Source of the DNA: Salinimicrobium sediminilitoris
GTDB lineage: Bacteria > Bacteroidota > Bacteroidia > Flavobacteriales > Flavobacteriaceae
Assembly: GCF_020866905.1 (NCBI RefSeq)
Contig: NZ_JAIVCC010000009.1
Span: 186,001-250,000 of the forward strand
Length of the DNA stretch: 64,000 bases
Reading direction: 5' to 3'
In this document: piece after piece, positions 1 to 64,000 of the stretch
How positions within the stretch are numbered: position 1 is the first letter of the stretch
Layout of the letters: the number at the start of each line of letters is the position of its first letter
The notes under the pieces: model-generated
Told to the model about the DNA's origin: nothing
The model's input: only the letters and a program-made list of their open reading frames with translations
The model's database searches: none
Translations under genes and position numbers: made by a program

Positions 1-1
1 T

Positions 2-1621
2 TACGGCCGGGGTATTCCATTGGGAAAGGTGGTAGATGTGGTTTCAAAGATGAATACCGGTGGGAAATATGATACCCGGGCCTTTAAAAAGTCTGTAGGA
101 CTTAACGGGGTTGGTACTAAGGCGGTAAATGCCCTTTCCAGTAATTTTAGGGTGGAATCTACCAGGGATGGGAGATCAAAGTCGGCTGAATTTGAGCAGG
201 GTAATCTTATCAATGAAGAGGAACTCGAGGAAACCTCCAGAAGAAGAGGGACCAAGGTGAGTTTTACACCCGATGAAATTATCTTTAAGCATTACAAATT
301 TCGTTCAGAATATATTGAAAAGATGCTGAAGAACTATGTTTACCTCAATCCGGGGTTGACGATAGTTTTTAACGGCGAAAAATTTTATTCAGAAAATGGA
401 TTGGCCGATCTTTTATCTGATAGTATTAATGAAGATGACCGCCTGTACCCGATCATTCACCTGCGGGGTAATGATATTGAGGTGGCGATCACTCACAGCA
501 AGACCCAGTACAGCGAAGAGTATCACTCTTTCGTTAACGGACAGCATACTTCCCAGGGGGGAACCCATTTGGCTGCATTCAGGGAATCTGTAGTAAAAAC
601 TCTAAGGGAATTCTACGGAAAGAATTTTGAAGCCAGTGACGTTAGAAAGTCTATAGTTTCGGCTATTAGTATAAAAGTGATGGAACCGGTTTTTGAAAGT
701 CAGACAAAAACCAAACTTGGTTCTACAGATATGGGAGGTGACCTGCCAACGGTGCGCACCTATATCAATGATTTCCTTAAAACCCAGCTGGATAACTTCC
801 TGCACAAAAATCCTGAAACTGCCGATTTGCTACAGCGAAAGATATTGCAGGCAGAAAGAGAGCGTAAGGAACTTTCGGGAATTAGGAAACTGGCAAAAGA
901 CCGGGCTAAAAAAGCCAGTCTGCACAACAAAAAATTGCGAGATTGCCGAATCCACCTGGGAGACAGCAAAAAAGAACGCTACCTGGAAAGCACCCTTTTT
1001 ATTACAGAGGGAGATTCTGCGAGTGGTTCCATCACCAAATCCAGGGATGTGAATACACAAGCGGTTTTCAGCTTAAAAGGAAAACCTCTCAACAGCTACG
1101 GTCTTAGTAAAAAGATCGTTTATGAGAATGAAGAATTCAATCTGCTTCAGGCAGCGCTGAATATTGAAGAGTCTATGGAAGACCTTCGGTATAATAATAT
1201 TGTGATCGCTACCGATGCCGATGTTGACGGAATGCACATTAGATTACTGCTCATTACTTTCTTTTTACAATTCTTTCCGGAGTTGATCAAAGAGAACCAT
1301 TTATACATCCTGCAAACGCCACTCTTCCGCGTGCGGAATAAAAAAGAAACGATCTACTGCTATAGCGAGTTGGAAAGGCAACAGGCAATACAAAAACTTT
1401 CAGGAAAACCCGAGATCACACGATTTAAAGGACTTGGAGAGATTTCACCGGACGAATTCAGGCATTTTATTGGCGATAATATTCGGCTGGACCCTGTTAT
1501 GCTAGACAAGGAAATGAGCATTGAGGAGCTTCTGAGTTTCTATATGGGGAAAAACACGCCAGACAGGCAGGAATTTATTATTGATAACCTTAAAGTCGAG
1601 CTGGACCTTATTAACGAATAG
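2..1621 (+). CDS. parE: DNA topoisomerase IV subunit B (5' end outside window)
   Basis: This is the ATPase subunit of topoisomerase IV, which decatenates daughter chromosomes together with ParC. The frame is open from base 2 and starts inside the GHKL ATPase domain with YGRGIP, followed by the ATP-lid region ending in [17 protein letters not shown]. The Toprim domain is complete, with EGDSA at about 1006-1020 and the metal-binding DADVDG at about 1213-1230; KGLGE lies at about 1426-1440. Roughly the first 80 residues are missing compared with the family's usual 620 or so. It heads a probable operon with a small membrane protein and parC, which supports ParE over GyrB because gyrB is normally not next to the A subunit in flavobacteria. 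The TTG at base 20 is internal and not a start. Confidence 0.95.
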
Positions 1622-1622
1622 C

Positions 1623-2105
1623 ATGAAGTTCAACAATAAGAAAGAAACCAGCATTATCCCCTCGATCTATATTATTGTTGTGGCGGTTTTTATTACTAAT
1701 ACATTTGCATCTATTGAGTTAAAATACGACGATGCTCCCTTTAATTACAGTAGTTTGATTCCTAATGTAATTTCGCTTTTGGTAGGGATCTTTATTTTTA
1801 TTGTTGGTAAGACTTTCGAATTTGACAGCGATGGAGAGACTATAAACTTTAAAAGTAATGGTGTGCTGGTGTCGCAATTTATGCACTACCGTGAGCAAAG
1901 AACAGAAGTTCCAAAGTCGAAACTAAAGGATTTTAGAGTAGAGAATTATTTTTTCTATAAACGCCTGCACGTCTTTATCCATTCGCGGAACAGTAAGGGT
2001 TACAGGCATTATAAATACAATATCACCTTTTTGACAGGCAAGAAAATTAAGGCATTAAAGATGTCACTTGCCAAGATTTTGGAAAAAAACAAAGCGAGGG
2101 CTTAA
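1623..2105 (+). CDS. Small two-helix membrane protein between parE and parC
   Basis: The function is unknown. I start it at the ATG at 1623, one base after the parE stop; an upstream in-frame start would overlap parE by 40 bases. The 160-residue product has two hydrophobic helices (about residues 12-31 and 44-62) followed by a soluble, basic C-terminal half with an alternating beta-like pattern. The layout resembles bacterial PH-like membrane proteins, but that is only a resemblance. Its stop codon directly abuts the parC ATG, so the three genes are probably co-transcribed and translationally coupled. Nothing in the sequence ties it to topoisomerase activity. Confidence 0.8.
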   Translation: MKFNNKKETSIIPSIYIIVVAVFITNTFASIELKYDDAPFNYSSLIPNVISLLVGIFIFIVGKTFEFDSDGETINFKSNGVLVSQFMHYREQRTEVPKSKLKDFRVENYFFYKRLHVFIHSRNSKGYRHYKYNITFLTGKKIKALKMSLAKILEKNKARA

Positions 2106-4793
2106 ATGGAGAACGAGAATCTAGACGATCATCAAGACGAACAATTGGGGCAGAACGAAGAGCTGAATTTGGAAAATAATGAGGTGCTTACCAAGGTCAC
2201 CGGGATGTACAAGGACTGGTTTCTTGATTATGCTTCTTATGTGATCCTTGAAAGAGCCGTTCCTGCTCTTGAAGACGGTTTTAAACCTGTACAGCGGCGT
2301 ATCATGCATTCTATGAAGGATCTTGACGACGGGCGGTACAACAAAGTAGCCAACATTGTAGGGCATACCATGCAGTATCACCCGCACGGGGATGCCAGTA
2401 TTGGAGATGCCATGGTGCAGGTTGGACAAAAAGACCTGTTGATAGATACCCAGGGAAACTGGGGAAATATTCTTACGGGAGATGGATCAGCCGCCGCCCG
2501 TTATATTGAAGCACGGCTTTCAAAATTTGCCCTGGATGTTGTCTACAACCCAAAGATCACCGAATGGCAGCTTTCTTATGACGGAAGAAAAAAAGAACCG
2601 GTAAATCTACCGGTAATGTTTCCGTTATTACTTGCCCAGGGGGCTGAAGGTATTGCAGTAGGTTTAAGCACCAAGATCCTGCCTCATAATTTTATTGAAC
2701 TCATAGAGGCCAGTGTAAAGCACTTGCAGGGGAAGAAATTTAAACTGTATCCCGATTTCGCTACCGGTGGAATTGCTGATATTACAAACTATAACGACGG
2801 GATGAGAGGCGGTCGTGTACGGGTACGCGCCAATATTTCTCAACTTGACAAAAATACCCTGGTTATAAAAGAAATACCTTTTAGTACCAATACTTCTACT
2901 TTAATTGATTCTATCCTCAAGGCAAACGACAAAGGGAAGATAAAGGTCAAGAAAATAGAGGATAATACCTCGAGTGAAGTTGAGATCCTTATCCATTTAC
3001 CGTCGGGTATGTCACCCGATAAAACCATAGATGCATTATACGCTTTTACAAACTGCGAAGTATCTATTTCCCCTTTAAGCTGTATTATTATTGATAATAA
3101 ACCGGCATTTCTTGGAGTTTCTGAAATCTTAAGAAGGTCTACAGACCATACTCTGAGTCTGCTAAAGAGTGACCTTGAGGTAAAACTCGACGAATTCCAG
3201 GAGCAATGGCATTTTGCGTCCCTTGAAAGGATCTTCATTGAAAAACGTATCTACCGTGATATTGAAGAGGAGGAGACCTGGGAAGGAGTAATAAAAGCCA
3301 TAGATGAAGGGCTAAAGCCACACACTACCCACTTAAAACGTGCAGTGACCGAGGAAGACATTGTGCGGCTTACAGAGATAAGGATCAAGAGAATTTCCAA
3401 GTTTGACCTTGAAAAGGCCGAGCAGAAAATTGAGGCACTGGAAGGCGAGATTGCCCAGATAAAACATCACCTGGATCATCTCGTGGATTATGCCATTGCA
3501 TACTTTAACCGCCTGAAAAAAGATTACGGAGCCGGAAAAGAGAGAAAGACCGAACTGCGACTGTTTGATGACATTGAGGCTACAAAAGTTGTAATAAGGA
3601 ATACCAAGCTCTTCGTTAACCGGAAAGAAGGTTTTGTGGGTACAGCCCTTAAAAAGGATGAGTATGTTACCGATTGTTCAGATATCGATGATGTGATCTG
3701 CTTTACGGCCGAAGGGAAAATGATCGTAACAAAAGTAGATGCCAAGACCTTTATAGGAAAAGATATTATCCACGTTGCCATTTTCAAGAAGAAGGATCGC
3801 AGGACCATCTATAACATGATCTATAAAGACGGGAAAGGCGGTGCTGCATATATTAAGAGATTTGCCGTAACCTCGGTCACCAGGGACAGGGAATATAATC
3901 TTACCCAGGGCAAAAAAGCTTCTGAAGTACTTTACTTCTCTGCCAATCCAAACGGAGAGGCCGAAGTAGTGATGGTTTACCTGCGCCAGGTAGGCAGTAT
4001 TAAAAAACTGAAATTTGAAGTGGATTTTGCAGATATGGCCATAAAAGGCAGAGCTGTAAAAGGTAATATTGTGACCAAGTATCCGGTTAAAAAGATTGAC
4101 CTGAAAGAAGAAGGAGTTTCTACCTTGAAACCCCGAAGGATCTGGTTTGATGATACAGTACGAAGACTGAATGTTGATGAAAGGGGAGAGTTACTTGGAG
4201 AGTTCAAAGGAGAAGACAGGCTGTTGATCATTACCCAAAATGGAATTGCCAAGACAATTAAACCTGAACTCACTACGAGATTTGACCAGGATATTATAGT
4301 TCTGGAAAAATGGTCTCCAAAGAAGCCACTTTCGGCTATCTATTGGGAAGGGGAAAAAGAAAAATTTTATGTAAAACGCTTCCTGGTTGAAAATGAGGAA
4401 AGGGAAGAGAATTTTATAGGAGATCATCCAAAATCATATCTTGAAATTGTCTCTACAGATTATCTACCGGTTGTGGAAGTGGTCTATGGGAAGATTAGAG
4501 GTAAAGATCAAAAACCGAATGATCTTGTCGAACTTGAAGATTTCATCTCGGTAAAAGGTATCAAAGCTCTCGGGAACCAACTTACTTCAGAAAAGGTTAA
4601 ACAAATAAACCTTATGGATCCCAAGCCTTTTGTGGAGCCCGAAGAAACTGCTCCTGAGGACATGGAAGTAGTAGGGGAAGAGAATGTTGAAGGGACAGGT
4701 TCTTCTTCCGAATCTCCAGACTTCTCGGAAGGAAAACTTCAGAAAAAAGGTGCGAAAAATGATGAGAGCCAGATAAAACTTTTTGATGAGTAA
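2106..4793 (+). CDS. parC: DNA topoisomerase IV subunit A
   Basis: This is the DNA-cleaving subunit of topoisomerase IV. The 895-residue product has the winged-helix core with the conserved block YHPHGDASIGDAM at residues 91-103, where quinolone-resistance substitutions occur, and the catalytic tyrosine in AARYIEARLS at about residue 133. The tower and coiled-coil regions follow, then a degenerate C-terminal beta-propeller and an acidic, Ser/Glu-rich tail from about residue 840. It starts immediately after the stop of the preceding membrane protein, and its stop TAA overlaps the ATG of mscL (TAATG). It lacks the canonical GyrA box and is paired with parE, so ParC is preferred over GyrA. Confidence 0.95.
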   Translation: MENENLDDHQDEQLGQNEELNLENNEVLTKVTGMYKDWFLDYASYVILERAVPALEDGFKPVQRRIMHSMKDLDDGRYNKVANIVGHTMQYHPHGDASIGDAMVQVGQKDLLIDTQGNWGNILTGDGSAAARYIEARLSKFALDVVYNPKITEWQLSYDGRKKEPVNLPVMFPLLLAQGAEGIAVGLSTKILPHNFIELIEASVKHLQGKKFKLYPDFATGGIADITNYNDGMRGGRVRVRANISQLDKNTLVIKEIPFSTNTSTLIDSILKANDKGKIKVKKIEDNTSSEVEILIHLPSGMSPDKTIDALYAFTNCEVSISPLSCIIIDNKPAFLGVSEILRRSTDHTLSLLKSDLEVKLDEFQEQWHFASLERIFIEKRIYRDIEEEETWEGVIKAIDEGLKPHTTHLKRAVTEEDIVRLTEIRIKRISKFDLEKAEQKIEALEGEIAQIKHHLDHLVDYAIAYFNRLKKDYGAGKERKTELRLFDDIEATKVVIRNTKLFVNRKEGFVGTALKKDEYVTDCSDIDDVICFTAEGKMIVTKVDAKTFIGKDIIHVAIFKKKDRRTIYNMIYKDGKGGAAYIKRFAVTSVTRDREYNLTQGKKASEVLYFSANPNGEAEVVMVYLRQVGSIKKLKFEVDFADMAIKGRAVKGNIVTKYPVKKIDLKEEGVSTLKPRRIWFDDTVRRLNVDERGELLGEFKGEDRLLIITQNGIAKTIKPELTTRFDQDIIVLEKWSPKKPLSAIYWEGEKEKFYVKRFLVENEEREENFIGDHPKSYLEIVSTDYLPVVEVVYGKIRGKDQKPNDLVELEDFISVKGIKALGNQLTSEKVKQINLMDPKPFVEPEETAPEDMEVVGEENVEGTGSSSESPDFSEGKLQKKGAKNDESQIKLFDE

Positions 4794-5245
4794 TGGCTAA
4801 AGGATTTTTTCAGGAATTTAAAGAGTTTGCGGTCAAGGGTAACATGATCGATATGGCGGTGGGTATCATCATTGGTACTGCTTTTAACCGCGTTGTAGAT
4901 GTACTCGTAAAGCAGGTGGTAATGCCTCCTTTGTCGATGTTGACCGGAAAGATAGACTATGGTGATAGAAAATATGTTTTAAAAGAAGCAGTACCAGCCA
5001 CAGATGGTGCGGAAGCTGTTGAAGAAATAGCCGTGGGTTATGGCCTTCTTATTGAAGTTTTTATTGATTTCCTGGTAATTGGGTTGACTGTATTCCTGGT
5101 AGTGAAATTCATGAACAGGTTTAGAAGGAAGGCCGAAGATACAAAAGACAAGACCGTCGCTACTCCAAAAGATATTGAGCTGCTCACAAACCTTAAGGAA
5201 CTTATGCAGGAACAGAATGAGTTGCTTAAGAAGAATAACAGTTAA
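4793..5245 (+). CDS. mscL: Large-conductance mechanosensitive channel
   Basis: MscL forms a homopentameric inner-membrane pore that opens under high membrane tension and protects cells from osmotic downshock. The 150-residue product has the typical start FFQEFKEFAVKGNMIDMAVG, a pore-lining first helix (about residues 14-42), a periplasmic loop of about 40 residues and a second helix (about 80-105). It ends with a helical cytoplasmic bundle (about 120-148, LTNLKELMQEQNELLKK). Its ATG overlaps the parC stop, so it is probably translated by coupling within the topoisomerase operon. A clear terminator follows. Confidence 0.96.
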   Translation: MAKGFFQEFKEFAVKGNMIDMAVGIIIGTAFNRVVDVLVKQVVMPPLSMLTGKIDYGDRKYVLKEAVPATDGAEAVEEIAVGYGLLIEVFIDFLVIGLTVFLVVKFMNRFRRKAEDTKDKTVATPKDIELLTNLKELMQEQNELLKKNNS

Positions 5246-5271
5246 TCTTACTTAATAAAAGAGAAAATTTG

Positions 5272-5298
5272 AAAAGTGGCAGAAAAGCCACTTTTTTT
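5272..5298 (+). terminator. Rho-independent terminator after mscL
   Basis: A perfect 9-bp stem, AAAAGTGGC (5272-5280) with GCCACTTTT (5287-5295), closes a 6-base loop and runs into a T tract. It ends the parE-parC-mscL transcript. It may also serve the convergent lipoprotein gene, since the stem begins with an A run. Confidence 0.85.
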
Positions 5299-5329
5299 AT
5301 AGAACAGCCTTAAATCGTTCAGGTATTAG

Positions 5330-5704
5330 TTATTCTGTTTTTACTACCGTTCCTCTCTGTTTCTTATTTTCCCCCACCAAACCATATTCAAAGGTATAAG
5401 TATTGTCCTTAGTAGTAAGGATCTTCATATGAATCGGTTTTTCTTCGGCACGGTTCTTTGGGTTTAGGTTCGAAAGGAGATATTCACAGTCATTTATCCA
5501 TCGAATAGAAGAGGTATCTGCCTTTCCTCGAAAATAATCGATCTCTATACTGTCATTTCGTACAAACTGTGTTTTCACCAGTTCTCCTTCAAGATAGGAT
5601 TCAAACTCAAAAGTGCCGGTCCTAAAATCCTCACAGTTACGTTCTGCCTCATAACAGGAGGTGAGACAGCAAAGGGCCGTCATTCCTAAAAACAGTTTTT
5701 TCAT
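5330..5704 (-). CDS. Small predicted lipoprotein
   Basis: The function is unknown. The 124-residue product starts with a short lipoprotein signal (MKKLFLGMTALCCLTSC) with a lipobox cysteine at about residue 17. The mature part is about 107 residues, mostly beta-like, with segments such as FEFESYLEG and YTFEYGLVG. After processing it probably sits on the periplasmic side of a membrane. It converges on mscL and lies downstream of the XRE regulator gene on the same strand, 30 bases away, so the two may share a transcript. Confidence 0.75.
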   Translation of the reverse strand: MKKLFLGMTALCCLTSCYEAERNCEDFRTGTFEFESYLEGELVKTQFVRNDSIEIDYFRGKADTSSIRWINDCEYLLSNLNPKNRAEEKPIHMKILTTKDNTYTFEYGLVGENKKQRGTVVKTE

Positions 5705-5734
5705 GTGGCAAATTTAAAACTTTTTCAATGGTTC

Positions 5735-6145
5735 TCAATTTTCGTAAGCATCAAAAGAACCGTCGGTATAAAGAATTATGACCTTTTTTATCTTTTTTGA
5801 AGAGGAGGGTGCAGCATGATCATTTGAAGGAAGTGGGGAGGAAGAAGAAAAGAGATCCTGCACCCCGTTTTTGGGAGGAGGAATTTTCGTGGATTCTTCT
5901 ATTTGTGCTTTCTCACTTTTCTTCGGAAAACTTCCCTTTCCGTTTAGTAGCCAGTAAAGTTCTACATCGGGAAAAGCCGTGACGATCTTCATGACAAAAT
6001 CTAAACTGGGCTTGTTTCTACCCGAAAGAAGATGGGAAATAGAGGAGCGGCCTACTTCAATTTTATCCGCAAAAGAAGCAGCCGAGAGGTCATGATATTC
6101 CATGATCTCATTGAGTCTATTTGTAAATTCTTCAACGTTTACCAT
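5735..6145 (-). CDS. XRE-family DNA-binding regulator
   Basis: This is a probable autoregulating repressor. The start is set at the ATG at 6145 (MVNVEEF), because the 15 upstream codons run through the operator region and lack family similarity. Residues about 4-65 form a Cro/CI-type helix-turn-helix, including SAASFADKIEVGRSSISHLL and NKPSLDFVMKIV. A polar linker rich in Ser/Pro/Lys follows (about 70-115), then a conserved-looking tail, KKVIILYTDGSFDAYEN. There is no S24 peptidase domain, so it is not a LexA/CI-type self-cleaving repressor. It is divergent from an M14 peptidase gene, and the shared spacer is packed with GTTTAC-N4-GTAAAC sites, one of which covers its own start codon. Confidence 0.88.
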   Translation of the reverse strand: MVNVEEFTNRLNEIMEYHDLSAASFADKIEVGRSSISHLLSGRNKPSLDFVMKIVTAFPDVELYWLLNGKGSFPKKSEKAQIEESTKIPPPKNGVQDLFSSSSPLPSNDHAAPSSSKKIKKVIILYTDGSFDAYEN

Positions 6146-6422
6146 TGTAAACACAAATGTAAAATTGTTATGTTTACAAAAGTAACACATTAATTTTAAT
6201 CCGCCAATTCTTGTTTAAAAGAAGTATTTTTACATAAACTTAAACATTATATAGTCGGACCTAATAAACTAAAATACAATTAATTAAGTCGTGATAAATT
6301 GAGGCAGGGAATATTTCCAAGCTAGCATATTTACAGGATTAACATGTTGTTTACATAAGTAGACAACAGAAAAGATTTTACCTGTTTACGATTGTAAATT
6401 ATGGAATATTTACTTTTGTAAA
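6138..6422. promoter_or_regulatory. Divergent promoter region with five GTTTAC-N4-GTAAAC operators
   Basis: Copies of the TTTAC-N4-GTAAA core lie at 6138-6151 (perfect, arms extended to GTTTAC/GTAAAC), 6173-6186 (last base differs), 6350-6363 (one mismatch), 6385-6398 (perfect) and 6409-6422 (perfect). A further degenerate half-site lies near 6330-6343. Spacing is regular: 35 bases between the two left copies, and 35 then 24 between the three right copies. On the plus strand TACTTTTG at 6411-6418 matches the Bacteroidota -7 box and lies 5 bases before the peptidase ATG. On the minus strand TACATTTG (6161-6154) lies 8 bases before the regulator ATG. Both transcripts would therefore be nearly leaderless, and both promoters are covered by operators. 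Confidence 0.75.
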
Positions 6423-6423
6423 C

Positions 6424-7587
6424 ATGGATATAACTACAGATTTTTTAGAGCAGTACGAGCAATTCACTGTCCCTGGAATACATGGACGATTTCTTGATTT
6501 TTCTAATCTGGAGAAAGCTTTGAAGGAGTTCGAGGAAGAGTATGAAATAAAGGAAGTAGGAAGATCATTTCTTAATATTCCCATTTTAAGTATTACAATA
6601 GGTACAGGATCTAAAAAAATCTTTGCCTGGTCTCAAATGCACGGGAACGAAACCACTACTACAAAAGGAGTACTTGATCTTCTGCTTTTTTTCAAAATTT
6701 ATAAAGATCATAGCGAGGTTAAGAAAATCCTGGAGCAATGTACTTTACTTATTCTTCCTATGGTCAACCCGGACGGGGCTGCGAGGTATACGAGAGAAAA
6801 TGTCAATAAGGTAGACCTTAACAGGGACGCAAGTGATCTACACGAGCCGGAAAGCAGAGTTCTTCGCAATTGCTTTCTGGATTTCAAACCAGATTTTTGC
6901 TTTAACCTGCATGATCAACGTACGATCTTTGGAGCAGGAGTTAAAAATTTGCCTGCTACGCTCTCCTTTTTAGCGCCTTCCATGGATGTTGCCAGGACAG
7001 TGACACCTGTAAGGATAAAGGCTATGAAAGTAATAGCGGCGATGAATGCTGAACTGCAAAAGGTGATCCCGGGGCAGGTAGGGAGGTTTGATGATGGTTT
7101 TAATATTAATTGTACGGGTGATTATTTTACGGCACAGGACGTACCTACAATACTTTTTGAATGCGGCCACTTTCCGCAGGATTATTTAAGAGAGAAAACC
7201 CGCAGGATCTTCTCCTATTCCATATTAATAGGAATAAAGGCTATTGCTACAGGAGATTTTGTTCAGCAAAGAGAAGAAGACTATTTCGGTATCCCTGAAA
7301 ACCAAAAGAGTTTTCTGGATATTATTTTACGTAATGCAATAATAAAAGGAAAAACAGTAGATGTAGGGATCCAGTTCTCAGAGAAAATAAAAGGAGGAGG
7401 AGTTCATTTTGAGCCCCAAATTCAGAATATAAATGAGCATCTCCATTTTTTTGGTCACAGGGAAATAGATTGCGAGGGTAAGGAATTAGAAAAAACGGAT
7501 GGATCCCCTCTTATCGAAAACGATATAGTAGAGGTTATTTTGTTAAATAAAGAGAAGTTATCAATAAAATCCCCTCAAATTCCGTGA
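6424..7587 (+). CDS. M14-family zinc carboxypeptidase-like protein
   Basis: This is a predicted cytoplasmic metallopeptidase or deacylase; the substrate is unknown. The 387-residue product has the M14 zinc site HGNE (H73, E76), the substrate-binding block VNPDGAARYTRENVNKVDLNRD (about 114-135), the third zinc ligand in NLHDQR (H163) and the probable catalytic glutamate in FECGHFP (E246). No signal peptide is present. The last 110 residues form an extra domain outside the peptidase fold. It is divergent from the XRE regulator and probably controlled by it, since two perfect operator copies sit at -40 to -2 relative to its ATG. Its relation to succinylglutamate desuccinylases is possible, but NPDG and DLNR are also typical of peptidases. 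Confidence 0.88.
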   Translation: MDITTDFLEQYEQFTVPGIHGRFLDFSNLEKALKEFEEEYEIKEVGRSFLNIPILSITIGTGSKKIFAWSQMHGNETTTTKGVLDLLLFFKIYKDHSEVKKILEQCTLLILPMVNPDGAARYTRENVNKVDLNRDASDLHEPESRVLRNCFLDFKPDFCFNLHDQRTIFGAGVKNLPATLSFLAPSMDVARTVTPVRIKAMKVIAAMNAELQKVIPGQVGRFDDGFNINCTGDYFTAQDVPTILFECGHFPQDYLREKTRRIFSYSILIGIKAIATGDFVQQREEDYFGIPENQKSFLDIILRNAIIKGKTVDVGIQFSEKIKGGGVHFEPQIQNINEHLHFFGHREIDCEGKELEKTDGSPLIENDIVEVILLNKEKLSIKSPQIP

Positions 7588-7616
7588 ATATTATTTATAA
7601 TCTAATTATTTTGTAT

Positions 7617-7624
7617 TAATTTTG
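7617..7624 (+). promoter_or_regulatory. Candidate -7 box of the Lrp-family gene
   Basis: TAATTTTG matches TAnnTTTG and lies 41 bases before the ATG at 7666. A convincing TTG -33 element at the right distance is not visible, so this is tentative. Confidence 0.35.
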
Positions 7625-7665
7625 TACTTCGTTTAAAAATAAGGAGAATCTACAAAAGATTAGAT

Positions 7666-8145
7666 ATGGCAAAGTTTAGATTAGATGAAACAGATCACCA
7701 GATCCTCAATATGTTGATCGACAACACCCGGACCCCTTTTACCGATATAGCCAAGAAATTGAACATATCTGCAGGGACGGTGCATGTTAGAGTTAAGAAA
7801 ATGGAAGAGGCAGGAATTATCCTTGGATCATCCCTTACTCTTAATTATGAGAAATTAGGTTATGCTTTTATAGCGTATGTGGGAATTTTTCTTCAAAATA
7901 CTTCTCAAACAAAATTTGTTCTGGAGCGTATCAATGAAATTCCATACGTTACGGTAGCACACGTTACCACAGGAAAATTCAATGTATTCTGTAAGATTAG
8001 AGCAAGAGATACTCAGCATGCCAAAGAGATTATTTTCAAACTGGATGACATAGAAGGAGTGTATCGTACAGAAACAATGATTTCTCTTGAGGAAAGCATT
8101 AATGATAAGAAAAGACTTATGCATTCAATTTTTGAGAATCTTTAG
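7666..8145 (+). CDS. Lrp/AsnC-family transcriptional regulator
   Basis: This is a DNA-binding regulator that usually responds to amino acids. The 159-residue product has an N-terminal winged helix-turn-helix (about residues 5-60, with NTRTPFTDIAKKLNISAGTV as the HTH core) and a RAM effector-binding domain (about 70-150, ending around GVYRTETMISLEE). Length and layout are standard for the family. It stands alone between an M14 peptidase gene and a YihY-family gene and is followed by a strong terminator, so it is probably monocistronic. Confidence 0.94.
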   Translation: MAKFRLDETDHQILNMLIDNTRTPFTDIAKKLNISAGTVHVRVKKMEEAGIILGSSLTLNYEKLGYAFIAYVGIFLQNTSQTKFVLERINEIPYVTVAHVTTGKFNVFCKIRARDTQHAKEIIFKLDDIEGVYRTETMISLEESINDKKRLMHSIFENL

Positions 8146-8162
8146 TTTACTAAATTCTTATT

Positions 8163-8199
8163 AAAAGCCCTTCAAGCTATAGTTTGGAGGGCTTTTTTT
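8163..8199 (+). terminator. Rho-independent terminator after the Lrp gene
   Basis: AAAAGCCCTTCAA (8163-8175) can pair with TTTGGAGGGCTTTT (8183-8196) and is followed by further T residues. It separates the regulator from the downstream membrane-protein gene. Confidence 0.85.
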
Positions 8200-8217
8200 A
8201 TTAATTTAAATTCTTAT

Positions 8218-9261
8218 ATGATTTCTATGAGCTTAATTAAGCGAAAATTACTCACATTCTGGGCACTATTAAGGCATTCTTACGTAAGCTGGAACAGGAA
8301 TGATTCATGGGCCCGAAGTGCTACAATTGCTTATTACGCATTATTCTCGTTACCCTCTTTACTTATTATTGTAGTAACAGTTGCAGGTTATTTTTGGGGA
8401 AAGGAAGCTGTACAGGGGAGGATCACCCAGGAAATAGGGGAATTCATTGGTGTAGATGCAGCAAAAGCCATTGAAGGAATGGTAGCCAACGCAGCACTCG
8501 ATCAAACCTCGACCTGGGCCGTGATCTTCGGTTTTGCCTTTCTTATTTTTGGTGCTACGGGAGTATTCTTTCAGTTAAAGGCAGCAATGAACAACATTTG
8601 GAATATTGCTGTAAAAAAATATACGGTTAAAAGGATTGTTATAAACAGGGTCATTTCCCTCGGAATGGTTTTCGTTCTTGGTTTATTGCTCCTTATTTCG
8701 CTCGTCATATCGGCAATTTTAAAAGCTATAAATGATTATGTAGCATCAATTGCTCCCGTTATTACTACATTCCTGCTTAAAATATTGAATTTCTCACTTT
8801 CTTTTGCCATTATTATGTCCCTCTTTGCGGCCATTTTTAAATGGTTACCTGATGTAAAATTGAGGTGGAAAACAACTTATTTAGGAGCCATGCTCACCAC
8901 CTTTTTATTCCTGATAGCCGAATATTTAATTGGTTTTTATTTTGGCCAGAGTAATCCCGGTTCTATATACGGTGGGGCTTCCTCTGTGGTCCTGATTCTG
9001 CTATGGGTTTATTATACCTGTCTTATTGTATTCTTTGGAGCCGAATTTACAGTGCAATATGCCCTTCACAAAAAGGAGAGGGTGGAGCCAAATGAATATG
9101 CCGAACCTGCGATCTACCAGGAGCTTGAAAGGCTTGAGCAGAAGCGGGGTCAATTGATTGATGAAAAGAGGATCCTGGATACGCTTCAATCACATTCAGA
9201 TAAGGCAAAGGAAGAAAACCTACAAGAAGAGCAGGAAGAAAAAAAGAAAACTAAATCTTAA
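8218..9261 (+). CDS. YihY/virulence factor BrkB-family membrane protein
   Basis: This is an inner-membrane protein of the YihY family, once misnamed RNase BN; its molecular role is not established. The 347-residue product has a cytoplasmic start, six predicted membrane helices (about residues 40-300) and the family segments SWARSATIAYYALFSLPSL and GGASSVVLILLWVYYTCL. A charged, Lys/Glu-rich tail of about 70 residues follows. An ATG at 8227 (MSLIKRK) is an equally plausible start, since no Shine-Dalgarno site decides between them. Confidence 0.9.
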   Translation: MISMSLIKRKLLTFWALLRHSYVSWNRNDSWARSATIAYYALFSLPSLLIIVVTVAGYFWGKEAVQGRITQEIGEFIGVDAAKAIEGMVANAALDQTSTWAVIFGFAFLIFGATGVFFQLKAAMNNIWNIAVKKYTVKRIVINRVISLGMVFVLGLLLLISLVISAILKAINDYVASIAPVITTFLLKILNFSLSFAIIMSLFAAIFKWLPDVKLRWKTTYLGAMLTTFLFLIAEYLIGFYFGQSNPGSIYGGASSVVLILLWVYYTCLIVFFGAEFTVQYALHKKERVEPNEYAEPAIYQELERLEQKRGQLIDEKRILDTLQSHSDKAKEENLQEEQEEKKKTKS

Positions 9262-9366
9262 TCAAAGTTTAACCTTCCCTTGTTCGATTTTAAAGGCTTT
9301 TTAGTACAAAATACCTTTTGCATTAACTATCTTATCTCTTATTGTTAAACCAAAAAAGGAAAAGAT

Positions 9367-9915
9367 ATGAATAAGAAGGTAGCCATTTTGGCAACACATG
9401 GATTTGAAGAAGTAGAATTGACCTCTCCAAAAGAAGCAATGGAAGATGAAGGATTTGAAGTGCATATTGTAAGCCTTGAAAAAGGTAAGATTAAAGCCTG
9501 GGATAAGACCGACTGGTCAAAAGAGTACAATGTAGATAAAGTAGTAGGAGAAGTGAATGCAAGTGACTATAACGCGCTTATGCTTCCTGGGGGAGTTATG
9601 AATCCAGATAATCTAAGAACGAACGAGAAGGCTCTAAAATTTGTACGTGATTTTTTTGAACAAAAGAAACCTGTAGCAGCCATTTGTCATGCGCCATGGA
9701 CCCTCATAAGTGCGGGAGTGGTCAAAGGAAGGACTATGACCTCTTATAATTCCATGAAAGATGATGTAAAAAATGCAGGAGCAAACTGGGTTGACGAAGA
9801 AGTAGTTGTAGATGAAGGATTCGTTACAAGCAGAAATCCGGACGATCTCCCTGCATTTAATGCTAAGCTGATAGAGGAAATCAAAGAAGGAAAACATGAG
9901 GACCAACATGCTTAA
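9367..9915 (+). CDS. DJ-1/PfpI-family protein (protease/deglycase-like)
   Basis: This 182-residue class I glutamine amidotransferase-like protein belongs to the PfpI branch. The nucleophile elbow is AAICHAPW, with Cys107 and His108. The conserved acidic residue is probably in the GFEEVELTSP block (E14/E16). Related proteins such as PfpI and YhbO are linked to general stress and repair or removal of glycated products, but the true activity is disputed. It is a single-gene unit with its own spacer upstream and a terminator downstream. Confidence 0.92.
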   Translation: MNKKVAILATHGFEEVELTSPKEAMEDEGFEVHIVSLEKGKIKAWDKTDWSKEYNVDKVVGEVNASDYNALMLPGGVMNPDNLRTNEKALKFVRDFFEQKKPVAAICHAPWTLISAGVVKGRTMTSYNSMKDDVKNAGANWVDEEVVVDEGFVTSRNPDDLPAFNAKLIEEIKEGKHEDQHA

Positions 9916-9949
9916 CCCTTTAACTCTTTTCAAGTCTTAAAGAAAAAAG

Positions 9950-9988
9950 AAGCCGCTCTAAAAATGACATTTTTGAGCGGCTTTTTTT
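9950..9988. terminator. Bidirectional terminator
   Basis: AAGCCGCTC and GAGCGGCTT flank an inner stem of A/T pairs, with a T run on the right and an A run on the left. It can end both the DJ-1/PfpI transcript and the converging acidic-protein transcript. Confidence 0.85.
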
Positions 9989-9997
9989 ATGGTTTTT

Positions 9998-10324
9998 TTA
10001 TAAATCCTGATCCTCGTCTTCAGGCTCTTCTACCTCATCCTCGACATCTTCATTCTTTTCCGGAAGATCCACAATGGGTTCATTAAAATCTGAATCATCG
10101 TAGTCTTCTTCATCATAATTTGCCATTGTGTTCTCAAGGCGGGTACTTACCTTCACCAGGTAAATACTGTCTTCGGTCCTTACCTCAACCGCCTCAACCG
10201 TCTCATTTTTTGCATTTTTAAATGAGATGATTTGATCATCGTCATACCCATCAGGATATTTGTCAACGAGTAGCCCCAAAATTTCGGGAGTAAGCTTTTT
10301 GTAATCAACAATGATTCTTTTCAT
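9998..10324 (-). CDS. Acidic hypothetical protein downstream of aroB
   Basis: I do not recognise a domain. The 108-residue product has a basic N-terminal half (MKRIIVDYKKLTPEILGLLV, then a short beta-rich region to about residue 65) and an extremely acidic C-terminal tail (about residues 70-108) made almost only of Asp, Glu, Pro and Val. There is no signal peptide. It lies about 95 bases after aroB on the same strand and ends at the bidirectional terminator, so it is probably the last gene of that transcript. Coding is supported by the ordered N-terminal composition and by its fit between aroB and the terminator. Confidence 0.75.
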   Translation of the reverse strand: MKRIIVDYKKLTPEILGLLVDKYPDGYDDDQIISFKNAKNETVEAVEVRTEDSIYLVKVSTRLENTMANYDEEDYDDSDFNEPIVDLPEKNEDVEDEVEEPEDEDQDL

Positions 10325-10420
10325 AAGTAATTTTTAAGTCCTCCTTCTAGGCGAAAATAGCAATTCATATTTCCGCCGCCGTTAAAATAAGTAAAAAATT
10401 TAAAGTCAATCTTAATTAAA

Positions 10421-11500
10421 CTATTCATTCTCTGGAAGTGCAAGGTAAAACCTAAATGCTTCCAGAATGAGAGAATTTGGTACCTCCCGATCAATAACCG
10501 GTTCGCCAATTTTCCGCAAAAGAACAAAATTTATTTTTCCTCCCTCATTTTTTTTATCATATTTAAGTAAGTCTATGATCTTTTCCTGATCTTCAATGGA
10601 AATGGTGATCCTGCCGTACATTGAATGAATAGAATTTCTTATTTCATCTCTTTTGTGGATAGGAAATCCTTCAAGTTTTGAGGAAAGAAATGCAGCTAAT
10701 ACCATTCCTGCGGCAACGGCCTCCCCATGAAGTAATTTTTGTTTTTCGGGATCTACAAGAAAAAAAGACTCAATTGCATGTCCCAGGGTATGGCCAAAAT
10801 TGAGACTCTTACGTAAACCTTTTTCCAAAGGATCCTCCTTTACAATCTTTTCCTTTATGACTACCGATTCCTTTATTAGATCTTCCAGGTCTGTTATGCC
10901 CAGTTCTTTAAGCGAATTAAGACGGTTCCAGTAGTCCTCATCTGCAATTAACCCATGTTTAAGCATTTCGGCAAGGCCGCTGCGCATTTCGGCTGCGGGT
11001 AAAGTTCCTAAAAATGAAGTATCGGCTATAACCATTTCAGGTTTTTTAATGACCCCTACCTGGTTCTTTAAAGCTCCTAGATTGACCCCGTTTTTTCCTC
11101 CCAGGGCAGCGTCGACCATAGCAAGCAAGGTAGTGGGGAAATGTACGCAAGCGATTCCCCGTTTAAAGGCAGCCGCTACAAACCCCCCTAAATCGGTCAC
11201 CACACCTCCGCCAAGATTTACCAGCAGACTTTTACGGTCTCCTCCCAAATGGGATAATGTGTCCCACAAGGAACTACAGGTATCCAGGGTCTTATTTTCC
11301 TCCCCGGCGTCAATTTCCAGAATTTCTAAAGGAATATTAGTTTCCAGTTGCTGAAGAAAGGGAGCAAGGCAGTGAACATGAGTATTAGTGTCTACTAACA
11401 CAAAAATTTTCGTGAAGCTTTCCTGCTCTATAAAATGGTTGAATTTTTCGTAACCTTTTTCATTAAAAAAAACCGAAGATTCGGCAGATGCTTTAGTCAT
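10421..11500 (-). CDS. aroB: 3-dehydroquinate synthase
   Basis: AroB converts DAHP to 3-dehydroquinate, the second step of the shikimate pathway, using NAD+ and a divalent metal. The 359-residue product has the NAD-binding glycine-rich block NLGGGVVTDLGGFVAAAFKRG (about 93-113), the GGKNGVN segment and the metal ligands in the motifs FGHTLGHAIE and LHGEAVAAGM. Length is typical. It is transcribed away from the proline dehydrogenase gene across a 100-base spacer. Confidence 0.96.
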   Translation of the reverse strand: MTKASAESSVFFNEKGYEKFNHFIEQESFTKIFVLVDTNTHVHCLAPFLQQLETNIPLEILEIDAGEENKTLDTCSSLWDTLSHLGGDRKSLLVNLGGGVVTDLGGFVAAAFKRGIACVHFPTTLLAMVDAALGGKNGVNLGALKNQVGVIKKPEMVIADTSFLGTLPAAEMRSGLAEMLKHGLIADEDYWNRLNSLKELGITDLEDLIKESVVIKEKIVKEDPLEKGLRKSLNFGHTLGHAIESFFLVDPEKQKLLHGEAVAAGMVLAAFLSSKLEGFPIHKRDEIRNSIHSMYGRITISIEDQEKIIDLLKYDKKNEGGKINFVLLRKIGEPVIDREVPNSLILEAFRFYLALPENE

Positions 11501-11573
11501 GGATCCAAATTATAAATACTCGTTAAATGGCCGAAAATAAGGAGAAAAATCCTAACATTCTCCACTCAATAAT

Positions 11574-11581
11574 TATCTTTG
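11574..11581 (+). promoter_or_regulatory. Candidate -7 box for the proline dehydrogenase gene
   Basis: TATCTTTG matches TAnnTTTG exactly and lies 19 bases before the ATG at 11601, giving a leader of roughly 14 bases. No good TTG -33 box is seen at the expected distance. Confidence 0.45.
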
Positions 11582-11600
11582 TATACCCTAATTTGGATAA

Positions 11601-12812
11601 ATGATCACTAAGAAAATATTTAATGATACTGAAACAGCTTTTAGACTAAAATCTGATTCAGAATTGAACCGGGCAATCTTTCTTTTTGAAATGATAGACC
11701 GGCCATTTTTGGTCAAAACAGGAACTGCGATGACCAATCTTGCTCTCAAGGCACATCTGCCTGTAGAGGGCCTTATTAAAAAAACAATTTTTAATCAATT
11801 CTGTGGTGGAGTGACCGAGAAGGATTGCCTTCCTACTATAGAAAAAATGCACAGTAAAAATCTTCACAGTATTCTTGATTATTCAGTAGAAGGGAAGGAG
11901 AAGGAAAGCGAATTTGAAAAGGCCATCGAGCGGAAGACCAATATTGTTAAATTTATTTCTAAACGTAAGGAGTTGCCGTTTGCAGTTTTCAAACCTACCG
12001 GTATTGGTCGCTTTGAACTTTGGCAAAAGGTATCTGCAAATGCCAGTCTTTCTCTTGAAGAGGAAGAAGAGTGGCAAAGAGTGAAAAATCGTGTGAATAG
12101 AATCTGCGAGGAAGCTTATAAACTCGGTGTTAGTCTCCTGGCTGATGCCGAAGAGAGCTGGATGCAGGATGCCGCCGATGTTCTTATGGAAGAAATGATG
12201 TTCAAGTATAACAGGGAGAGGGCAGTTATTTTCAATACCCTTCAATGTTATCGTTGGGACAGGATGCAATATTTAAAAGATCTGCATAGCAGGGCCAAAG
12301 ACCAGGGATTCGTAGTGGGAGCCAAAATTGTACGTGGTGCTTACCTTGAAAAGGAAAATCAGAGAGCTGCAAAAATGGGATATACTTCCCCTATTTGCGA
12401 AAATAAAGAAGCTACAGATGTGAATTTTAATGGGGTACTAACTTATTGCCTTGCCCATATCGATGACATCTCTGTTTTTATTGGAACCCATAATGAAGTG
12501 AGCAATTATCTGGCACTACAGGTAATGGAAGATAAAGGCATTGAGAAAGATAATGACAGGGTTTGGTTCTCCCAGTTATTCGGAATGAGTGAACATATTA
12601 GCTATAACCTGGCCGAGGCCGGTTACAACGTCGCCAAACTTGTACCTTTTGGTCCTGTGAGAGAGGTTGTACCATATCTTATTAGAAGAGCCGAAGAAAA
12701 TACTTCTGTAAAAGGCCAAACCGGAAGAGAGTTAGGTCTCCTATACGAAGAAAGAAAGAGAAGAGGAGGGGAGATTACAAAGAGTAACAGAGAGAGTGAA
12801 CTGGCTGGCTAG
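11601..12812 (+). CDS. Proline dehydrogenase (single-domain PutA type)
   Basis: This flavoenzyme oxidises proline to pyrroline-5-carboxylate, the first step of proline catabolism. The 403-residue product covers the PRODH barrel, with the FAD/substrate-binding segments GAKIVRGAYLEKE (about 249-261), FIGTHNE, and VPYLIRRAEENTSV near the C-terminus with the paired arginines that bind the proline carboxylate. The P5C dehydrogenase half of bifunctional PutA is absent, as usual in flavobacteria. The last 17 bases overlap the next gene. Confidence 0.93.
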   Translation: MITKKIFNDTETAFRLKSDSELNRAIFLFEMIDRPFLVKTGTAMTNLALKAHLPVEGLIKKTIFNQFCGGVTEKDCLPTIEKMHSKNLHSILDYSVEGKEKESEFEKAIERKTNIVKFISKRKELPFAVFKPTGIGRFELWQKVSANASLSLEEEEEWQRVKNRVNRICEEAYKLGVSLLADAEESWMQDAADVLMEEMMFKYNRERAVIFNTLQCYRWDRMQYLKDLHSRAKDQGFVVGAKIVRGAYLEKENQRAAKMGYTSPICENKEATDVNFNGVLTYCLAHIDDISVFIGTHNEVSNYLALQVMEDKGIEKDNDRVWFSQLFGMSEHISYNLAEAGYNVAKLVPFGPVREVVPYLIRRAEENTSVKGQTGRELGLLYEERKRRGGEITKSNRESELAG

Positions 12813-13335
12813 ATTTATTTACTTTAGAATTATGGGCTGGAAATTCTACGGAAGCTGGCCCGATAATTTAAAGAAGGCTATAGTCATTGTGGTTCCACAT
12901 ACCAGCTGGCACGATTTCTACCTTGGGCTCCTGGTGAGAAGGATACTTGGGGTGGATATTAAATTTTTAGCTAAAAAGGAATTGTTTAAACCTCCTTTTG
13001 GATGGTATTTTAAATGGATGGGTGGTACTCCTTTAGACCGCACTCCGGGGCAGAAGAAAGTAGAGGCTATTGCAGCTTTGTTCGATCAAAAGGAAGTTTT
13101 GCGTATAGCTATGTCTCCCGAAGGCACCCGGAAAAAGGTTGCAGAATGGAAGACTGGGTTCTATTACATTGCAAAAGCCGCAAATGTTCCAATCGTTATG
13201 ATTGCCTTCGACTTTGGAAATAAAAAGGTGAAAGTATCAAAGCCTCTTTATGCCACGGCCGATAAAAATCTTGATTTCATAAAGATCAAAAAATTCTATG
13301 AAGACGTCACGGGTAAAATAGCCCAATACTCATAA
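12796..13335 (+). CDS. 1-acyl-glycerol-3-phosphate acyltransferase-like protein (PlsC domain)
   Basis: This is a probable phospholipid acyltransferase. The 179-residue product has the catalytic HX4D motif HTSWHD (H35, D40) and the substrate-binding EGTR motif (about 109-112). I use the GTG at 12796, which gives the N-terminal ARFIYFRIMGWK typical of this family; an internal ATG at 12832 would remove it. The GTG start lies inside the 3' end of the proline dehydrogenase gene, so translation is probably coupled. It is shorter than PlsC proper (about 240 residues), so it is a small subfamily member of uncertain substrate. Confidence 0.9.
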   Translation: MNWLARFIYFRIMGWKFYGSWPDNLKKAIVIVVPHTSWHDFYLGLLVRRILGVDIKFLAKKELFKPPFGWYFKWMGGTPLDRTPGQKKVEAIAALFDQKEVLRIAMSPEGTRKKVAEWKTGFYYIAKAANVPIVMIAFDFGNKKVKVSKPLYATADKNLDFIKIKKFYEDVTGKIAQYS

Positions 13336-13364
13336 AAAAAGCTGCCCCTTAAGGCAGCTTTTTC
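13336..13364 (+). terminator. Rho-independent terminator after the acyltransferase gene
   Basis: AAAAAGCTGCC (13336-13346) pairs with GGCAGCTTTTT (13353-13363) around a CCTTAA loop. The A-rich left arm may let it work for the converging gene too. Confidence 0.85.
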
Positions 13365-13382
13365 ATTTTCTAATAATCTAAA

Positions 13383-14615
13383 TTAATACCTGTAAACGGC
13401 ATTCATTTTTGATTTTTTATTTGGCATGAACTCTTCTTCAATGAGATATACCGTTCCATTTTGCTCAACTACTTTAACGGCGGCCAGGTTCATTAGGGAA
13501 AGACTGCCATTTCTTTTTTCTTCATGCACATCAACAGAAGCCATATTTTCATTATAATTCCCCCAGATGTCTTCCCGGTTCTGAAGAAATAAAGTGTCCA
13601 CTTTCCCTTCGTAAATAGCAGGAATAATGTCTGACACGCTTGTAGAAGTTCGGGAAGGATTAAGGTCGTTGAACTGGGCCATTTTCTCCTCTCTTTCTTT
13701 TCTAAAATGTGGTTCAAGAGTGTCCAATGCGGCTGCATGAAGACTAAAAATACTCTCATGGTCTGCTTCGGGATTACCCGGCACCGGTTTAGGATATAAA
13801 TTTTTATAACGGCTGGTTTCCTTGTAAATCGGGAAGAAGGAATCCTGGCAGGCGACAATGAGTGGAACAGATTCATTATTAAGAACCTCATAGATTCCTT
13901 TATCCACAGCTCTAAAAAACCTCAGGATCTCATTTTTCCTGTCACGATTAGCTGCTTCATATCCATGTTGCGTCGAGCTGCCTTCTGCACCGGCTCCTCC
14001 GCTACTGCGCTGGGTTTTGTGCTTACTGTTCTTTTCTTCATAATCGTATCCCACTCTGTCTTCCAGTTGATCTGGAGTGAGATCACCAATTTCTACTTCA
14101 CCAATAGAATATTGGGTGGCCTCATAGAGTTTCACCTTGTCCAATTGTAAATGGAGTAGAAAAAATCTTCCATCTCCGTTGAACATAGGTACAAGAGGCT
14201 TGAGGTAAAAATGATCGGCTACATAGGTATAGGCTTCAAAGTATATTGGCAGGGTATACTGCCTCGAAAAACCATCTGCAAGAAAGAGTGCAAGCCCGTC
14301 GCTCTGATGTCTCCAGAAATCCCGGTCATCCATCAGGTCAAAAACAGGTTTTCCCATCTTGTCAATTTTATCCTGCGGATATCCCATATTCTTTAGTTCC
14401 TCAACGGCTTTCTTCCACTGGCTTTTTAAATTGATCTTATCTTTTTCTTCAAGGACGTCTTTTCCCGCTCTTACAGTGGGAATAAAAATAGAGATGCAGG
14501 GGTTGCTGTCAAATTTTGCTAATTCCTCAAATTGTTCTTTCGTCAAAATTGGCATGATCTGTTGTGTTTTAGAGAAGATTTTCCCTCGAAATTGAGAGGC
14601 TTCTTCCTGATTCAT
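13383..14615 (-). CDS. Bacterial eRF1-like protein (baeRF family)
   Basis: This is a probable member of the bacterial archaeo-eukaryotic release-factor-like families. The 410-residue product begins with a short helix and then PCISIFIPTVRAGKD (about 40-54), the typical baeRF opening, followed by KINLKSQWKKAVEEL. A Gly/Ser-rich loop near residues 210-225 (RSSGGAGAEGSSTQHGYEAA) sits where the catalytic loop of eRF1 family members would be, and is followed by a helical region (ILRFFRAVDKGIYEVL). No GGQ is present, so peptide release as in eRF1 is not implied. The start is uncertain: ATG at 14615 is used, but ATG at 14555 (MPILTKEQF) is also plausible. The function of baeRF proteins is not established. 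Confidence 0.75.
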   Translation of the reverse strand: MNQEEASQFRGKIFSKTQQIMPILTKEQFEELAKFDSNPCISIFIPTVRAGKDVLEEKDKINLKSQWKKAVEELKNMGYPQDKIDKMGKPVFDLMDDRDFWRHQSDGLALFLADGFSRQYTLPIYFEAYTYVADHFYLKPLVPMFNGDGRFFLLHLQLDKVKLYEATQYSIGEVEIGDLTPDQLEDRVGYDYEEKNSKHKTQRSSGGAGAEGSSTQHGYEAANRDRKNEILRFFRAVDKGIYEVLNNESVPLIVACQDSFFPIYKETSRYKNLYPKPVPGNPEADHESIFSLHAAALDTLEPHFRKEREEKMAQFNDLNPSRTSTSVSDIIPAIYEGKVDTLFLQNREDIWGNYNENMASVDVHEEKRNGSLSLMNLAAVKVVEQNGTVYLIEEEFMPNKKSKMNAVYRY

Positions 14616-14718
14616 AAATGCCAAGTTAATATACTAATATGTGAAATAAGGCATAGGACGGGCGTTCATAATTTTTCCTTAAGGAGATCGTATTTTGCCG
14701 TTAATATATTCCAAATAG

Positions 14719-15543
14719 CTACCACCACACTATGAAAAAACGTTCAAGCTCTCCCCTGGATGTTTTCATCCATAGTAGGGGAGAAAATTTTCTTTCCAGT
14801 AATGTGTGAATTTGTTCCTCAATTTCATCATAGGAAAACCACTTCTCATTTGGTTGTGGAGATACCGGCCAGTATTTCTTGGTGGGGGTGAAAAATACAT
14901 TTTTTCCATAGGTTTCAAAAGTAAATTCTGAAGCCTTTATCCAGTAACCAGCAATCGTTTCAGGATTTATGTGATCGAAAGATATCCTCTTCATTTGCTT
15001 CGGAAGAAAAACAGATGCTTTAAAACACATTTTTTGGACTACATGTTCAGTACTAATATCTAAAGAGGATAAAAAATGTTGAGTTGCCTCCTTAAAGAGT
15101 AGGGGGAATTGCTTTTTTTGAAGTCTTTCCAATTTTTTGTTCAAACTGTCCCTCTTATTTGGTCCAATTAAATGATCAAGTTCTGAAGCACCCGAATCGG
15201 GATCAAAAAGGTAGAATTTGTAGATCAATTCTATATGGGAAATAATTCCTGAGGCAGGATCCTTCAGCAGAAAATCCAGCTCGCCCCGGGTTGTTTTATC
15301 TTCAATGATCTGCCGGTTTTGAACTAAAATTTCTTCCGAAGTAAAATGAGAGACATAAAAAGCAAAAAAATGTTCCATCCGCTTCCCCAGGACACTTTGT
15401 TTGGGTGCCGATATTTTCGCGGGATTTATTTGTGGTGTTACTTTACTTGTCTGGTAAAGCGGGTACTCAAAAAAGGCATTTTCAGCAAATATTTGCGGAG
15501 TGCGAATAAATCCTTCAAACTGTTCTTCAAGAGAAAATTTCAT
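14719..15543 (-). CDS. DUF1853-family protein (PD-(D/E)XK nuclease-like)
   Basis: The function is unknown. The 274-residue product matches the DUF1853 pattern, with an N-terminal region containing LGKRMEHFFAFYVSHF and a core TRGELDFLLKDPASGIISH followed by IELIYKFYLF. The spaced D...E-x-x-x-K residues resemble the PD-(D/E)XK nuclease active site. Its ATG directly follows the stop of the upstream permease gene, so the two are probably co-transcribed. Nuclease activity is an inference from the fold. Confidence 0.82.
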   Translation of the reverse strand: MKFSLEEQFEGFIRTPQIFAENAFFEYPLYQTSKVTPQINPAKISAPKQSVLGKRMEHFFAFYVSHFTSEEILVQNRQIIEDKTTRGELDFLLKDPASGIISHIELIYKFYLFDPDSGASELDHLIGPNKRDSLNKKLERLQKKQFPLLFKEATQHFLSSLDISTEHVVQKMCFKASVFLPKQMKRISFDHINPETIAGYWIKASEFTFETYGKNVFFTPTKKYWPVSPQPNEKWFSYDEIEEQIHTLLERKFSPLLWMKTSRGELERFFIVWW

Positions 15544-16620
15544 TTAGTCGTCGTCCTCTTTACTAAAGAGAAAAGCAAAAGGTTTTAGTGGAGGAATATG
15601 AGAAAAAACAACATTGAAAATGGCTAAAATTGGTATAGCCAGGATCATTCCCATTATGCCCCAAATCATCCCGCCAATGATCACTGCCAGGATAACAAAA
15701 AGCGGGTGAAGATCAACCTGGTCTCCCACTACATAGGGTTGTAGAATGTAACTCTCCACAAATTGCGCAATGGTAAAGGTGATGATTATCCCAATAAGCA
15801 CCGTTGAATCCCCCGAGGTAAGGTAGCCAAAAACTATGGCTAATCCCATCCCAATTATGTTACCTATGTAAGGTATAATACTTAAAATGGCCGAAATAAG
15901 ACTAACCAGAATGAAATTATTCACCCCGGATATCCCCAGTCCTATGGAGTATAAAACAGCCAGTAAACCTATCAAAATGAGCTTTCCCACGAGGTATTTT
16001 TGAGTCACTTTAGCTGAATCCTCTATCACTTTCTTCACTTCTTTCCTTTTGGAATCGGGGAACAACAAGAGTAGAAAATCCTTGAACCTGTGCCGGTAGT
16101 TAAGTATGAAAAAGATGTAAATGAAAGTGAGCAGGTAATCTCCAAAGAAACTAACTGCCTGATTTAGAAAAGAAGCTGCTTTTTGCCCCGGATTGGAATT
16201 TTCACCCATAAATGGAACTGAAGAACCTTCACCAGACTGTTTTAAATCTTCCTGGTTGAGAGGAGTATGTTCAAGAAGAAAACCCTTTAAATTTTCTATT
16301 TTAGGCTGCATGGTTTCTTTTATTTGAGACCAGTCATCCACTACAGTTTTTACTTGCATAGAAACCAGCGCCATGAATCCAACAGAGACTAGTAAAATTA
16401 TAAAAGTATTGAGTAGGGAAGACGCCGTACGATTAATAAAAGATTTTTCCATCTTACGTGCCAGCGGCATCATCAATAAAGCAAAAATTAATGCGGTGGT
16501 AAGGGGAATAAGGAATCCTTTAGCGTGAAACAGACCCTGAAATAAAAAGTAAATTACCAGAATACTTAAGGTGCCAAAAAATAAAATTTGCTTCCCCTTT
16601 GAACTCAATGTCTTTTCCAT
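15544..16620 (-). CDS. AI-2E-family transporter-like permease
   Basis: This is an inner-membrane protein of the PerM/TqsA family. The 358-residue product shows about eight membrane helices, in two N-terminal pairs (about 13-50 and 63-85), a polar loop of about 80 residues and then the conserved C-terminal helix set, with PYIGNIIGMGLAIVFG, VGDQVDLHPLFVILAVIIGG and GIMGMILAIPILAIF. Family members have been linked to autoinducer-2 export or ion transport, and the substrate here cannot be read from sequence. It ends immediately before the DUF1853 gene. Confidence 0.9.
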   Translation of the reverse strand: MEKTLSSKGKQILFFGTLSILVIYFLFQGLFHAKGFLIPLTTALIFALLMMPLARKMEKSFINRTASSLLNTFIILLVSVGFMALVSMQVKTVVDDWSQIKETMQPKIENLKGFLLEHTPLNQEDLKQSGEGSSVPFMGENSNPGQKAASFLNQAVSFFGDYLLTFIYIFFILNYRHRFKDFLLLLFPDSKRKEVKKVIEDSAKVTQKYLVGKLILIGLLAVLYSIGLGISGVNNFILVSLISAILSIIPYIGNIIGMGLAIVFGYLTSGDSTVLIGIIITFTIAQFVESYILQPYVVGDQVDLHPLFVILAVIIGGMIWGIMGMILAIPILAIFNVVFSHIPPLKPFAFLFSKEDDD

Positions 16621-16745
16621 AAAAGTGAAGATACAAAAGTAGCAGCCATTATATTTTAACTAAAAGTTAAAGACAATTCGCACAAAGCCGGATTCGATCA
16701 ATATTAGCCGAAGATTTTCCATTAATTTCGTGAAAATTAAATTTT

Positions 16746-17534
16746 GTGAAGCAACAGCGATTTTATTACCTCATTAAGGTACAATACCTTGGATACAGGC
16801 TGCATGGCTGGCAAAGGCAGCCGGGCTTAAAAACTGTCGAAGGTCTTGTCAAGAAAACCCTGAAATTCGTTCTGGGCGATAAAAAATTCAAGATCCTTGG
16901 CTCCAGCCGTACAGATGCAATGGTTTCAGCGCATGAATCTGCTTTTGAATTATTTACAGACCATGAGCCTCTGGAAAATATTGCAGATTTCATGGTGTTG
17001 TTCAACAAGAATTTACCGCCAGATATTAGGGTTCTAAGCATAAAAGAAGTGGACGCAGGCTTCAATATCATCCAGCATCCAAAGAAAAAGGAATATTTGT
17101 ACCTGTTTTCCTTCGGAAGAAAAAGCCATCCTTTTGCAGCACCTCTAATGGCTACTTTCCTTGAAAACCTGGACATTGACCTTATGATGGAAGGAGCAAA
17201 ACTTTTTGAAGGAAACCATTCCTTCCATAACTTTTGCACAAAACCTACCCCACATACCATAGTGGAACGGGAAATTGAAATTTGTGAGATCCAACCAAAC
17301 ACGGAAATTACGGCAAGTTTTTTCCCCGAAAGATCTTTCCTTCTAAGAGTCACGGGAACGGGATTTCTGCGAAATCAGATCCGGTTGATCATGGGATGCC
17401 TTGTGCAGTTGGGCAGAGGAGAGTTCTCACTTAAAGACATAGAAGAAGCCCTTGATCCCAAAGTAAAATTGCCCATGACCTACATTGCTCCCGGAAGCGG
17501 TTTGATTCTGAACAAGGTGGATTTCAAGATTTAA
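16746..17534 (+). CDS. truA: TruA-family tRNA pseudouridine synthase
   Basis: This enzyme is predicted to isomerise uridine in the tRNA anticodon stem-loop. The 262-residue product starts at a GTG (16746). The catalytic aspartate is in SRTDAMVSAHES (Asp57). In the canonical TruA motif RTDAGVHA the residues after Asp-Ala are Gly-Val-His, but here they are Met-Val-Ser, a marked change beside the active site. The rest fits the family, including NLPPDIRVLSIKEV, a Phe/Tyr-rich central region and RVTGTGFLRNQIRLIMGCLV. It may be a divergent paralogue rather than the housekeeping TruA. Confidence 0.85.
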   Translation: MKQQRFYYLIKVQYLGYRLHGWQRQPGLKTVEGLVKKTLKFVLGDKKFKILGSSRTDAMVSAHESAFELFTDHEPLENIADFMVLFNKNLPPDIRVLSIKEVDAGFNIIQHPKKKEYLYLFSFGRKSHPFAAPLMATFLENLDIDLMMEGAKLFEGNHSFHNFCTKPTPHTIVEREIEICEIQPNTEITASFFPERSFLLRVTGTGFLRNQIRLIMGCLVQLGRGEFSLKDIEEALDPKVKLPMTYIAPGSGLILNKVDFKI

Positions 17535-17606
17535 TGTCTGTTTGGGATGAGCCGAGACTAATTAGGTAGTTCAAATACAACACTATAAATGAATCCTGAA
17601 CAGCAT

Positions 17607-19709
17607 TTATTCCTCTTTGCTCAGGATCGTCAATGCCATTCTTATAGTTCCGTAATCCATTTCCTCCTGAAAGTGTTCAAAATACGGCTTTAAGGCATCG
17701 GGATTATCTAGTTTGGATTTGGCCTTTTTAACTGCCTCAAGATCACCTTCTGAAATGAATTTCTTTAGATCAACACCTTCACCTGAATCATACAATTTGG
17801 AGAGATGTGAAAAAATTGTAGTAGGAGCAAGATTCCTGGTTTGAGCCATTTCTTCAATGGTCATGCCTTCCTTATAAAGTTTGAAGGTTTCCTTATATGT
17901 ATTTCCCTTTTTGCGGGCTTTCTTCTCCCTCTTTTCTTTGCCGTACGCGATGATCTCTTTTATAAACCTGTAACCGTAATTTTGCATTTTTTGTCTCCCC
18001 ACACCACTAATCTGCATGAAATCTTCATCGGTCATGGGTCTTTCCTTTTCCATTTCTTTTAAAGTGGCATCATTAAAAATGAGATAAGCAGGAATTCCTT
18101 CATCTTTTGAAAGTTCAAGCCGCAGTTTTCTTAACCTCTCAAAAAGAGTGTTTTCTGAAGTTTTTTCTTCTACAGTCTGTTCTTTTCGAAGTTCGGCCTG
18201 GATCACCTCTGCGAGCAAGACTTTTTCTCCTTCAAAAAGCACATTTTTGGCAAGACTGGTAAGTCGAAGTTTGTTTTGATCATGAAAAGCAATTTCAACA
18301 TAGCCCATATTGATTAATTGGATCATGTATTGCTGCCAGTCCCTCCAGGAAACATCCTGTGCAATGCCATAAGTAGTTAACTGCTGATATCCTTTTTCGA
18401 GCACCTGTGCATTTTGAGCCCCCCTTAAAACATCGATAACCATTGAAACAGGTTCCTGTTCCCGAAGCCTGAAAATGGTAGAAAGTGCCTTTTGAGCCAA
18501 TAAAGTTCCATCGAAGAATTCAGGCGGATTTTTACAGACATCACAATTACCGCAATCTTTGGAAATTACTTCACCAAAGTAGCTTAGCAGGATCCTTCGG
18601 CGGCAACTTAGAGCTTCAGAATATTGCTTCATGCGCTCAAGTTTTGCCAGCTGAACTTCAGAATTCCCAGAACCTTCAGCAAACTTTTGTAACTGCACCA
18701 CATCGGCATAGCTGTGGAACAGCAGGGTAGATGATGGCAATCCGTCACGACCGGCCCGCCCGATTTCCTGGTAATAACCTTCCAGGTTTTTCGGCATGTT
18801 ATAGTGAATCACCCATCGAACATTAGATTTATCGATTCCCATTCCAAAGGCAATAGTGGCACAAATAATATCTGTGCGGTCATTGATGAAATCCTCCTGA
18901 ATTGAAATGCGGTCATTATGAGAAAGTCCGGCATGATAAGCTTCAGCTTTATGGCCTTTAGCTTGTAATTTGGCCGCAAGTTCTTCTGTATTCTTTCGGC
19001 TAAGGCAGTAAATGATACCACTTTCAGACTTTCTACCTTTCAAAAATGCCGAAATCTGTTCAAATTTTTTAATTCCGGGGCGAACTTCCAGGCTCAGGTT
19101 TTTTCGGTCGAAAGAAGAAATATGTTTCCTGGCGTGAGGAATATTGAGTTGCTCACAAATATCCTGGCGTGTAGCTTTATCGGCCGTGGCGGTAAGAGCA
19201 ATTACAGGAGTTTCGGGATGACGGTTCTTAAGATATCCCAACTGTGTATAAGCGGGTCTAAAATCATGACCCCAGCTGGAAATACAATGTGCTTCATCAA
19301 TAGCTATTAAGCTGATATTTCCTGCGGAAAAAACAGTGTCGATATACTGAAGACTTTCGGGAGCTACATAAAGTAGTTTGATCTCTTTTCTTTCGATCTT
19401 GCTGAAGATCTCCTGTTGCTCTTTTTCCTGCTGACTGCTGTTGAGAAAGGCAGCGGGAATACCGTTAGCGGTTAACCCATCGACCTGGTCTTTCATAAGG
19501 GCAATAAGGGGAGAGATCACAATGGTGATCCCCGGAAGCAAAAGGGCAGGAAGTTGGAAACAAATAGATTTTCCGCCACCTGTGGGCATGATCACCAGGT
19601 TATCATTACCCTCAAAAACCGAATCTATAATTTCCCGTTGCAACGGCCTGAAACTGTCATAACCGAAATATTCCTTTAATGTATCTATTAACTTTGCCTC
19701 CTCTACCAT
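17607..19709 (-). CDS. recQ: ATP-dependent DNA helicase RecQ
   Basis: This is a 3'-5' DNA helicase acting in recombination and repair. I start it at ATG 19709 (MVEEAKL), nine codons inside the longest frame, which matches family N-termini. The 700-residue product has Walker A TGGGKS (about 43-48), the DEAH box in IDEAHCISSWGHDF (about 137-150), helicase motif VI near HYNMPKNLEGYYQEIGRAGR, the RQC zinc cysteines (CRRR...CGNC..C), an HRDC domain (about 510-590) and a C-terminal helix-turn-helix extension (about 620-680, EEMAQTRNLAPTTIFSHLSK). The extra HTH domain is common in Bacteroidota RecQ and absent from E. coli RecQ. Confidence 0.96.
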   Translation of the reverse strand: MVEEAKLIDTLKEYFGYDSFRPLQREIIDSVFEGNDNLVIMPTGGGKSICFQLPALLLPGITIVISPLIALMKDQVDGLTANGIPAAFLNSSQQEKEQQEIFSKIERKEIKLLYVAPESLQYIDTVFSAGNISLIAIDEAHCISSWGHDFRPAYTQLGYLKNRHPETPVIALTATADKATRQDICEQLNIPHARKHISSFDRKNLSLEVRPGIKKFEQISAFLKGRKSESGIIYCLSRKNTEELAAKLQAKGHKAEAYHAGLSHNDRISIQEDFINDRTDIICATIAFGMGIDKSNVRWVIHYNMPKNLEGYYQEIGRAGRDGLPSSTLLFHSYADVVQLQKFAEGSGNSEVQLAKLERMKQYSEALSCRRRILLSYFGEVISKDCGNCDVCKNPPEFFDGTLLAQKALSTIFRLREQEPVSMVIDVLRGAQNAQVLEKGYQQLTTYGIAQDVSWRDWQQYMIQLINMGYVEIAFHDQNKLRLTSLAKNVLFEGEKVLLAEVIQAELRKEQTVEEKTSENTLFERLRKLRLELSKDEGIPAYLIFNDATLKEMEKERPMTDEDFMQISGVGRQKMQNYGYRFIKEIIAYGKEKREKKARKKGNTYKETFKLYKEGMTIEEMAQTRNLAPTTIFSHLSKLYDSGEGVDLKKFISEGDLEAVKKAKSKLDNPDALKPYFEHFQEEMDYGTIRMALTILSKEE

Positions 19710-19825
19710 GTTACAAAGAAAATGAAACCCTACCAATGCTCAATGGCAGAGGATTGTTAAATACAACTTTTTATAGTGAACTTTAGGTAAGAGGAAATTC
19801 TTACTTTTAAAGAAATTATTCTTGT

Positions 19826-20908
19826 ATGGTTAAAAGAACGCGCTACCTCTCCAAAAGGCCAAAATCTAATAAAGCTCTTCACCAGGCGCCGGGAACTGTG
19901 ACTTATGTTGGTAGAAAGGAACAGGTAGAAACTAAACTGGAGGTAATTGATTATAATGCCGAAAAGTATGAGAGGTTTACTTCAAAACGGCCAGAAGATG
20001 CATTTCAGTTTGAAGAAGAGGACCGCACCACCTGGATCAATATTGACGGCCTTAGTAACACCAGTGAAATTGAAAAGATTGGAAAGTATTACGAGCTTCA
20101 TCCATTGATTATTGAAGATATAGTAAACACCAACCAGCGTCCTAAAATTGATGAGTATAAAGATTATTTTTTCATTGTTGCAAAAATGCTTTACTACAAA
20201 GAAGATGGTAGGCTTGAAAATGAACATATAAGCATAGTTTTGGGAAAGAATTATGTGCTCACATTCCAGGAGGCCGGGGGAGATGTTTTTGACGGAGTAA
20301 GAGAAAGACTTTCTACAGAAAAAGGCAGAATAAGGAGCCGTGGGGCAGATTATCTTGTTTTTGCTCTCTTAGATGCCATAGTGGATCATTATTTTCTCGT
20401 CATAGATGATATGAGTGATAAAATAGAGGCAATGGAAGAGCGACTTTTTGATGCCCAACCAAAGGATGATACCATTCTTGAAATCCAGGAGTTAAAGCGT
20501 ACCATGCTTAGAATAAGACGTGCTGTGAACCCGCTAAGGGAAGTAGTAAGTCGCCTGGAAAAAATGAATCACAACCTGGTACAGGAGCAAACCATAAACT
20601 ATATAAGAGACCTTTATGACCATATGCTACAGGTTTCAGAAAATATTGAGATCTACAGGGAAATGACCTGGGGCCTAATGGATATGTATATGACCACGAT
20701 TAGTAACAAGATGAACGAGGTGATGAAAGTGCTTACCATAATGGCTTCAATTTTTATTCCCCTCACATTCCTGGCCGGTATCTATGGGATGAATTTTGAA
20801 TTTATGCCCGAGTTGGAGTATAAGTACAGTTATCCCATTTTATTAATAGCAATGTTTCTATTAATTGTGGGGATGCTGTTCTATTTCAGACGCAAACGAT
20901 GGCTTTAG
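19826..20908 (+). CDS. corA: Magnesium/cobalt transporter CorA
   Basis: This is a pentameric inner-membrane channel for Mg2+ and other divalent cations. The 360-residue product has a large N-terminal cytoplasmic domain, a long stalk helix with several charged repeats and two C-terminal membrane helices. The selectivity signature YGMNF (about 320-324) follows the first helix, and the protein ends with the basic RRKRW. Length and layout are typical. It is divergent from recQ and converges on the hemerythrin-like gene. Confidence 0.95.
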   Translation: MVKRTRYLSKRPKSNKALHQAPGTVTYVGRKEQVETKLEVIDYNAEKYERFTSKRPEDAFQFEEEDRTTWINIDGLSNTSEIEKIGKYYELHPLIIEDIVNTNQRPKIDEYKDYFFIVAKMLYYKEDGRLENEHISIVLGKNYVLTFQEAGGDVFDGVRERLSTEKGRIRSRGADYLVFALLDAIVDHYFLVIDDMSDKIEAMEERLFDAQPKDDTILEIQELKRTMLRIRRAVNPLREVVSRLEKMNHNLVQEQTINYIRDLYDHMLQVSENIEIYREMTWGLMDMYMTTISNKMNEVMKVLTIMASIFIPLTFLAGIYGMNFEFMPELEYKYSYPILLIAMFLLIVGMLFYFRRKRWL

Positions 20909-20917
20909 GTTTAAGAT

Positions 20918-21385
20918 TTATTGCCAGAATTTATCTTCCCAATCATCGGGATCGGGAGTAATAATCTCCTCTTCCTTATTGTTTATGATATTAAGTTTTT
21001 CCTCGGGCACTGTCTCCTGCAGTTCCCGGAATAATTCCCGTTCCTCAAACCTTATATGATCATTCAATTCCTTTTCTATTGAGGTGAAGGTTTCTTTAAC
21101 CGCTTCAGCTTTAAATAGATCCTGCAGTAGGGAATGTTCTTTTATGGCTCTAACCCTCATGGGATGAGAATCTCCCAATAATGGAAAAATCTCCTCCTCC
21201 TCAAACTTAAAATGCGGTCTTAATTGAGAAGTGAAGAAGAAATCGGTATATTTTTTAATTCGGTCGAGTGGGACGTTCTTTTTTAATCCTTCTCTTATTT
21301 TCCAGCATAAAAGCAGCCCGTGGTGATGATCCCTGCTCAAAGGTTTCAGGGCATGGTGTCGTTTAAGGGGTGTAGGCTTTGTCAT
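20918..21385 (-). CDS. Hemerythrin HHE-domain protein
   Basis: This is a predicted four-helix-bundle protein that binds a di-iron centre. The 155-residue product has metal-ligand-type residues in LSRDHHHGLLL (about 16-26), PHFKFEEEEIFPLL (about 57-70), KEHSLLQDLF (about 82-91) and NDHIRFEERELF (about 107-118), an H/E spacing typical of HHE domains. Family members sense or store O2 or NO or take part in iron handling; which applies here is not visible. It ends with an acidic tail. Confidence 0.87.
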   Translation of the reverse strand: MTKPTPLKRHHALKPLSRDHHHGLLLCWKIREGLKKNVPLDRIKKYTDFFFTSQLRPHFKFEEEEIFPLLGDSHPMRVRAIKEHSLLQDLFKAEAVKETFTSIEKELNDHIRFEERELFRELQETVPEEKLNIINNKEEEIITPDPDDWEDKFWQ

Positions 21386-21575
21386 AATTTCTTTATTGCT
21401 TCACAAAGGTAATTTTATATATCCTGGCAAGGCATGACTGAGGTCATGTATGTACGATCAATGTTTAGGAGAATCAACAATTTATCATTTTTTTAATAAC
21501 AGAAATCCGGTTTATCGTGTAAAGCTTTATAATTTAGGAGGAATCATTGAAACATTCTAATTAAAGCTGCTATTT

Positions 21576-22541
21576 ATGAAAATTGGTTTCCACGCTTCCC
21601 ACGAACAATTTACCCCCGGCCATCTTCTCAAACTTGTTCAGCAGGCTGAAGATGCAGGTTTTAAAGCGGTCTTGTCGTCAGACCATTTCCATCCCTGGAG
21701 TGACAAGCAGGGACAGAGTGGATTCGCATGGAGCTGGCTGGGTGCGGCAATGCAGGCTACAAACTTGGAATACGGGATAGTGAATGCTCCAGGCCAAAGA
21801 TATCATCCTGCAATAATTGCACAGGCTGTGGCGACACTAGATCAAATGTTTCCGGGAAGATTCTTTCTCTGTTCTGGCAGTGGTCAACTTCTTAATGAAA
21901 ATATCACAGGGGAAAAATGGCCGCCAAAGAGGGACAGAAATAAACGTTTACAGGAATCGGTCGAAGTAATGCGACGCCTTTGGCAGGAAGACGGATATCT
22001 CAACCATAAGGGAATGTTCACCGTCGAGAGGGCTAAACTTTTTACCAAACCCACTCAAATTCCCACAGTATATGGAGCAGCTATTACAGAAAAAACAGCA
22101 GCCTGGCTCTCTTCGTGGGCAGATGGGATGATCACGATCTCCAAACCCGTTGAGGAACTTGAAAAAATGGTAAAAGCCTTTAGGGGAGCAGATGGAAGTG
22201 AAAAATCATTGGCTTTGAAAGTACAGGTATCCTATGCGAGTACCCGTGAAAAAGCTTTGGATGGTGCATGGGAACAATGGAGAAATAATATTTATCCTAG
22301 CAAGCTAATTGCAGATATTGACAGTCCCGAAAAGTTTGATGCCATGGGCCAAAACACCAGAAAAGAAGACATGGAAAAGCACGTGATCATTGGAAGTGAT
22401 GCAGATGTCTTTATTGAAAAGATCAAAAAATTCAATGAAATGGGATTTGAAAAAATAATCATCCATAATGTAAATGAGCAACAGGAAGATTATATAAATT
22501 TCTTTGAGAAAGAAGTACTTCCAAATCTTCAACAGCAATAA
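21576..22541 (+). CDS. LLM-class flavin-dependent oxidoreductase
   Basis: This luciferase-like monooxygenase-fold oxidoreductase has 321 residues. Conserved segments are GFHASHEQFTPGHLLKLV at the N-terminus, AVLSSDHFHPWSD, GIVNAPGQRYHPAIIAQA and GRFFLCSGSGQLLNE. The family resembles F420-dependent dehydrogenases; flavobacteria are not known to make F420, so FMN is the more likely cofactor. It is the first gene of a tight operon with two GH13 enzymes (gap 9 bases, then a 4-base overlap) and an ASRT-family protein, suggesting a role in sugar or trehalose/alpha-glucan metabolism. That link rests on context only. Confidence 0.85.
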   Translation: MKIGFHASHEQFTPGHLLKLVQQAEDAGFKAVLSSDHFHPWSDKQGQSGFAWSWLGAAMQATNLEYGIVNAPGQRYHPAIIAQAVATLDQMFPGRFFLCSGSGQLLNENITGEKWPPKRDRNKRLQESVEVMRRLWQEDGYLNHKGMFTVERAKLFTKPTQIPTVYGAAITEKTAAWLSSWADGMITISKPVEELEKMVKAFRGADGSEKSLALKVQVSYASTREKALDGAWEQWRNNIYPSKLIADIDSPEKFDAMGQNTRKEDMEKHVIIGSDADVFIEKIKKFNEMGFEKIIIHNVNEQQEDYINFFEKEVLPNLQQQ

Positions 22542-22550
22542 CTCACTAAG

Positions 22551-24191
22551 ATGAATAAGTACTGGTACAAAAATGCGGTGATCTATTCGCTGGATGTAGA
22601 AACTTTTAAGGATGCAACGGGTGACGGCACCGGAGATTTCAAAGGACTTAAAAATGCCCTTCCATACCTTTCAAGCCTTGGGATCACCTGTCTCTGGCTC
22701 CTGCCAATCTTTGATACGCCCAACCGGGACAATGGCTATGACGTAAAAGATTATTATAAAATTGATCCCCGTCTCGGCGACTTAGGTCATTTCACTCAGC
22801 TCATTGATGCTGCGGAAGAAGTTGGAATAAGAGTGTTGATTGACCTTGCAGTTAATCACACTTCGACTGAACATTTCTGGTTTCAGGAATCCCGGAAGGA
22901 CAAAAATTCAGAATACAGAGACTACTACATCTGGGTAGATGAAAAGCCTGAGGACCCGGAGAAAAATATGATGGCAGCCGAAGGTGAAGAAAGCATCAGC
23001 TGGAAATATGACCGTACTGCTAAAGCATATTATTTCCATTCTTTTTATCCGCATCAACCCGATCTAAACATAGCCAATCCGCAAGTTCAGGAAGAAATAT
23101 TCAGGATTATGCAATTCTGGTTGAAGATTGGGGTTTCGGGCTTCAGGATAGACGCTGCGCCTCATATGTTCAAGGAAAAAGGCAGAATGGACTTTGAAGG
23201 AGATCCACATAAGATCTTCAGGAATTTCCGGGAATTTGTTGAAACTCAAAAACCCGATGCTATTTTGCTGGCCGAAGTTGATCTTGATCCAAACCAATAC
23301 AATAAGTATCTGGGGAACGAGGACCAGATGCATATGCTGTTTAATTTTTACGTGAATAACTTCATGTTTCTGTCATTTGCCAGGGAAGAGGCTATTCCTG
23401 TAGCCCGGGCCCTGCAAAGAATGCCTGAAGAAATTACCAGAAAAGAACAGCTCGCAACATTTCTTCGGAATCATGACGAATTAAACCTCGACAAATTGAG
23501 CAGAACCGAAAGAGACGAGGTCTTTAAAGCTTTTGCCCCCAAAGAAAACATGCGCATTTTTGGTAGGGGAATAAGAAGAAGATTGGCTTCAATGCTCGGA
23601 AATGACCGAAAAAAAATGGAGCTGGCCCATAGCCTTCTTTTTACGATTCCCGGCACACCGGTATTGCGGTACGGTGAAGAAATAGGAATGGGGGAAGATC
23701 TTTCAATGGAAGGTCGTTCCAGTGTTCGCACAGTTATGCAGTGGGCTAATGACAGGAACGGCGGATTTTCTACTGCACCCACAGAAAATCTTATTAGAAA
23801 TGTCATTTCCGGAGGAGATTTTGGCTACGAGAAAGTTAATGTAAATGATCAATTGAGAGATCCCGATTCTTTTCTTACCTGGATCTCCAAAGCCATAGAT
23901 TACCGAAAGGAATTTGCGGAATTTGGATGGGGCCGTAATCACGTCATTGACACCGGTAATCCTCATGTTTTAGGGCACTATACAAAATCTGAAAAAGGAA
24001 TGGGAGTAGCATTTCATAATTTCTCGGGGAAAGAAATTACCATAAAGCTCGAAGTGGATAAAGAATTATTTAAGGATGTTGTAGATGTCTTCGGAAATAT
24101 AAGATACGAAAATTTCGACCCCGAAAAAGCTGAAGTAAAGTTAACCCCTTATGGTTACAGGTGGATGCATAAAAAACATAACTTCTTATGA
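22551..24191 (+). CDS. GH13 alpha-amylase-family enzyme (trehalose synthase-like)
   Basis: This is a predicted glucan- or trehalose-active hydrolase or glucosyl-isomerase. The 546-residue product opens with YSLDVETFKDATGDGTGDF. It carries the GH13 motifs LIDLAVNHTS (region I), GFRIDAAPH with the nucleophile Asp (region II), LLAEVDLD with the acid/base Glu (region III) and FLRNHDELNLD with the transition-state Asp (region IV). The opening resembles trehalose synthase-type proteins, but the lack of a maltokinase partner leaves the substrate open. No signal peptide is seen, so it is cytoplasmic. Its last four bases overlap the next GH13 gene. Confidence 0.9.
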   Translation: MNKYWYKNAVIYSLDVETFKDATGDGTGDFKGLKNALPYLSSLGITCLWLLPIFDTPNRDNGYDVKDYYKIDPRLGDLGHFTQLIDAAEEVGIRVLIDLAVNHTSTEHFWFQESRKDKNSEYRDYYIWVDEKPEDPEKNMMAAEGEESISWKYDRTAKAYYFHSFYPHQPDLNIANPQVQEEIFRIMQFWLKIGVSGFRIDAAPHMFKEKGRMDFEGDPHKIFRNFREFVETQKPDAILLAEVDLDPNQYNKYLGNEDQMHMLFNFYVNNFMFLSFAREEAIPVARALQRMPEEITRKEQLATFLRNHDELNLDKLSRTERDEVFKAFAPKENMRIFGRGIRRRLASMLGNDRKKMELAHSLLFTIPGTPVLRYGEEIGMGEDLSMEGRSSVRTVMQWANDRNGGFSTAPTENLIRNVISGGDFGYEKVNVNDQLRDPDSFLTWISKAIDYRKEFAEFGWGRNHVIDTGNPHVLGHYTKSEKGMGVAFHNFSGKEITIKLEVDKELFKDVVDVFGNIRYENFDPEKAEVKLTPYGYRWMHKKHNFL

Positions 24192-25783
24192 ATTACAAAG
24201 AATACTTATGGTGGCACAAGGGAACAGTGTATCAAATTTACCCCAGATCATATAAAGACAGTGATGGTGATGGTGTAGGAGACCTACGTGGAATAATTGA
24301 AAAACTCGATTACCTGAAAGATCTGGGTATCGATGCTGTCTGGATATCGCCCATTTATCCTTCTCCCATGGCCGATTTTGGCTATGATGTGAGTGATTAT
24401 ACCGGTATTCATCCACTATTTGGAGAAATGAAGGATTTTGATGAATTGCTCAGGGAAGTACATCAAAGAGAAATGAAGCTTATCCTTGACTTAGTACCTA
24501 ATCATTCTTCAAATAAACATCCATGGTTCCTTGAATCTAAAAGTTCAAAAAACAATCATAAACGGGACTGGTATATTTGGAAAGATCCCGGTAAGGATGG
24601 AGGTCCACCTAATAACTGGTTAAGTGTATTTGGAGGTAGCGGCTGGGAATATGATGAGGAAACCGAACAGTACTATTACCATGCTTTCCTAAAAGAACAA
24701 CCCGATCTCAATTGGAGAAACCCCGATTTGCAACAGGCAATGCTGGCCATAATGAGGTACTGGCTCAAGAAGGGAGTAGACGGTTTTAGGGTAGATGTGA
24801 TGTGGCATATGATCAAGGACGAACAATTGAGGGATGATCCACCAAATCCTGATTATAAGGAAGGAATGAATTCATACAGCAAATTACTACCGGCCTATTC
24901 AACAGATCAGGATGAAGTTCATGACATAGTGCATAAAATGCGGAAGGTAATCGATGAATATGATGAGAGATTACTCATTGGAGAAATTTACCTGCCAATA
25001 AGCAAGCTTGTAAGTTATTACGGAGAAGACAATCAAGGTGCTCATTTACCTTTCAATTTTCAACTGCTGCAGCTTCCGTGGAATGCTGCCAGGATCAAAG
25101 CTACAATAGATGAATATGAAGGGGCGCTTCCTGAAAATGGCTGGCCCAATTGGGTGTTGGGTAACCATGACAATTCCCGAATTGCAAGCCGGGTGGGGAA
25201 GGAGCAGGCCAAAAATGCCGCAATATTGTTGCTAACACTTAGAGGAACGCCTACCATTTATTACGGGGATGAACTGGGGATGCAGGATGTTGATATTCCA
25301 AAGGAGAAGATCCAGGATCCACAGGCTTTGAACGAACCGGGGGTTGGGCGCAGTCGGGATCCCGAACGCACCCCGATGCAGTGGGATGCCACAAAACATG
25401 CAGGATTTACTAAAGGAGAACCCTGGCTTCCGCTTATGGGTAATTACAAAGAAATTAATGTAAAGAAGGAGTGGGACCAGCCTGGTTCCATGCTTCAGCT
25501 GCACAGGAAACTTCTAAAGATTCGGGCGCAGGAGCCGGCCCTGCAAGTTGGTAGTTATGTGCCTGTACTTTCTGAAGAGGAAATTCTTTCTTACATCAGA
25601 AAATACGAAAAACAGCAGTTCCTTATTGTTTTAAATCTCACAGATTCAGAAGTGAATTTTGCTCCCGATTTTGAATGGAAAGGAACTGTGGAAGTTTCAT
25701 CCCACGAAGAATTTGAAGGAAAAGAAATGAGTGATAAAATTAACCTTCCGGCCAATCTGGGACTGCTTATAAAACTGAAATAA
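24188..25783 (+). CDS. GH13 alpha-glucosidase / oligo-1,6-glucosidase
   Basis: This is a predicted cytoplasmic exo-acting alpha-glucosidase. The 531-residue product starts WWHKGTVYQIYPRSYKDSDG. It shows the GH13 regions LDLVPNHSS, GFRVDVMWHM (nucleophile Asp), LIGEIYLP (acid/base Glu) and WVLGNHDNSR (third catalytic Asp), plus the loop GTPTIYYGDELGM. The overall layout fits the oligo-1,6-glucosidase subfamily. It overlaps the preceding GH13 gene by ATGA and is followed after 3 bases by the ASRT homologue, so all are translated from one message. Confidence 0.94.
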   Translation: MNYKEYLWWHKGTVYQIYPRSYKDSDGDGVGDLRGIIEKLDYLKDLGIDAVWISPIYPSPMADFGYDVSDYTGIHPLFGEMKDFDELLREVHQREMKLILDLVPNHSSNKHPWFLESKSSKNNHKRDWYIWKDPGKDGGPPNNWLSVFGGSGWEYDEETEQYYYHAFLKEQPDLNWRNPDLQQAMLAIMRYWLKKGVDGFRVDVMWHMIKDEQLRDDPPNPDYKEGMNSYSKLLPAYSTDQDEVHDIVHKMRKVIDEYDERLLIGEIYLPISKLVSYYGEDNQGAHLPFNFQLLQLPWNAARIKATIDEYEGALPENGWPNWVLGNHDNSRIASRVGKEQAKNAAILLLTLRGTPTIYYGDELGMQDVDIPKEKIQDPQALNEPGVGRSRDPERTPMQWDATKHAGFTKGEPWLPLMGNYKEINVKKEWDQPGSMLQLHRKLLKIRAQEPALQVGSYVPVLSEEEILSYIRKYEKQQFLIVLNLTDSEVNFAPDFEWKGTVEVSSHEEFEGKEMSDKINLPANLGLLIKLK

Positions 25784-25786
25784 ACA

Positions 25787-26158
25787 ATGAAAGCATTAGG
25801 AAAAAAGACCTGGGTAATAGCTGAAGGCTATATCCCCGAATATGGAACGGGTAAGGAACCTGAATTCACAAGTCATGAAACGGCTTGTATTCTCAACACC
25901 TCGAATCAAGATGCCAAGGTGGAATTGACCATCTTTTTCTCAGATAAAGATCCGGTGGGACCCTATAAAGTGACTGTAGAGGCTCAGCGCACCAAACATT
26001 TAAGGTTCAACGACTTGAAAGACCCGGAGCCTGTTCCTTTAGGTACAGATTATGCCTGCGTGATCGAGTCTTCTGTGCCGGTAGTAGTACAGCATACCCG
26101 CCTGGATTCAAGACAGGCAGAAAATGCCCTTTTGACCACCATAGCATATTCGGAATAA
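25787..26158 (+). CDS. ASRT-family protein (sensory rhodopsin transducer homologue)
   Basis: The 123-residue product is a close match, along its full length, to the soluble transducer of Anabaena sensory rhodopsin. Shared blocks include AEGYIPEYGTG, FTSHETACILN, SDKDPVGPYKVTV, RRTKH-like QRTKHLRFNDL and VPVVVQHTRLDSRQAENALL. No rhodopsin gene lies in this window. It closes the operon with the two GH13 enzymes, which fits earlier proposals that the wider ASRT superfamily binds sugar-like small molecules. It is a compact beta-rich cytoplasmic protein, probably a tetramer by family precedent. The ligand is unknown. Confidence 0.9.
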   Translation: MKALGKKTWVIAEGYIPEYGTGKEPEFTSHETACILNTSNQDAKVELTIFFSDKDPVGPYKVTVEAQRTKHLRFNDLKDPEPVPLGTDYACVIESSVPVVVQHTRLDSRQAENALLTTIAYSE

Positions 26159-26295
26159 GTAGGACTTTTGTTTTAAGATTAGTGCAATAAATATATCCTT
26201 TCAAAAAAGGTGTTTTTTGGTGCTCTTTTTCAGAGGAAATTTTTAGAAGGGAATTAAAAAATTTTCTAATTTTTACTGTACCAATTTAAACCGTT

Positions 26296-26634
26296 ATGAA
26301 AAACAAGTTGCAAAATGCGCTCCTGGTGTTTTCTACGATCATTCTCTTTGGTTGTGGCAGTACTATGGAAACCAGGACAATGAAACCGGTGCTTAGAGCC
26401 GCTACAGATGCACCTGAAAATTTTATAGCACCGGAAGGTGCTACTACAGGAAATGATTCCTGTAACAATCCATTAACCGATCCCCGGGATGGCACAAAGA
26501 TTATTATGCAGTCTGCTTTTTCTGGAGGAGTTGGGGATTATGAGGTACCCGACGGTAAGTATGGGGTTCAAAAAGGGGAATTCTTAAGAATAAAATGTGT
26601 TACAGGAGAAGTGGTAGGTATCGTGAGACGATAA
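26296..26634 (+). CDS. Small predicted lipoprotein
   Basis: The function is unknown. The 112-residue product has a lipoprotein signal with lipobox ILFGC (Cys at about residue 20). A short Thr/Ala/Pro-rich linker follows, then a compact domain with two cysteines (NDSCNNPLTDPRDGTKIIM and LRIKCVTGEVVGIV) that could form a disulfide. It lies between the ASRT operon and the converging M14-family gene, has its own 137-base spacer upstream and is probably monocistronic. Confidence 0.75.
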   Translation: MKNKLQNALLVFSTIILFGCGSTMETRTMKPVLRAATDAPENFIAPEGATTGNDSCNNPLTDPRDGTKIIMQSAFSGGVGDYEVPDGKYGVQKGEFLRIKCVTGEVVGIVRR

Positions 26635-26659
26635 CTACCACCTCTGTAGCAGAGAAAGT

Positions 26660-27556
26660 TTATTGTTCTTCAATGACAAAAAAGCCATCATTGCCCTGAG
26701 ACTGGTAAAGGGGCATAAAAATGTACGCATCCCATTCACTTTTTATCTCCTGGCCATTACTTGTTGCAAGTAACTGGCCTTTTTTAATTTTCTGAAAGTT
26801 CTTAAAGCCCGGCTCCATTTTAAAGCTATCTCCTTTTTTGATTTCGTGCCGGTATTTGATCTCAAAAGTCTTTTGAGAAGGAGCATTTTTCTCGGTAAAA
26901 CGTTCCACACATTCGGGATAGCAGGAAACATTCGTCACTTCAAGACCGTTTGCTTCCTTTAAAGCCAGCCATATCATTCCTTCATGGTTTTCAACAGAAG
27001 CCTTGCTGGTGTGTTGGCCTGCTTCAAAGACAAAACCTGTAAGACCGGTTCGGCTCATATAGTGATCTATGGCACCGTAGATAATATCACTAAATCCTCT
27101 CACAATGTAGGTAGGGAATTTGTGGGCCCAGCTATCATTGTCATTCACATCCTGCACAGATATGTAAGGCAAACTATCTGAAGAGGTTGTGTGGCAGTCC
27201 AGAAAATAACGTTTTGAATAATCCTTTTCGGGATACTTTTCAAGGACTTCAATTATTTCATGCATTTCCCTTTGTTCCTGGGTTTCAGGATCGTTGTTCC
27301 TGACATTATCTTCGGTCCAGGTGCGGTTCAGGTCTTCATCAATATACCGCTGTTCCTTTTCCAGGGCAGCTTTATTACCCATTACACCTACAATTCGGCC
27401 GTTGATCTCGGGTTTGGTTTTTTCAAGTTCGGCAAAGACCTTTTTCAAGGCTTGTACCCCGCTGGGTTCATTTCCATGAACCCCGGCAGTGACAAATAAT
27501 AATGGTCCTTTTTTATTGGTGGAGTATTCTCCTATAATTCGGGTGTTATCTTTCAT
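26660..27556 (-). CDS. AstE/AspA-like M14 hydrolase
   Basis: This is a zinc-dependent hydrolase of the succinylglutamate desuccinylase/aspartoacylase branch of M14. The 298-residue product has the zinc site GVHGNEPSG (about 24-32), the substrate-binding region EDLNRTW (about 75-81) and the third ligand in FLDCHTTSSDS (about 121-131). The C-terminal beta domain ends with EWDAYIFMPLYQSQGNDGFF, typical of AstE-like proteins. It is the last gene of a four-gene unit (DUF1704 peptidase, two ATP-grasp ligases, this), 18 bases after the second ligase, so it may hydrolyse an amide that those ligases make. That is inference from context. Confidence 0.88.
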   Translation of the reverse strand: MKDNTRIIGEYSTNKKGPLLFVTAGVHGNEPSGVQALKKVFAELEKTKPEINGRIVGVMGNKAALEKEQRYIDEDLNRTWTEDNVRNNDPETQEQREMHEIIEVLEKYPEKDYSKRYFLDCHTTSSDSLPYISVQDVNDNDSWAHKFPTYIVRGFSDIIYGAIDHYMSRTGLTGFVFEAGQHTSKASVENHEGMIWLALKEANGLEVTNVSCYPECVERFTEKNAPSQKTFEIKYRHEIKKGDSFKMEPGFKNFQKIKKGQLLATSNGQEIKSEWDAYIFMPLYQSQGNDGFFVIEEQ

Positions 27557-27574
27557 TGTATATTTTTTCTGAAG

Positions 27575-28624
27575 TTATGCCATAGTAGCCAACACCTGAT
27601 TGGATATCTGGCCCTTGTACAACTTCTTGTATTCAACTTTCTTTTCAATAGCGTCTATCACTACATCCGAAAAATCGGGGAGTCCTATTTCTCCGAAGTG
27701 ATCCATCCCGCCTGGACTCAGAACATTGATTTCAATGAGCTTGTCTTTGACAATATCAAGTCCTACGAAGAATAAGCCGTCCCTTATTAATTTTGGAGCG
27801 GTTATTTCAATGATCTTTTTCATCTCTTCTGTAAGCGGACTTTTATCGCCTGTACCTCCCTGATTAAAATTACTTCGGAATTCTCCCTCACCGGTCAATC
27901 TCTTGATGATCCCGTAATTACCGTCTTTTTCCATTACACGGCCATTGAGAAGTAATACTCTTACATCTCCATCTTTGGCTGCAGGTAAATATTCCTGGGC
28001 TATAATGTATCCCTGTCCAGAAAGGTTCTCTATGATCTGGTTAAGGTTCTTTTCGTTTTTATCGATAAGGTATACATCTCTACCACCAGAACCTTCAAGA
28101 GGTTTAAGAACCATTTTCTTCTTATGTTTTTCGAAGAATTCCATAACGTCCTCTTTCTTACGGGTAATTATGGAATTTGGTTTTATACTGGCAGGAAGTT
28201 CTTCAAAGTATAGTTTGTCGATAAAAGCATTGGATAGGGCGTAGGCATCATTCAAAACCAGCACTCCTTCCTGTTGCATCATACGCCCAAAAGCAATACC
28301 AGATTGTTCAGCCCATTGGCGGGAAGACCCTTCCTCGGTTGGATTATTCCTTATGAACAGCACATCAAGATCTGTAGCTGTTATTCTTTCTTTTTTAGCT
28401 TTATCTCCCTGGAGGAGTTTAAGGTATTCTTCGGGCGTCTTGGCTTCCATTTTTTTAGGAACGTAGGTAGAATCAATAGAGAGCTCTTCGCCCTGCTTAA
28501 AAAAGAAGTCTCCTACTCCCATTGCATAAACCTCATGCTTACGTTTACGGGCCTCCTGCATAAGGAACACGGTGGTCCCACAGGTTTCAGTTTCAACATT
28601 ATTTACAACAAAACATATTTTCAT
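27575..28624 (-). CDS. GshB-like ATP-grasp ligase (downstream copy)
   Basis: This is a predicted carboxylate-amine ligase with the glutathione synthetase ATP-grasp fold. The 349-residue product has an N-terminal pre-ATP-grasp domain (KICFVVNNVETETCGTTVFL) and the ATP-binding loop LKPLEGSGGRDVYLID (about 173-188). The Mg2+/ATP-binding end is in LFFVGLDIVKDKLIEINVLSPGG (about 296-318). It is paralogous to the gene just upstream (same length, most blocks identical). The family is annotated as glutathione synthase, but no gamma-glutamylcysteine ligase is nearby and there are two copies beside peptidase-like genes, so another peptide substrate is likely. Confidence 0.9.
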   Translation of the reverse strand: MKICFVVNNVETETCGTTVFLMQEARKRKHEVYAMGVGDFFFKQGEELSIDSTYVPKKMEAKTPEEYLKLLQGDKAKKERITATDLDVLFIRNNPTEEGSSRQWAEQSGIAFGRMMQQEGVLVLNDAYALSNAFIDKLYFEELPASIKPNSIITRKKEDVMEFFEKHKKKMVLKPLEGSGGRDVYLIDKNEKNLNQIIENLSGQGYIIAQEYLPAAKDGDVRVLLLNGRVMEKDGNYGIIKRLTGEGEFRSNFNQGGTGDKSPLTEEMKKIIEITAPKLIRDGLFFVGLDIVKDKLIEINVLSPGGMDHFGEIGLPDFSDVVIDAIEKKVEYKKLYKGQISNQVLATMA

Positions 28625-28678
28625 TAATTCTTTGATTTAAGGGATTTCTCCCGGTTTATTATTTTTCTGAATTTTATC

Positions 28679-29728
28679 TTACTCCATTGTGGCCAGCTCT
28701 CTGTTCGATATTCCCGAACCGTAGAGCTTCTTATATTCTACTTTTTTCTCTATGGCTTCAATGATAACATCTGAGAAATTTTCTATACCAATTTTGTGAA
28801 GTCCGTCGATCCCACCGGGACTCAGTACATTGATCTCTATAAGCTTATCCTTTACCACGTCCAGGCCTACAAAAAAGTGTCCGTCCCTTTTTAATTTAGG
28901 TCCGATGATATCCACTATTTTCTGAATTTCCTCTGTGTGTTCGCTGGCTTCAGGGGTAGCGCCCTGTGAAATATTACTGCGGAATTCCCCATCACCACTA
29001 ACTCTTTTAATGATCCCGAACTTTCCGTTCTTTTGAAGGATCTTTCCGTTCAGAAGAAGAACCCGTACATCTCCTTCCTTGGCGGCAGGTAAATACTGCT
29101 GGGCAATTATGTAACCCTGTGCACTAAGGTTTTCAATGATCTGGTTGAGATTTTTCTCATTCTTGTCGATCAGGTAAACACCGCGTCCTCCAGATCCTTC
29201 CAGAGGTTTAAGGATCATTTTCTTCTTATGGTTCTCAAAAAACTCCAGGATTTCCTGTTTATCACGAGTAATAAGAGATGCCGGTTTTACATGGGCAGGT
29301 AACTCCTCAAAATAAAGCTTATCTATAAAAGCATTGGAAAGGGCAAAAGCATCATTAATAACTAAAACTCCCTCCTGTTGAACCATGCGGCCAAACGCCA
29401 CACCAGATTGCTCCGCCCAATGACGCCCAGAATCTTCTTCGGTAGGATTGTTACGAATGAAGAGTACGTCTAACTCTTTTGCTTTAATTTTTTTCATTTT
29501 AGCTTTTTCCCCCTGTAGCATTTCAAGATGTTCTTCAGGATTCCGAAGCTTCAGGCTTTTAGGCAGGGAAGTACTAATAATTGTAAGTGCTTCATTTTGA
29601 GTGAAACTGAAATCACCGACCCCCATAAGATACACTTCATGGTTTCTTTTCCAGGCTTCATGCATTATATAGACCGTGGTTCCTGCACCTTCGGTCTCCA
29701 CACTGTTAACTACAAAACATATCTTCAT
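28679..29728 (-). CDS. GshB-like ATP-grasp ligase (upstream copy)
   Basis: This is the paralogue of the downstream ligase, of equal length (349 residues) and with the same domain order. The ATP loop reads LKPLEGSGGRGVYLID, where the second copy has Asp in place of the third loop Gly. The metal-binding end is HFFVGLDVVKDKLIEINVLSPGG. Differences concentrate in the N-terminal substrate-side region (VNSVETEGAGTTVYIM against VNNVETETCGTTVFLM) and in the loop after SQGATPEASEHTEE, which suggests different acceptors. Its ATG overlaps the stop of the DUF1704 gene by 4 bases, so translation is probably coupled. Confidence 0.9.
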   Translation of the reverse strand: MKICFVVNSVETEGAGTTVYIMHEAWKRNHEVYLMGVGDFSFTQNEALTIISTSLPKSLKLRNPEEHLEMLQGEKAKMKKIKAKELDVLFIRNNPTEEDSGRHWAEQSGVAFGRMVQQEGVLVINDAFALSNAFIDKLYFEELPAHVKPASLITRDKQEILEFFENHKKKMILKPLEGSGGRGVYLIDKNEKNLNQIIENLSAQGYIIAQQYLPAAKEGDVRVLLLNGKILQKNGKFGIIKRVSGDGEFRSNISQGATPEASEHTEEIQKIVDIIGPKLKRDGHFFVGLDVVKDKLIEINVLSPGGIDGLHKIGIENFSDVIIEAIEKKVEYKKLYGSGISNRELATME

Positions 29729-31611
29729 GCATTAATTAATTTGGAAAGGGGGATTCCCTCCCTGATTTGACTTAGTTTTTTTCGGGTTTCTTCGGTATGA
29801 AGATATCTTGGGGTAAGTTTCACGGGGGAAAGTACTCGCCTTTCATTCAATTCACTGATAATTGGCATGTGCTCAAGGGCAAATTTCCCTGTGAGCAGGG
29901 GAGCTAATTCTCCACCTTCTTCCAGGTGTTTTTTGAGTTGCACCAGTCCTTTTAAATATGAAATATCTTTTGTAAAACCACCTCCCTGCATTATTCTGGA
30001 GGTAATATTAAAAGCACGCTGTGGTTTAAAATTATAATCTTTATTGAGCAGCCGGAAGATCTCCTTGAAATCTGCCCCGTGCATGCGGGCCGAAGCTGCG
30101 ACTACCCGGCCGGCCAGGGTTCGCATCCTGTTGCCGGTAAGCCCGCCAACGAGGTATTCCGATAGAACAGCAAGCCCTTCCTGCAGGGTATCATAATCTG
30201 TAAGGCCTATGGATAATAATTTTAAAGGCTGTTGATTCCCATTATAATAAGTGAGGACATGGGTTCCTATTTCGTGCTGGATCAATGCTTTAGTTTCATT
30301 TGCATTGAGTTTGTAATCACTTGGCAAATAAAGTTCTCCCCTGGAAACCATAAGGATATTCACATCATCACGAATGTGGACCTTACTGGAAAAATTTTCG
30401 TCCTGTTCCCTGAAGTAATCAAACTCCTTATTTGCCAGTACCCTAAAATCTTCTGCTTTCATAATGCTTTCAAAAGCATGATCTTCCTTCTCAGGAACTT
30501 CTTTTAAGATAGTTTCAGCTTCATGTTGCAGATCATTGCTAATTTTTCCAAACAGCATCATACTGTTGTAGAAAAAATTATCTGAGCCTCTGTCGCTAAG
30601 CATACTTATCTGTAGATCTAGCTCTTCACGTTTTTCCCTGAAGATATAGGAGAGGGCGGGATCATCAATTTCCTCCAGTTTGAGATTATAAAGTCTTCGT
30701 TTTAGAACATCTGGATCAAATGGTATAAGCCGGTAATGATAGTTGAGTACCTTTTCATAATTACTTTCGAAAAATGTGTCTTTGATCTGCCGTATGTTGG
30801 CAGGGGAAACCAACCACAGGAACTGGTAAGAAGTTTCTATTTCGGCCAGCTGCCGGTCAATTTCCCTAACTTTATTTTGAAGGTTTTTTTGCCCCAGAGC
30901 TCTGTAGCTCTTGACTCCGCTGGAGGTTTGGATTCTAATGAACTGAAATATTGTTTTGTGAAGGGCAACTACAAAATCATCTTTAAAGCTTCTAAAGAAA
31001 ACCGGGTAGTCTTCTCCTTCCTTGCTGCGGTAGACGGGCGGCACCTCAATTCCCAGCAGTAAACATCCGGAAGCTTTTAACTGTTCCAGGTTTAAAAGAG
31101 GTTTCTTCCCTTCTGGTTGTCTTTCCAGAGTATCCTGCACTTCGGAAGATCCAAGTTGCAAAGCCCTGTATCCTGAATCAACGTCATCCAGTTCTTCCTG
31201 TAAAACTTTAATTGTGGTGGAAAGTTTTTCTGCAGGACCCTTAATTTTAAATTTTCGACTCTCCGGGGCTCCTGCAAAAACCTCAATGATCAAAAAGGAT
31301 TTAAATTTTGAGGACATGGCTTCACTAAGGCAAAACATGAGCCGTTGGTATCCTTCAAAATCCTTGTTTCCTATAATTAGAAAGGAAGCTTCACTCAAAA
31401 TAAGACGCACGGTAGCGCGGTCTTTTCCCTTTTCTATATCCTCATCTTCGTTTCTGTAAATAACAAGGTAGGGGAGTTCATCACTCATATGAAGGAAACC
31501 ACCCCCCGGTAAATGCTTTTCAATCTCGCATTTCTCCTGGAGTTCTTCTACTATTTTTTCAATAGAAATTTCACTAAAAGCCTGTGGTTCATTAGATGTA
31601 CTTACTGCCAT
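29725..31611 (-). CDS. DUF1704/QEGLA-motif metallopeptidase-like protein
   Basis: This is the lead gene of the ATP-grasp operon. The 628-residue product has a long N-terminal region (about 1-380) of unknown role and a C-terminal zinc-peptidase-like domain with HEIGTH (about 446-451) and the signature QEGLAVLSEYLVGG (about 476-489). The family is usually listed as a flavohemoglobin-expression-modulating QEGLA protein. The same HEIGTH plus EGLA arrangement defines the MATCAP tubulin tyrosine carboxypeptidases of eukaryotes, so a carboxypeptidase acting on a peptide tail is a reasonable hypothesis. No signal peptide is present. The 348-base spacer before it probably holds its promoter. Confidence 0.88.
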   Translation of the reverse strand: MAVSTSNEPQAFSEISIEKIVEELQEKCEIEKHLPGGGFLHMSDELPYLVIYRNEDEDIEKGKDRATVRLILSEASFLIIGNKDFEGYQRLMFCLSEAMSSKFKSFLIIEVFAGAPESRKFKIKGPAEKLSTTIKVLQEELDDVDSGYRALQLGSSEVQDTLERQPEGKKPLLNLEQLKASGCLLLGIEVPPVYRSKEGEDYPVFFRSFKDDFVVALHKTIFQFIRIQTSSGVKSYRALGQKNLQNKVREIDRQLAEIETSYQFLWLVSPANIRQIKDTFFESNYEKVLNYHYRLIPFDPDVLKRRLYNLKLEEIDDPALSYIFREKREELDLQISMLSDRGSDNFFYNSMMLFGKISNDLQHEAETILKEVPEKEDHAFESIMKAEDFRVLANKEFDYFREQDENFSSKVHIRDDVNILMVSRGELYLPSDYKLNANETKALIQHEIGTHVLTYYNGNQQPLKLLSIGLTDYDTLQEGLAVLSEYLVGGLTGNRMRTLAGRVVAASARMHGADFKEIFRLLNKDYNFKPQRAFNITSRIMQGGGFTKDISYLKGLVQLKKHLEEGGELAPLLTGKFALEHMPIISELNERRVLSPVKLTPRYLHTEETRKKLSQIREGIPLSKLINA

Positions 31612-31917
31612 AAAATTTTTTGCTTTTTTTGAGGAATGTGAAAGCCTGTAAATTGACCTGTACTTCCTTTAAAAATGCTCATTAGTAAATTTAAAATATT
31701 CAGAAGTTCTGGTATAATTATGCTTATCCAATTAGCTGAAGTTTAGGAAAGATTTAATAGTACTTTTGGAAAACCACAGGGGATGCTTCTTCGTGAAGAA
31801 GACCAGAAAACCGAATAGAAAAACCTTGAATTAACGAGGTAGACAAAAAATAAAATTTAATAAATTACTGAAGTCTTTCTACTTATAAAAAATGAGAGAA
31901 TTAAATATTTTTTTTGC
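31612..31917. other. Non-coding spacer upstream of the DUF1704 operon
   Basis: There is no coding frame here that I can support. It is AT-rich and must hold the minus-strand promoter of the DUF1704 operon, but no clear TAnnTTTG box at a convincing place is visible on that strand. Confidence 0.5.
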
Positions 31918-31947
31918 TTGTCTTTTTTAAAAACCTCATTATATTTG
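31918..31947 (+). promoter_or_regulatory. Promoter of the tRNA-Arg gene
   Basis: TTG at 31918-31920 and TATATTTG (31940-31947, matching TAnnTTTG) are separated by 19 bases, the Bacteroidota -33/-7 arrangement, and lie 12 bases before the tRNA. Confidence 0.75.
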
Positions 31948-31959
31948 CACCGCTTTAAT

Positions 31960-32033
31960 GGTCGCGTAGCTCAGTTGGATAGAGCATCTGCCTTCTAAGC
32001 AGACGGTCAGAGGTTCGAATCCTCTCGCGATCA
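31960..32033 (+). tRNA. tRNA-Arg (anticodon TCT)
   Basis: The 74-base cloverleaf is complete. The 7-bp acceptor stem pairs GGTCGCG (31960-31966) with CGCGATC (32026-32032), with one G-T pair. The D arm is GCTC...GAGC, the anticodon stem CTGCC/GGCAG-type carries loop TTCTAAG, and the T arm is AGAGG-TTCGAAT-CCTCT. The anticodon TCT reads AGA/AGG. CCA is not encoded. A terminator follows at once. A short open frame antisense to the tRNA is an artefact. Confidence 0.97.
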
Positions 32034-32037
32034 CAGA

Positions 32038-32064
32038 AACCCCTCTTTTCCAGAGGGGTTTTTT
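32038..32064 (+). terminator. Rho-independent terminator after tRNA-Arg
   Basis: AACCCCTCT (32038-32046) pairs with AGAGGGGTT (32052-32060), followed by TTTT. Confidence 0.88.
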
Positions 32065-32386
32065 GTTGTCTTAAAATACCATCTACACATTTATCCTTAT
32101 CCCTTGAATTTATTGGGATATCTTTAGAAAGGTATAAAATAAATATAAATGTTTTTCCGTAGTTGTAACCGTAAAAACCGCTGACCTGGATAAAAAAAAT
32201 TGTATTCGGAGTCATGTTTTTTTAGGATTACGCACACTTTACGCACACTTTTCTTTTTTTAACTTTCATTTATATTTTTTGAGTTCAATTACCCGCGAAT
32301 GTTACCAATCTCATTTAGAAATATGGAAGGGAAGGAGACCTACAGGTAAATTACATATTGCCGACCTTGCGGCAAAAATCAGAAGG
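32065..32386. other. Non-coding, probably decayed region after tRNA-Arg
   Basis: No gene can be supported. Apart from the tandem 11-bp repeat, a plus-strand open stretch of about 48 codons near 32281-32430 has no recognisable similarity and no good start. The position after a tRNA suggests scars of past integration. Confidence 0.45.
32228..32249. repeat. Tandem 11-bp direct repeat near tRNA-Arg
   Basis: TTACGCACACT occurs twice in immediate succession (32228-32238, 32239-32249), 195 bases after the tRNA and just outside a decayed restriction-modification gene. It could be part of an old attachment or recombinase-binding site; there is no second copy elsewhere in the window that I can see. 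Confidence 0.6.
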
Positions 32387-32823
32387 TCAAAAAATACTTT
32401 GTCTTCTTTTACCTTCAGTTACAAATAATTGATCCACAATAATCTTCTGATAATGAAGAATGTCTTCAAAACTTAACGTCCTGTCCTTCCTGTCTTTTAG
32501 TCATTTTTGAGCAGGTTAATAGCCGACAATGTAGAATTCCCAGGCTACTTCTGGAACATTGTCAAAATACTGCACATCGTTAATCCAAACTTTTCCGAAT
32601 TTTTTCTTCCTCACTGGTGAGTTCGAAACCCGGACTGGTTTTGGTGATCTTCCTCGTGATCTTGTTGTCCCCGCCCTCAGGATAAGTTGTAATAGAATCT
32701 TCAAAGACCGGACTTTTCAGCAAATGAATTTCTCGCAATTCACCAACCAGCTTCACCAGCTGCCAGAATTTCTCCTGATCTGCCGGATAAGGCAACCGCG
32801 GAAAATCTATTTTTAAAATTGTT
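32387..32823 (-). pseudogene. C-terminal remnant of a type ISP restriction-modification enzyme
   Basis: Read on the minus strand, the fragment matches the C-terminal end of large single-chain type ISP/IIG restriction-modification proteins. KIDFPRLPYPADQEKFWQLV leads to ELREIHLLKSPVFEDSITTY, then SPGFEL. After a one-base frameshift in an A6 run (32600-32605) it continues as KVWINDVQYFDNVPEVAWEF. The frame then meets TAA (where Gln is expected, before PAQK) and TGA (where Trp is expected, before LKDRK) and goes on with TLSFEDILHYQKIIVDQLFV. About 140 codons remain of more than 1,000. The upstream end runs into the 3' end of the DUF2490 gene, so the rest was deleted. Confidence 0.82.
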
Positions 32824-33499
32824 TAGATTGTAAAGCATAATTTATTCCGGTGACAATGAAAAATTCATGAGCCAAGTCGCCCGCATAATCCTCCATTCTG
32901 TATTCAAAACCAAGCTCCAGTTCAATATTTTTAAGAGAGGAATTTTCCAAACCAATTGAAAACCTTTGTTCTGCTTCAGGTTTTAACTGGCTTGAAATGG
33001 CATACAGGGCTTCAGTTTCAATTCCAAAGGATAGATATTGATTAATGGGTGCTGAATATGCTAATTCATACCTGATTCGATGTATAATATTTTCCCTGAA
33101 CCGCTGTTCGAGCCTAAATCTATGCGAGAAAGAAAGATTGACAGGTTCCAGTTCCAGCTGTTCAATAATCCTGAACTCATCTGTTTCAGAAGAATCAAAA
33201 ATATCTGTAAAACGATATCTGAGTCCCAGGCTAAAAATCGTAGATTTGCTGGTTGCGTAATTTGTAAAAAGATTCAGTTCAAGGTGTTCATGTTGATAAC
33301 CGAAAATTTTTTCGCCGTCAAATGTTTCCTGAAGCATTCCGCGGCTACCAACGCCTACATCTAATGACGATTTCCCTTCTGCAGGAATTGAAAGCCCAAC
33401 CTCATTCTCAAGAAAGTAAGACTTTGGATTTTGAGAATAGACAAGATTGCTTCCTAAAGTGGAAAAGAGTAGGAGGATAAGAAGTTTAAATTTTGTCAT
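32813..33499 (-). CDS. DUF2490-like outer-membrane beta-barrel protein
   Basis: The 228-residue product has an N-terminal signal peptide (about residues 1-22, ending VYS-Q) and then alternating polar/hydrophobic strands, many ending in aromatic residues. Examples are HLELNLFTNYATSK, FSLGLRYRFTD, HRIRYELAYSAP, ELELGFEYRMEDYA and the last strand FFIVTGINYALQSKQF, consistent with a small outer-membrane barrel. DUF2490 members are common in Bacteroidota and have no assigned function. Its 3' end overlaps the restriction-modification remnant. Confidence 0.8.
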   Translation of the reverse strand: MTKFKLLILLLFSTLGSNLVYSQNPKSYFLENEVGLSIPAEGKSSLDVGVGSRGMLQETFDGEKIFGYQHEHLELNLFTNYATSKSTIFSLGLRYRFTDIFDSSETDEFRIIEQLELEPVNLSFSHRFRLEQRFRENIIHRIRYELAYSAPINQYLSFGIETEALYAISSQLKPEAEQRFSIGLENSSLKNIELELGFEYRMEDYAGDLAHEFFIVTGINYALQSKQF

Positions 33500-33517
33500 T
33501 AAATCTATTCAGATATT

Positions 33518-34231
33518 TCACTTTTTGTTTTTTCTCTTCTTCTTGTCCCAGTACACATAAAGTCCGAACAGGACCAAACTCACCAAGGAGCCCCACAGCA
33601 ATCCACTTTTTAAAGCATCTGTGCTTTTCCCAATAATAGCAATAAATAGAGTTAATGGCGCTATACCCACCAGGGTGGCTCCTATAAATTTCCAGTAGCC
33701 CATCTTGAGGATCCCGGCCACAAAACTAATTGCGTCATTGGAAAGAAAGGGATTGAGTCGGGTTACGATAACCGCCCAAAAACCGTAATCGTCAATAAAA
33801 TAACTGATCTTTTTTTCATTCTTATGGCCAATGAGTTTTTCCACAATGACGGGACCAAAATATCTTCCAATAAAATATCCAACCGAAGAGGCTGAAAATA
33901 CTGCTGCAAGGATGATAAAGCTGCCCCAAACCGGCCCATAAGCGAGCACAGAAACGACCATCAAAAGAATTGTAGGGATCACCAGCAGAAACATTTGTGC
34001 GATCATGGCTAGAATTAGTACTACAGGACCAAACCAACCAAAATCTGCAACCCAGGCCTGGATTCTGGCTTCATCATCACTCGTGAGCACATTCCAGGCT
34101 TCAGAAAGCCAGGCCTGCACCCCGGGAATAACGAAATATGCAAGAACAAGAGATATAACTATAACAGCCGAAATATAAAGCGGAAGCTTACTCTGCTTTA
34201 CAGACGCTGTTTCAATTGACTGTTTTTCCAT
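33518..34231 (-). CDS. TVP38/TMEM64-family (VTT domain) membrane protein
   Basis: This is an inner-membrane protein of 237 residues with about six hydrophobic helices. The VTT core is visible in GPVWGSFIILAAVFSASSVG followed by YFIGRYFG and then GFWAVIVTRLNPFLSNDAIS (about 150-170). It is related to DedA proteins. Family members are linked to lipid scrambling or membrane homeostasis; the substrate here is unknown. It has a basic C-terminus (KKKRKNKK). The spacer to the next gene upstream is 36 bases, so it may be in one transcript with the SdiA-regulated-like lipoprotein gene. Confidence 0.9.
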   Translation of the reverse strand: MEKQSIETASVKQSKLPLYISAVIVISLVLAYFVIPGVQAWLSEAWNVLTSDDEARIQAWVADFGWFGPVVLILAMIAQMFLLVIPTILLMVVSVLAYGPVWGSFIILAAVFSASSVGYFIGRYFGPVIVEKLIGHKNEKKISYFIDDYGFWAVIVTRLNPFLSNDAISFVAGILKMGYWKFIGATLVGIAPLTLFIAIIGKSTDALKSGLLWGSLVSLVLFGLYVYWDKKKRKNKK

Positions 34232-34267
34232 AGGGGGTTAATTATTAATTTTTTTTTGAAATATTTT

Positions 34268-35119
34268 TCAATTCCGGTTGAGGGACACTTTTAGAATACT
34301 GGCGGGTCCATCCTCGGCTTCATTTGAAATGTAGAGTTCTCCCTCAGGATTAAATGTGAGGCCTTCAGGGTTACCAAAATCTTTAAGCTTTAACATGAAA
34401 AGTTCTTTGGGCCTGCCGTCATTTTCGGTTATCAAGAGCTTTGGACGGGTGCCGTCAAGGATGAAAAATTCTCCGGTAATAGGGTGGATGTTCATTTCTC
34501 CCGGAGTAAATTTTTCTGAAAACTTTTCATCTACATTTTTAAAAATAGGATCTGAAAGATCGATGCTGAAAAATGCATTTTCGTCTGAAGCTTTCTTGTT
34601 AAGGTTAAAAGCGAAGACTTCTTTATATTCATCACAATTCTTTCTCTCCTTCACTGCCAGCAGGAGGCGGTCGTTTGCAGGATCGGCACACAGCCCTTCA
34701 ATATTGATCCCAGGAAGCTGACTAATATTGGTAACATGTCTCTGTACCTGAGGATCTTTTCCCAAATAATCTGAAACTTCCAATATGATTCCGTCACTGC
34801 GCAACACATAAGCATCTTTTTCAACTACCGCTATGCCTTCATAATCTCCGCCGTTTCCAAATTCAATTTCTTCTTCAATCTTAGAATCTTTTAGGTTGTA
34901 AAGGAAAATTATGCCATCTTCATCCTGCACACAGGCAATACGATTGTCTCCAATCCATGCAATCCCTGATACTTCATTTAAAGCTTTGGGTAGCTCCCAT
35001 TTTTCAAGAATCTCGTACCGAAAAGTCTCATGCTGCAGTTCCGAAGCTTTTCCCTTGCATGCACTAATTGTCAGTACTCCGCCAATCAAAATCAGTATTC
35101 CAAAAATGACCTTTTTCAT
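34268..35119 (-). CDS. SdiA-regulated-domain lipoprotein
   Basis: The 283-residue product has a lipoprotein signal with Cys at about residue 21 (TISAC). The body is beta-propeller-like with repeated blades such as LNEVSGIAWIGDNRIACVQD, GGDYEGIAVVEKDAYVL, NIEGLCADPANDRLLLAV and NPEGLTFNPEGELYISNEAE. This matches the SdiA-regulated/phytase-like propeller proteins. It is expected in the periplasm, attached to a membrane. The role is unknown; SdiA-regulated is only a family name and does not imply quorum sensing here. It lies 6 bases after the PepSY-like gene. Confidence 0.86.
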   Translation of the reverse strand: MKKVIFGILILIGGVLTISACKGKASELQHETFRYEILEKWELPKALNEVSGIAWIGDNRIACVQDEDGIIFLYNLKDSKIEEEIEFGNGGDYEGIAVVEKDAYVLRSDGIILEVSDYLGKDPQVQRHVTNISQLPGINIEGLCADPANDRLLLAVKERKNCDEYKEVFAFNLNKKASDENAFFSIDLSDPIFKNVDEKFSEKFTPGEMNIHPITGEFFILDGTRPKLLITENDGRPKELFMLKLKDFGNPEGLTFNPEGELYISNEAEDGPASILKVSLNRN

Positions 35120-35125
35120 AGTTCT

Positions 35126-35572
35126 TTATTTCCAGAATTTCCTTTCACTATCTAATCTTCCTGCGGCATCAAGCACGATGTCCTCATCAAGAAAAAACCG
35201 TTTCACTTCGGCCTGATAATAAATATCCTCTCCCTGTCTCACCCACTCGGGATCTTCTATTTTCTTTTGTCCGTAATTTTTTTGAAGAGCTTCCTGAACT
35301 TCAATGGGGAGTTTATTCCAGGTGATCTCTTTCTTTTCCTTCAGAATATTTCCGGAGGTGCTAAATAGGGCTGAATAGTCATTTCCATTTATTTCAAAAT
35401 CCACCTCATAATCCTCACCAATCGAATTAAATTCAGGATCTGTGCCGTCAGGATATTGAGTCCAGAATTCATTCAGCACAACAGAAGGCACTTCCGCATA
35501 AGGATAATCATCGTCGTCGCAGGAAAGCAACACGAAACTCATCAACACCAGGAAGAGAATTCTATAATTCAT
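35126..35572 (-). CDS. PepSY-like lipoprotein
   Basis: The 148-residue product has a lipoprotein signal with lipobox VLLSC (about residue 18), followed by an Asp run (DDDDY). Two PepSY-like repeats follow, one around VVLNEFWTQYPDGTDPEFNS with DYEVDFEINGNDYSALFSTS and the second around VQEALQKNYGQKKIEDPEWV. This is the beta-lactamase-inhibitor-like PepSY fold common in Bacteroidota, often found beside two-component systems. The function is unknown. It is the first gene of the minus-strand run 35.6 to 33.5 kb. Confidence 0.85.
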   Translation of the reverse strand: MNYRILFLVLMSFVLLSCDDDDYPYAEVPSVVLNEFWTQYPDGTDPEFNSIGEDYEVDFEINGNDYSALFSTSGNILKEKKEITWNKLPIEVQEALQKNYGQKKIEDPEWVRQGEDIYYQAEVKRFFLDEDIVLDAAGRLDSERKFWK

Positions 35573-35883
35573 TTTTTGTTTCTACGAATTTGCGGAAGAA
35601 AACTGGAAGGAATTGGGAATTTGATCCTAATTTCAGAAAGTACTGGAGCAGGATCTTACATACCAAAGCCTTCCTGTGCTTCATTTTCTTTCCCGATCAT
35701 ATTTAACTAAGGTCATCAACAAACGCTTTCTAAAAAGAATATAGAAGGGATAGGGGCATATTCCTGTTTCTTTCCAGATTCACCTCTTTCCTTTAGCTCC
35801 ATTATACCTTCAAGGATTTTTATCAAAAATTCAATTTTGAAGATTTATGAACTATTAAAAAATTCAATCTAATTGGCTATTCT
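35573..35883. other. Non-coding spacer between divergent PepSY-like and PAP2 genes
   Basis: No gene supported. AT-rich, with no clear repeats or hairpins. It must carry promoters for both flanking genes, but I see no convincing full -33/-7 pair. Confidence 0.5.
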
Positions 35884-36537
35884 ATGCAAACAAGATTTAT
35901 CGGAAACAAAAATATCACCAATCAATTTTTAGTAGTTTTAATACTGCTGTTCATCTCCCTAAGCGCATTAGTCTACTTCTTTCCACCGACTTTTATTGAT
36001 ATTAAAATTTCTAAGGAAATTCAAGATGAACATGGTGCCATTGAGAATCTAATGATATTCATAAGTTGGTTTGGAGGTACAATTAAAGTTCTAAGTCTAA
36101 GTCTTGGTGCAGCTTGTGTATTCTATTTCATGAAATATGTAAAAGAAGCGCTTTTCATAGCATCAACAATGCTCGTTTCAGTAGTCAATTACGGCTTTAA
36201 GCTCCTAATCGACCGTCCGCGTCCTGACAGCAGTCTGGTAAACATTCTTCAGGATGCAGAACATCATAGTTTTCCAAGCGGACATACCTCTTTTTATGTA
36301 GTATATTTTGGCTTCCTGATTTTCTTGATGATCTATTTAAAAATACCGAAAAAGAGACTGAGATCATTGGGTATTTTCATTTGTGCCTTTCTTATTGCTA
36401 CGATTCCATTTTCGCGAATCTATTTGGGGGTCCACTGGGTAACAGATGTTATAGGAGGATTTGTATTGGGACTGATAATGCTCATAATAATTATCCAGAC
36501 TTATCTTTCAACCAAATCTTCAAAGATCAAAAAGTAA
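35884..36537 (+). CDS. PAP2-superfamily membrane phosphatase
   Basis: This is an integral-membrane phosphatase likely acting on lipid or isoprenoid phosphates. The 217-residue product has about six helices and the three PAP2 signature blocks: KLLIDRPRP (about 103-111), SFPSGHTSF (about 129-137) with the catalytic His, and SRIYLGVHWVTD (about 177-188) with the nucleophilic His and supporting Asp. Candidate substrates are undecaprenyl pyrophosphate or phosphatidylglycerol phosphate; the sequence does not decide. Confidence 0.93.
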   Translation: MQTRFIGNKNITNQFLVVLILLFISLSALVYFFPPTFIDIKISKEIQDEHGAIENLMIFISWFGGTIKVLSLSLGAACVFYFMKYVKEALFIASTMLVSVVNYGFKLLIDRPRPDSSLVNILQDAEHHSFPSGHTSFYVVYFGFLIFLMIYLKIPKKRLRSLGIFICAFLIATIPFSRIYLGVHWVTDVIGGFVLGLIMLIIIIQTYLSTKSSKIKK

Positions 36538-36544
36538 TTCAGAT

Positions 36545-37803
36545 TTAAAAATTCACACTGAAATGATGCTTTTGATTCGAATAATAGTAGGTTAGTTCCA
36601 GGTCCATTTTGTCAACTATAGCCTTTGAAATAGCCAGACCAAGGCTGGTAGAATCTACTTTTTCGGCGCCTTTAAATCTGCTGAAGATCTTGCTTTTTTC
36701 GAGAGCTCTTATTCCCGGATTCTTAAATTCTATCCTTTTAGAGGAAATCTCGATCTCAACCTCGGTGTCTGAAGCGCTGTGGAAAATGGCATTTTTGAGC
36801 AGGTTGGAGATCAGTATCCTAGCCAGGTCTTTATTTCCTAAACCAGCGATATTGTCTTCTTCAGATAAATTACTTTTACCTCCCGGTGTGCGGCAAAATC
36901 TCCGAAATCGGCCATGATCTGTTTTACAAGGGCATTCCAGTTGATCTTTTATTTTTCTGCAAACTGCCTGTTTTCGATACGGGAAAGCAATATCAGTGAT
37001 CTGTTGAGACGAGTAAGTCTTTCCAGACTTTGAAGAACTGCACCAAGCTCTTCCATTTGTTGGGGCGGGAGATCAGTATTTTCGGCCATTAATTCCAGTT
37101 TATTGATGCTTATTGCGAGAGGAGTTTGTAGCTCATGCGAGGCATTTTCAATAAATTCTTTTTGACTCTTGTAACTTTCCACAGATTTCTTCAGCAGCCG
37201 GTCGATTCGTTCATTGAGCAATTGAAATTCCTCAATTTTAGTATATTCAAATTCGATTCTGTTATTTCTTTCTATGCTGAATTCCTCCAACCTACGGAGG
37301 AGCTTGTAAAATGGCTTCCATGCCTTTTGCTGAAAAAAGCTGTTCAGCAACACTATGGTTAGGATCAGGCCCAGATAAAGCCACAGGAGCGAAAAGAAAA
37401 GTTCCTTCCTTAGATCATCTTCCTCGACCATTGAAGTCACTACCTTTATCTTGTAAAACGAACCATCCTGTTGAAAAACGCTTTCTAAAAGGCGTACCGG
37501 TTCATATTCTTCCTCATTTTCCATAAACATTAAGGTGTCCCGGTAAGCATCAGTAACCCCCTTACTAAATTCGGGTGTTGTTGGAGTAATAATATAATTG
37601 CCGTCTTTGAATGCATTTTTTTTCAGAACTGAAGAATCTTGTTTTGCTTTCCTTATTACCAGCGTTTTTTGATTGTCCAGCCCGTCATCCATTCTGTCAT
37701 AGATCTCATCTAATATTTCGAAATAAAAGATAAGGGCCCACAAACCGAGTAAAAAGACAAGGATTACTGCGAAGTAAGTAGTAGTGTAATTGAGTAATTT
37801 CAT
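36545..37803 (-). pseudogene. Sensor histidine kinase, broken by a stop and a frameshift
   Basis: The frame from ATG 37803 gives two membrane helices (about 8-28 and 135-155), a periplasmic sensor part and the dimerisation domain with KEFIENASHELQTPLAISIN (phospho-His), ending RQFAEK at an in-frame TAA (36949-36951). The same frame then continues as KINWNALVKQIMADFGDF plus AAHREVKVIYL. A one-base shift near 36865 is needed to go on with EEDNIAGLGNKDLARILISN and the rest of the HATPase domain (NLLKNAIFH, GLAISKAIVD), ending at 36545. The ATP-binding domain is thus cut off. The ATGA overlap with the response-regulator gene is preserved. Confidence 0.88.
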
Positions 37804-38477
37804 GGAATCAGGAGCTTATAACCAATTCCATAGACTGCTTTGATCTCCAGTCCCGCATTCTTATCGGATAGTTTCTTTCTCAAATTTTTTATCTGCGAAT
37901 AAATAAAATCAAAGTTATCTGTCTGGTCAATATAGTCGCCCCAAACATGTTCAGCAAGCGCGGATTTGCTTACCAGCCGGTCCTGGTTGGTGCCAAGGTA
38001 GAACAGTACAGCAAATTCCTTTCGGTTAAGTTCGAGTTCTTCTCCGTCCACTGCGACCAGGTGGCTGTCGATATTTATGCTAACATTCGCAATTTTAAGC
38101 AAATTGCTGCCGTCCAATTTCCGACGACGGAGTACAGCTTTGACCCTTGCGTTGAGTTCGGCCATATGGAAAGGTTTTGGGAGATAATCATCGGCACCTA
38201 ATTCCAAGCCTTAAACTTTATCGTCAAGAGAATCCTTAGCAGAAACTATGATCACAGAATCTGAAAATCCTTTATCTTTTAATATTCTCAGGATCTCGAG
38301 GCCATTTCCGTCGGGCAGACCGATATCCAGGAGAATGCAATCGTAATCGTAAACTCCTATCTTTGACATGGCTTCTTCATAAGTTGCGACAGGCTCCACC
38401 AGGAAATTTTCCTTTTCCAGGGTGGCCTGCATATTCTGCCTCATGTCTTTCTCGTCTTCAATGATCAGGATCTTCAT
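37800..38477 (-). pseudogene. OmpR-type response regulator, interrupted by one in-frame stop
   Basis: The frame from ATG 38477 encodes a receiver domain (MKILIIEDEKDMRQN, phospho-Asp in CILLDIGLPDGNG, SAKDSLDDKV) and then TAA at 38211-38213. Without any shift the same frame continues GLELGADDYLPKPF and a full winged-helix output domain to GIGYKLLIP at 37800. The expected residue at the stop is Lys (DDKVKGLELGADD), so a single AAA to TAA change explains it. An ATG just after the stop could start a receiver-less DNA-binding fragment, but no ribosome site is evident. It overlaps the broken kinase by 4 bases and is divergent from a PepSY-like gene. Confidence 0.9.
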
Positions 38478-38588
38478 AGTTCCAAAAGTAAGAGTGAATT
38501 TGGGAAAGATTTAGGTTTCGTCAAAAGCTGATTCCTAACTTTTTCCAGATTTAAGAACTTACTTCGCCTCAAATTAAAAAAACAAGTT

Positions 38589-39020
38589 ATGAAAAAAGTA
38601 ATTGTATCGGCGTTTTGCGCCTTCTTCTCAGTTGGAATGTTTGCACAGGTAAACACCAATAATTTACCGTCTACTGCACAAGATTTCATCAACAAGCATT
38701 TTTCCTCAGTTTCGGTGGTAGATGTGGATGAAAACAGCAACTGGCAAATTTGGGAAGATGAAAAATACGAAGTAAAACTGTCTAATGGTATTGAGCTGGA
38801 TTTTGATGAGAACGGTAATATCATTGAGATCGACAGTAAAAACAATGAAGCTATTCCAGTGGCGACATTACCCTCAAAAATAAGTTCTTATCTACAGGCC
38901 AATTATGCCAATGCGCAGGTAATTGGATGGGAAAAACAGGACAATGAACAGGAGGTTGAGTTAGCCGATGGTATAGAGTTAGAATTTGATGCTGAGGGGA
39001 ACTTTAGAAAGTTAGACTAA
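38589..39020 (+). CDS. Secreted PepSY-like protein
   Basis: The 143-residue product has a cleavable signal peptide (about residues 1-19, ending MFA-Q) and two PepSY-like repeats, each with the pattern LPSTAQDFINKHF or LPSKISSYLQANY followed by an acidic strand pair (YEVKLSNGIELDFDENGNI and EVELADGIELEFDAEGNF). Such genes often sit next to two-component systems in Bacteroidota. Here it is divergent from the broken regulator/kinase pair, from which it is separated by 111 bases, so it was probably that system's target. A strong terminator follows. Confidence 0.87.
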   Translation: MKKVIVSAFCAFFSVGMFAQVNTNNLPSTAQDFINKHFSSVSVVDVDENSNWQIWEDEKYEVKLSNGIELDFDENGNIIEIDSKNNEAIPVATLPSKISSYLQANYANAQVIGWEKQDNEQEVELADGIELEFDAEGNFRKLD

Positions 39021-39042
39021 ATCCTAATTTAGAAAATGCAGT

Positions 39043-39080
39043 AAATATAGGTTGCCAGGTGGCAACCTATATTTATTTTA
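39043..39080 (+). terminator. Rho-independent terminator after the PepSY-like gene
   Basis: A perfect 14-bp stem, AAATATAGGTTGCC (39043-39056) with GGCAACCTATATTT (39061-39074), closes an AGGT loop, followed by ATTTTA. Confidence 0.85.
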
Positions 39081-39426
39081 AAGAAAATTTTATTTAGTAC
39101 CGCTGGTAATTAAAAGCTGATTATACAAATTTTGAATGTTAGATAACTTGACTTTATTCCTACCTTTTTGGGCCGGGAAATTGCGAATGTATAAATACAT
39201 TTTTTATCATTTTCTTATTAATTAATATCCCATTATTAAAGTCTTGAGCCTGAAAGTCGAGGAAGAACTGACACTCATTAAAGAAAATCATAGTGATAAG
39301 AAATTTCAGGAAAATACCAGTGAAGAATTTTGGAAGTAATTCCAAGACTTAATCGTCGTAGATTAGAGTTATTTTGAAATTCTGTGGAAATTGCCTTAAC
39401 TTCTTTAGAAAAACAATCCACAACCA
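39081..39426. other. Spacer without a supported gene
   Basis: No complete gene is visible. A plus-strand open stretch (about 39250-39349) reading LKVEEELTLIKENHSDKKFQ then ENTSEEFWK has the composition of coding sequence but no start, and may be a gene fragment. Confidence 0.4.
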
Positions 39427-39964
39427 ATGACAAATAATTCAGAAATTTTTACTGTAGGTCACTCCACTCGTTCTCTGGAGGAATTTCTGAACATCCTCAA
39501 TAACTTTGGAATAGAAGTACTTGTGGATGTGAGACGATATCCCGGTTCCAGGAGGTCTCCTCATTTTAATAAGGAAAATCTAAAAAACTCTATACCCGAA
39601 AATGACATTTTTTATCATCATTTTGAAGATCTAGGTGGAAGGAGAAAAACCAGCAAAAATTCTACAAACAGGATGGAGACTGCTATCCTTTAGACGTTAC
39701 GCAGATTTTATGGAAACTGATATTTTCCGGAATGCCGTAGAAAAGCTTGAGGAGTTAGCCTGTGAATCTAGAGTGGCATATATGTGCTCAGAAACTGTAT
39801 GGTGGAGCTGCCACAGGGCATTAATTTCTGATTTAATGAAGTTAAGAGGCTGGAAAGTGACGCATCTTATGGCCACTAATAAAACCATGGAACACCCTTA
39901 CACCAAGCCTGCAGAAATTATTAATGGCAAATTAAAATATTCAAAAAATATCTCTGAAAGCTGA
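39427..39964 (+). pseudogene. DUF488-family protein, frameshifted
   Basis: The first frame encodes the family N-terminus (FTVGHSTRSLEEFLNIL, VDVRRYPGSRRSPHFN, LGGRRKTSKNST) and runs off at TAG 39691. A second frame takes over at about 39660-39675 with TGWRLLSFRRYADFMETDIF and the family Cys motif YMCSETVWWSCHRALISDLM, ending at 39964. One missing or extra base in the AAACAGG stretch explains the break. The intact protein would be about 178 residues. DUF488 function is unknown. Confidence 0.85.
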
Positions 39965-39986
39965 TTTTAGGTAGATTATTTCTTAA

Positions 39987-41261
39987 TTAATCTTTTTTTG
40001 GATCCATCTGAGAGGAAATGAAAGGAACTCTGGGAGCAAGAAAATATCCTGTAAGACTTGCGAAAAGAATAGGAATGAAATAAGCAAATCCTGTGAGCGT
40101 TGCCAGCAGAATTGTTGTACTCATGGGAGTTCTGGTAACGCAGGCATTAATAGCTGCCATACAGCTGATAATAGCAAGGGCCGGATCTACAGAAGGAAAT
40201 AAATTATGGATTATAAGCCCCAGGGTAGTACCTACAAAGAAAAGCGGAATTATAAAACCACCTCTCCAACCTGAAGTCACTGTAATGGCAATAGCGAAGA
40301 TCTTAAAGATCAGGATCAAGACCAGGAAATCCAGATTTAGGTCTGCAAGAAGAAGGTTGTTGAGCTGATGATGTCCAAAATAGCGGGTGAGAGGAAAGTA
40401 ATATGCAATGGTTCCCAAAGCAATTCCTCCAATGAAGGTTTTCACATAAACCGGTAGCAGCAACTTACCAAAGCCGGCCTTAAAAAATTTGGTGCAAAAA
40501 ATAAACACCCAGCCTAAAAGGGTAGCTGCAACGCCAAATAGGACGGCGTATGCAAAATCAAATTTCCCCTGAACTTCATAAGTGGGCAGGTCCCATATAG
40601 GCCCCAGCCCCAGGTGGATGATCAGTGCAAAAATTACGTAACTAAAGCAACTAGCTACAAATGCCGGGATTATCGCTTTATAATATTCGGCGGCGTGTTT
40701 GTGATGAAGAATTTCAAGAGAGAATAGGCTACCTCCCAAAGGTGCACCGAAGAGAGCTGTAAATCCCGATGCCATACCTGCAATGCTCATCGATCTTAGA
40801 TCTTCCCCTTTTAACCGCAGCACTTTTCCAAACCAGGATCCGGTGGAACCTGTAACCTGCACCAGTGGTGCTTCAGGTCCAAGGCTGCCTCCCGAGGCAA
40901 CGCAAAGCAATGAGGACAGTACCATAGAAGGATTATTCCTGGAATCCAATTTACCCTTATTAAATCGGATATTGTTTACTATAAGATCGATCTCGCCAGG
41001 ATCACCAATAAAATGAATAATGAGTCCTGCCAGCAATCCGGAGATAGCCATTGTTGGAATTACCTGCCAGCCTTCAAAGATGGCTAATCCGTGCATCATA
41101 AATTCCAGAATGATCCAGTAAACGCCGGCTATAAGGCCACCAATGATCCCAAGAATTGCCCAGAGGAAAAAGTGCCGGCTAAATACGAAAGGATTAAATT
41201 TAATTGGTTCGTCCAGAAGATTAAGATATGTTATTAATCTTCTCTTGTCTTTAATCTTCAT
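39987..41261 (-). CDS. ClC-family chloride channel/transporter
   Basis: This is an inner-membrane ClC protein of 424 residues with about ten to twelve helices. The anion-selectivity motifs are GSLGPEAPLVQ (G(K/R)EGP-like block at about 130-140, with the gating Glu in place), GSLFSLEILHHK and GWRGGFIIPLFFVGTTLG (GxFxP block). There are no C-terminal CBS domains. Whether it is a channel or a Cl-/H+ or F-/H+ antiporter cannot be decided by eye. It lies between two pseudogenes but is intact. Confidence 0.92.
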   Translation of the reverse strand: MKIKDKRRLITYLNLLDEPIKFNPFVFSRHFFLWAILGIIGGLIAGVYWIILEFMMHGLAIFEGWQVIPTMAISGLLAGLIIHFIGDPGEIDLIVNNIRFNKGKLDSRNNPSMVLSSLLCVASGGSLGPEAPLVQVTGSTGSWFGKVLRLKGEDLRSMSIAGMASGFTALFGAPLGGSLFSLEILHHKHAAEYYKAIIPAFVASCFSYVIFALIIHLGLGPIWDLPTYEVQGKFDFAYAVLFGVAATLLGWVFIFCTKFFKAGFGKLLLPVYVKTFIGGIALGTIAYYFPLTRYFGHHQLNNLLLADLNLDFLVLILIFKIFAIAITVTSGWRGGFIIPLFFVGTTLGLIIHNLFPSVDPALAIISCMAAINACVTRTPMSTTILLATLTGFAYFIPILFASLTGYFLAPRVPFISSQMDPKKD

Positions 41262-41454
41262 TTCAGTTTTAAGTGAAGGATAAAAGTTTAAATATTCTCT
41301 AATGACGGCAATTTATAAAAATATCTAACGAATACTAGTGGTTGCAGCATTTGCTCTATTACCTGAATAACAGCCAAATAATATAACATTAACTGATCTT
41401 GCTCATTTTTTTTAGGAAAGAACAGGGATAAGTGTGTCCTAAATTTAAGGTTTT

Positions 41455-41640
41455 ATGAAAATTCTAATCCTGTCAGATTTTTCACCAGTTGCAATTAATG
41501 CAACCCATTATGCAATGGATTTGTTGCAGAATGAACAGGTGACTTTTACTTTGTTGAATATTTGGTTTGGGGGAAAGAATTGCTGGAAAGCGACAAAGCC
41601 AGCTGGAAAGAAAACACCTGATAAGCATTTGAAATGGTAA
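41455..41640 (+). pseudogene. N-terminal stub of a universal stress protein
   Basis: The first 37 codons (MKILILSDFSPVAINATHYA followed by LLQNEQVTFTLLNIW) match the N-terminus of UspA-type proteins, including the nucleotide-pocket Asp. The frame then changes to unrelated sequence and stops at 41640, inside the start of moaC. More than 200 residues of a usual flavobacterial Usp are missing, so a deletion joined the stub to moaC. Confidence 0.72.
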
Positions 41641-42548
41641 ATATTACCCATAAATCCAATACCCTTAGAAAAGCTATTGCCCATGCGGTTGTCCGGGCAA
41701 GTTCTTCTGAAACCATTCATGCAATCGAGCAAAAAAAGGTTCCAAAAGGAGATGTGTTTGAAATGGCAAAAACCGCCGGACTTTTCGCGGCGAAACGCAC
41801 GAGCGATATGATCCCCGATTGCCACCCGTTACCTGTGGAATACACGAACATTAGATATCGCATTGAAGACCTTGCAGTTTTTGTTGAAGTCGAAGTGCAC
41901 ACCATTTATAAAACCGGTGTGGAATTGGAAGCTATGCACGCCGCTTCGGTTGTGGCTTTGACCATGTACGATATGCTTAAACCCATTGACAAGGGAATAA
42001 CTATAGAAAACATCAAGCTGCTCGAAAAAAAGGGCGGAAAAACCGATTACAGAAAAGTAGTGGAAGAAAATGATCTTAAAGCTACAGTTATTGTTTGCTC
42101 TGACTCCATTTCTGCAGGAGATTAAGAGGATCGGGCAGGGAAGGCTATAATTGGTAAGCTAAAAGCCTATGAAGTAGCCGTGGAAGATTATCTGATCATT
42201 CCAGATGAGAAGGACCGGATCCAGGAACTCATAAAGCAAAAATGTGCGGCAGGGGTTAATATGGTCATTCTTACAGGTGGCACAGGGGTTTCTCCCAGAG
42301 ACATCACTCCCGAAGCGATTAGGCCCCTTCTGGAAAGGCCTGTTCCCGGTATAGAGGAGGCAATTAGGAATTACGGACAGGAAAGGACGCTCTATTCTAT
42401 GCTGTCGCGTTCGGTATCAGGTTTAATTGGAAATACCCTGATACTTGCTCTTCCCGGTTCCACAAAAGGCGCAGAAGAATCTATGGATGCAGTTTTCCCG
42501 GCGGTGATGCATATTTTTAGAGTGTTGGCTGCTTTTAATCATGACTGA
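41634..42548 (+). pseudogene. moaCB: MoaC-MogA/MoaB fusion with one in-frame stop
   Basis: The frame from ATG 41634 encodes a full MoaC domain (cyclic pyranopterin monophosphate synthase): MVNITHKSNTLRKAIAHAVV, KRTSDMIPDCHPLPVEYT, GVELEAMHAASVVALTMYDM and LLEKKGGKTDYRK. A linker and the first strand of a MogA/MoaB domain follow (VIVCSDSISAGD), then TAA at 42123-42125. Downstream the same frame resumes with EDRAGKAIIGKLKAYEV and the molybdopterin-binding motif ILTGGTGVSPRDITPEAI, ending at 42548. The fusion is a known flavobacterial arrangement. MoaC alone may still work; the MogA half would need its own start (ATG 42180 lacks the first motif). No other moa genes are in the window. Confidence 0.87.
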
Positions 42549-43119
42549 GTCATTTTGAAATGATAGTGAAGTGATAAATTTTTGAGAAGAATTCAGTCCG
42601 GATTCTGGTATAAATATGAAGGGTATTCGAAAACTTTCTGTCGAACTATAGACTCTCTCATAAAAAGTTATAGAGGGATAATACTTCTCCCAGCTCTAGT
42701 TATATTCCTCGTAAACTTCTAAATATCGCATTGTATTTTCTATTCTGCCAGCATTAGTATTGAGGTGCTTTAGGTGCTATTAAAATGTAGCCTAATGCCT
42801 TTTCTCTATTGTTCTTCACAGCTATTGTAGATTCTCTTTTGGGTATAGGTGCTGCTAGTCCTGTGGGTGACAACTAATATATGAAGCTAAGTTTTATCAC
42901 TAGTACTTATTCGTTTTTGCAGTAAAAAATTATAAGAATTCCACCCTCTTTAGTTTATCCAGTATTTTAGGCTAAAGCTGTAAATTTTGATTTTTTAGAT
43001 TTTGTATTCCTATAAGTAGTTTGCAAAATGTAGAAGCTTAATATAATGTGCTTTGTGATTTATTTTATAATGGAATCTGTGAGATATAAGGCTTATATTA
43101 GTATAAAAACATTTTTATT
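42549..43119. other. Non-coding, decayed region holding a dispersed gene remnant
   Basis: No intact gene. The stretch holds the 100-bp repeat described separately. A minus-strand open frame next to it (about 42765-42860, reading SPTGLAAPIPKRESTIAVKN) has coding-like composition but no start. The rest is AT-rich with no clear signal. Confidence 0.5.
42688..42787 (-). repeat. Dispersed 100-bp repeat, copy A (C-terminal coding remnant)
   Basis: This stretch is about 80-85% identical to 59074-59173. On the minus strand 42776-42696 is open and ends in a stop: HLKHLNTNAGRIENTMRYLE then VYEEYN. Copy B preserves a slightly longer upstream part (QHFNSHLKHLTTDAGRI) before it frameshifts. The two are relics of the C-terminus of the same gene family, which I cannot identify. 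Confidence 0.7.
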
Positions 43120-45324
43120 TTGGGTACTGTTTCCCTTTTCACTTCCGAAAAACTTAAAAAATTTCAAATTTTCCTGAAAAGCATGGTTTTTTCGAGGGCG
43201 GTTCTCGTGGGTATAGCGGTAAGTCTACCCATAATTATAGGGACTCAACTGGGATATTTTGAAATTGGATTAGCACTTAGTTTTGGAGCCTTTTGGAGTT
43301 CGCCGAGTGATATTAGCGGTAATTTTCGACATAAAAAAACAGGTATTCTTATCTCTGCTGGATTGGCAATGGTTGTAAGTTTTATTTGAGGGCATCTTCA
43401 TTACGAAACGTGGCTTTCTCTTCCTGTTTTAGGGATTTTAAGTTTTAGTATTGCCTTGATTTCAATCTATGGATTTCGTGCTTCACTAATCAGTTTTTCG
43501 GGACTTTTGGCCCTGGTGCTTAGCCTCGCACACGATTCAGAGAAGCTGGAGATTTATCAATTTGCTCTGTTAATAGGTGTGGGAGGGCTTTGGTATTTGT
43601 TCCTGGTCAAAATTTTATATCGCTTAAATCCAAAGGCAGAGACAGAGGAGCTAATGTCTGAAACTTACGAACTAACCGCAAAATTTATAGCAACACGTGG
43701 AGAATTGCTCGATACACATAAAGATTCTGAAAAACTGTACTCTAAATTAATAAAATTACAAGATGAGCTTACCGATAATCATGAGGTCCTGAGAGAAATT
43801 TTAATCCTTTCCAGAAAAAATTCCGGGTGGTCGAATTATCAGGATAAACGCTTGTTAATATTCGTGCAATTAGTGGAAATGTTGGAAACACCAACCGCTA
43901 ATCCAGTAAATTATGACCGAATGGAAGCTCTCTTTAAAGATCATCCCCAGTTCATTAAAATTTTTCAGAACATTATATTCAGAATGTCGGACCAACTGCA
44001 GATAATTTCAGAAGCGGGAAACAGTAAAATTAGTCTGGCTAAAAACGAAATTATAAGTAAGAGCCTTGAAGATGCAAGACTCCAAATTAACCAACTTCGT
44101 GAATCCGGGAAATATGAGGAATATCTCATGCTCCAAAATTTGCTCGAATATCAAATAAAACAATTCAAAAAGCTTAAAAGAATAAAATGGTTGTTGGGGG
44201 ATAATAATCCTACGGCAGTCGAAACTATTGATAGAAAAACTACCAAAGGTTTTATTGTACTACAAAAATATGACCTGGAACTATTGAAAAGGAATTTTAA
44301 TTTTAAGTCTGGTATTTTTAGACATTCGTTTCGCCTGGCGGTTACCATTATGATTGGTTATACAATAGGTGCGCTTCTGCCTTTTCAGAACCCTTACTGG
44401 ATTTTGTTGACTATTATCGTCATTATGCGACCCAGCTACGGACTCACAAAAAGTCGCGCAAAAGACCGAATAATAGGCACATTTATAGGCGGAGCTATCG
44501 CCACTGCTATGGTTTTCTTAATACAAAACCCAATTGTGTATGGTATCCTGGGCGTGGCCTCTCTCGTCATTTCGCTTTCCATGGTACAAAAAAACTATAA
44601 AGCTTCAGCGACTTTTATTACTTTGGGTGTAATTTTTATGTATGCCATTTTACAAACAGATGTCCTCTCCGTGATAACATTTCGAATTTTAGATACTCTT
44701 GTAGGAGCTATTCTTTCTTATGTTGCCATGAGATGGCTTTTGCCCACATGGGAGTTTGTCGAAATCAAGAAAAGTATTAAAAAAAGCGTGCAAGCCAATA
44801 AAGATTTTTTTCATGCAGTCACTGAATATTATCAGCAGAAAGGAAAGATCCCAACCTCCTATAAAATAGCACGGAAAACGGCATTTTTAGAAACCTCTAA
44901 TTTAAATGCGGCTTTCCAGCGAATGGCGCAGGAACCCAGATCAAAACAAAGGGAAACCGATAAAAGTTATGAACTGGTTGTTTTGAACCATAGATTTTTG
45001 GCATCATTAGCTTCATTAAGCACTTATATGCAACACCAAAAAACTACCGAAGCATCGAAGGAGTTCAAAATGGTAACTGCGAAAATTGAGGAGAATTTAA
45101 ATAACGTTCTCAAATGTCTAAATCAAAGAAATTGTGACTATACGAACACTTCGAGCTTAAAAGCTTCTTTTTTTGAGGAACAAATACCCAGGTTCGATTC
45201 ATTGAAAGTTGAGAATTTTTCAAATAATCTTCAAGAGGCGCATTTGGTGTGGGAACAACTGGAATGGATGTTTTCTGTTAGTGATAAGATGTTGAGACTG
45301 ACCGAAACTTTAAAAAGTATTTAA
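43120..45324 (+). pseudogene. FUSC/YccS-family membrane protein with one in-frame stop
   Basis: The family has two sets of membrane helices flanking cytoplasmic helical domains. The first 89 codons (from TTG 43120; ATG 43183 is an alternative) encode GVLVGIAV-like AVLVGIAVSLPIIIGTQLGY and GLALSFGAFWSSPSDISGNF, then TGA at 43387-43389. The same frame continues GHLHYETWLSLPVLGILSFS and reads to 45324, including the second helix set (GYTIGALLPFQNPYWILLTI and VGAILSYVAMRWLLPTWEFV). One base change (for example GGA to TGA) explains the break. An internal start at 43456 could give a 622-residue product lacking the first helices. The intact length would be about 734 residues. Confidence 0.87.
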
Positions 45325-45621
45325 GATTTTCTCATTCTTGAGCGGCAAAAAAAATAGAACGCTTCGGCTGTCTAGCCGGTAGAAAAGATGCAAGAATGAA
45401 GTAGCGAAGTAGACAGGCCTGTTATAATTAACGAATAATAAATATTGTGAAACACCTCTCAAAAATGAAATTTTTAACTACTATATACAAACCGTCTTAA
45501 AATGACAAATTTCGGGCTCAATAAAATCTTAGATTACATTAAAAAACTACTCCCCTTATATTCTTGTAAATTAAATAAATAAAAAGGTAGTAGTTCATAA
45601 AAAAACATCGAATACTTTAAA
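45325..45621. other. Non-coding spacer between FUSC pseudogene and Dps-like gene
   Basis: I see no gene, terminator hairpin or repeat here that can be supported. Confidence 0.5.
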
Positions 45622-46098
45622 TTATTTTGATATACTTGCCCGGAGCATCCAGGCCATTTCTTCATGCTCCATCATTAATCCTGTAAGGAAATCTGCCGTA
45701 CCTGCATCTTTATAGGTCTCTTCCACTTCAGAAATATTACTCCTGATGAACTGAATGATGGCATCATGGTCTTCCAGTAAGGTTTTAATATAATCCTGGC
45801 TAGAGTTACCGTTATTGGCCTCTTCAGATAAATGGGTCAATTTCAAAAATTGTTTTAAGGTTGCGGGAGCATAAGATCCAATCTTACGAATTCGTTCTGC
45901 TACACTATCAATTGTTTTTTTTATGCTGTTGTAATGCTCCTCAAAAAACAAATGTTTTGTGTGAAAATCGTGACCTTCAAGATTCCAATGTGCTCCTAAC
46001 GTTTTTGTGTAAAGCACAAATTCATCAGCCAAAAGTTGGCCTAAAACGACTGCTACTTTTTCTCGGTTTTCTTTTGTAATCCCAATGTTAGTTTTCAT
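45622..46098 (-). CDS. Dps-family ferritin-like DNA-protection protein
   Basis: This protein is a predicted dodecameric iron-storage and DNA-protection protein. The 158-residue product has the inter-subunit ferroxidase ligands in LGAHWNLEGHDFHTKHLFFE (about 40-59; His and Asp) and the partner Asp/Glu in DSVAERIRKIG (about 72-82), followed by LMMEHEEMAWMLRASI near the end. Length is typical. It is a single-gene unit. Expression in stationary phase or under oxidative stress is usual for the family; no regulator site is recognised upstream. Confidence 0.94.
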   Translation of the reverse strand: MKTNIGITKENREKVAVVLGQLLADEFVLYTKTLGAHWNLEGHDFHTKHLFFEEHYNSIKKTIDSVAERIRKIGSYAPATLKQFLKLTHLSEEANNGNSSQDYIKTLLEDHDAIIQFIRSNISEVEETYKDAGTADFLTGLMMEHEEMAWMLRASISK

Positions 46099-46367
46099 TT
46101 TATCCTGAATTTTGATTTATAAATTGTTTAAATGATTTCAACTTCAATTGTGTACATTTCCCGCCACAGATTTTGTGTTTTAACTTCTACTTTATAAGAT
46201 AATAAAATTTATGTTTATAACCATGATTAAGTTTCAATGTGAGCTGTAAACATTCCGATTTTAAAAATTCTTCATTTCAATCTTTCCTAATTATTTAATT
46301 GCAGGGTTCAAGCGTTGGTATTGTAGAGCTAAGCGGACATAAAACATCCATAAAATTTCTTTCAATT

Positions 46368-46871
46368 TTATAAGGTTTTGTGGTGATATCGCAGTTGTAA
46401 ATCCTTTATTTTCTGAAGAAGCTCCCCTTCAAAAGGACCTTTAATTTTCGTTAACTTAATTATGTCTTGAATGGGAATATTATTGACAGGTGGAGGGGAA
46501 GCATCCACTTCCTGCAACCATTGGGACAATTGATCTGCCGAACTTAAATAAACAATAGTACCCAATTCTACCCACCCATGGGCGGCAGCACACATGGGAC
46601 AATGTTCACCACTGGTATACATTGTGGTGTGTTCTCTTTCTTCTTCAGAAAGATTTACTGCCGCCCAATGCGCCAGTTCTATTTCAGGATGTGCAAGCTT
46701 GTTAATTTCATTCACCCGGTTGCGGGCTTCAGCAATTACTTCGTTTTTTTGGTTAACCAGAATAGACCCAAAAGGCTCGTCCCCGGCATTTAAAGCTTCT
46801 TCAGCTAAAGCCAGGCAATGTTTTAAATGTTCAATATCCTGTTTTGTAAAGGTCTCTTGAGAATTTTTCAT
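46368..46871 (-). CDS. Nucleoside/guanine deaminase-type zinc enzyme
   Basis: This is a member of the cytidine/deoxycytidylate deaminase superfamily. The 167-residue product has the zinc motif in AHPEIELAHWAAVN (His and catalytic Glu, with Pro in place of the usual Ala of HAE) and the second zinc block EHCPMCAAAHGW (PCxxC-type, here CPMC). The start at 46871 gives KQDIEHLKHCLALAEEALNA, a normal family N-terminus. The layout is closest to guanine deaminase/nucleoside deaminases rather than TadA. The true base is not visible. It is 13 bases after pntB on the same strand, so it may be read with the pnt operon. Confidence 0.88.
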   Translation of the reverse strand: MKNSQETFTKQDIEHLKHCLALAEEALNAGDEPFGSILVNQKNEVIAEARNRVNEINKLAHPEIELAHWAAVNLSEEEREHTTMYTSGEHCPMCAAAHGWVELGTIVYLSSADQLSQWLQEVDASPPPVNNIPIQDIIKLTKIKGPFEGELLQKIKDLQLRYHHKTL

Positions 46872-46884
46872 GCGCTTTATAGAT

Positions 46885-48270
46885 TTAATTCGAGATCAAT
46901 TTCAGTTGATCCACAAGCTGTGTCAAAGAATCTTTGGCATCCCCAAATAACAGAAAGCAATTATCCATTTCAAAAAGATCGTTTTGCACTCCCGCGTAAC
47001 CGGTGCTCATTCCTCTTTTCATAACCACCACTTTTCGACTATGATGGGTTCGAATGATGGGCATTCCGTAGACGGGACTTTCCTCATCATTTTCCGCAGC
47101 CGGATTAACAACATCATTAGCACCAATAATAAGGGATAGATCGTAAGAGTCCATCTCCTCATTAACTTCCTCCATTTCCTTAAGATACGAATAATCAACG
47201 CTTGCTTCGGCTAATAGCACATTCATATGTCCCGGCATTCTTCCTGCGACGGGATGTACTATAAAATGAACCTCAGTATCCCGTCCCTCCAGAAGTTTCT
47301 GAAGATGGCTACAAATATGTTGAGCCTGGGCCACAGCCAGCCCATATCCTGGTACAATGGCGATTTTAGAGGAGTAGGAAAGTTCCAAAGCAACTTCCGA
47401 CAAGGATATTTCTTGAATAATTTGTTCTTTTTCAGAAGCCTTTTTCGAACCCTTTTTTATTTTTCCTGAAAGAACTGTCAAAAAGGATCTGTTCATTGCC
47501 TTACACATTAATGCAGTAAGCAAAATCCCGGCTGAGCCTACAATGATTCCGCCAACGATCATTACATAGCTGCCATAGACCAGCCCTGCAAAAGCGGTGG
47601 CAATTCCTGTAATGGAATTGAGAAAAGAAATGATTACTGGCATATCAGCACCTCCAATTGGAGCTACAAACAAAATCCCGTAAACCAGGGAAAGAATTGC
47701 TACTACATAAACAATCGGTCCCAGCGCACCTGCATAAATATTTGTGAGGATTAGAGCCGGTATAAAAAGGAGGGTTAACAGAATTGTCCTGGTAAAGATG
47801 CTAGTATTTTTATTTTCGATTCTGAGTTTTTTACCTGATAATTTGGAATAGGCCATTAAACTTCCTGTCACGGCTACGCCACTTGTTATGACCCCTACAA
47901 ATAAACAAAACTGAAGAAATAAAGACTGCGGGTTTTGAGAAGCTTCAATAATTCCAATTAACAACGCACATGCCCCTCCGGTCGCGTTAAATAAAGAAAC
48001 CAATTGTGGCATTTTGGTCATTTCAACCTTGCCTTCTATTCTCTTTCCGGCAACCCCACCAAAAAAAATAGCTACAGAAAGAACTAAAAGATTAGTACGC
48101 GGAATATTTGCGGAAATACTTATGCCAATTGTAAGGCAAACCGCCAATACCATTCCCGCAGCTGCAATAATATTTCCCAATTTTGCTCTTTTTGGAGAAC
48201 TCATAAATTTTAACCCTGCAAGAAATGAGATAATGGAGATCAAATACCCCAGCTCGATCAAATTTTCCAT
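46885..48270 (-). CDS. pntB: NAD(P) transhydrogenase subunit beta
   Basis: PntB is the NADP(H)-binding subunit of the proton-translocating transhydrogenase, which makes NADPH from NADH. The 461-residue product has about eight or nine N-terminal helices (proton channel, about 1-260) and the NADP-binding domain with VPGYGLAVAQAQH (about 305-317), HPVAGRMPGHMNVLLAEA, VNEEMDSYDLSLIIGANDVV and RGMSTGYAGVQN. Length and motifs are standard. Its start codon overlaps the pntA2 stop by one base. Confidence 0.96.
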   Translation of the reverse strand: MENLIELGYLISIISFLAGLKFMSSPKRAKLGNIIAAAGMVLAVCLTIGISISANIPRTNLLVLSVAIFFGGVAGKRIEGKVEMTKMPQLVSLFNATGGACALLIGIIEASQNPQSLFLQFCLFVGVITSGVAVTGSLMAYSKLSGKKLRIENKNTSIFTRTILLTLLFIPALILTNIYAGALGPIVYVVAILSLVYGILFVAPIGGADMPVIISFLNSITGIATAFAGLVYGSYVMIVGGIIVGSAGILLTALMCKAMNRSFLTVLSGKIKKGSKKASEKEQIIQEISLSEVALELSYSSKIAIVPGYGLAVAQAQHICSHLQKLLEGRDTEVHFIVHPVAGRMPGHMNVLLAEASVDYSYLKEMEEVNEEMDSYDLSLIIGANDVVNPAAENDEESPVYGMPIIRTHHSRKVVVMKRGMSTGYAGVQNDLFEMDNCFLLFGDAKDSLTQLVDQLKLISN

Positions 48271-48563
48271 TACTTTTTATTGCTTTTGGAATTGAACATG
48301 CGAAGCATTTTTGCTGTGACAAAAAAACCTCCTGATATGTTTACTGTTCCCAGGAAAACGGCAATTCCGCCGAGGATAAGATTAACATAATCTGTGGGAT
48401 CGACCTGTATCATCATAAAGATCGCGCCCACCAGGATCACGCCGCTTATCGCATTGGCTCCCGACATTAATGGAGTATGTAAAATGGCAGGAACGTTAGA
48501 AATTATTTCCACTCCCAAAAAGATGGAAAAGACAATGAAGTAAGTTAAATTAATAGTTTCCAT
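48270..48563 (-). CDS. pntA: NAD(P) transhydrogenase subunit alpha, membrane part
   Basis: This is the short membrane subunit (alpha-2, also written pntAB) of a three-gene transhydrogenase. The 97-residue product has three hydrophobic helices with the conserved segment AILHTPLMSGANAISGVIL followed by VGAIFMM. It is followed directly by pntB (one-base overlap) and sits 6 bases after the soluble alpha-1 gene. Confidence 0.93.
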   Translation of the reverse strand: METINLTYFIVFSIFLGVEIISNVPAILHTPLMSGANAISGVILVGAIFMMIQVDPTDYVNLILGGIAVFLGTVNISGGFFVTAKMLRMFNSKSNKK

Positions 48564-48569
48564 GAATTC

Positions 48570-49685
48570 TTATGTAGTGTGAAATTTCATTTGAAGCTGA
48601 TTGTGGACAAGGATTCCGTATTCTATTACGGAACAGTTTTTCAATAAATCGTCCTCATTTTTCTTCGAGGTGCACATATGATGGATGAAATTATAATAGT
48701 TGGTAGAAAGAAGTTTGGACGCAGATTCGGGAAGTTCCCGGACAAGATGCGAATCACCTACTATTTTAATATTGTTGTATTTTATTGTTTTTCCGTTCTC
48801 GGTAAGTTCACAGTTCCCTCCCTGTTCCGCAGCCAGATCCATGATAACTGAGCCGGGGGACATGTGATCAACAGCGGTCTGATCAATAAGTACAGGGGCT
48901 TGCTTCCCCGGAATGTTAGCAGTACAGATTACAATGGAGGCTGTTTTTAAATGTTGATCTATAAGGGATTTTTGTTTTTTTAGATATTCCTCTGTTTGTT
49001 GAATGGCATATCCACCAGCATTTTCTGATTCTGAATATCCTGGAACTTCAATAAATTTGGCGCCAAGGCTTCTTACCGCCTCTCCTGCTGTGGTGCGAAC
49101 ATCAAAAGCTTCAACAACGGCTCCCAGCCTTTTCGCGGTGGCAATAGCTTGCAAGCCTGCAACTCCGGCTCCCAAAACAATAACTTTTAAAGGTCTGAGG
49201 GTCCCGGCAGCTGTTGTAAACATGGGAATACTTTGAGAAAGTATGTCTGCTGCTTTAACAACTGCTTTGTAGCCGTTTAAGGAAGCCATAGAGGAAAGAA
49301 CATCCATTTTCTGGGCCTGTGTGGTACGTGGAAGAAGATCCAAACTGCTGACGGAGATTTTTGGCCTCAGATAATTTTCAATTCGTTCTGAAAAATAACC
49401 GAAGTTGTATATGCCCAGGAATTCACATTCCTCCCTAATTTGCTGGCCCTGGTAAACTGAGTTAACAGAGGCAATAAAGTTGGCCTCTGTAAATATGCGT
49501 TCTGATGAAGTAGCAATTGCGCCCGCTTCGAAGTATTCCTTATCAGAAATGTTTATTTGAGCTCCTATCCCGAATTCGAAGATTACACGGATTCCAAAAT
49601 TAGAAATGAGCCTATTTACTTCCTTTGGTAAAAGACACACCCTTGTTTCGAAATCGGGTTCTTTAACTAAACCTATTGTTTTCAT
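48570..49685 (-). CDS. pntA: NAD(P) transhydrogenase subunit alpha, NAD-binding part
   Basis: This is the soluble NAD(H)-binding subunit (alpha-1, also written pntAA), related to alanine dehydrogenase. The 371-residue product has the N-terminal motif KEPDFETRVCLLPKEVNRL, the nucleotide-binding Rossmann motif KVIVLGAGVAGLQAIATAKR (about 166-185) and the acidic residue after the second strand in VEAFDVRTTAGEAV, plus VICTANIPGKQAPVLI. It is the first gene of the pntA1-pntA2-pntB operon. A perfect 18-bp palindrome lies about 70 bases upstream. Confidence 0.95.
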   Translation of the reverse strand: MKTIGLVKEPDFETRVCLLPKEVNRLISNFGIRVIFEFGIGAQINISDKEYFEAGAIATSSERIFTEANFIASVNSVYQGQQIREECEFLGIYNFGYFSERIENYLRPKISVSSLDLLPRTTQAQKMDVLSSMASLNGYKAVVKAADILSQSIPMFTTAAGTLRPLKVIVLGAGVAGLQAIATAKRLGAVVEAFDVRTTAGEAVRSLGAKFIEVPGYSESENAGGYAIQQTEEYLKKQKSLIDQHLKTASIVICTANIPGKQAPVLIDQTAVDHMSPGSVIMDLAAEQGGNCELTENGKTIKYNNIKIVGDSHLVRELPESASKLLSTNYYNFIHHMCTSKKNEDDLLKNCSVIEYGILVHNQLQMKFHTT

Positions 49686-49754
49686 GGCATAAATTGAATG
49701 ACTGGTTATTTAAATTCCGGAAGAAGACAAAACCTATACCCTTAGATGTCCTTT

Positions 49755-49772
49755 TTACCAATTAATTGGTAA
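49755..49772. promoter_or_regulatory. Perfect 18-bp palindrome upstream of the pnt operon
   Basis: TTACCAATTAATTGGTAA is its own reverse complement and lies 69-87 bases before the pntA1 start. It looks like a dimeric-regulator operator (TetR or MarR size). No regulator gene is next to it. Confidence 0.55.
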
Positions 49773-50230
49773 TATGCTGACAATGAGCAGATCTTCAATG
49801 TAACTTGCCGAAATTTTTTAGCTGAAGATGGGAAAAATCTACCCTTTCGGGGAGATTTGAACCGGCTGGCTGGACCAATTTTTTTTGAAGAAGGGGAAGT
49901 AGTATTATGATTAAGAATATTTTCTCTTACAATTGGCCTTATATTTGAAAATCAATTTACATCAATTTTCTCATGCCCGGAAACATTTCAACCAAAGTAT
50001 AACTTTAGACATCCGCTGTAGGGTTAAAATTCCGGCAAGAGTAAGTTTGTAAGACAAAGTATAAACTAGTAGAATATTATTGAATAATAGCAGTAAAGAA
50101 AAACGAAGACGATTATAGAAACGCTATTGTTAAGGCAAAATTGAAATTAGGGATATGAATAAGCAGAAGTATTGTAGCGTTAAAGAGAACTCTACTTACA
50201 GATCTCTCCCAGACTTACAGCTTCAATTTA
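49773..50230. other. Non-coding spacer
   Basis: No supported gene. Apart from the palindrome on its left side, there are only AT-rich stretches and no repeat that I can define. Confidence 0.5.
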
Positions 50231-51163
50231 CTAAAGTACAAACAACCTGTTTTTCTTTCGCTGGTTTTTGAGTTTTGATATAAGTTTGGTGAATTTAAGA
50301 TTGTCGAAAATGAGTCCGCCAATGATAAAAACAAGACCAACAAGGGTGGAACTTTGAATTTCTTCGTCCAGGACAAAATAGATAACAATTAATGAAATAA
50401 AAGGCACTAAATAAATAAACCTACTCACCTTTGATGTCTGCTCCGATTTTTTAAGAGCCAGTGACCAGACGATAAAGGTAAGCCCCATTTCGAACAAACC
50501 AACATAAGCCGCCCCAAAATAATGCTTTGCAGAAAAATGAGGAAACTCTGAAAACAACGATAAAGCGATGCTGATATAAATTAGCCCAAATAAAAAATTT
50601 AAAAAGAGCTTGCTTATCTCATCCCTTTCATCTTTGGTATTGTAAATCCAGAATAAGGCCCACACTAATGCTGATGCTATTCCATAAACGACACCAAGGG
50701 GATTGCTAAAGGAAAAATCGGCAAGTTCCCCGTGTGTAGAAATAATTAACACGCCAAAAAAGCTAATCGAAATGGCTACAAAATTTTTGAAACCTATCTT
50801 TTGTTTTAATATAGGAATGGACAACAGGGTAATCATAATAGGCCAGGTGTAATTTAAGGGCTGAGCCTCCTGCGCCGGCAAAATGGTATAAGCCTTAAAC
50901 AGAATAATATAGTAAATGAAAGGATTCACCAGGCCAAAAACTGCAGATTTCAGAAAAGCTCTTGCCGGAAGCTTTAGAATATCATTTATTTTTTTCTGAT
51001 AAACTAGAACACAGAAAAGTGTGAGGAGTGATACAGAAACAGAAAGAAAAAGGAGCTGTAGAAAATCGAAATAGTTCAACGAGATCTTCATGGCTGTTGC
51101 CACTGTCCCCCAAAACAAGACCGCGATTAGAGCGTATAAATAAGCTTTCTTTTGTTCTGTCAT
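50231..51163 (-). CDS. EamA-family drug/metabolite transporter
   Basis: This is an inner-membrane permease of 310 residues with ten predicted helices in two EamA repeats: ALIAVLFWGTVATAMKISL at the start, and YGIASALVWALFWIYNTKDE opening the second half. The C-terminus is strongly basic (KLKNQRKKN). Substrates of EamA proteins are varied (amino acids, nucleobases, drugs) and cannot be read here. Confidence 0.9.
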   Translation of the reverse strand: MTEQKKAYLYALIAVLFWGTVATAMKISLNYFDFLQLLFLSVSVSLLTLFCVLVYQKKINDILKLPARAFLKSAVFGLVNPFIYYIILFKAYTILPAQEAQPLNYTWPIMITLLSIPILKQKIGFKNFVAISISFFGVLIISTHGELADFSFSNPLGVVYGIASALVWALFWIYNTKDERDEISKLFLNFLFGLIYISIALSLFSEFPHFSAKHYFGAAYVGLFEMGLTFIVWSLALKKSEQTSKVSRFIYLVPFISLIVIYFVLDEEIQSSTLVGLVFIIGGLIFDNLKFTKLISKLKNQRKKNRLFVL

Positions 51164-51378
51164 AGTGCAATTTGTTTTAGCTGGAGGATAATCAATTATA
51201 AATTCAAATCAATTCCAGATTTTTTTACAAATATTAATTTATTGAACAAATATATCCCTGAAAAAAATAATAAAACCGACACTATTGTGGTAACAACGAG
51301 TACAATAAGAAGGAGTTTAAAATGCTAATTTTTGTAAATTTCAATCAATTGATTTCCTTCTAAAGTAGGATTACGGCA

Positions 51379-52569
51379 CTATAACTTCTGGGCTCTTCCG
51401 GCTCCCATACCTACCCATAATTTTAAAAGGGAAATTATAACCAGGAGACCCAGGGAGTAATTCCAAATTTTGAAGGAATCCTGAATGAGGCCAACTAGAA
51501 ATGGTCCTATAGCAGCAATAAAATAGCCGATCGACTGCACTATTCCTGAAAGTTCTGCCGCTGTTTCTGAATCTGATGATCTTAGAACAAGCAGTAAAAG
51601 TGCAAGGCCAAAAGTGCCGCCAAGAACCAATCCCAAGATAGATACCCAAACGACAACAAGTCCAAGTTGAGGTAACATCAATCCTACTAACCCTATGATT
51701 TCAAGAAACACCAGCAATGCGATTACCAGGCGTTGATCTTTCCTGGAACCCGCCCAGGAAGGAACGATCAAGGCACCTATAATTCCCGTAGCCTGAGACA
51801 GGGACAGCATCCACCCGGCGAATTCGGTGTCATAACCGCGAGAAATTAAAATATCGGGTAGCCAGGCTAGAAGTACGTAGAAAGTGAGAGATTGAAGTCC
51901 CATGAAAAGAGCCAGTTGCCAGACTAATTGGGTACCGCTCAATTTTTTCATGGCTGTTTTAAAACTGCGTCTCGGTTTGTTGCGTTTTATTCGTTTTATC
52001 TGTGGGATCCAAATAACAAACGCTGCGAATGCCAAAAGGCTCCAGGAGGCCAGAGATCCCTGCCACCCCAGGTTAAGATCGGCAGCAAGCGGCACACTTA
52101 ACCCAGCAGCTAAAGAGGCACCAATAGACATTGTGGCAGAATATAAACTGGTGATAAAACCGGCTTTGTGAGGAAAATTTTGCTTGGTAAGCGCAGGAAT
52201 CAAAACATTTCCAAAGGAAATAGCAATTCCCAGTAACGTGGTGCCCAAATATAATCCCGCGATATTACTCCAGGACCTTATTAAAATACCGACTACCAAT
52301 AAAGCCATGGCTCCCAGTATGGTTTTTCCAATTCCGAAGCGCTTGGTAAATAAAGGCGTAATTGTGGAGATCACCCCAAAAGCCAACAGCGGCAAGGTAG
52401 TTAGCAATCCGAGTAATGTATCCGAAAGATTGAAGGCTTGGCGTATATGATCGACCAATGGCCCGATACCCGAAAGAGCAGGACGCAAATTCATGGCTAT
52501 AAATAAGATACCTGTCAGTAGCCAGATTCGGGCACGTTTGGTTAAAAGCTCACTATTTGGGTTGTACAT
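51379..52569 (-). CDS. MFS transporter (CynX/NimT-like)
   Basis: This is an inner-membrane secondary transporter. I use the ATG at 52569 (MYNPNSELL), ten codons inside the longest frame, because the extra residues are hydrophobic and unlike family N-termini. The 396-residue product has 12 helices; the opening FIAMNLRPALSGIGPLVDHI is typical of the CynX/NimT subfamily (cyanate, 2-nitroimidazole and related anions). The second half starts near LVWQLALFMGLQSLTFYVLL. Substrate unknown. Confidence 0.91.
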   Translation of the reverse strand: MYNPNSELLTKRARIWLLTGILFIAMNLRPALSGIGPLVDHIRQAFNLSDTLLGLLTTLPLLAFGVISTITPLFTKRFGIGKTILGAMALLVVGILIRSWSNIAGLYLGTTLLGIAISFGNVLIPALTKQNFPHKAGFITSLYSATMSIGASLAAGLSVPLAADLNLGWQGSLASWSLLAFAAFVIWIPQIKRIKRNKPRRSFKTAMKKLSGTQLVWQLALFMGLQSLTFYVLLAWLPDILISRGYDTEFAGWMLSLSQATGIIGALIVPSWAGSRKDQRLVIALLVFLEIIGLVGLMLPQLGLVVVWVSILGLVLGGTFGLALLLLVLRSSDSETAAELSGIVQSIGYFIAAIGPFLVGLIQDSFKIWNYSLGLLVIISLLKLWVGMGAGRAQKL

Positions 52570-53144
52570 ATAAAATAGGCAAAGGTATTGCAAATACAAG
52601 AATTTTAAGGGAAACCCGCGGTCCGGTTTATGCTTAAAAATGGAAAAGTTTTGCTATCCGAATATCAATTAATCTCCCTTCAAAAATGGCATTTTTAGCA
52701 GGTATTCTTGAGATAGCTTTGGTAGGAAACAAGCTAACTCTCCGTAAGTTCAAAAAAGACTCAAATCACAACCGGGTACTGAATTTTATTTCTGCAGAAA
52801 GGGTTAAAGAATGACCTGTTCAATAGCTTATCATTTTATCTGTTTTCACAAATTTTAAGGTTCAAAGAAAATCAATCACTAACTGGATAACCGGCTTCTG
52901 AAAATTTGCAGAATGAAAGAAATAGACCTATCTTTGAAGTTAAATTATTTACAGACATTGTGTTAGTTCAAGCTTCACATAAACTGAAAATCATCTTTCC
53001 GAAGTCTTAAGCACCCGCGAGTGTGCTTCCCTTACCCTGTTGACTTTTTTAAAAATTACCGTCCGATATCCCGGATCTAACTCGTTGCGTCAAAAGTTCA
53101 ATTGGGAATATGTTCAATTTTTAATCATTTTAAAACATATTATC
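52570..53144. other. Non-coding spacer
   Basis: No gene can be supported. A weak hairpin with 6-bp arms, AAGCAC and GTGCTT, lies at 53009-53028. A 42-codon plus-strand frame from 52686 (MAFLAGILEIALVG...) lacks supporting features. Confidence 0.45.
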
Positions 53145-53249
53145 ATGGCAAAGAAACCAAAACAAATAGATCTTAAAGCTAAGAAACAGGAGAAGATCTT
53201 AAGAAAACAGGAAGAAAAGAAAATGAAGAAAAGAAAATCCAGAGTTTAG
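53145..53249 (+). CDS. 34-residue highly basic small protein
   Basis: The product starts MAKKPKQIDLKAKKQEKIL and is made up almost only of Lys, Gln, Glu and Arg, so it is predicted to be a charged helix. I start it at the ATG 53145; the upstream in-frame codons lack coding character. A clear terminator follows 19 bases after the stop, which supports it being a real transcription unit. The function is unknown; its charge would suit RNA or DNA binding, which is a guess. Confidence 0.6.
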   Translation: MAKKPKQIDLKAKKQEKILRKQEEKKMKKRKSRV

Positions 53250-53268
53250 GGTTTTTTGATTATAATAG

Positions 53269-53302
53269 AAGGGCTTGCTATGGGCAGGCCCTTTTGCTTT
53301 TT
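53269..53302 (+). terminator. Rho-independent terminator after the basic small protein gene
   Basis: AAGGGCTTGC (53269-53278) pairs with GCAGGCCCTT (53284-53293, including one G-T pair), followed by TTTGCTTTTT. Confidence 0.8.
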
Positions 53303-53572
53303 GAGAGACAAGATTCAGAAGTCAGGATTTTTTTCAGTAATTATGAATCATTTAGTGCTGCTTCTTTTTTGCAAATTTTTAAAAATTGCCAAGATCATGC
53401 ATATATTTTTCCGGTAATCCTGCAACTTTCCTTAAGATAATTCTCCGAGCTTCTATGCCCTGTTTTGAAATTTATACCTTGCAATTATAAATTTAATTTT
53501 TGGGCTGTATAACAAATCCGTAGAAAAATTCTGTTTCATAAAAGGCCTATCTTTGAACAAATATTGCGCGAG
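53303..53572. other. Spacer before the two-component operon
   Basis: No gene supported. AT-rich; it presumably holds the promoter of the kinase-regulator pair, but no clear box pair is visible. Confidence 0.45.
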
Positions 53573-54670
53573 ATGCCATCAATCACTTCCACCAAAGAAG
53601 AACTTCAGGAAAGAATCAAGGAGTTAAGCTGTCTATATGAGATATCTTCTTTAATTAGACAACATGCTGGAAATAACTTGTATACTCTCCAAAAGGTTGC
53701 CGGAGTGCTTAGGGAGGCCTGGAGATTTCCACAGCAGGCAGTGGTAGAGGTTCAATTGGATAGCTTATATTATGCTACAGAAATCCCTCTCAAAAATACC
53801 ATTTTTCAGGAGGCAGATATAGTGGTTTTTGAGGAAATAAAAGGATACTTAAAGATCTACTATCCCTCGCCGGAATTTAGTGACAAGCATTTTCTTCCCG
53901 AAGAACAAAAGTTGCTGGAAAAAGCTGCTGATGAGATTGGTACTTTCTATGAGAAACAGTTGCGGCAGGAAAAGGAAGAACTACTAAGAAGAAGTGTACA
54001 TCGTACCGATCGCCTCGCCATTCTTGGAGAGATCACCGCAGGCATCGCACATGAGTTAAATACTCCGCTGGGCAATATTCTCGGCTTTGCCGAACTTATA
54101 CAGGAGCGATCAGAGAGTGAACAAACCAAAAAGGACATTTCAAAGATTATTAAAGCTGCAATTTTTTCCGGGGAGGTAGTTAAGAAATTAATGTTCTTTG
54201 CCTGTGAAATGCCCCAGCGCATGGAAACTATCATTATTAGACCGGTAGTGGAGCAGGCCTTGTCTCTTTTAGGACAAAACTTTAAAAAGGCACAGGTCAC
54301 GTACAAACTTGAGATGGGAGATAATAATCTACAGGCACAGCTTGATCCCATTCAGCTTACACAGGTGCTTTTTAATCTACTAATTAATGCCCTATATTTT
54401 TCTCCTTTAAATTCTGTCATAAAAATTAAAGTCTATAAACAGGTATCAATTTTATTTATTGAGATTATTGATGAGGGACCGGGCATAGCTCCTGAGAACC
54501 GCAATAAGATTTTTGAACCATTTTTCACTACCAAACCAATGGGTGATGGCTCTGGTCTTGGTTTAAGTGTAGTTCACGGAATCGTGAAAAGTCATAAGGG
54601 AAAGATCATTACTTTTGATAATGAGCCAATGGGTACCGTGGTTCAAATTCAACTTCCTATAAAAATGTAA
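53573..54670 (+). CDS. Cytoplasmic sensor histidine kinase
   Basis: The 365-residue product has no membrane helices. An N-terminal GAF-like sensory region (about 10-135, opening TKEELQERIKELSCLYEISS) is followed by a coiled linker and the dimerisation domain AILGEITAGIAHELNTPLGN (phospho-His in IAHELNTP, about 160). The ATPase domain has N box LFNLLINALYFSP, G1 DEGPGIAPENRNKIFEPFF and G2 DGSGLGLSVVHGIV. The ATG at 53573 is preferred to a TTG three codons earlier. It lies 2 bases before an NtrC-type regulator, its obvious partner. Confidence 0.93.
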   Translation: MPSITSTKEELQERIKELSCLYEISSLIRQHAGNNLYTLQKVAGVLREAWRFPQQAVVEVQLDSLYYATEIPLKNTIFQEADIVVFEEIKGYLKIYYPSPEFSDKHFLPEEQKLLEKAADEIGTFYEKQLRQEKEELLRRSVHRTDRLAILGEITAGIAHELNTPLGNILGFAELIQERSESEQTKKDISKIIKAAIFSGEVVKKLMFFACEMPQRMETIIIRPVVEQALSLLGQNFKKAQVTYKLEMGDNNLQAQLDPIQLTQVLFNLLINALYFSPLNSVIKIKVYKQVSILFIEIIDEGPGIAPENRNKIFEPFFTTKPMGDGSGLGLSVVHGIVKSHKGKIITFDNEPMGTVVQIQLPIKM

Positions 54671-54672
54671 AA

Positions 54673-55998
54673 ATGGCACTACAAAAGGAGAATATTCTTA
54701 TAGTAGATGATGATTATGATATGCTGGAGTTGCTGCAGCGCAATCTGGCAAACCAACATTATCATACCTATAAAGCAGCATCGGTCATCGAGGCCATAGA
54801 TATTCTTAAGTTGAGCAATATTGATCTCTTGATCACCGATCTTCAAATGCCTGGCATCAATGGATTGGAACTCATTAAATATGTCGATGAGCATTTTCCC
54901 AAAATCCCCAAATTAGTTATCACCGGTTATCCTTCGCTTGACGGTGCCATTGATGCCATGCGCAGTGGTGCATTGGATTATTTGGTCAAACCCTTTACCC
55001 AGGAGGAACTCAAAACTGCTGTGGAAAAATCTTTATTAACGGTAACGCCAGGGAAAAGAGCTACGGAAAAGTCGGCTAAACTTGAGGCTTATGCGGGGAT
55101 GATTGGTACTTCCGAAGCTTTTGAGGAAATGGTAGATATCATTGAACGCGTTAAGAATAATAGGGCCACCATATTGATCCAGGGGGAAAGTGGTACCGGA
55201 AAGGAGCTGGTGGCAAGAGCAATTCATTACAAAGGTGCTTTTGCGGGGAATCCTTTCATTGCCGTGAACTGCGGCGCCATACCTGAAAACCTATTGGAAT
55301 CTGAACTATTTGGGCATGTAAAAGGTGCATTTACCGGGGCAGGAGAGACCCGTAAAGGTTTCTTTCAGGCTGCTGCCGGCGGAACCATTTTTTTGGATGA
55401 AATAGGCACGGCTCCCGCAAATGTACAGACGAGCCTGCTGCGGGTTCTTCAGGAAAAGGAAGTACGGATGATAGGAGCTCAAAAGTCTGAAAAAATTCAG
55501 CTGAGGGTGATAGCGGCCACTAACAGTGATCTGTACAAGATGATCGAAAATGGCACTTTTAGGAAGGATCTTTATTATCGGCTCAACGTTGTCAATATTC
55601 GCACGGCACCACTAAGGGAGCGAAGAGGAGATATACTGCCACTGGTAAAGAATTTCATCAGGAAATATGGCGTGGAGTATCAAAAACCTTATACTAAGAT
55701 TTCAGAAAAGGCACTGCAGCTTTTAAAGCGACATTCATGGCCGGGAAACATTAGGGAACTGGAAAACGTAGTGCAGCGTGCAGTGATTCTGAGTGAAAGG
55801 GAAATCGAAGTACAGCACCTTCCTGAAGAAATTAAAGTTCCGGAACCTTTAGCTTCAGGAGATAATTTGAATAAACCATTAAAAGAAGTAGAAAAAGAAC
55901 ATATCTTAAAAGTTTTGGCTTCAGTAGGAAATAATAAAACCAAAGCTTCAGAAATCCTTCAGATAGACCGAAAAACCCTTCGGCAGAAACTCAAATAA
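54673..55998 (+). CDS. NtrC-family sigma-54-dependent response regulator
   Basis: The 441-residue product has a receiver domain (phospho-Asp in DLLITDLQMPGINGLELIKY, about 55), an AAA+ sigma-54 activation domain (Walker A GESGTGKELVARAIH, about 170-184; sigma-54 loop GAFTGAGETRKGFF; Walker B GGTIFLDEIGTAP) and a C-terminal Fis-type HTH (VGNNKTKASEILQIDRKTLR). It is predicted to activate sigma-54 promoters once phosphorylated by the kinase encoded just upstream. Its targets are not visible; the next genes are the Cys4 small protein and gdhA, but no clear -24/-12 promoter is seen before them. Confidence 0.95.
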   Translation: MALQKENILIVDDDYDMLELLQRNLANQHYHTYKAASVIEAIDILKLSNIDLLITDLQMPGINGLELIKYVDEHFPKIPKLVITGYPSLDGAIDAMRSGALDYLVKPFTQEELKTAVEKSLLTVTPGKRATEKSAKLEAYAGMIGTSEAFEEMVDIIERVKNNRATILIQGESGTGKELVARAIHYKGAFAGNPFIAVNCGAIPENLLESELFGHVKGAFTGAGETRKGFFQAAAGGTIFLDEIGTAPANVQTSLLRVLQEKEVRMIGAQKSEKIQLRVIAATNSDLYKMIENGTFRKDLYYRLNVVNIRTAPLRERRGDILPLVKNFIRKYGVEYQKPYTKISEKALQLLKRHSWPGNIRELENVVQRAVILSEREIEVQHLPEEIKVPEPLASGDNLNKPLKEVEKEHILKVLASVGNNKTKASEILQIDRKTLRQKLK

Positions 55999-56173
55999 AC
56001 CGGTACTTTTCGCGCCGGTCGGGGAGTTCTTCCCCGGTAAAATTTTTCCGCAGAAAATATTTATTTTCCATAAAATCCTGTATATAAGGCATTAAGGTTC
56101 TAACATTGCATTGGTTTTCTTGGTGGGCATGCCTATTGACTATAACAAGTCATAAATCAAATTTAAAAGAACT

Positions 56174-56341
56174 ATGGCCGATAGGAACAAACAGCCGGTT
56201 GACACTGCCGCGACCAAGCCGCAGGGTATTCCTGTGAATTTACCACATGAACTGCTAAAAAGCCTTTGCTTTAATTGCGATAAAAGGTCGAACTGCATTT
56301 TTGTGGAAAAGAGAAAAATTTATTGCGAACTTTTTGAATAA
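56174..56341 (+). CDS. 55-residue Cys4 small protein upstream of gdhA
   Basis: This short reading frame starts MADRNKQPVDTAATKPQGIP. Its C-terminal half has four cysteines in the pattern C-x2-C-x6-C-x9-C (CFNCDKRSNCIFVEKRKIYC), which suits a small zinc- or iron-binding knuckle. The stop is 3 bases before the gdhA ATG (56345), so the two are probably co-transcribed and coupled. I do not recognise the family. The clean Cys spacing and tight linkage argue that it is real; the alternative is a spurious frame. Confidence 0.7.
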   Translation: MADRNKQPVDTAATKPQGIPVNLPHELLKSLCFNCDKRSNCIFVEKRKIYCELFE

Positions 56342-56344
56342 GAA

Positions 56345-57628
56345 ATGATGATTACAAAAACACAAGAGAAGAAGCAAAGTATGTATGATACGGTGCTTAA
56401 CCAGTTTGAAAAAACTGCCGACCTAATTGGTCTCAATCCTAATATTAAAAAGATTCTTGGTCTTACCAACAACGAGATCATTGTGCATTTTCCCGTGAAA
56501 ATGGATAATGGAGAAGTGGAGATCTTTACCGGCTATCGCGTGCAACATAATAACGCATTGGGGCCGTATAAAGGAGGTCTTCGCTATCACCCAACCGTTG
56601 ATGTTGATGCTGCAAAAGCACTTGCGATGTGGATGACCTGGAAAACATCTCTTGCGGGTTTGCCTTATGGAGGTGCAAAGGGCGGTATCCAGATCGACCC
56701 ACGCAATTATAGTCTTGGGGAGTTGGAAAGAATTACCCGTCGCTTCACCTATGCTTTAGGTGAAAACATAGGGCCCGAACACGATATTCCTGCGCCCGAT
56801 GTGAATACTAATGCGCAGACCATGGCATGGATCGCAGATACTTATATGTCGACAAAATCACCTTCAGAAAGATCTCAAAATCAACACGTGGTTACTGGAA
56901 AACCTGTAGGTTCTGGTGGATTGGAAGGGCGAGATCGTGCGACAGGTTTTGGAGTTTATCATACTATAAAGCTGCTTCATGAATCCCGCGGCGAGAGCTT
57001 AAAAGGTAAAAAATTTATCGTTCAGGGCTTCGGAAATGTAGGTTACTGGGCTTCAAAATTTTTAGTAGAAGATGGAGCTATTCTCTTGGCTGTACAGGAT
57101 GCACATGCTACCTTGTTTAATGCGGAAGGGATTTCTGTACCTCACCTTTATGATCACTCCAGTCCCCGGAAAGGTTCTATAAAAGGATTTGATGGTGCAA
57201 TAGAAATGGATCCTGAAGATTTCTTCGGCCTGGATTGTGATATTTTGATTCCGGCGGCGCTTGGTAATCAAATTACTGGTGAGAATGCCTTTAAAATTAA
57301 GGCTTCTGTGGTTGCTGAGGGTGCCAACGGCCCCACAAATCCCGAAGGAGAGAAAATTATGCTAAATAAAGGAATTACTATAATTCCTGATATTTTATGT
57401 AATTCTGGCGGCGTTATAGGCAGCTATTTCGAATGGTTACAAAACCGAAATGGGGAGTTGTGGCAGCGTGAGGAGGTTATTGAGAAGCTGGAGAAAAAAT
57501 TGACGCAGGTCTTCCATAACGTTGCAGGTGCGGTAAAGGAGAGAAATACCGATTGGCGTACTGCTGCATATATAATTGCTATTTCACGAATTGAACTGGC
57601 ATATAACCAAAGAGGGATCTTTCCTTAA
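56345..57628 (+). CDS. gdhA: Glutamate dehydrogenase
   Basis: The enzyme interconverts glutamate and 2-oxoglutarate plus ammonia with NAD(P). The 427-residue product has the substrate-binding block NNALGPYKGGLRYHP (about 68-82), the catalytic-lysine region GLPYGGAKGGIQIDP (about 103-117), the Rossmann motif FIVQGFGNVGYWASKFLVED (about 221-240) and SVVAEGANGPTNPEGEKIM. It is of the hexameric short type. The N-terminus (MMITKTQEKKQSMYDTVLNQ) offers two adjacent ATGs. It follows a Cys4 small protein by 3 bases. A terminator follows. Confidence 0.95.
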   Translation: MMITKTQEKKQSMYDTVLNQFEKTADLIGLNPNIKKILGLTNNEIIVHFPVKMDNGEVEIFTGYRVQHNNALGPYKGGLRYHPTVDVDAAKALAMWMTWKTSLAGLPYGGAKGGIQIDPRNYSLGELERITRRFTYALGENIGPEHDIPAPDVNTNAQTMAWIADTYMSTKSPSERSQNQHVVTGKPVGSGGLEGRDRATGFGVYHTIKLLHESRGESLKGKKFIVQGFGNVGYWASKFLVEDGAILLAVQDAHATLFNAEGISVPHLYDHSSPRKGSIKGFDGAIEMDPEDFFGLDCDILIPAALGNQITGENAFKIKASVVAEGANGPTNPEGEKIMLNKGITIIPDILCNSGGVIGSYFEWLQNRNGELWQREEVIEKLEKKLTQVFHNVAGAVKERNTDWRTAAYIIAISRIELAYNQRGIFP

Positions 57629-57681
57629 AAAATAACTTCCGGAAATCCTTTTTTTGGAAGGTAAGGATCCGGGAAAAATAG

Positions 57682-57720
57682 CAACTCTGATCCCGCCCCT
57701 GTGTGGGATCAGTTGTTTTT
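57682..57720 (+). terminator. Rho-independent terminator after gdhA
   Basis: CTGATCCC (57687-57694) pairs with GGGATCAG (57705-57712), extended by CAA/TTG outside a two-base bulge, and is followed by a T run. Confidence 0.75.
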
Positions 57721-57760
57721 AAACTTCAAAAGAAGAAGTTACAAATTAAAATATTTAATC

Positions 57761-58177
57761 ATGAAATATAAGGAATTGATTATCGAAAAAAAGGAATTTG
57801 AACTGCTTAAGCAGATCATTTCTATGTCCCAACATTACAAAGACAAATCTTACCGACTCTCAATCCAAAAACTACTTAAGGAGATGAACCTGGCAAAGGT
57901 GGTATCTAGTGCAAAAATGCCTCTGGATGTGATACGACTTAATTCTGAAGTCACTATTTCTACTCCCGACAATGTCCAGAGTACTTATCATCTTGTAATG
58001 CCAGAACTGAGGGACATGAAGCGGAACAAGATTTCTATTCTAGCTCCTATGGGATTAGCACTTTTTGGATATGCCAAAGGAGACGAGATAGAATGGGAAT
58101 TTCCAAAGGGATCTAACAAAATTAAAATTTTAGATGTAATTCAACATCCACAAATATTGAAAAAGACAGCATCATGA
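57761..58177 (+). CDS. GreA/GreB C-terminal domain protein (Rnk-like)
   Basis: The 138-residue product starts at ATG 57761; the longer frame from 57701 runs through the gdhA terminator and is not used. A short N-terminal helical part precedes a GreA/B-C FKBP-like domain (about 60-130), with VIRLNSEVTISTPDN, STYHLVMPELRDMKRNKISI, LAPMGLALFGYAKGDEIEWE and FPKGSNKIKILDVI. The Rnk branch lacks the Gre coiled coil and is linked to nucleoside diphosphate kinase control or RNA polymerase binding. Its stop overlaps the next start (ATGA). Confidence 0.9.
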   Translation: MKYKELIIEKKEFELLKQIISMSQHYKDKSYRLSIQKLLKEMNLAKVVSSAKMPLDVIRLNSEVTISTPDNVQSTYHLVMPELRDMKRNKISILAPMGLALFGYAKGDEIEWEFPKGSNKIKILDVIQHPQILKKTAS

Positions 58178-58587
58178 GAGAGAAAGTACAGGAGCATACC
58201 ACCGATATTGAAGTAATAAAATTGGAAATTATTCCTGAAACCAAGAGATGGTTAGAAAAAATTGACTTTATAAATACGGAGATCAATTTTTTGAGGATGC
58301 TCTTATTCCGAAATTTTATTATTAAGATCAACAGGAACGTAGAAGACTCCAAGCATTTACTTAAAGTACTGGATGAGCTGCAAGAAAACAACACAAAACG
58401 TTTAAAAGCTTCAAGGGATCTTAGGCATAAGCTGGAGGGTTTGAGAGAATGTGATGATGTTCAATGTGAGAACCTTTACTTGGGGGAATATCTCATTTAT
58501 AAGGAAAAAATCTATGCGCATCTGGAAGAAGTACAGCATGTGAAATCCTTGTTGTATGAATATTTTGCAAATGGTCTAAAGGAATAG
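58174..58587 (+). CDS. Helical hypothetical protein
   Basis: I do not recognise a family. The 137-residue product is almost entirely helical and charged, with coiled-coil-like heptads (IEVIKLEIIPETKRWLEKID, VEDSKHLLKVLDELQENNTK, HLEEVQHVKSLLYEYF). Two cysteines (DDVQCENL and ECDD) lie about eight residues apart. It overlaps the Rnk-like gene by 4 bases and so is probably its functional partner or at least co-translated. No signal peptide. Confidence 0.72.
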   Translation: MREKVQEHTTDIEVIKLEIIPETKRWLEKIDFINTEINFLRMLLFRNFIIKINRNVEDSKHLLKVLDELQENNTKRLKASRDLRHKLEGLRECDDVQCENLYLGEYLIYKEKIYAHLEEVQHVKSLLYEYFANGLKE

Positions 58588-58807
58588 TTATTGCATATGG
58601 CCATTTCTCTTCTGTGTGAAGATAAGTGGCCATAATATTGAGAATTTTATCGATTCAAATCTTTTGGTGGTTAAAACGGTGCGCGGCCAGAATAGTAAAG
58701 TTTCGATAGCAAAAATCAATTATAAAATCGTTCTTTTTCAAGAACTTTTAGATAAGTTTTGGTATAAATATTGTTTATTGAAATACAATTTTAAATTTAT
58801 AAAAATT

Positions 58808-59026
58808 ATGGGTAGGCCTTCCACAAAACCGAAAGACCTGAGAGATGGTTATTATATAGAAGTTAAGAATAGGAACCAGAAATCTGGTATAAAAATTCGG
58901 AGAGATACCAGAAGCCAACTTCTTATGGCTATTGATGAATATAAAGAAACTAAGGAAGTGGTTATTCTTGGGAAACAAGAGAAAGGAAAAATGAAGGACA
59001 TTCCGGAACTTAAGGTTGAAATTTAG
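58808..59026 (+). CDS. Small hypothetical protein, possibly DNA-binding
   Basis: The 72-residue product starts at ATG 58808 (MGRPSTKPKDLRDGYYIEVK); an upstream start at 58616 would add 64 residues of mostly hydrophobic, non-coding-like sequence. The protein is basic (IKIRRDTRSQLLMAIDEYKE) with a beta-beta-helix-like order that resembles the short DNA-binding proteins of mobile elements. It lies just left of the mobile-element module and of copy B of the dispersed repeat. The function is not known. Confidence 0.65.
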   Translation: MGRPSTKPKDLRDGYYIEVKNRNQKSGIKIRRDTRSQLLMAIDEYKETKEVVILGKQEKGKMKDIPELKVEI

Positions 59027-59073
59027 GCTCTTTCTTTATCAATAAAATTGAATTAAGATCTGGATTATACCTA

Positions 59074-59173
59074 TCCCAGCTCTTGTAATTTTTCTAATAA
59101 ACTACTAAATATCGCATTGTATTTTTATTCTTCCAGCATCAGTAGTGAGGTGCTTTAGGTGGCTATTAAAATG
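59074..59173 (-). repeat. Dispersed 100-bp repeat, copy B
   Basis: This is the second copy of the repeat at 42688-42787. On the minus strand it keeps QHFNSHLKHLTTDAGRI and then loses frame. It lies just outside the mobilization module. Confidence 0.7.
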
Positions 59174-59234
59174 CTGTTTAGTTTAAGGAAGCAAGAGCCC
59201 CATTTCCTACCATAACTTACCTGCGCTGGATCCG

Positions 59235-59283
59235 ATGCTGTTTTTATAGCGTACGGTGGTTAAGCATTAAATAAAAACAGCAT
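59235..59283. repeat. Inverted repeat at the left edge of the mobile module
   Basis: ATGCTGTTTTTAT (59235-59247) and ATAAAAACAGCAT (59271-59283) are perfect 13-bp inverted arms with a 23-base loop. The right arm covers the last codons and stop region of the accessory gene, so this can act as its terminator. It could equally mark the end of the element. Confidence 0.65.
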
Positions 59284-59719
59284 TGGGCGCATTATGGGAA
59301 TTTTTATCAGGCAACCTTTTTATTTTTTGTCTTTGAGGCTTGAAGTCTTTTAAAGCAGTTGATTCCTCCTGAAGCATTTCAATTTTTACATCTTTTGATT
59401 GCATTAATTCAAAACTTAAATAACCTATGATCAGCACCAGAACTAGTAGGATACTTCCAAAGAGAGCAATTATGTTCCTTGGAACTATAGTTGTATTCTT
59501 TAGCTTTTGATCAATTGATCTCAAATTTTCCAAGGCTAGACTTTCTCTTTCCTGTTGCTTCTGAAGGAAAAAATTTAGACGTTTTTCCAACACCTCAGTA
59601 CTTAATGGAATGCTACGGGTGTTGAGTTCCTCAGTCATTTTTTTCATCTGCACGAGACCCTTTTGAAAATCCTGCATTTCATCAGCCATAAGCTCCATGA
59701 TTTCATCCATCTTTTTCAT
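59267..59719 (-). CDS. Membrane accessory protein of the mobilization module
   Basis: The 150-residue product has a long N-terminal coiled-coil region (about 1-75: MDEIMELMADEMQDFQKGLV, EVLEKRLNFFLQKQQERESL), one membrane helix (about 82-105, NIIALFGSILLVLVLIIGYL) and a basic tail. Such proteins are often encoded right after relaxases on Bacteroidota mobile elements. The role is unknown, possibly helping to bring the relaxosome to the membrane. It begins 13 bases after the relaxase stop. Confidence 0.75.
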   Translation of the reverse strand: MKKMDEIMELMADEMQDFQKGLVQMKKMTEELNTRSIPLSTEVLEKRLNFFLQKQQERESLALENLRSIDQKLKNTTIVPRNIIALFGSILLVLVLIIGYLSFELMQSKDVKIEMLQEESTALKDFKPQRQKIKRLPDKNSHNAPNAVFI

Positions 59720-59732
59720 CTTATTTTGTTTT

Positions 59733-60599
59733 TTAAAATCCTACGCCTGTATCCAGTGCCCTTTTTATGGTTTGCTTCACCAAATCCTTTACCATTTTGT
59801 TTATGAAGCCGGTACTCAACTGTATTGTATTACCGGCCAACTGCAAAGACTTTGGTGCTACTTTTAATTTTGTGAAGCTATTATTCTGGCTAATGCCAAG
59901 GACAATTTTTTTACCACTCATAGATCGGTGTATCTCGCTTCCCTTTAGGTTTATTCCTTTATATTCAAACCGGAAACCCTGCAGCTGATTCGACTTGTTG
60001 ATTGATGGAATCACAGTCACCCGGTGCTCTTGCATTCTTTTAATGTACTCATCGAGAGACTGCGGTTTGGATAGGGAAACCTTTTCATGAATATTCTGGA
60101 CCTCCCTTCGATGTTGTTTTAGCTCGAGGAGTTTCTCCTGTTGCACCTCCCGAACTCTTGTAAGCCCTATCTGCCTGGCAACGTTATCCGCAGCAATTTG
60201 ACTTCTTTTTCCAATGAAGTTGTCCTTATACGTCTCTCCTGACATACTGATGCGATTCACATAGATATGAACATGGGTGTGGTCTTTGTCTCGATGGACA
60301 AAGGAAATAGCTTGGTGATTTTTTAGGTTCATCTCTTTCAAGAATTGCCTGGCTATTTCTCCCAGATCTTTCCGGGTCATATTTTTTCCATCTTCTATAG
60401 TGGGACTCACTACAAAGCTTAAGGTGTTATTGATGCATCTGTTATTTTGTGACTGTATTATCTTAAATTCTTCGGAAATCTCCTGCGGTGTATCTCCTGC
60501 CAAGAATTCTTTAAGAACTACTTCGGCATCTTTCTCCTGGTTCCAGCCATAGGTTATAGATTCCTTTGTCCGTGCAATAGAGTGTCCTTTCCCAATCAC
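59733..60599 (-). CDS. Relaxase (mobilization nuclease)
   Basis: This protein is predicted to nick DNA at oriT and pilot the strand in conjugal transfer. The 288-residue product has the N-terminal motif GKGHSIARTKESITYGWN with a candidate catalytic Tyr (Tyr17) and the metal-binding histidine triad in HRDKDHTHVHIYVNR (His102, 107, 109, 111). A DNA-binding segment follows (QIAADNVARQIGLTRVREVQ). It is a short relaxase of the Bacteroidota MOB type without a helicase domain. It overlaps MobC by 4 bases. Confidence 0.9.
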   Translation of the reverse strand: MIGKGHSIARTKESITYGWNQEKDAEVVLKEFLAGDTPQEISEEFKIIQSQNNRCINNTLSFVVSPTIEDGKNMTRKDLGEIARQFLKEMNLKNHQAISFVHRDKDHTHVHIYVNRISMSGETYKDNFIGKRSQIAADNVARQIGLTRVREVQQEKLLELKQHRREVQNIHEKVSLSKPQSLDEYIKRMQEHRVTVIPSINKSNQLQGFRFEYKGINLKGSEIHRSMSGKKIVLGISQNNSFTKLKVAPKSLQLAGNTIQLSTGFINKMVKDLVKQTIKRALDTGVGF

Positions 60600-60892
60600 T
60601 TTCTAAAGTTCTTTAGATGAGCTCTTATTTCTTCAGCGAGGTTTTTTACAGTCTCAGCTAACTGAGGATCTCGATTTTTAAACATGCTGCTGATTCTGGA
60701 AAAGTTATTTTTGTACTGCACGAGTAACCGGTAAAATTCCAGTTGTTCGGGAGTTATACGTTCAACAATATTTCTTTCGAAAGCGGTGGATCGGAGGTAT
60801 TCTGAAAGAGAAATTCCTGCCCTGGCCGCTCTTCTTTTGAGTAGCTTTTTCTCGTAGATCGAGCATCGAATTTGGATGAATTCTCTTTTCAT
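60596..60892 (-). CDS. MobC-like relaxosome accessory protein
   Basis: The 98-residue product has a ribbon-helix-helix-type N-terminus (EFIQIRCSIYEKKLLKRRAA then RAGISLSEYLRSTAF) and a C-terminal helical half (LEFYRLLVQYKNNFSRISSM). This layout is that of MobC/MbeC proteins that bind oriT and help the relaxase. Its stop overlaps the relaxase start (ATGA). The oriT-like inverted repeat lies 30 to 70 bases upstream of its ATG. Confidence 0.88.
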   Translation of the reverse strand: MKREFIQIRCSIYEKKLLKRRAARAGISLSEYLRSTAFERNIVERITPEQLEFYRLLVQYKNNFSRISSMFKNRDPQLAETVKNLAEEIRAHLKNFRK

Positions 60893-60923
60893 TTTTTGTT
60901 TTCAGTCTTTGCAACCTCCGGGC

Positions 60924-60964
60924 GCAAAGCAAGATTGTCATGACAATGACACATCTTGCTTTGC
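60924..60964. repeat. oriT-like inverted repeat upstream of mobC
   Basis: GCAAAGCAAGAT (60924-60935) and ATCTTGCTTTGC (60953-60964) are perfect 12-bp inverted arms. The spacer contains a 12-bp palindrome TTGTCATGACAA (60935-60946) and a partial copy of the TGACA motif. Position (between primase and mobC) and form fit an origin of transfer with accessory binding sites. The nick site cannot be read by eye. Confidence 0.6.
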
Positions 60965-60989
60965 TACTCAAAAAAGTAGAAGTAAGTCA

Positions 60990-61955
60990 TTATCCTGTTT
61001 TGGTTTTTAATGGTTTAAACTTACTGTCATGGGTGCCATGAACAAGTTTTTCATTCAGGTCTTTATGGTCTTGATACCAGGAACTTCCATCCTTACAATT
61101 AGGAAATGTCCTTAGAACATTTTCGGTTGCTTTAATCCCGGCTGAGTCGCGATCCAGGTATAATGTTACAGTTGAGTAGTGGGTAAAAATCTCAAGGACC
61201 TCAGGTAAAAAAGACAGAGAATTCAGAATCAGTAGGTCAGCATTTTCAACTTCTCCGGGCTTGAGTACTGCTAAAGACAGAAGATCAAACATTCCTTCAA
61301 GTACAACGACTTGATCATTTCCCCGATTCAGATATGAATAACCTTTAGGAGGTGTGGAGGTTTTAAAGTAAAAATTGCGGAGCTCCCAGCCTCCTAATTG
61401 GTTCCGCAGACCCAGGGCAAAGAATCTTTTACCATTCGAAGTATACCAGATTTCCTTGCAGTAGATTTTTGCGACTTCGATGGGTATATTGCGAGTGTGA
61501 AGATATTTCTTGAGCATTTTATGTTCTATAGGTAAGATCTTCAAAACTTTATTTGCAGGTTCAATTCCACTACTTCTGAGTTGGCTATTCAGAGAAAAAT
61601 TAGAAACAGGTATTCCATCTGCCAAATAAGCCAGGGCTTCTGCTACAGAACAATTCAATATGAGGCATACCAGGTCGATCACATTTCCTCCTTTTCCTAT
61701 GCCGAAGTCGTACCACCTGTTTAATCTAAAGGAAATTTTAAATGAGGCTTCTGTTTCTGATCGCAGGGGACTCAGGAACCAGGCTTCTTTCTCTGATTTG
61801 CGAGTGGGAAGGAGGCCCATCTTTATCAGCGTTTCGAAGATGCCAATGTCTCGTGCTTCCTCACAGTTCATCTTTTTTGTTTTCATCAGCATATTATTTA
61901 CGTCAAATTGTAGCTCTTTATGGAAAGAGGCTTGTTGTGTCCTTTTTGTCATCAT
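60990..61955 (-). CDS. Toprim/CHC2-like primase-type protein of a mobile element
   Basis: The 321-residue product has an N-terminal region like the DnaG zinc-binding domain (MNCEEARDIGIFETLIKMGL, WFLSPLRSETEASFKI, NRWYDFGIGKGGNVIDLV) but with the zinc Cys ligands replaced, as is common in Bacteroidota element primases. The Toprim domain has VVVLEGMFDLLSLAV (catalytic Glu) and TLYLDRDSAGIKATENVLR (Asp pair). The start is uncertain between the two ATGs at 61955/61952 and downstream Mets. Its start codon lies within the TGTCATCA array. Likely role: priming element DNA replication. Confidence 0.85.
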   Translation of the reverse strand: MMTKRTQQASFHKELQFDVNNMLMKTKKMNCEEARDIGIFETLIKMGLLPTRKSEKEAWFLSPLRSETEASFKISFRLNRWYDFGIGKGGNVIDLVCLILNCSVAEALAYLADGIPVSNFSLNSQLRSSGIEPANKVLKILPIEHKMLKKYLHTRNIPIEVAKIYCKEIWYTSNGKRFFALGLRNQLGGWELRNFYFKTSTPPKGYSYLNRGNDQVVVLEGMFDLLSLAVLKPGEVENADLLILNSLSFLPEVLEIFTHYSTVTLYLDRDSAGIKATENVLRTFPNCKDGSSWYQDHKDLNEKLVHGTHDSKFKPLKTKTG

Positions 61956-62172
61956 TTTTATTTTTGATGACAGTTTGATGACAAAATGATGACAGCCGAA
62001 ACCCTTGCTATTACTGGTCTTATCTTATTCTGTCATCAATTCATCAAAAAAATAGATAGTTTCAAAGTTTTTCTTTCAAAAGCAGTCTTCATTTTGATGA
62101 AACGATGACAGCAGCTGAAACCTCCCGAAAATACTGGAGTTTCCCTGTCATCGTTTTGTCATCATTTCATCA
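61947..62172. repeat. Phased TGATGACA iteron-like array
   Basis: Three direct TGATGACA copies begin at 61965, 61976 and 61987, exactly 11 bases apart. An inverted copy lies at 61947-61954 over the primase start, and others at 62031-62038 with a partial one at 62039. A second set has TGATGAAA (62095) and CGATGACA (62103) and then inverted copies TGTCATCG (62146), TGTCATCA (62157, 11 bases on) and TTTCATCA (62165). The segments 61987-62038 and 62103-62153 are two similar units, each opening with GATGACAGC and a GAAACC block and closing with CTGTCATC. This looks like an origin or autoregulatory operator. Confidence 0.75.
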
Positions 62173-62194
62173 TTTTTCCCCCAGAAGCAGGAAT

Positions 62195-63409
62195 TCAGGT
62201 ATTTCTGAGATCCTCAAAATTCTCCAGCAGGAAATTTTTATTTATAGTGAAATAGCGTCCTTTAGCTTCTCTGAAGGTAGTAGTGCCATCGCCCCAGATC
62301 AGGAACTTCTGATAGCGGTTCGAGTTGTTTTGGTTCTCCAGTTTCCACTCCTTTTTTAGAATTTTTCGAATTTGGGTAAGATCGAACCGGAGCCTTGATT
62401 TATTTATTGCGTTATAGGCATCCATAGGACAAAGATCAAGTGTTTCTAAATCATGGTCTTCCATGATCATAAGAAGAATACCGGCCAATTCCCTTTCTAC
62501 CCTGTTTCGGTTATTCTGCACCAGCTTTTTCAAGGCAGGAGTTTCTATTTGATCAGCTGTAAACCACATCCTTGTTTGATGTTTTGAATAAAGCTTTCTG
62601 TTTTTTAGGAAATATAGAAAAGCCGGAATTTCTTTGGCCAGGACTTCTAAAAACTCTGTTTGTTCTTTTTTTATCACCGGTACCTGCAAAACCCAGAAGC
62701 GAGTTTCGTGGTGATCTATTTTAATAAAATTTTCTTCATTGTTACTACAGAGGATAAATTTACCGAAGAATTCCACTTCCCGCTTGTCTTTCCCCTTGGC
62801 CTCAAGTTTATTGATGTTGGTGGTACTGAGGTATTTTATCCTTTCTGTGAGTTCCTCTTTGTTGAACAATACTTCATCGATACAAATTAGGAGCTTGTTC
62901 GCCCAATCAGAATTGAACTGACTGGTGAAACTGTCATTGGTCAGATATGTAAGGTTGTTCTCGAAAATAAGCTTGAGCCATTTCAGAAAAGTACTCTTAC
63001 CTGTGGAACGTTCCCGGGACACCAGGCAGAGAATGGGGAGGATTTGAGTGGGTCTGGTAAATAATAGCTGCAGGTAATCCAGTCCAAGTTCATAATGAGC
63101 TCCAAAGATGTGCTTAACAAACTTGAAAGACACCCCACAATCTCCCTCTTTTATGGTGTGACTTAGTGGCGCATAGGTATTGTAAAAATGGTGGAAGGAG
63201 GATTTAAAATTCAGATGATCCGGGATACAGGTGAAGCCATCATATTTCGGAATGGCTGCAAGAAATGTTTTTCCGTGGTCCTGCCGGATCGTCTCAATAT
63301 TCCATGGCACCAGGGCTTCATTTTGCACACCAGAAATGCTTGGAGCACTTACAATTTTATAGTACTGGGTTCCAACCCGGATGTATGATTTTCTTTTCTC
63401 CACAATCAA
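62195..63409 (-). CDS. D5-like primase-helicase (DUF5906-type ATPase)
   Basis: This is a superfamily-3-like replication helicase of a mobile element. The 404-residue product has Walker A SRERSTGKST (about 131-140, with GKST at 137-140), Walker B LLICIDEVLFNKEE (Asp178, Glu179) and the sensor region FILCSNNEENFIKIDHHETR. C-terminal winged-helix-like segments follow (LRFDLTQIRKILKKEWKLEN). No primase catalytic domain is present in it, so it probably works with the Toprim protein encoded next downstream. The TGATGACA array separates the two genes. Confidence 0.85.
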   Translation of the reverse strand: MIVEKRKSYIRVGTQYYKIVSAPSISGVQNEALVPWNIETIRQDHGKTFLAAIPKYDGFTCIPDHLNFKSSFHHFYNTYAPLSHTIKEGDCGVSFKFVKHIFGAHYELGLDYLQLLFTRPTQILPILCLVSRERSTGKSTFLKWLKLIFENNLTYLTNDSFTSQFNSDWANKLLICIDEVLFNKEELTERIKYLSTTNINKLEAKGKDKREVEFFGKFILCSNNEENFIKIDHHETRFWVLQVPVIKKEQTEFLEVLAKEIPAFLYFLKNRKLYSKHQTRMWFTADQIETPALKKLVQNNRNRVERELAGILLMIMEDHDLETLDLCPMDAYNAINKSRLRFDLTQIRKILKKEWKLENQNNSNRYQKFLIWGDGTTTFREAKGRYFTINKNFLLENFEDLRNT

Positions 63410-64000
63410 AATTATCGGAATCGTATTGTAGTGACAATTAGGGACTTAAATATAACTAGAACCCCTGGTTTTTGAGATGTTTATACAGAAAATAAGATTT
63501 GGATGCGAATCATTTAAAATGATATTATTTCAAAATGATCATATTAAATAATGAGTCAGAGGAAGGCAGATGAAGCTGCTGGAAAAAAGTGCGTAACCTG
63601 GATTTTTTAGAAATTCTTGAAGAAAAAAGCAGGAAGAGCAAAAATTCCCATAAAAGCCGATTCTTAAATTTCACCTTTTCATGATTTACTTTTTGTATCT
63701 CGAGCGTTTTCCGTTTTCCAATATCAGATCTTTTGCATCTGAACAAGATTTCCCATTTCTTTTGATTTACTTCCCGTAGAGCCGTCGCTGTTACCATTTT
63801 CCGTTGCTCCTCTAGGGAATTTAGAATTAGGATAGGCCGCATTGATCCTTTAGCGGAAAGAGCTGGCATTTCATTCAGGCCGGCTAACTTCTAAATTCCG
63901 TTGTTTTGCATCAGTATAAATGGTAACAGCGATGGGGGAGGTGAAAAATCAGGAGAAGAAGCATCTATCATTTACTGATATTAAATGCTTCTAAGATTTG
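63410..64000. other. Region without a supported gene at the right edge
   Basis: A 15-bp perfect inverted repeat is present, TCGCTGTTACCATTT (63785-63799) with AAATGGTAACAGCGA (63918-63932). Minus-strand frame 63525-63869 (114 codons) and a short plus frame from 63920 (MVTAMGEVKNQEKKHLSFTD) both begin at this repeat. Neither has a recognisable domain, and the minus frame has a low-complexity C-terminus. Confidence 0.45.

Follow-up and report, generated by a model that had tools for sequence, protein, structure and literature searches.

A conserved bacterial gene set of a MATCAP-family metallopeptidase, a GshB-like ligase and an AstE-like amidohydrolase

In Salinimicrobium sediminilitoris (Flavobacteriaceae), a MATCAP-family metallopeptidase is encoded together with GshB-like ATP-grasp ligases and an AstE-like amidohydrolase, and comparison with related loci identifies three genes as the real unit: the metallopeptidase, one ligase and the amidohydrolase. 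Our preferred but tentative reading is that this cassette makes and recycles a small peptide metabolite, with N-acyl- or gamma-glutamyl-type peptides as the candidate class. The MATCAP enzymes were originally described as tubulin-tail trimmers; for their relatives in bacteria we found no function that had been tested. Across several bacterial classes, the operon links these relatives to a single type of ligase and a single type of amidohydrolase. This narrows the chemistry that they could perform, which can be tested in tractable bacteria, S. meliloti among them. A literature search, with subscription journals largely outside its reach, found no paper on this gene set.

Operon layout, ligase duplication and conservation

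All four open reading frames (ORFs) proposed earlier from the sequence alone were confirmed at their coordinates on the minus strand of the window, the whole 64,000-nucleotide stretch of DNA analyzed. In transcription order, the features are:

29725..31611, minus strand: long MATCAP-family (DUF1704/QEGLA) metallopeptidase, 628 aa, first in transcription order; PF08014 E 3.8e-84, profile match to 7z5g E 2.1e-13
30778..31611, minus strand: N-terminal ~278 residues of the long MATCAP, a decayed N-formylglutamate amidohydrolase (FGase)-like domain that has lost the conserved catalytic segments; match to FGases by hhalign, E 7.3e-8
28679..29728, minus strand: LIG1, the faster-evolving of two tandem GshB-like ATP-grasp ligases, 349 aa; PF02955 E 1.6e-50, PF02951, NF009110 419.2 bits
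27575..28624, minus strand: LIG2, the better conserved of the two GshB-like ATP-grasp ligases, 349 aa; PF02955 E 1.7e-48, PF02951, NF009110 432.8 bits
26660..27556, minus strand: AstE/AspA-like zinc amidohydrolase, 298 aa, last in transcription order; PF24827 (AstE_AspA_cat) E 4.7e-20, profile matches to AstE and aspartoacylase structures

The coordinates bear out the compact one-strand arrangement that the sequence-only reading described, with a 4-base overlap of the MATCAP and LIG1 ORFs (29725-29728) and gaps of 54 bases between LIG1 and LIG2 and 18 bases between LIG2 and the AstE-like gene. Its suggestion that the two adjacent ligases form a conserved pair of steps did not hold: LIG1 and LIG2 are 72% identical, and a second adjacent ligase as a tandem copy was found in Salinimicrobium only, where it is partly deleted in S. 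profundisediminis. LIG2 shares 92% identity with the S. xinjiangense and S. profundisediminis copies, and LIG1 falls in the tree in a clade of its own with LIG1 of S. xinjiangense and TH3. The second GshB-like genes present at loci L059 and L060 belong to a different clade. Fourteen of the 38 fixed differences between LIG1 and LIG2 lie at residues 251-275 and 301-325, a clustering noticed post hoc that gives only a hint of a changed acceptor specificity; dS between species was saturated and dN/dS for the ligases is unreliable.

We surveyed 199 Flavobacteriaceae genomes and found 27 long-MATCAP loci in 25 of them. The MATCAP and ligase genes were adjacent in all 27, and the pair was accompanied by an AstE gene in 19 loci, by an FGase gene in 3 and by neither in 5, indicating that the amidohydrolase step can be dispensed with or is encoded elsewhere. 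The adjacency of MATCAP and ligase also held in 6/6 loci located outside the family, and the grouping thus goes beyond coincidence. The expectation that the set would reach past close relatives was confirmed, the same neighborhood being present, as FGase-MATCAP-ligase, in other Bacteroidota families and in Rhizobiales: we observed FGase-MATCAP-glutathione synthase in the three annotated Rhizobiales plasmid loci examined (3/3) and, by ORFs and Pfam, FGase-MATCAP-ligase on pSymB of S. meliloti 1021. A plasmid of Photobacterium sp. DA100 carries an FGase-MATCAP fusion adjoining a GshB-like gene, and a Na+:dicarboxylate symporter (SDF) is also encoded in some of the related loci. A 914-aa "MATCAP-ligase fusion" at L097 was rejected as an artifact of ORF choice, the MATCAP (691 aa) and the ligase lying in different frames.

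No further common gene was found: when ORFs of at least 35 aa lying up to 2.5 kb from the 27 family operons were clustered by similarity, none of the clusters covered more than five loci, and thus a dedicated gene for a peptide or protein substrate was not seen. The clusters of five loci represented bshC-type loci with shared flanks. In viral contigs, 44 pattern matches contained no relatives.

The long MATCAP protein and the amidohydrolase slot

The catalytic domain of the long MATCAP covers about residues 279-617 (PF08014, 283.2 bits; cut-off 27) and contains the zinc motif HEIGTH at 446-451 and QEGLA at 477-481, the Glu being E478. In the profile match to the MATCAP structure 7z5g, HEIGTH and EGLA of the two proteins are aligned, upholding the kinship of the DUF1704 protein with MATCAP that had been proposed from these motifs. 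On the NCBIfam model TIGR02421, a QEGLA hypothetical equivalog, the protein scores 319.1 bits and, by the cut-off of 338.65, appears to be a relative of that equivalog and not a member. An AlphaFold2 model of the 628-aa protein, built with four sequences (the window and L074-L076), had a mean pLDDT of 37.5 and a pTM of 0.29 and was discarded.

By sequence, the N-terminal ~280 residues had no significant match in Pfam or PDB. Their kinship with the FGases emerged in profile comparison with a diverse sequence set (hhalign E 7.3e-8), where the score of 59.7 compares with a maximum of 22.2 over 100 shuffles of the columns and 13.7 for the reversed profile. The signal rests on that diversity: it was weak with a narrower first set (E 1.8e-4, probability 48%) and among subsets (type A rows, E 1e-3; type B/C, E 0.07; Rhizobiales, E 1e-3), the five remaining rows alone giving E 8.5e-8. 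No PDB chain fell under E 0.022 with the wider N-domain profile or under E 0.94 with the FGase profile. The invariant FGase residues HxGH, DxNR and DxHSYN are, we assume, catalytic; the first two fall opposite gaps in the N-domain alignment and the third reads EVFAGA in the window protein. Judged from these profiles, the domain is a decayed FGase, a possible account of the N-terminal half of long bacterial MATCAPs. It would probably dock the metallopeptidase on the active amidohydrolase, through a physical contact that we infer, or bind the substrate of that enzyme.

In the AstE-like protein, H27, E30, H122 and E178, which we take to be the zinc and catalytic residues, are invariant across 15 sequences. 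The protein exceeds the PF24827 cut-off (72.4 bits; cut-off 25) and is far under that of the AstE equivalog TIGR03242 (62.6 bits; cut-off 305.65), and we noticed no other ast genes among the neighboring ORFs inspected. AstE is an exchangeable partner, its slot being occupied elsewhere by FGase; the two have a fold in common, and their profiles show no detectable similarity (E 0.16).

Candidate chemistry and alternative readings

Both ligases carry PF02951 and PF02955, the glutathione synthase Pfam domains, and exceed the cut-off of 408 bits of NF009110, a subfamily whose name "glutathione synthetase" is an annotation. This favors a function as glutathione synthetases, or in another low-molecular-weight thiol pathway, fed by a gamma-glutamylcysteine ligase elsewhere, which we nevertheless consider very improbable. 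The ligases fall under both glutathione synthase equivalog cut-offs (NF003573, 199.3/205.9 versus 272 bits; TIGR01380, 188/201.5 versus 299.05 bits) and the genome has bshC, so that bacillithiol is likely and plain glutathione synthesis, in agreement with the sequence-only reading, unlikely. That reading had also noted no gamma-glutamylcysteine ligase nearby. The contig does hold a GCS2-family amine ligase gene, at a distance of ~64 kb, but its protein reaches 58.7 and 55.3 bits on the carboxylate-amine ligase models that it matches best (cut-offs 371 and 176.4) and no more than 34.9 bits on models of glutamate-cysteine ligase (cut-offs from 249 upward); the gene is grouped with an FGase gene and one for a RimK-like ligase, and the genome contains no PF04262. 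A thiol link is also suggested by five family loci of a sister type next to bshC and by a rhodanese-domain gene that separates the short-type ligase from the FGase at L059, but the bshC neighbors are convergent and not co-transcribed.

The gene content supports the earlier reading of a ligation/cleavage system. Both families that occupy the amidohydrolase slot take their names from the hydrolysis of N-acyl-glutamate or N-acyl-aspartate, and some loci have the SDF symporter, which together point to substrates of the Glu/Asp type; PF02951, the N-domain of GshB, suits a small molecule. We infer the substrate class and the direction of flux. The GshB-like ligase would use ATP to activate a carboxylate, either on an acidic amino acid or on an intermediate of N-acyl or gamma-glutamyl type, for coupling to an amino acid. 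The MATCAP-type enzyme, a predicted zinc carboxypeptidase, may take off the C-terminal residue, and the AstE-like enzyme (FGase in other bacteria) would cleave the N-acyl-acidic-amino-acid amide, so that the product is remodeled or returned to the pool. Against this small-peptide cassette count the 5/27 family loci without an adjacent amidohydrolase, the Pseudoalteromonas plasmid MATCAP gene with neither partner nearby, and the chance that GshB-like proteins act on proteins, as RimK does.

The symporter and the ratio of two hydrolases to one ligase would also suit an operon whose main role is to import acidic or N-acylated peptides and break them down as a nitrogen source, the ligase performing a side or storage reaction. 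We regard such salvage as unlikely, as the ligase is the partner never absent from the 27 long-MATCAP loci, though out of view in 8/29 loci of the short-MATCAP system, and is the very gene duplicated in Salinimicrobium.

In eukaryotes, tubulin tyrosine ligase adds the residue that MATCAP removes, and a comparable RimK/RimB cycle has been reported for ribosomal protein S6. Homology to MATCAP across the catalytic core and the RimK structures among the profile relatives of the ligase are consistent with a ligase that extends the C-terminal tail of a bacterial protein by one amino acid, which the MATCAP enzyme removes. We find this somewhat unlikely: the ligase carries the GshB small-molecule N-domain and matches NF009110 far better than RimK models, the names of the FGase and AstE partners refer to free N-acyl amino acids, and no target gene is common to the operon neighborhoods, though a target need not adjoin. 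Quite improbable is the further proposal of an intracellular writer/eraser cycle for such tails that was the prokaryotic source of the eukaryotic pair of tubulin ligase (ATP-grasp) and MATCAP, with the pseudo-FGase as a docking part.

A link to salinity comes from Photobacterium damselae. In a published RNA-seq study (PMC10308900), A0J47_RS17020 ("GshB") was 38.4-fold and RS17025 (QEGLA protein) 27.5-fold up at 1% compared with 3% NaCl; their adjacency is deduced from consecutive locus tags. In that data set RimK itself rose 52-fold at low salt, which would also suit a protein-tail cycle. The responsive pair probably represents the short/fused form of the system in another genus, weakening its bearing on the small-peptide cassette. 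A salinity-linked small-peptide cassette is our tentative best reading.

Comparison with known systems

The Salinimicrobium metallopeptidase has its catalytic domain, with HEIGTH and EGLA, in common with the MATCAP/TMCP tubulin carboxypeptidases (KIAA0895L, PF08014), whereas it is bacterial, fused to a decayed FGase domain and encoded with a ligase and an amidohydrolase. The ligases share the two-domain ATP-grasp architecture of bacterial GshB (1gsa) over near full length (profile E 1.5e-56) but differ in being below the equivalog cut-offs and linked to MATCAP, and NVTSPTC of E. coli GshB corresponds to NVLSPGG. With AstE and aspartoacylase (PF24827), the amidohydrolase shares the presumed zinc and catalytic ligands and, with aspartoacylase, the RYIDxDLNR segment, although it scores far below the AstE equivalog cut-off. 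The FGase-QEGLA-glutathione synthase trio of Rhizobiales combines the same functions (amidohydrolase, long MATCAP, GshB-like ligase) but has a single ligase and FGase upstream of MATCAP, in place of the AstE gene that lies downstream of the ligase in Salinimicrobium. The amidoligase/peptidase gene networks reportedly described by Iyer, Aravind and co-workers in 2009 embody the same general idea, that of peptide ligases encoded with peptidases.

Operon layout and the conserved three-gene unit

The open reading frames of the operon agree with the sequence-only reading in position, common strand and spacing (an overlap of 4 bases, then gaps of 54 and 18):

29725-31611, minus strand, MATCAP-like metallopeptidase gene (Pfam PF08014)
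28679-29728, minus strand, LIG1, GshB-like ATP-grasp ligase gene (Pfam PF02951 and PF02955)
27575-28624, minus strand, LIG2, GshB-like ATP-grasp ligase gene (Pfam PF02951 and PF02955)
26660-27556, minus strand, AstE-like amidohydrolase gene (Pfam PF24827)

A tRNA gene on the plus strand (31960-32033) lies upstream of the operon. As the nearest named relatives are Salinimicrobium sp. TH3 (98% for the MATCAP protein), S. profundisediminis and S. xinjiangense (82-83%), the window belongs to Salinimicrobium, Flavobacteriaceae. Convergent with the operon is an open frame for a 112-aa possible lipoprotein, judged by eye (26296-26634, plus strand), which has no Pfam match, is retained in TH3 and S. 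xinjiangense, and was not seen at the S. profundisediminis locus; it is probably the small-ORF cluster found near the operons of the window and loci L045 and L050. Adjoining the operon (21576-26158, plus strand) are a luciferase-like monooxygenase gene, two alpha-amylase-family genes and a sensory-rhodopsin-transducer-like (ASRT) gene, three of which (those at 22551-26158) are matched in the TH3 locus.

Searching 199 Flavobacteriaceae genomes with PF08014 gave a match in 96, the proteins being either short (~385-440 aa) or long (~608-648 aa) by open frame; one 482-aa protein (genome G018) and one cut by a contig end (G048) were left out of these classes. Long MATCAP genes occupy 27 loci in 25 genomes, and we read the surrounding DNA for 26 long-MATCAP loci and the window. 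The conserved unit is three genes, MATCAP, ligase and amidohydrolase. Of the four-gene system proposed from the sequence, a GshB-like ligase adjoins MATCAP in 27/27 loci and AstE comes after in 19/27 (with an open frame of only 242 aa in L044), whereas a second ligase of the same type was seen only in Salinimicrobium. An N-formylglutamate amidohydrolase (FGase) gene precedes in three loci (L059-L061), and the remaining five (L036, L037, L039-L041) have neither amidohydrolase and are all convergent to bshC, with two extra ORFs, one DnaJ-like, intervening in L037. The flanking genes vary even inside Salinimicrobium; clusters of similar ORFs (at least 35 aa, no more than 2.5 kb from the 27 operons) span five loci at most, and the clusters reaching five belong to the bshC-type loci.

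Both FGase and ligase were seen in 20 of the 29 short-MATCAP loci counted (L003-L032 without L031); the rest showed ligase only (1), FGase only (4) or a Na+:dicarboxylate (SDF) symporter only (4), in short stretches where absences mean little. L059 and L060 look like merged systems, a short-MATCAP set (SDF symporter, ligase, FGase) being joined to a long MATCAP with its own ligase; L059 has a 273-aa rhodanese-domain gene between the short-type ligase and FGase. Both Salinimicrobium genomes read for it carry a second, short MATCAP (L062:6301-7455, minus strand, genome G000, contig C11; L064:5907-7058, plus strand, genome G007), adjoining an SDF symporter; neither ligase nor FGase was seen in the stretch read. 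As the third histidine of the motif (HEIGVN) and the glutamate of EGLA (QAGL) are missing, this short MATCAP is likely a pseudoenzyme.

The MATCAP-ligase neighbourhood is not confined to close relatives, the case named earlier as a refutation, and occurs in other Bacteroidota families and on Rhizobiales plasmids. A profile of the N-terminal domain of long MATCAP matched 11 of 395 Bacteroidota genomes, six of them outside Flavobacteriaceae; five of these six loci (L092, L094-L097) have the order FGase-MATCAP-ligase, and in the sixth (L093) MATCAP-ligase is convergent to an AstE. The profile matched 127 plasmid records, 111 of them over at least 80% of the protein, mostly from Sinorhizobium, Rhizobium and Ensifer. 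In all three annotated Rhizobiales loci examined, the genes are labelled, in order, N-formylglutamate amidohydrolase, QEGLA protein and glutathione synthase/synthetase, and pSymB of S. meliloti 1021, whose record in that collection carries no annotation, has three ORFs as in this trio. In Photobacterium sp. DA100 the ligase precedes a single protein of 662 aa, whose residues 39-214 form an FGase domain and 326-659 a MATCAP domain. Neither partner was found within ~6 kb of a Pseudoalteromonas plasmid MATCAP.

The N-terminal domain of long MATCAP

Among 19 members searched against Pfam, no family matched more than one (best E 0.0084), and nothing in PDB was significant (best E 6.1 with the first profile, 0.022 with a wider one). 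With hhalign, the domain aligned to FGases with E 1.8e-4 (probability 48%) for the first set and E 7.3e-8 (94.6%) for a more diverse one, and its sub-groups alone gave E 8.5e-8 to 0.07. Control profiles of ligase and AstE gave E 0.45 and 0.16, and aligning the MATCAP domain to FGase gave E 0.53; the score of 59.7 compares with at most 22.2 in 100 column shuffles and 13.7 for the reversed profile. The catalytic residues of FGase lie in HxGH, DxNR and DxHSYN. Because the first two face gaps in the alignment and the window has EVFAGA in place of the third, the domain is expected to lack catalytic activity. The most fitting description of long MATCAP is a fusion of a decayed FGase with MATCAP that acts alongside a free-standing FGase or AstE.

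Ligase duplication and the glutathione question

LIG1 shares 72% identity with LIG2. A single ligase of the operon type was seen at each of the remaining 26 family loci examined, including that of G007 in the same genus, and L059 and L060 have an additional GshB-like gene from the clade accompanying short MATCAP. A tree built from 36 GshB-like ligases plus a RimK-like protein places LIG1 (three rows, support 99/99) and LIG2 (four rows, 100/99) in separate Salinimicrobium clades, without a clear branching order with respect to the one ligase of G007 or those of other genera. LIG2 is the slower copy (92% versus 82% for LIG1 between the window and S. xinjiangense). The MATCAP-LIG2 interval of S. 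profundisediminis holds remnants matching LIG1 residues 1-37 and 311-349, an internal deletion, and LIG1 therefore appears dispensable there. The 38 fixed differences between the copies include 14 in residues 251-275 and 301-325, a clustering noticed only after counting; these residues lie in or beside the loop absent from E. coli GshB variant 1glv and the SPGG segment.

Both ligases pass the "glutathione synthetase" subfamily model NF009110 (419 and 433 bits, cut-off 408). Plain glutathione synthesis nevertheless seems unlikely, as the sequence-only reading had argued, since both miss the equivalogs NF003573 and TIGR01380, the genome carries bshC and has no PF04262 match, and its one GCS2-family protein, ~64 kb from the operon beside a RimK-like ligase and an FGase, falls short of the cut-off of every glutamate-cysteine ligase model it matches. 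The two short-MATCAP ligases tested (L065, L101) pass NF003573 (287 and 292 versus 272) and fail TIGR01380, so glutathione-like chemistry is harder to dismiss for the short-MATCAP system.

The tandem holding the GCS2-family protein (L078:20-3431; 485-aa RimK-like ATP-grasp ligase, GCS2-family carboxylate-amine ligase, FGase) is possibly another peptide-making operon. On contig C10 of the same genome (L063:5811-7688) a third ATP-grasp gene (PF02955 match) is directly followed by another AstE/AspA-family gene.

Proposed chemistry and comparison with known systems

The MATCAP catalytic motifs, a complete GshB domain pair in the ligases and the AstE residues are all present. The ligase would form an amide, MATCAP may take off a C-terminal residue, and in this compound the amidohydrolase would cleave an N-acyl-acidic-amino-acid bond. 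Glutamate/aspartate chemistry is suggested by the swap between FGase and AstE and by the SDF symporter in related loci.

In P. damselae RM-71, RS17020 (named GshB, and read by the authors as glutathione synthetase) and RS17025 (QEGLA) were 38.4- and 27.5-fold higher at 1% than at 3% NaCl (PMC10308900). Consecutive locus tags imply that the two are neighbours, and by genus they would be the fused system of DA100; the system in these salt data is probably of the short-MATCAP type.

Among the open-access papers listed, we found no description of the gene set; a 2009 amidoligase survey may contain it. None of the gene families is new, and public records annotate each gene of the Rhizobiales trio individually. 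New, as far as can be told, are the decayed FGase domain, the exchange of AstE for FGase, the ligase duplication in Salinimicrobium and the connection with the salt experiment.
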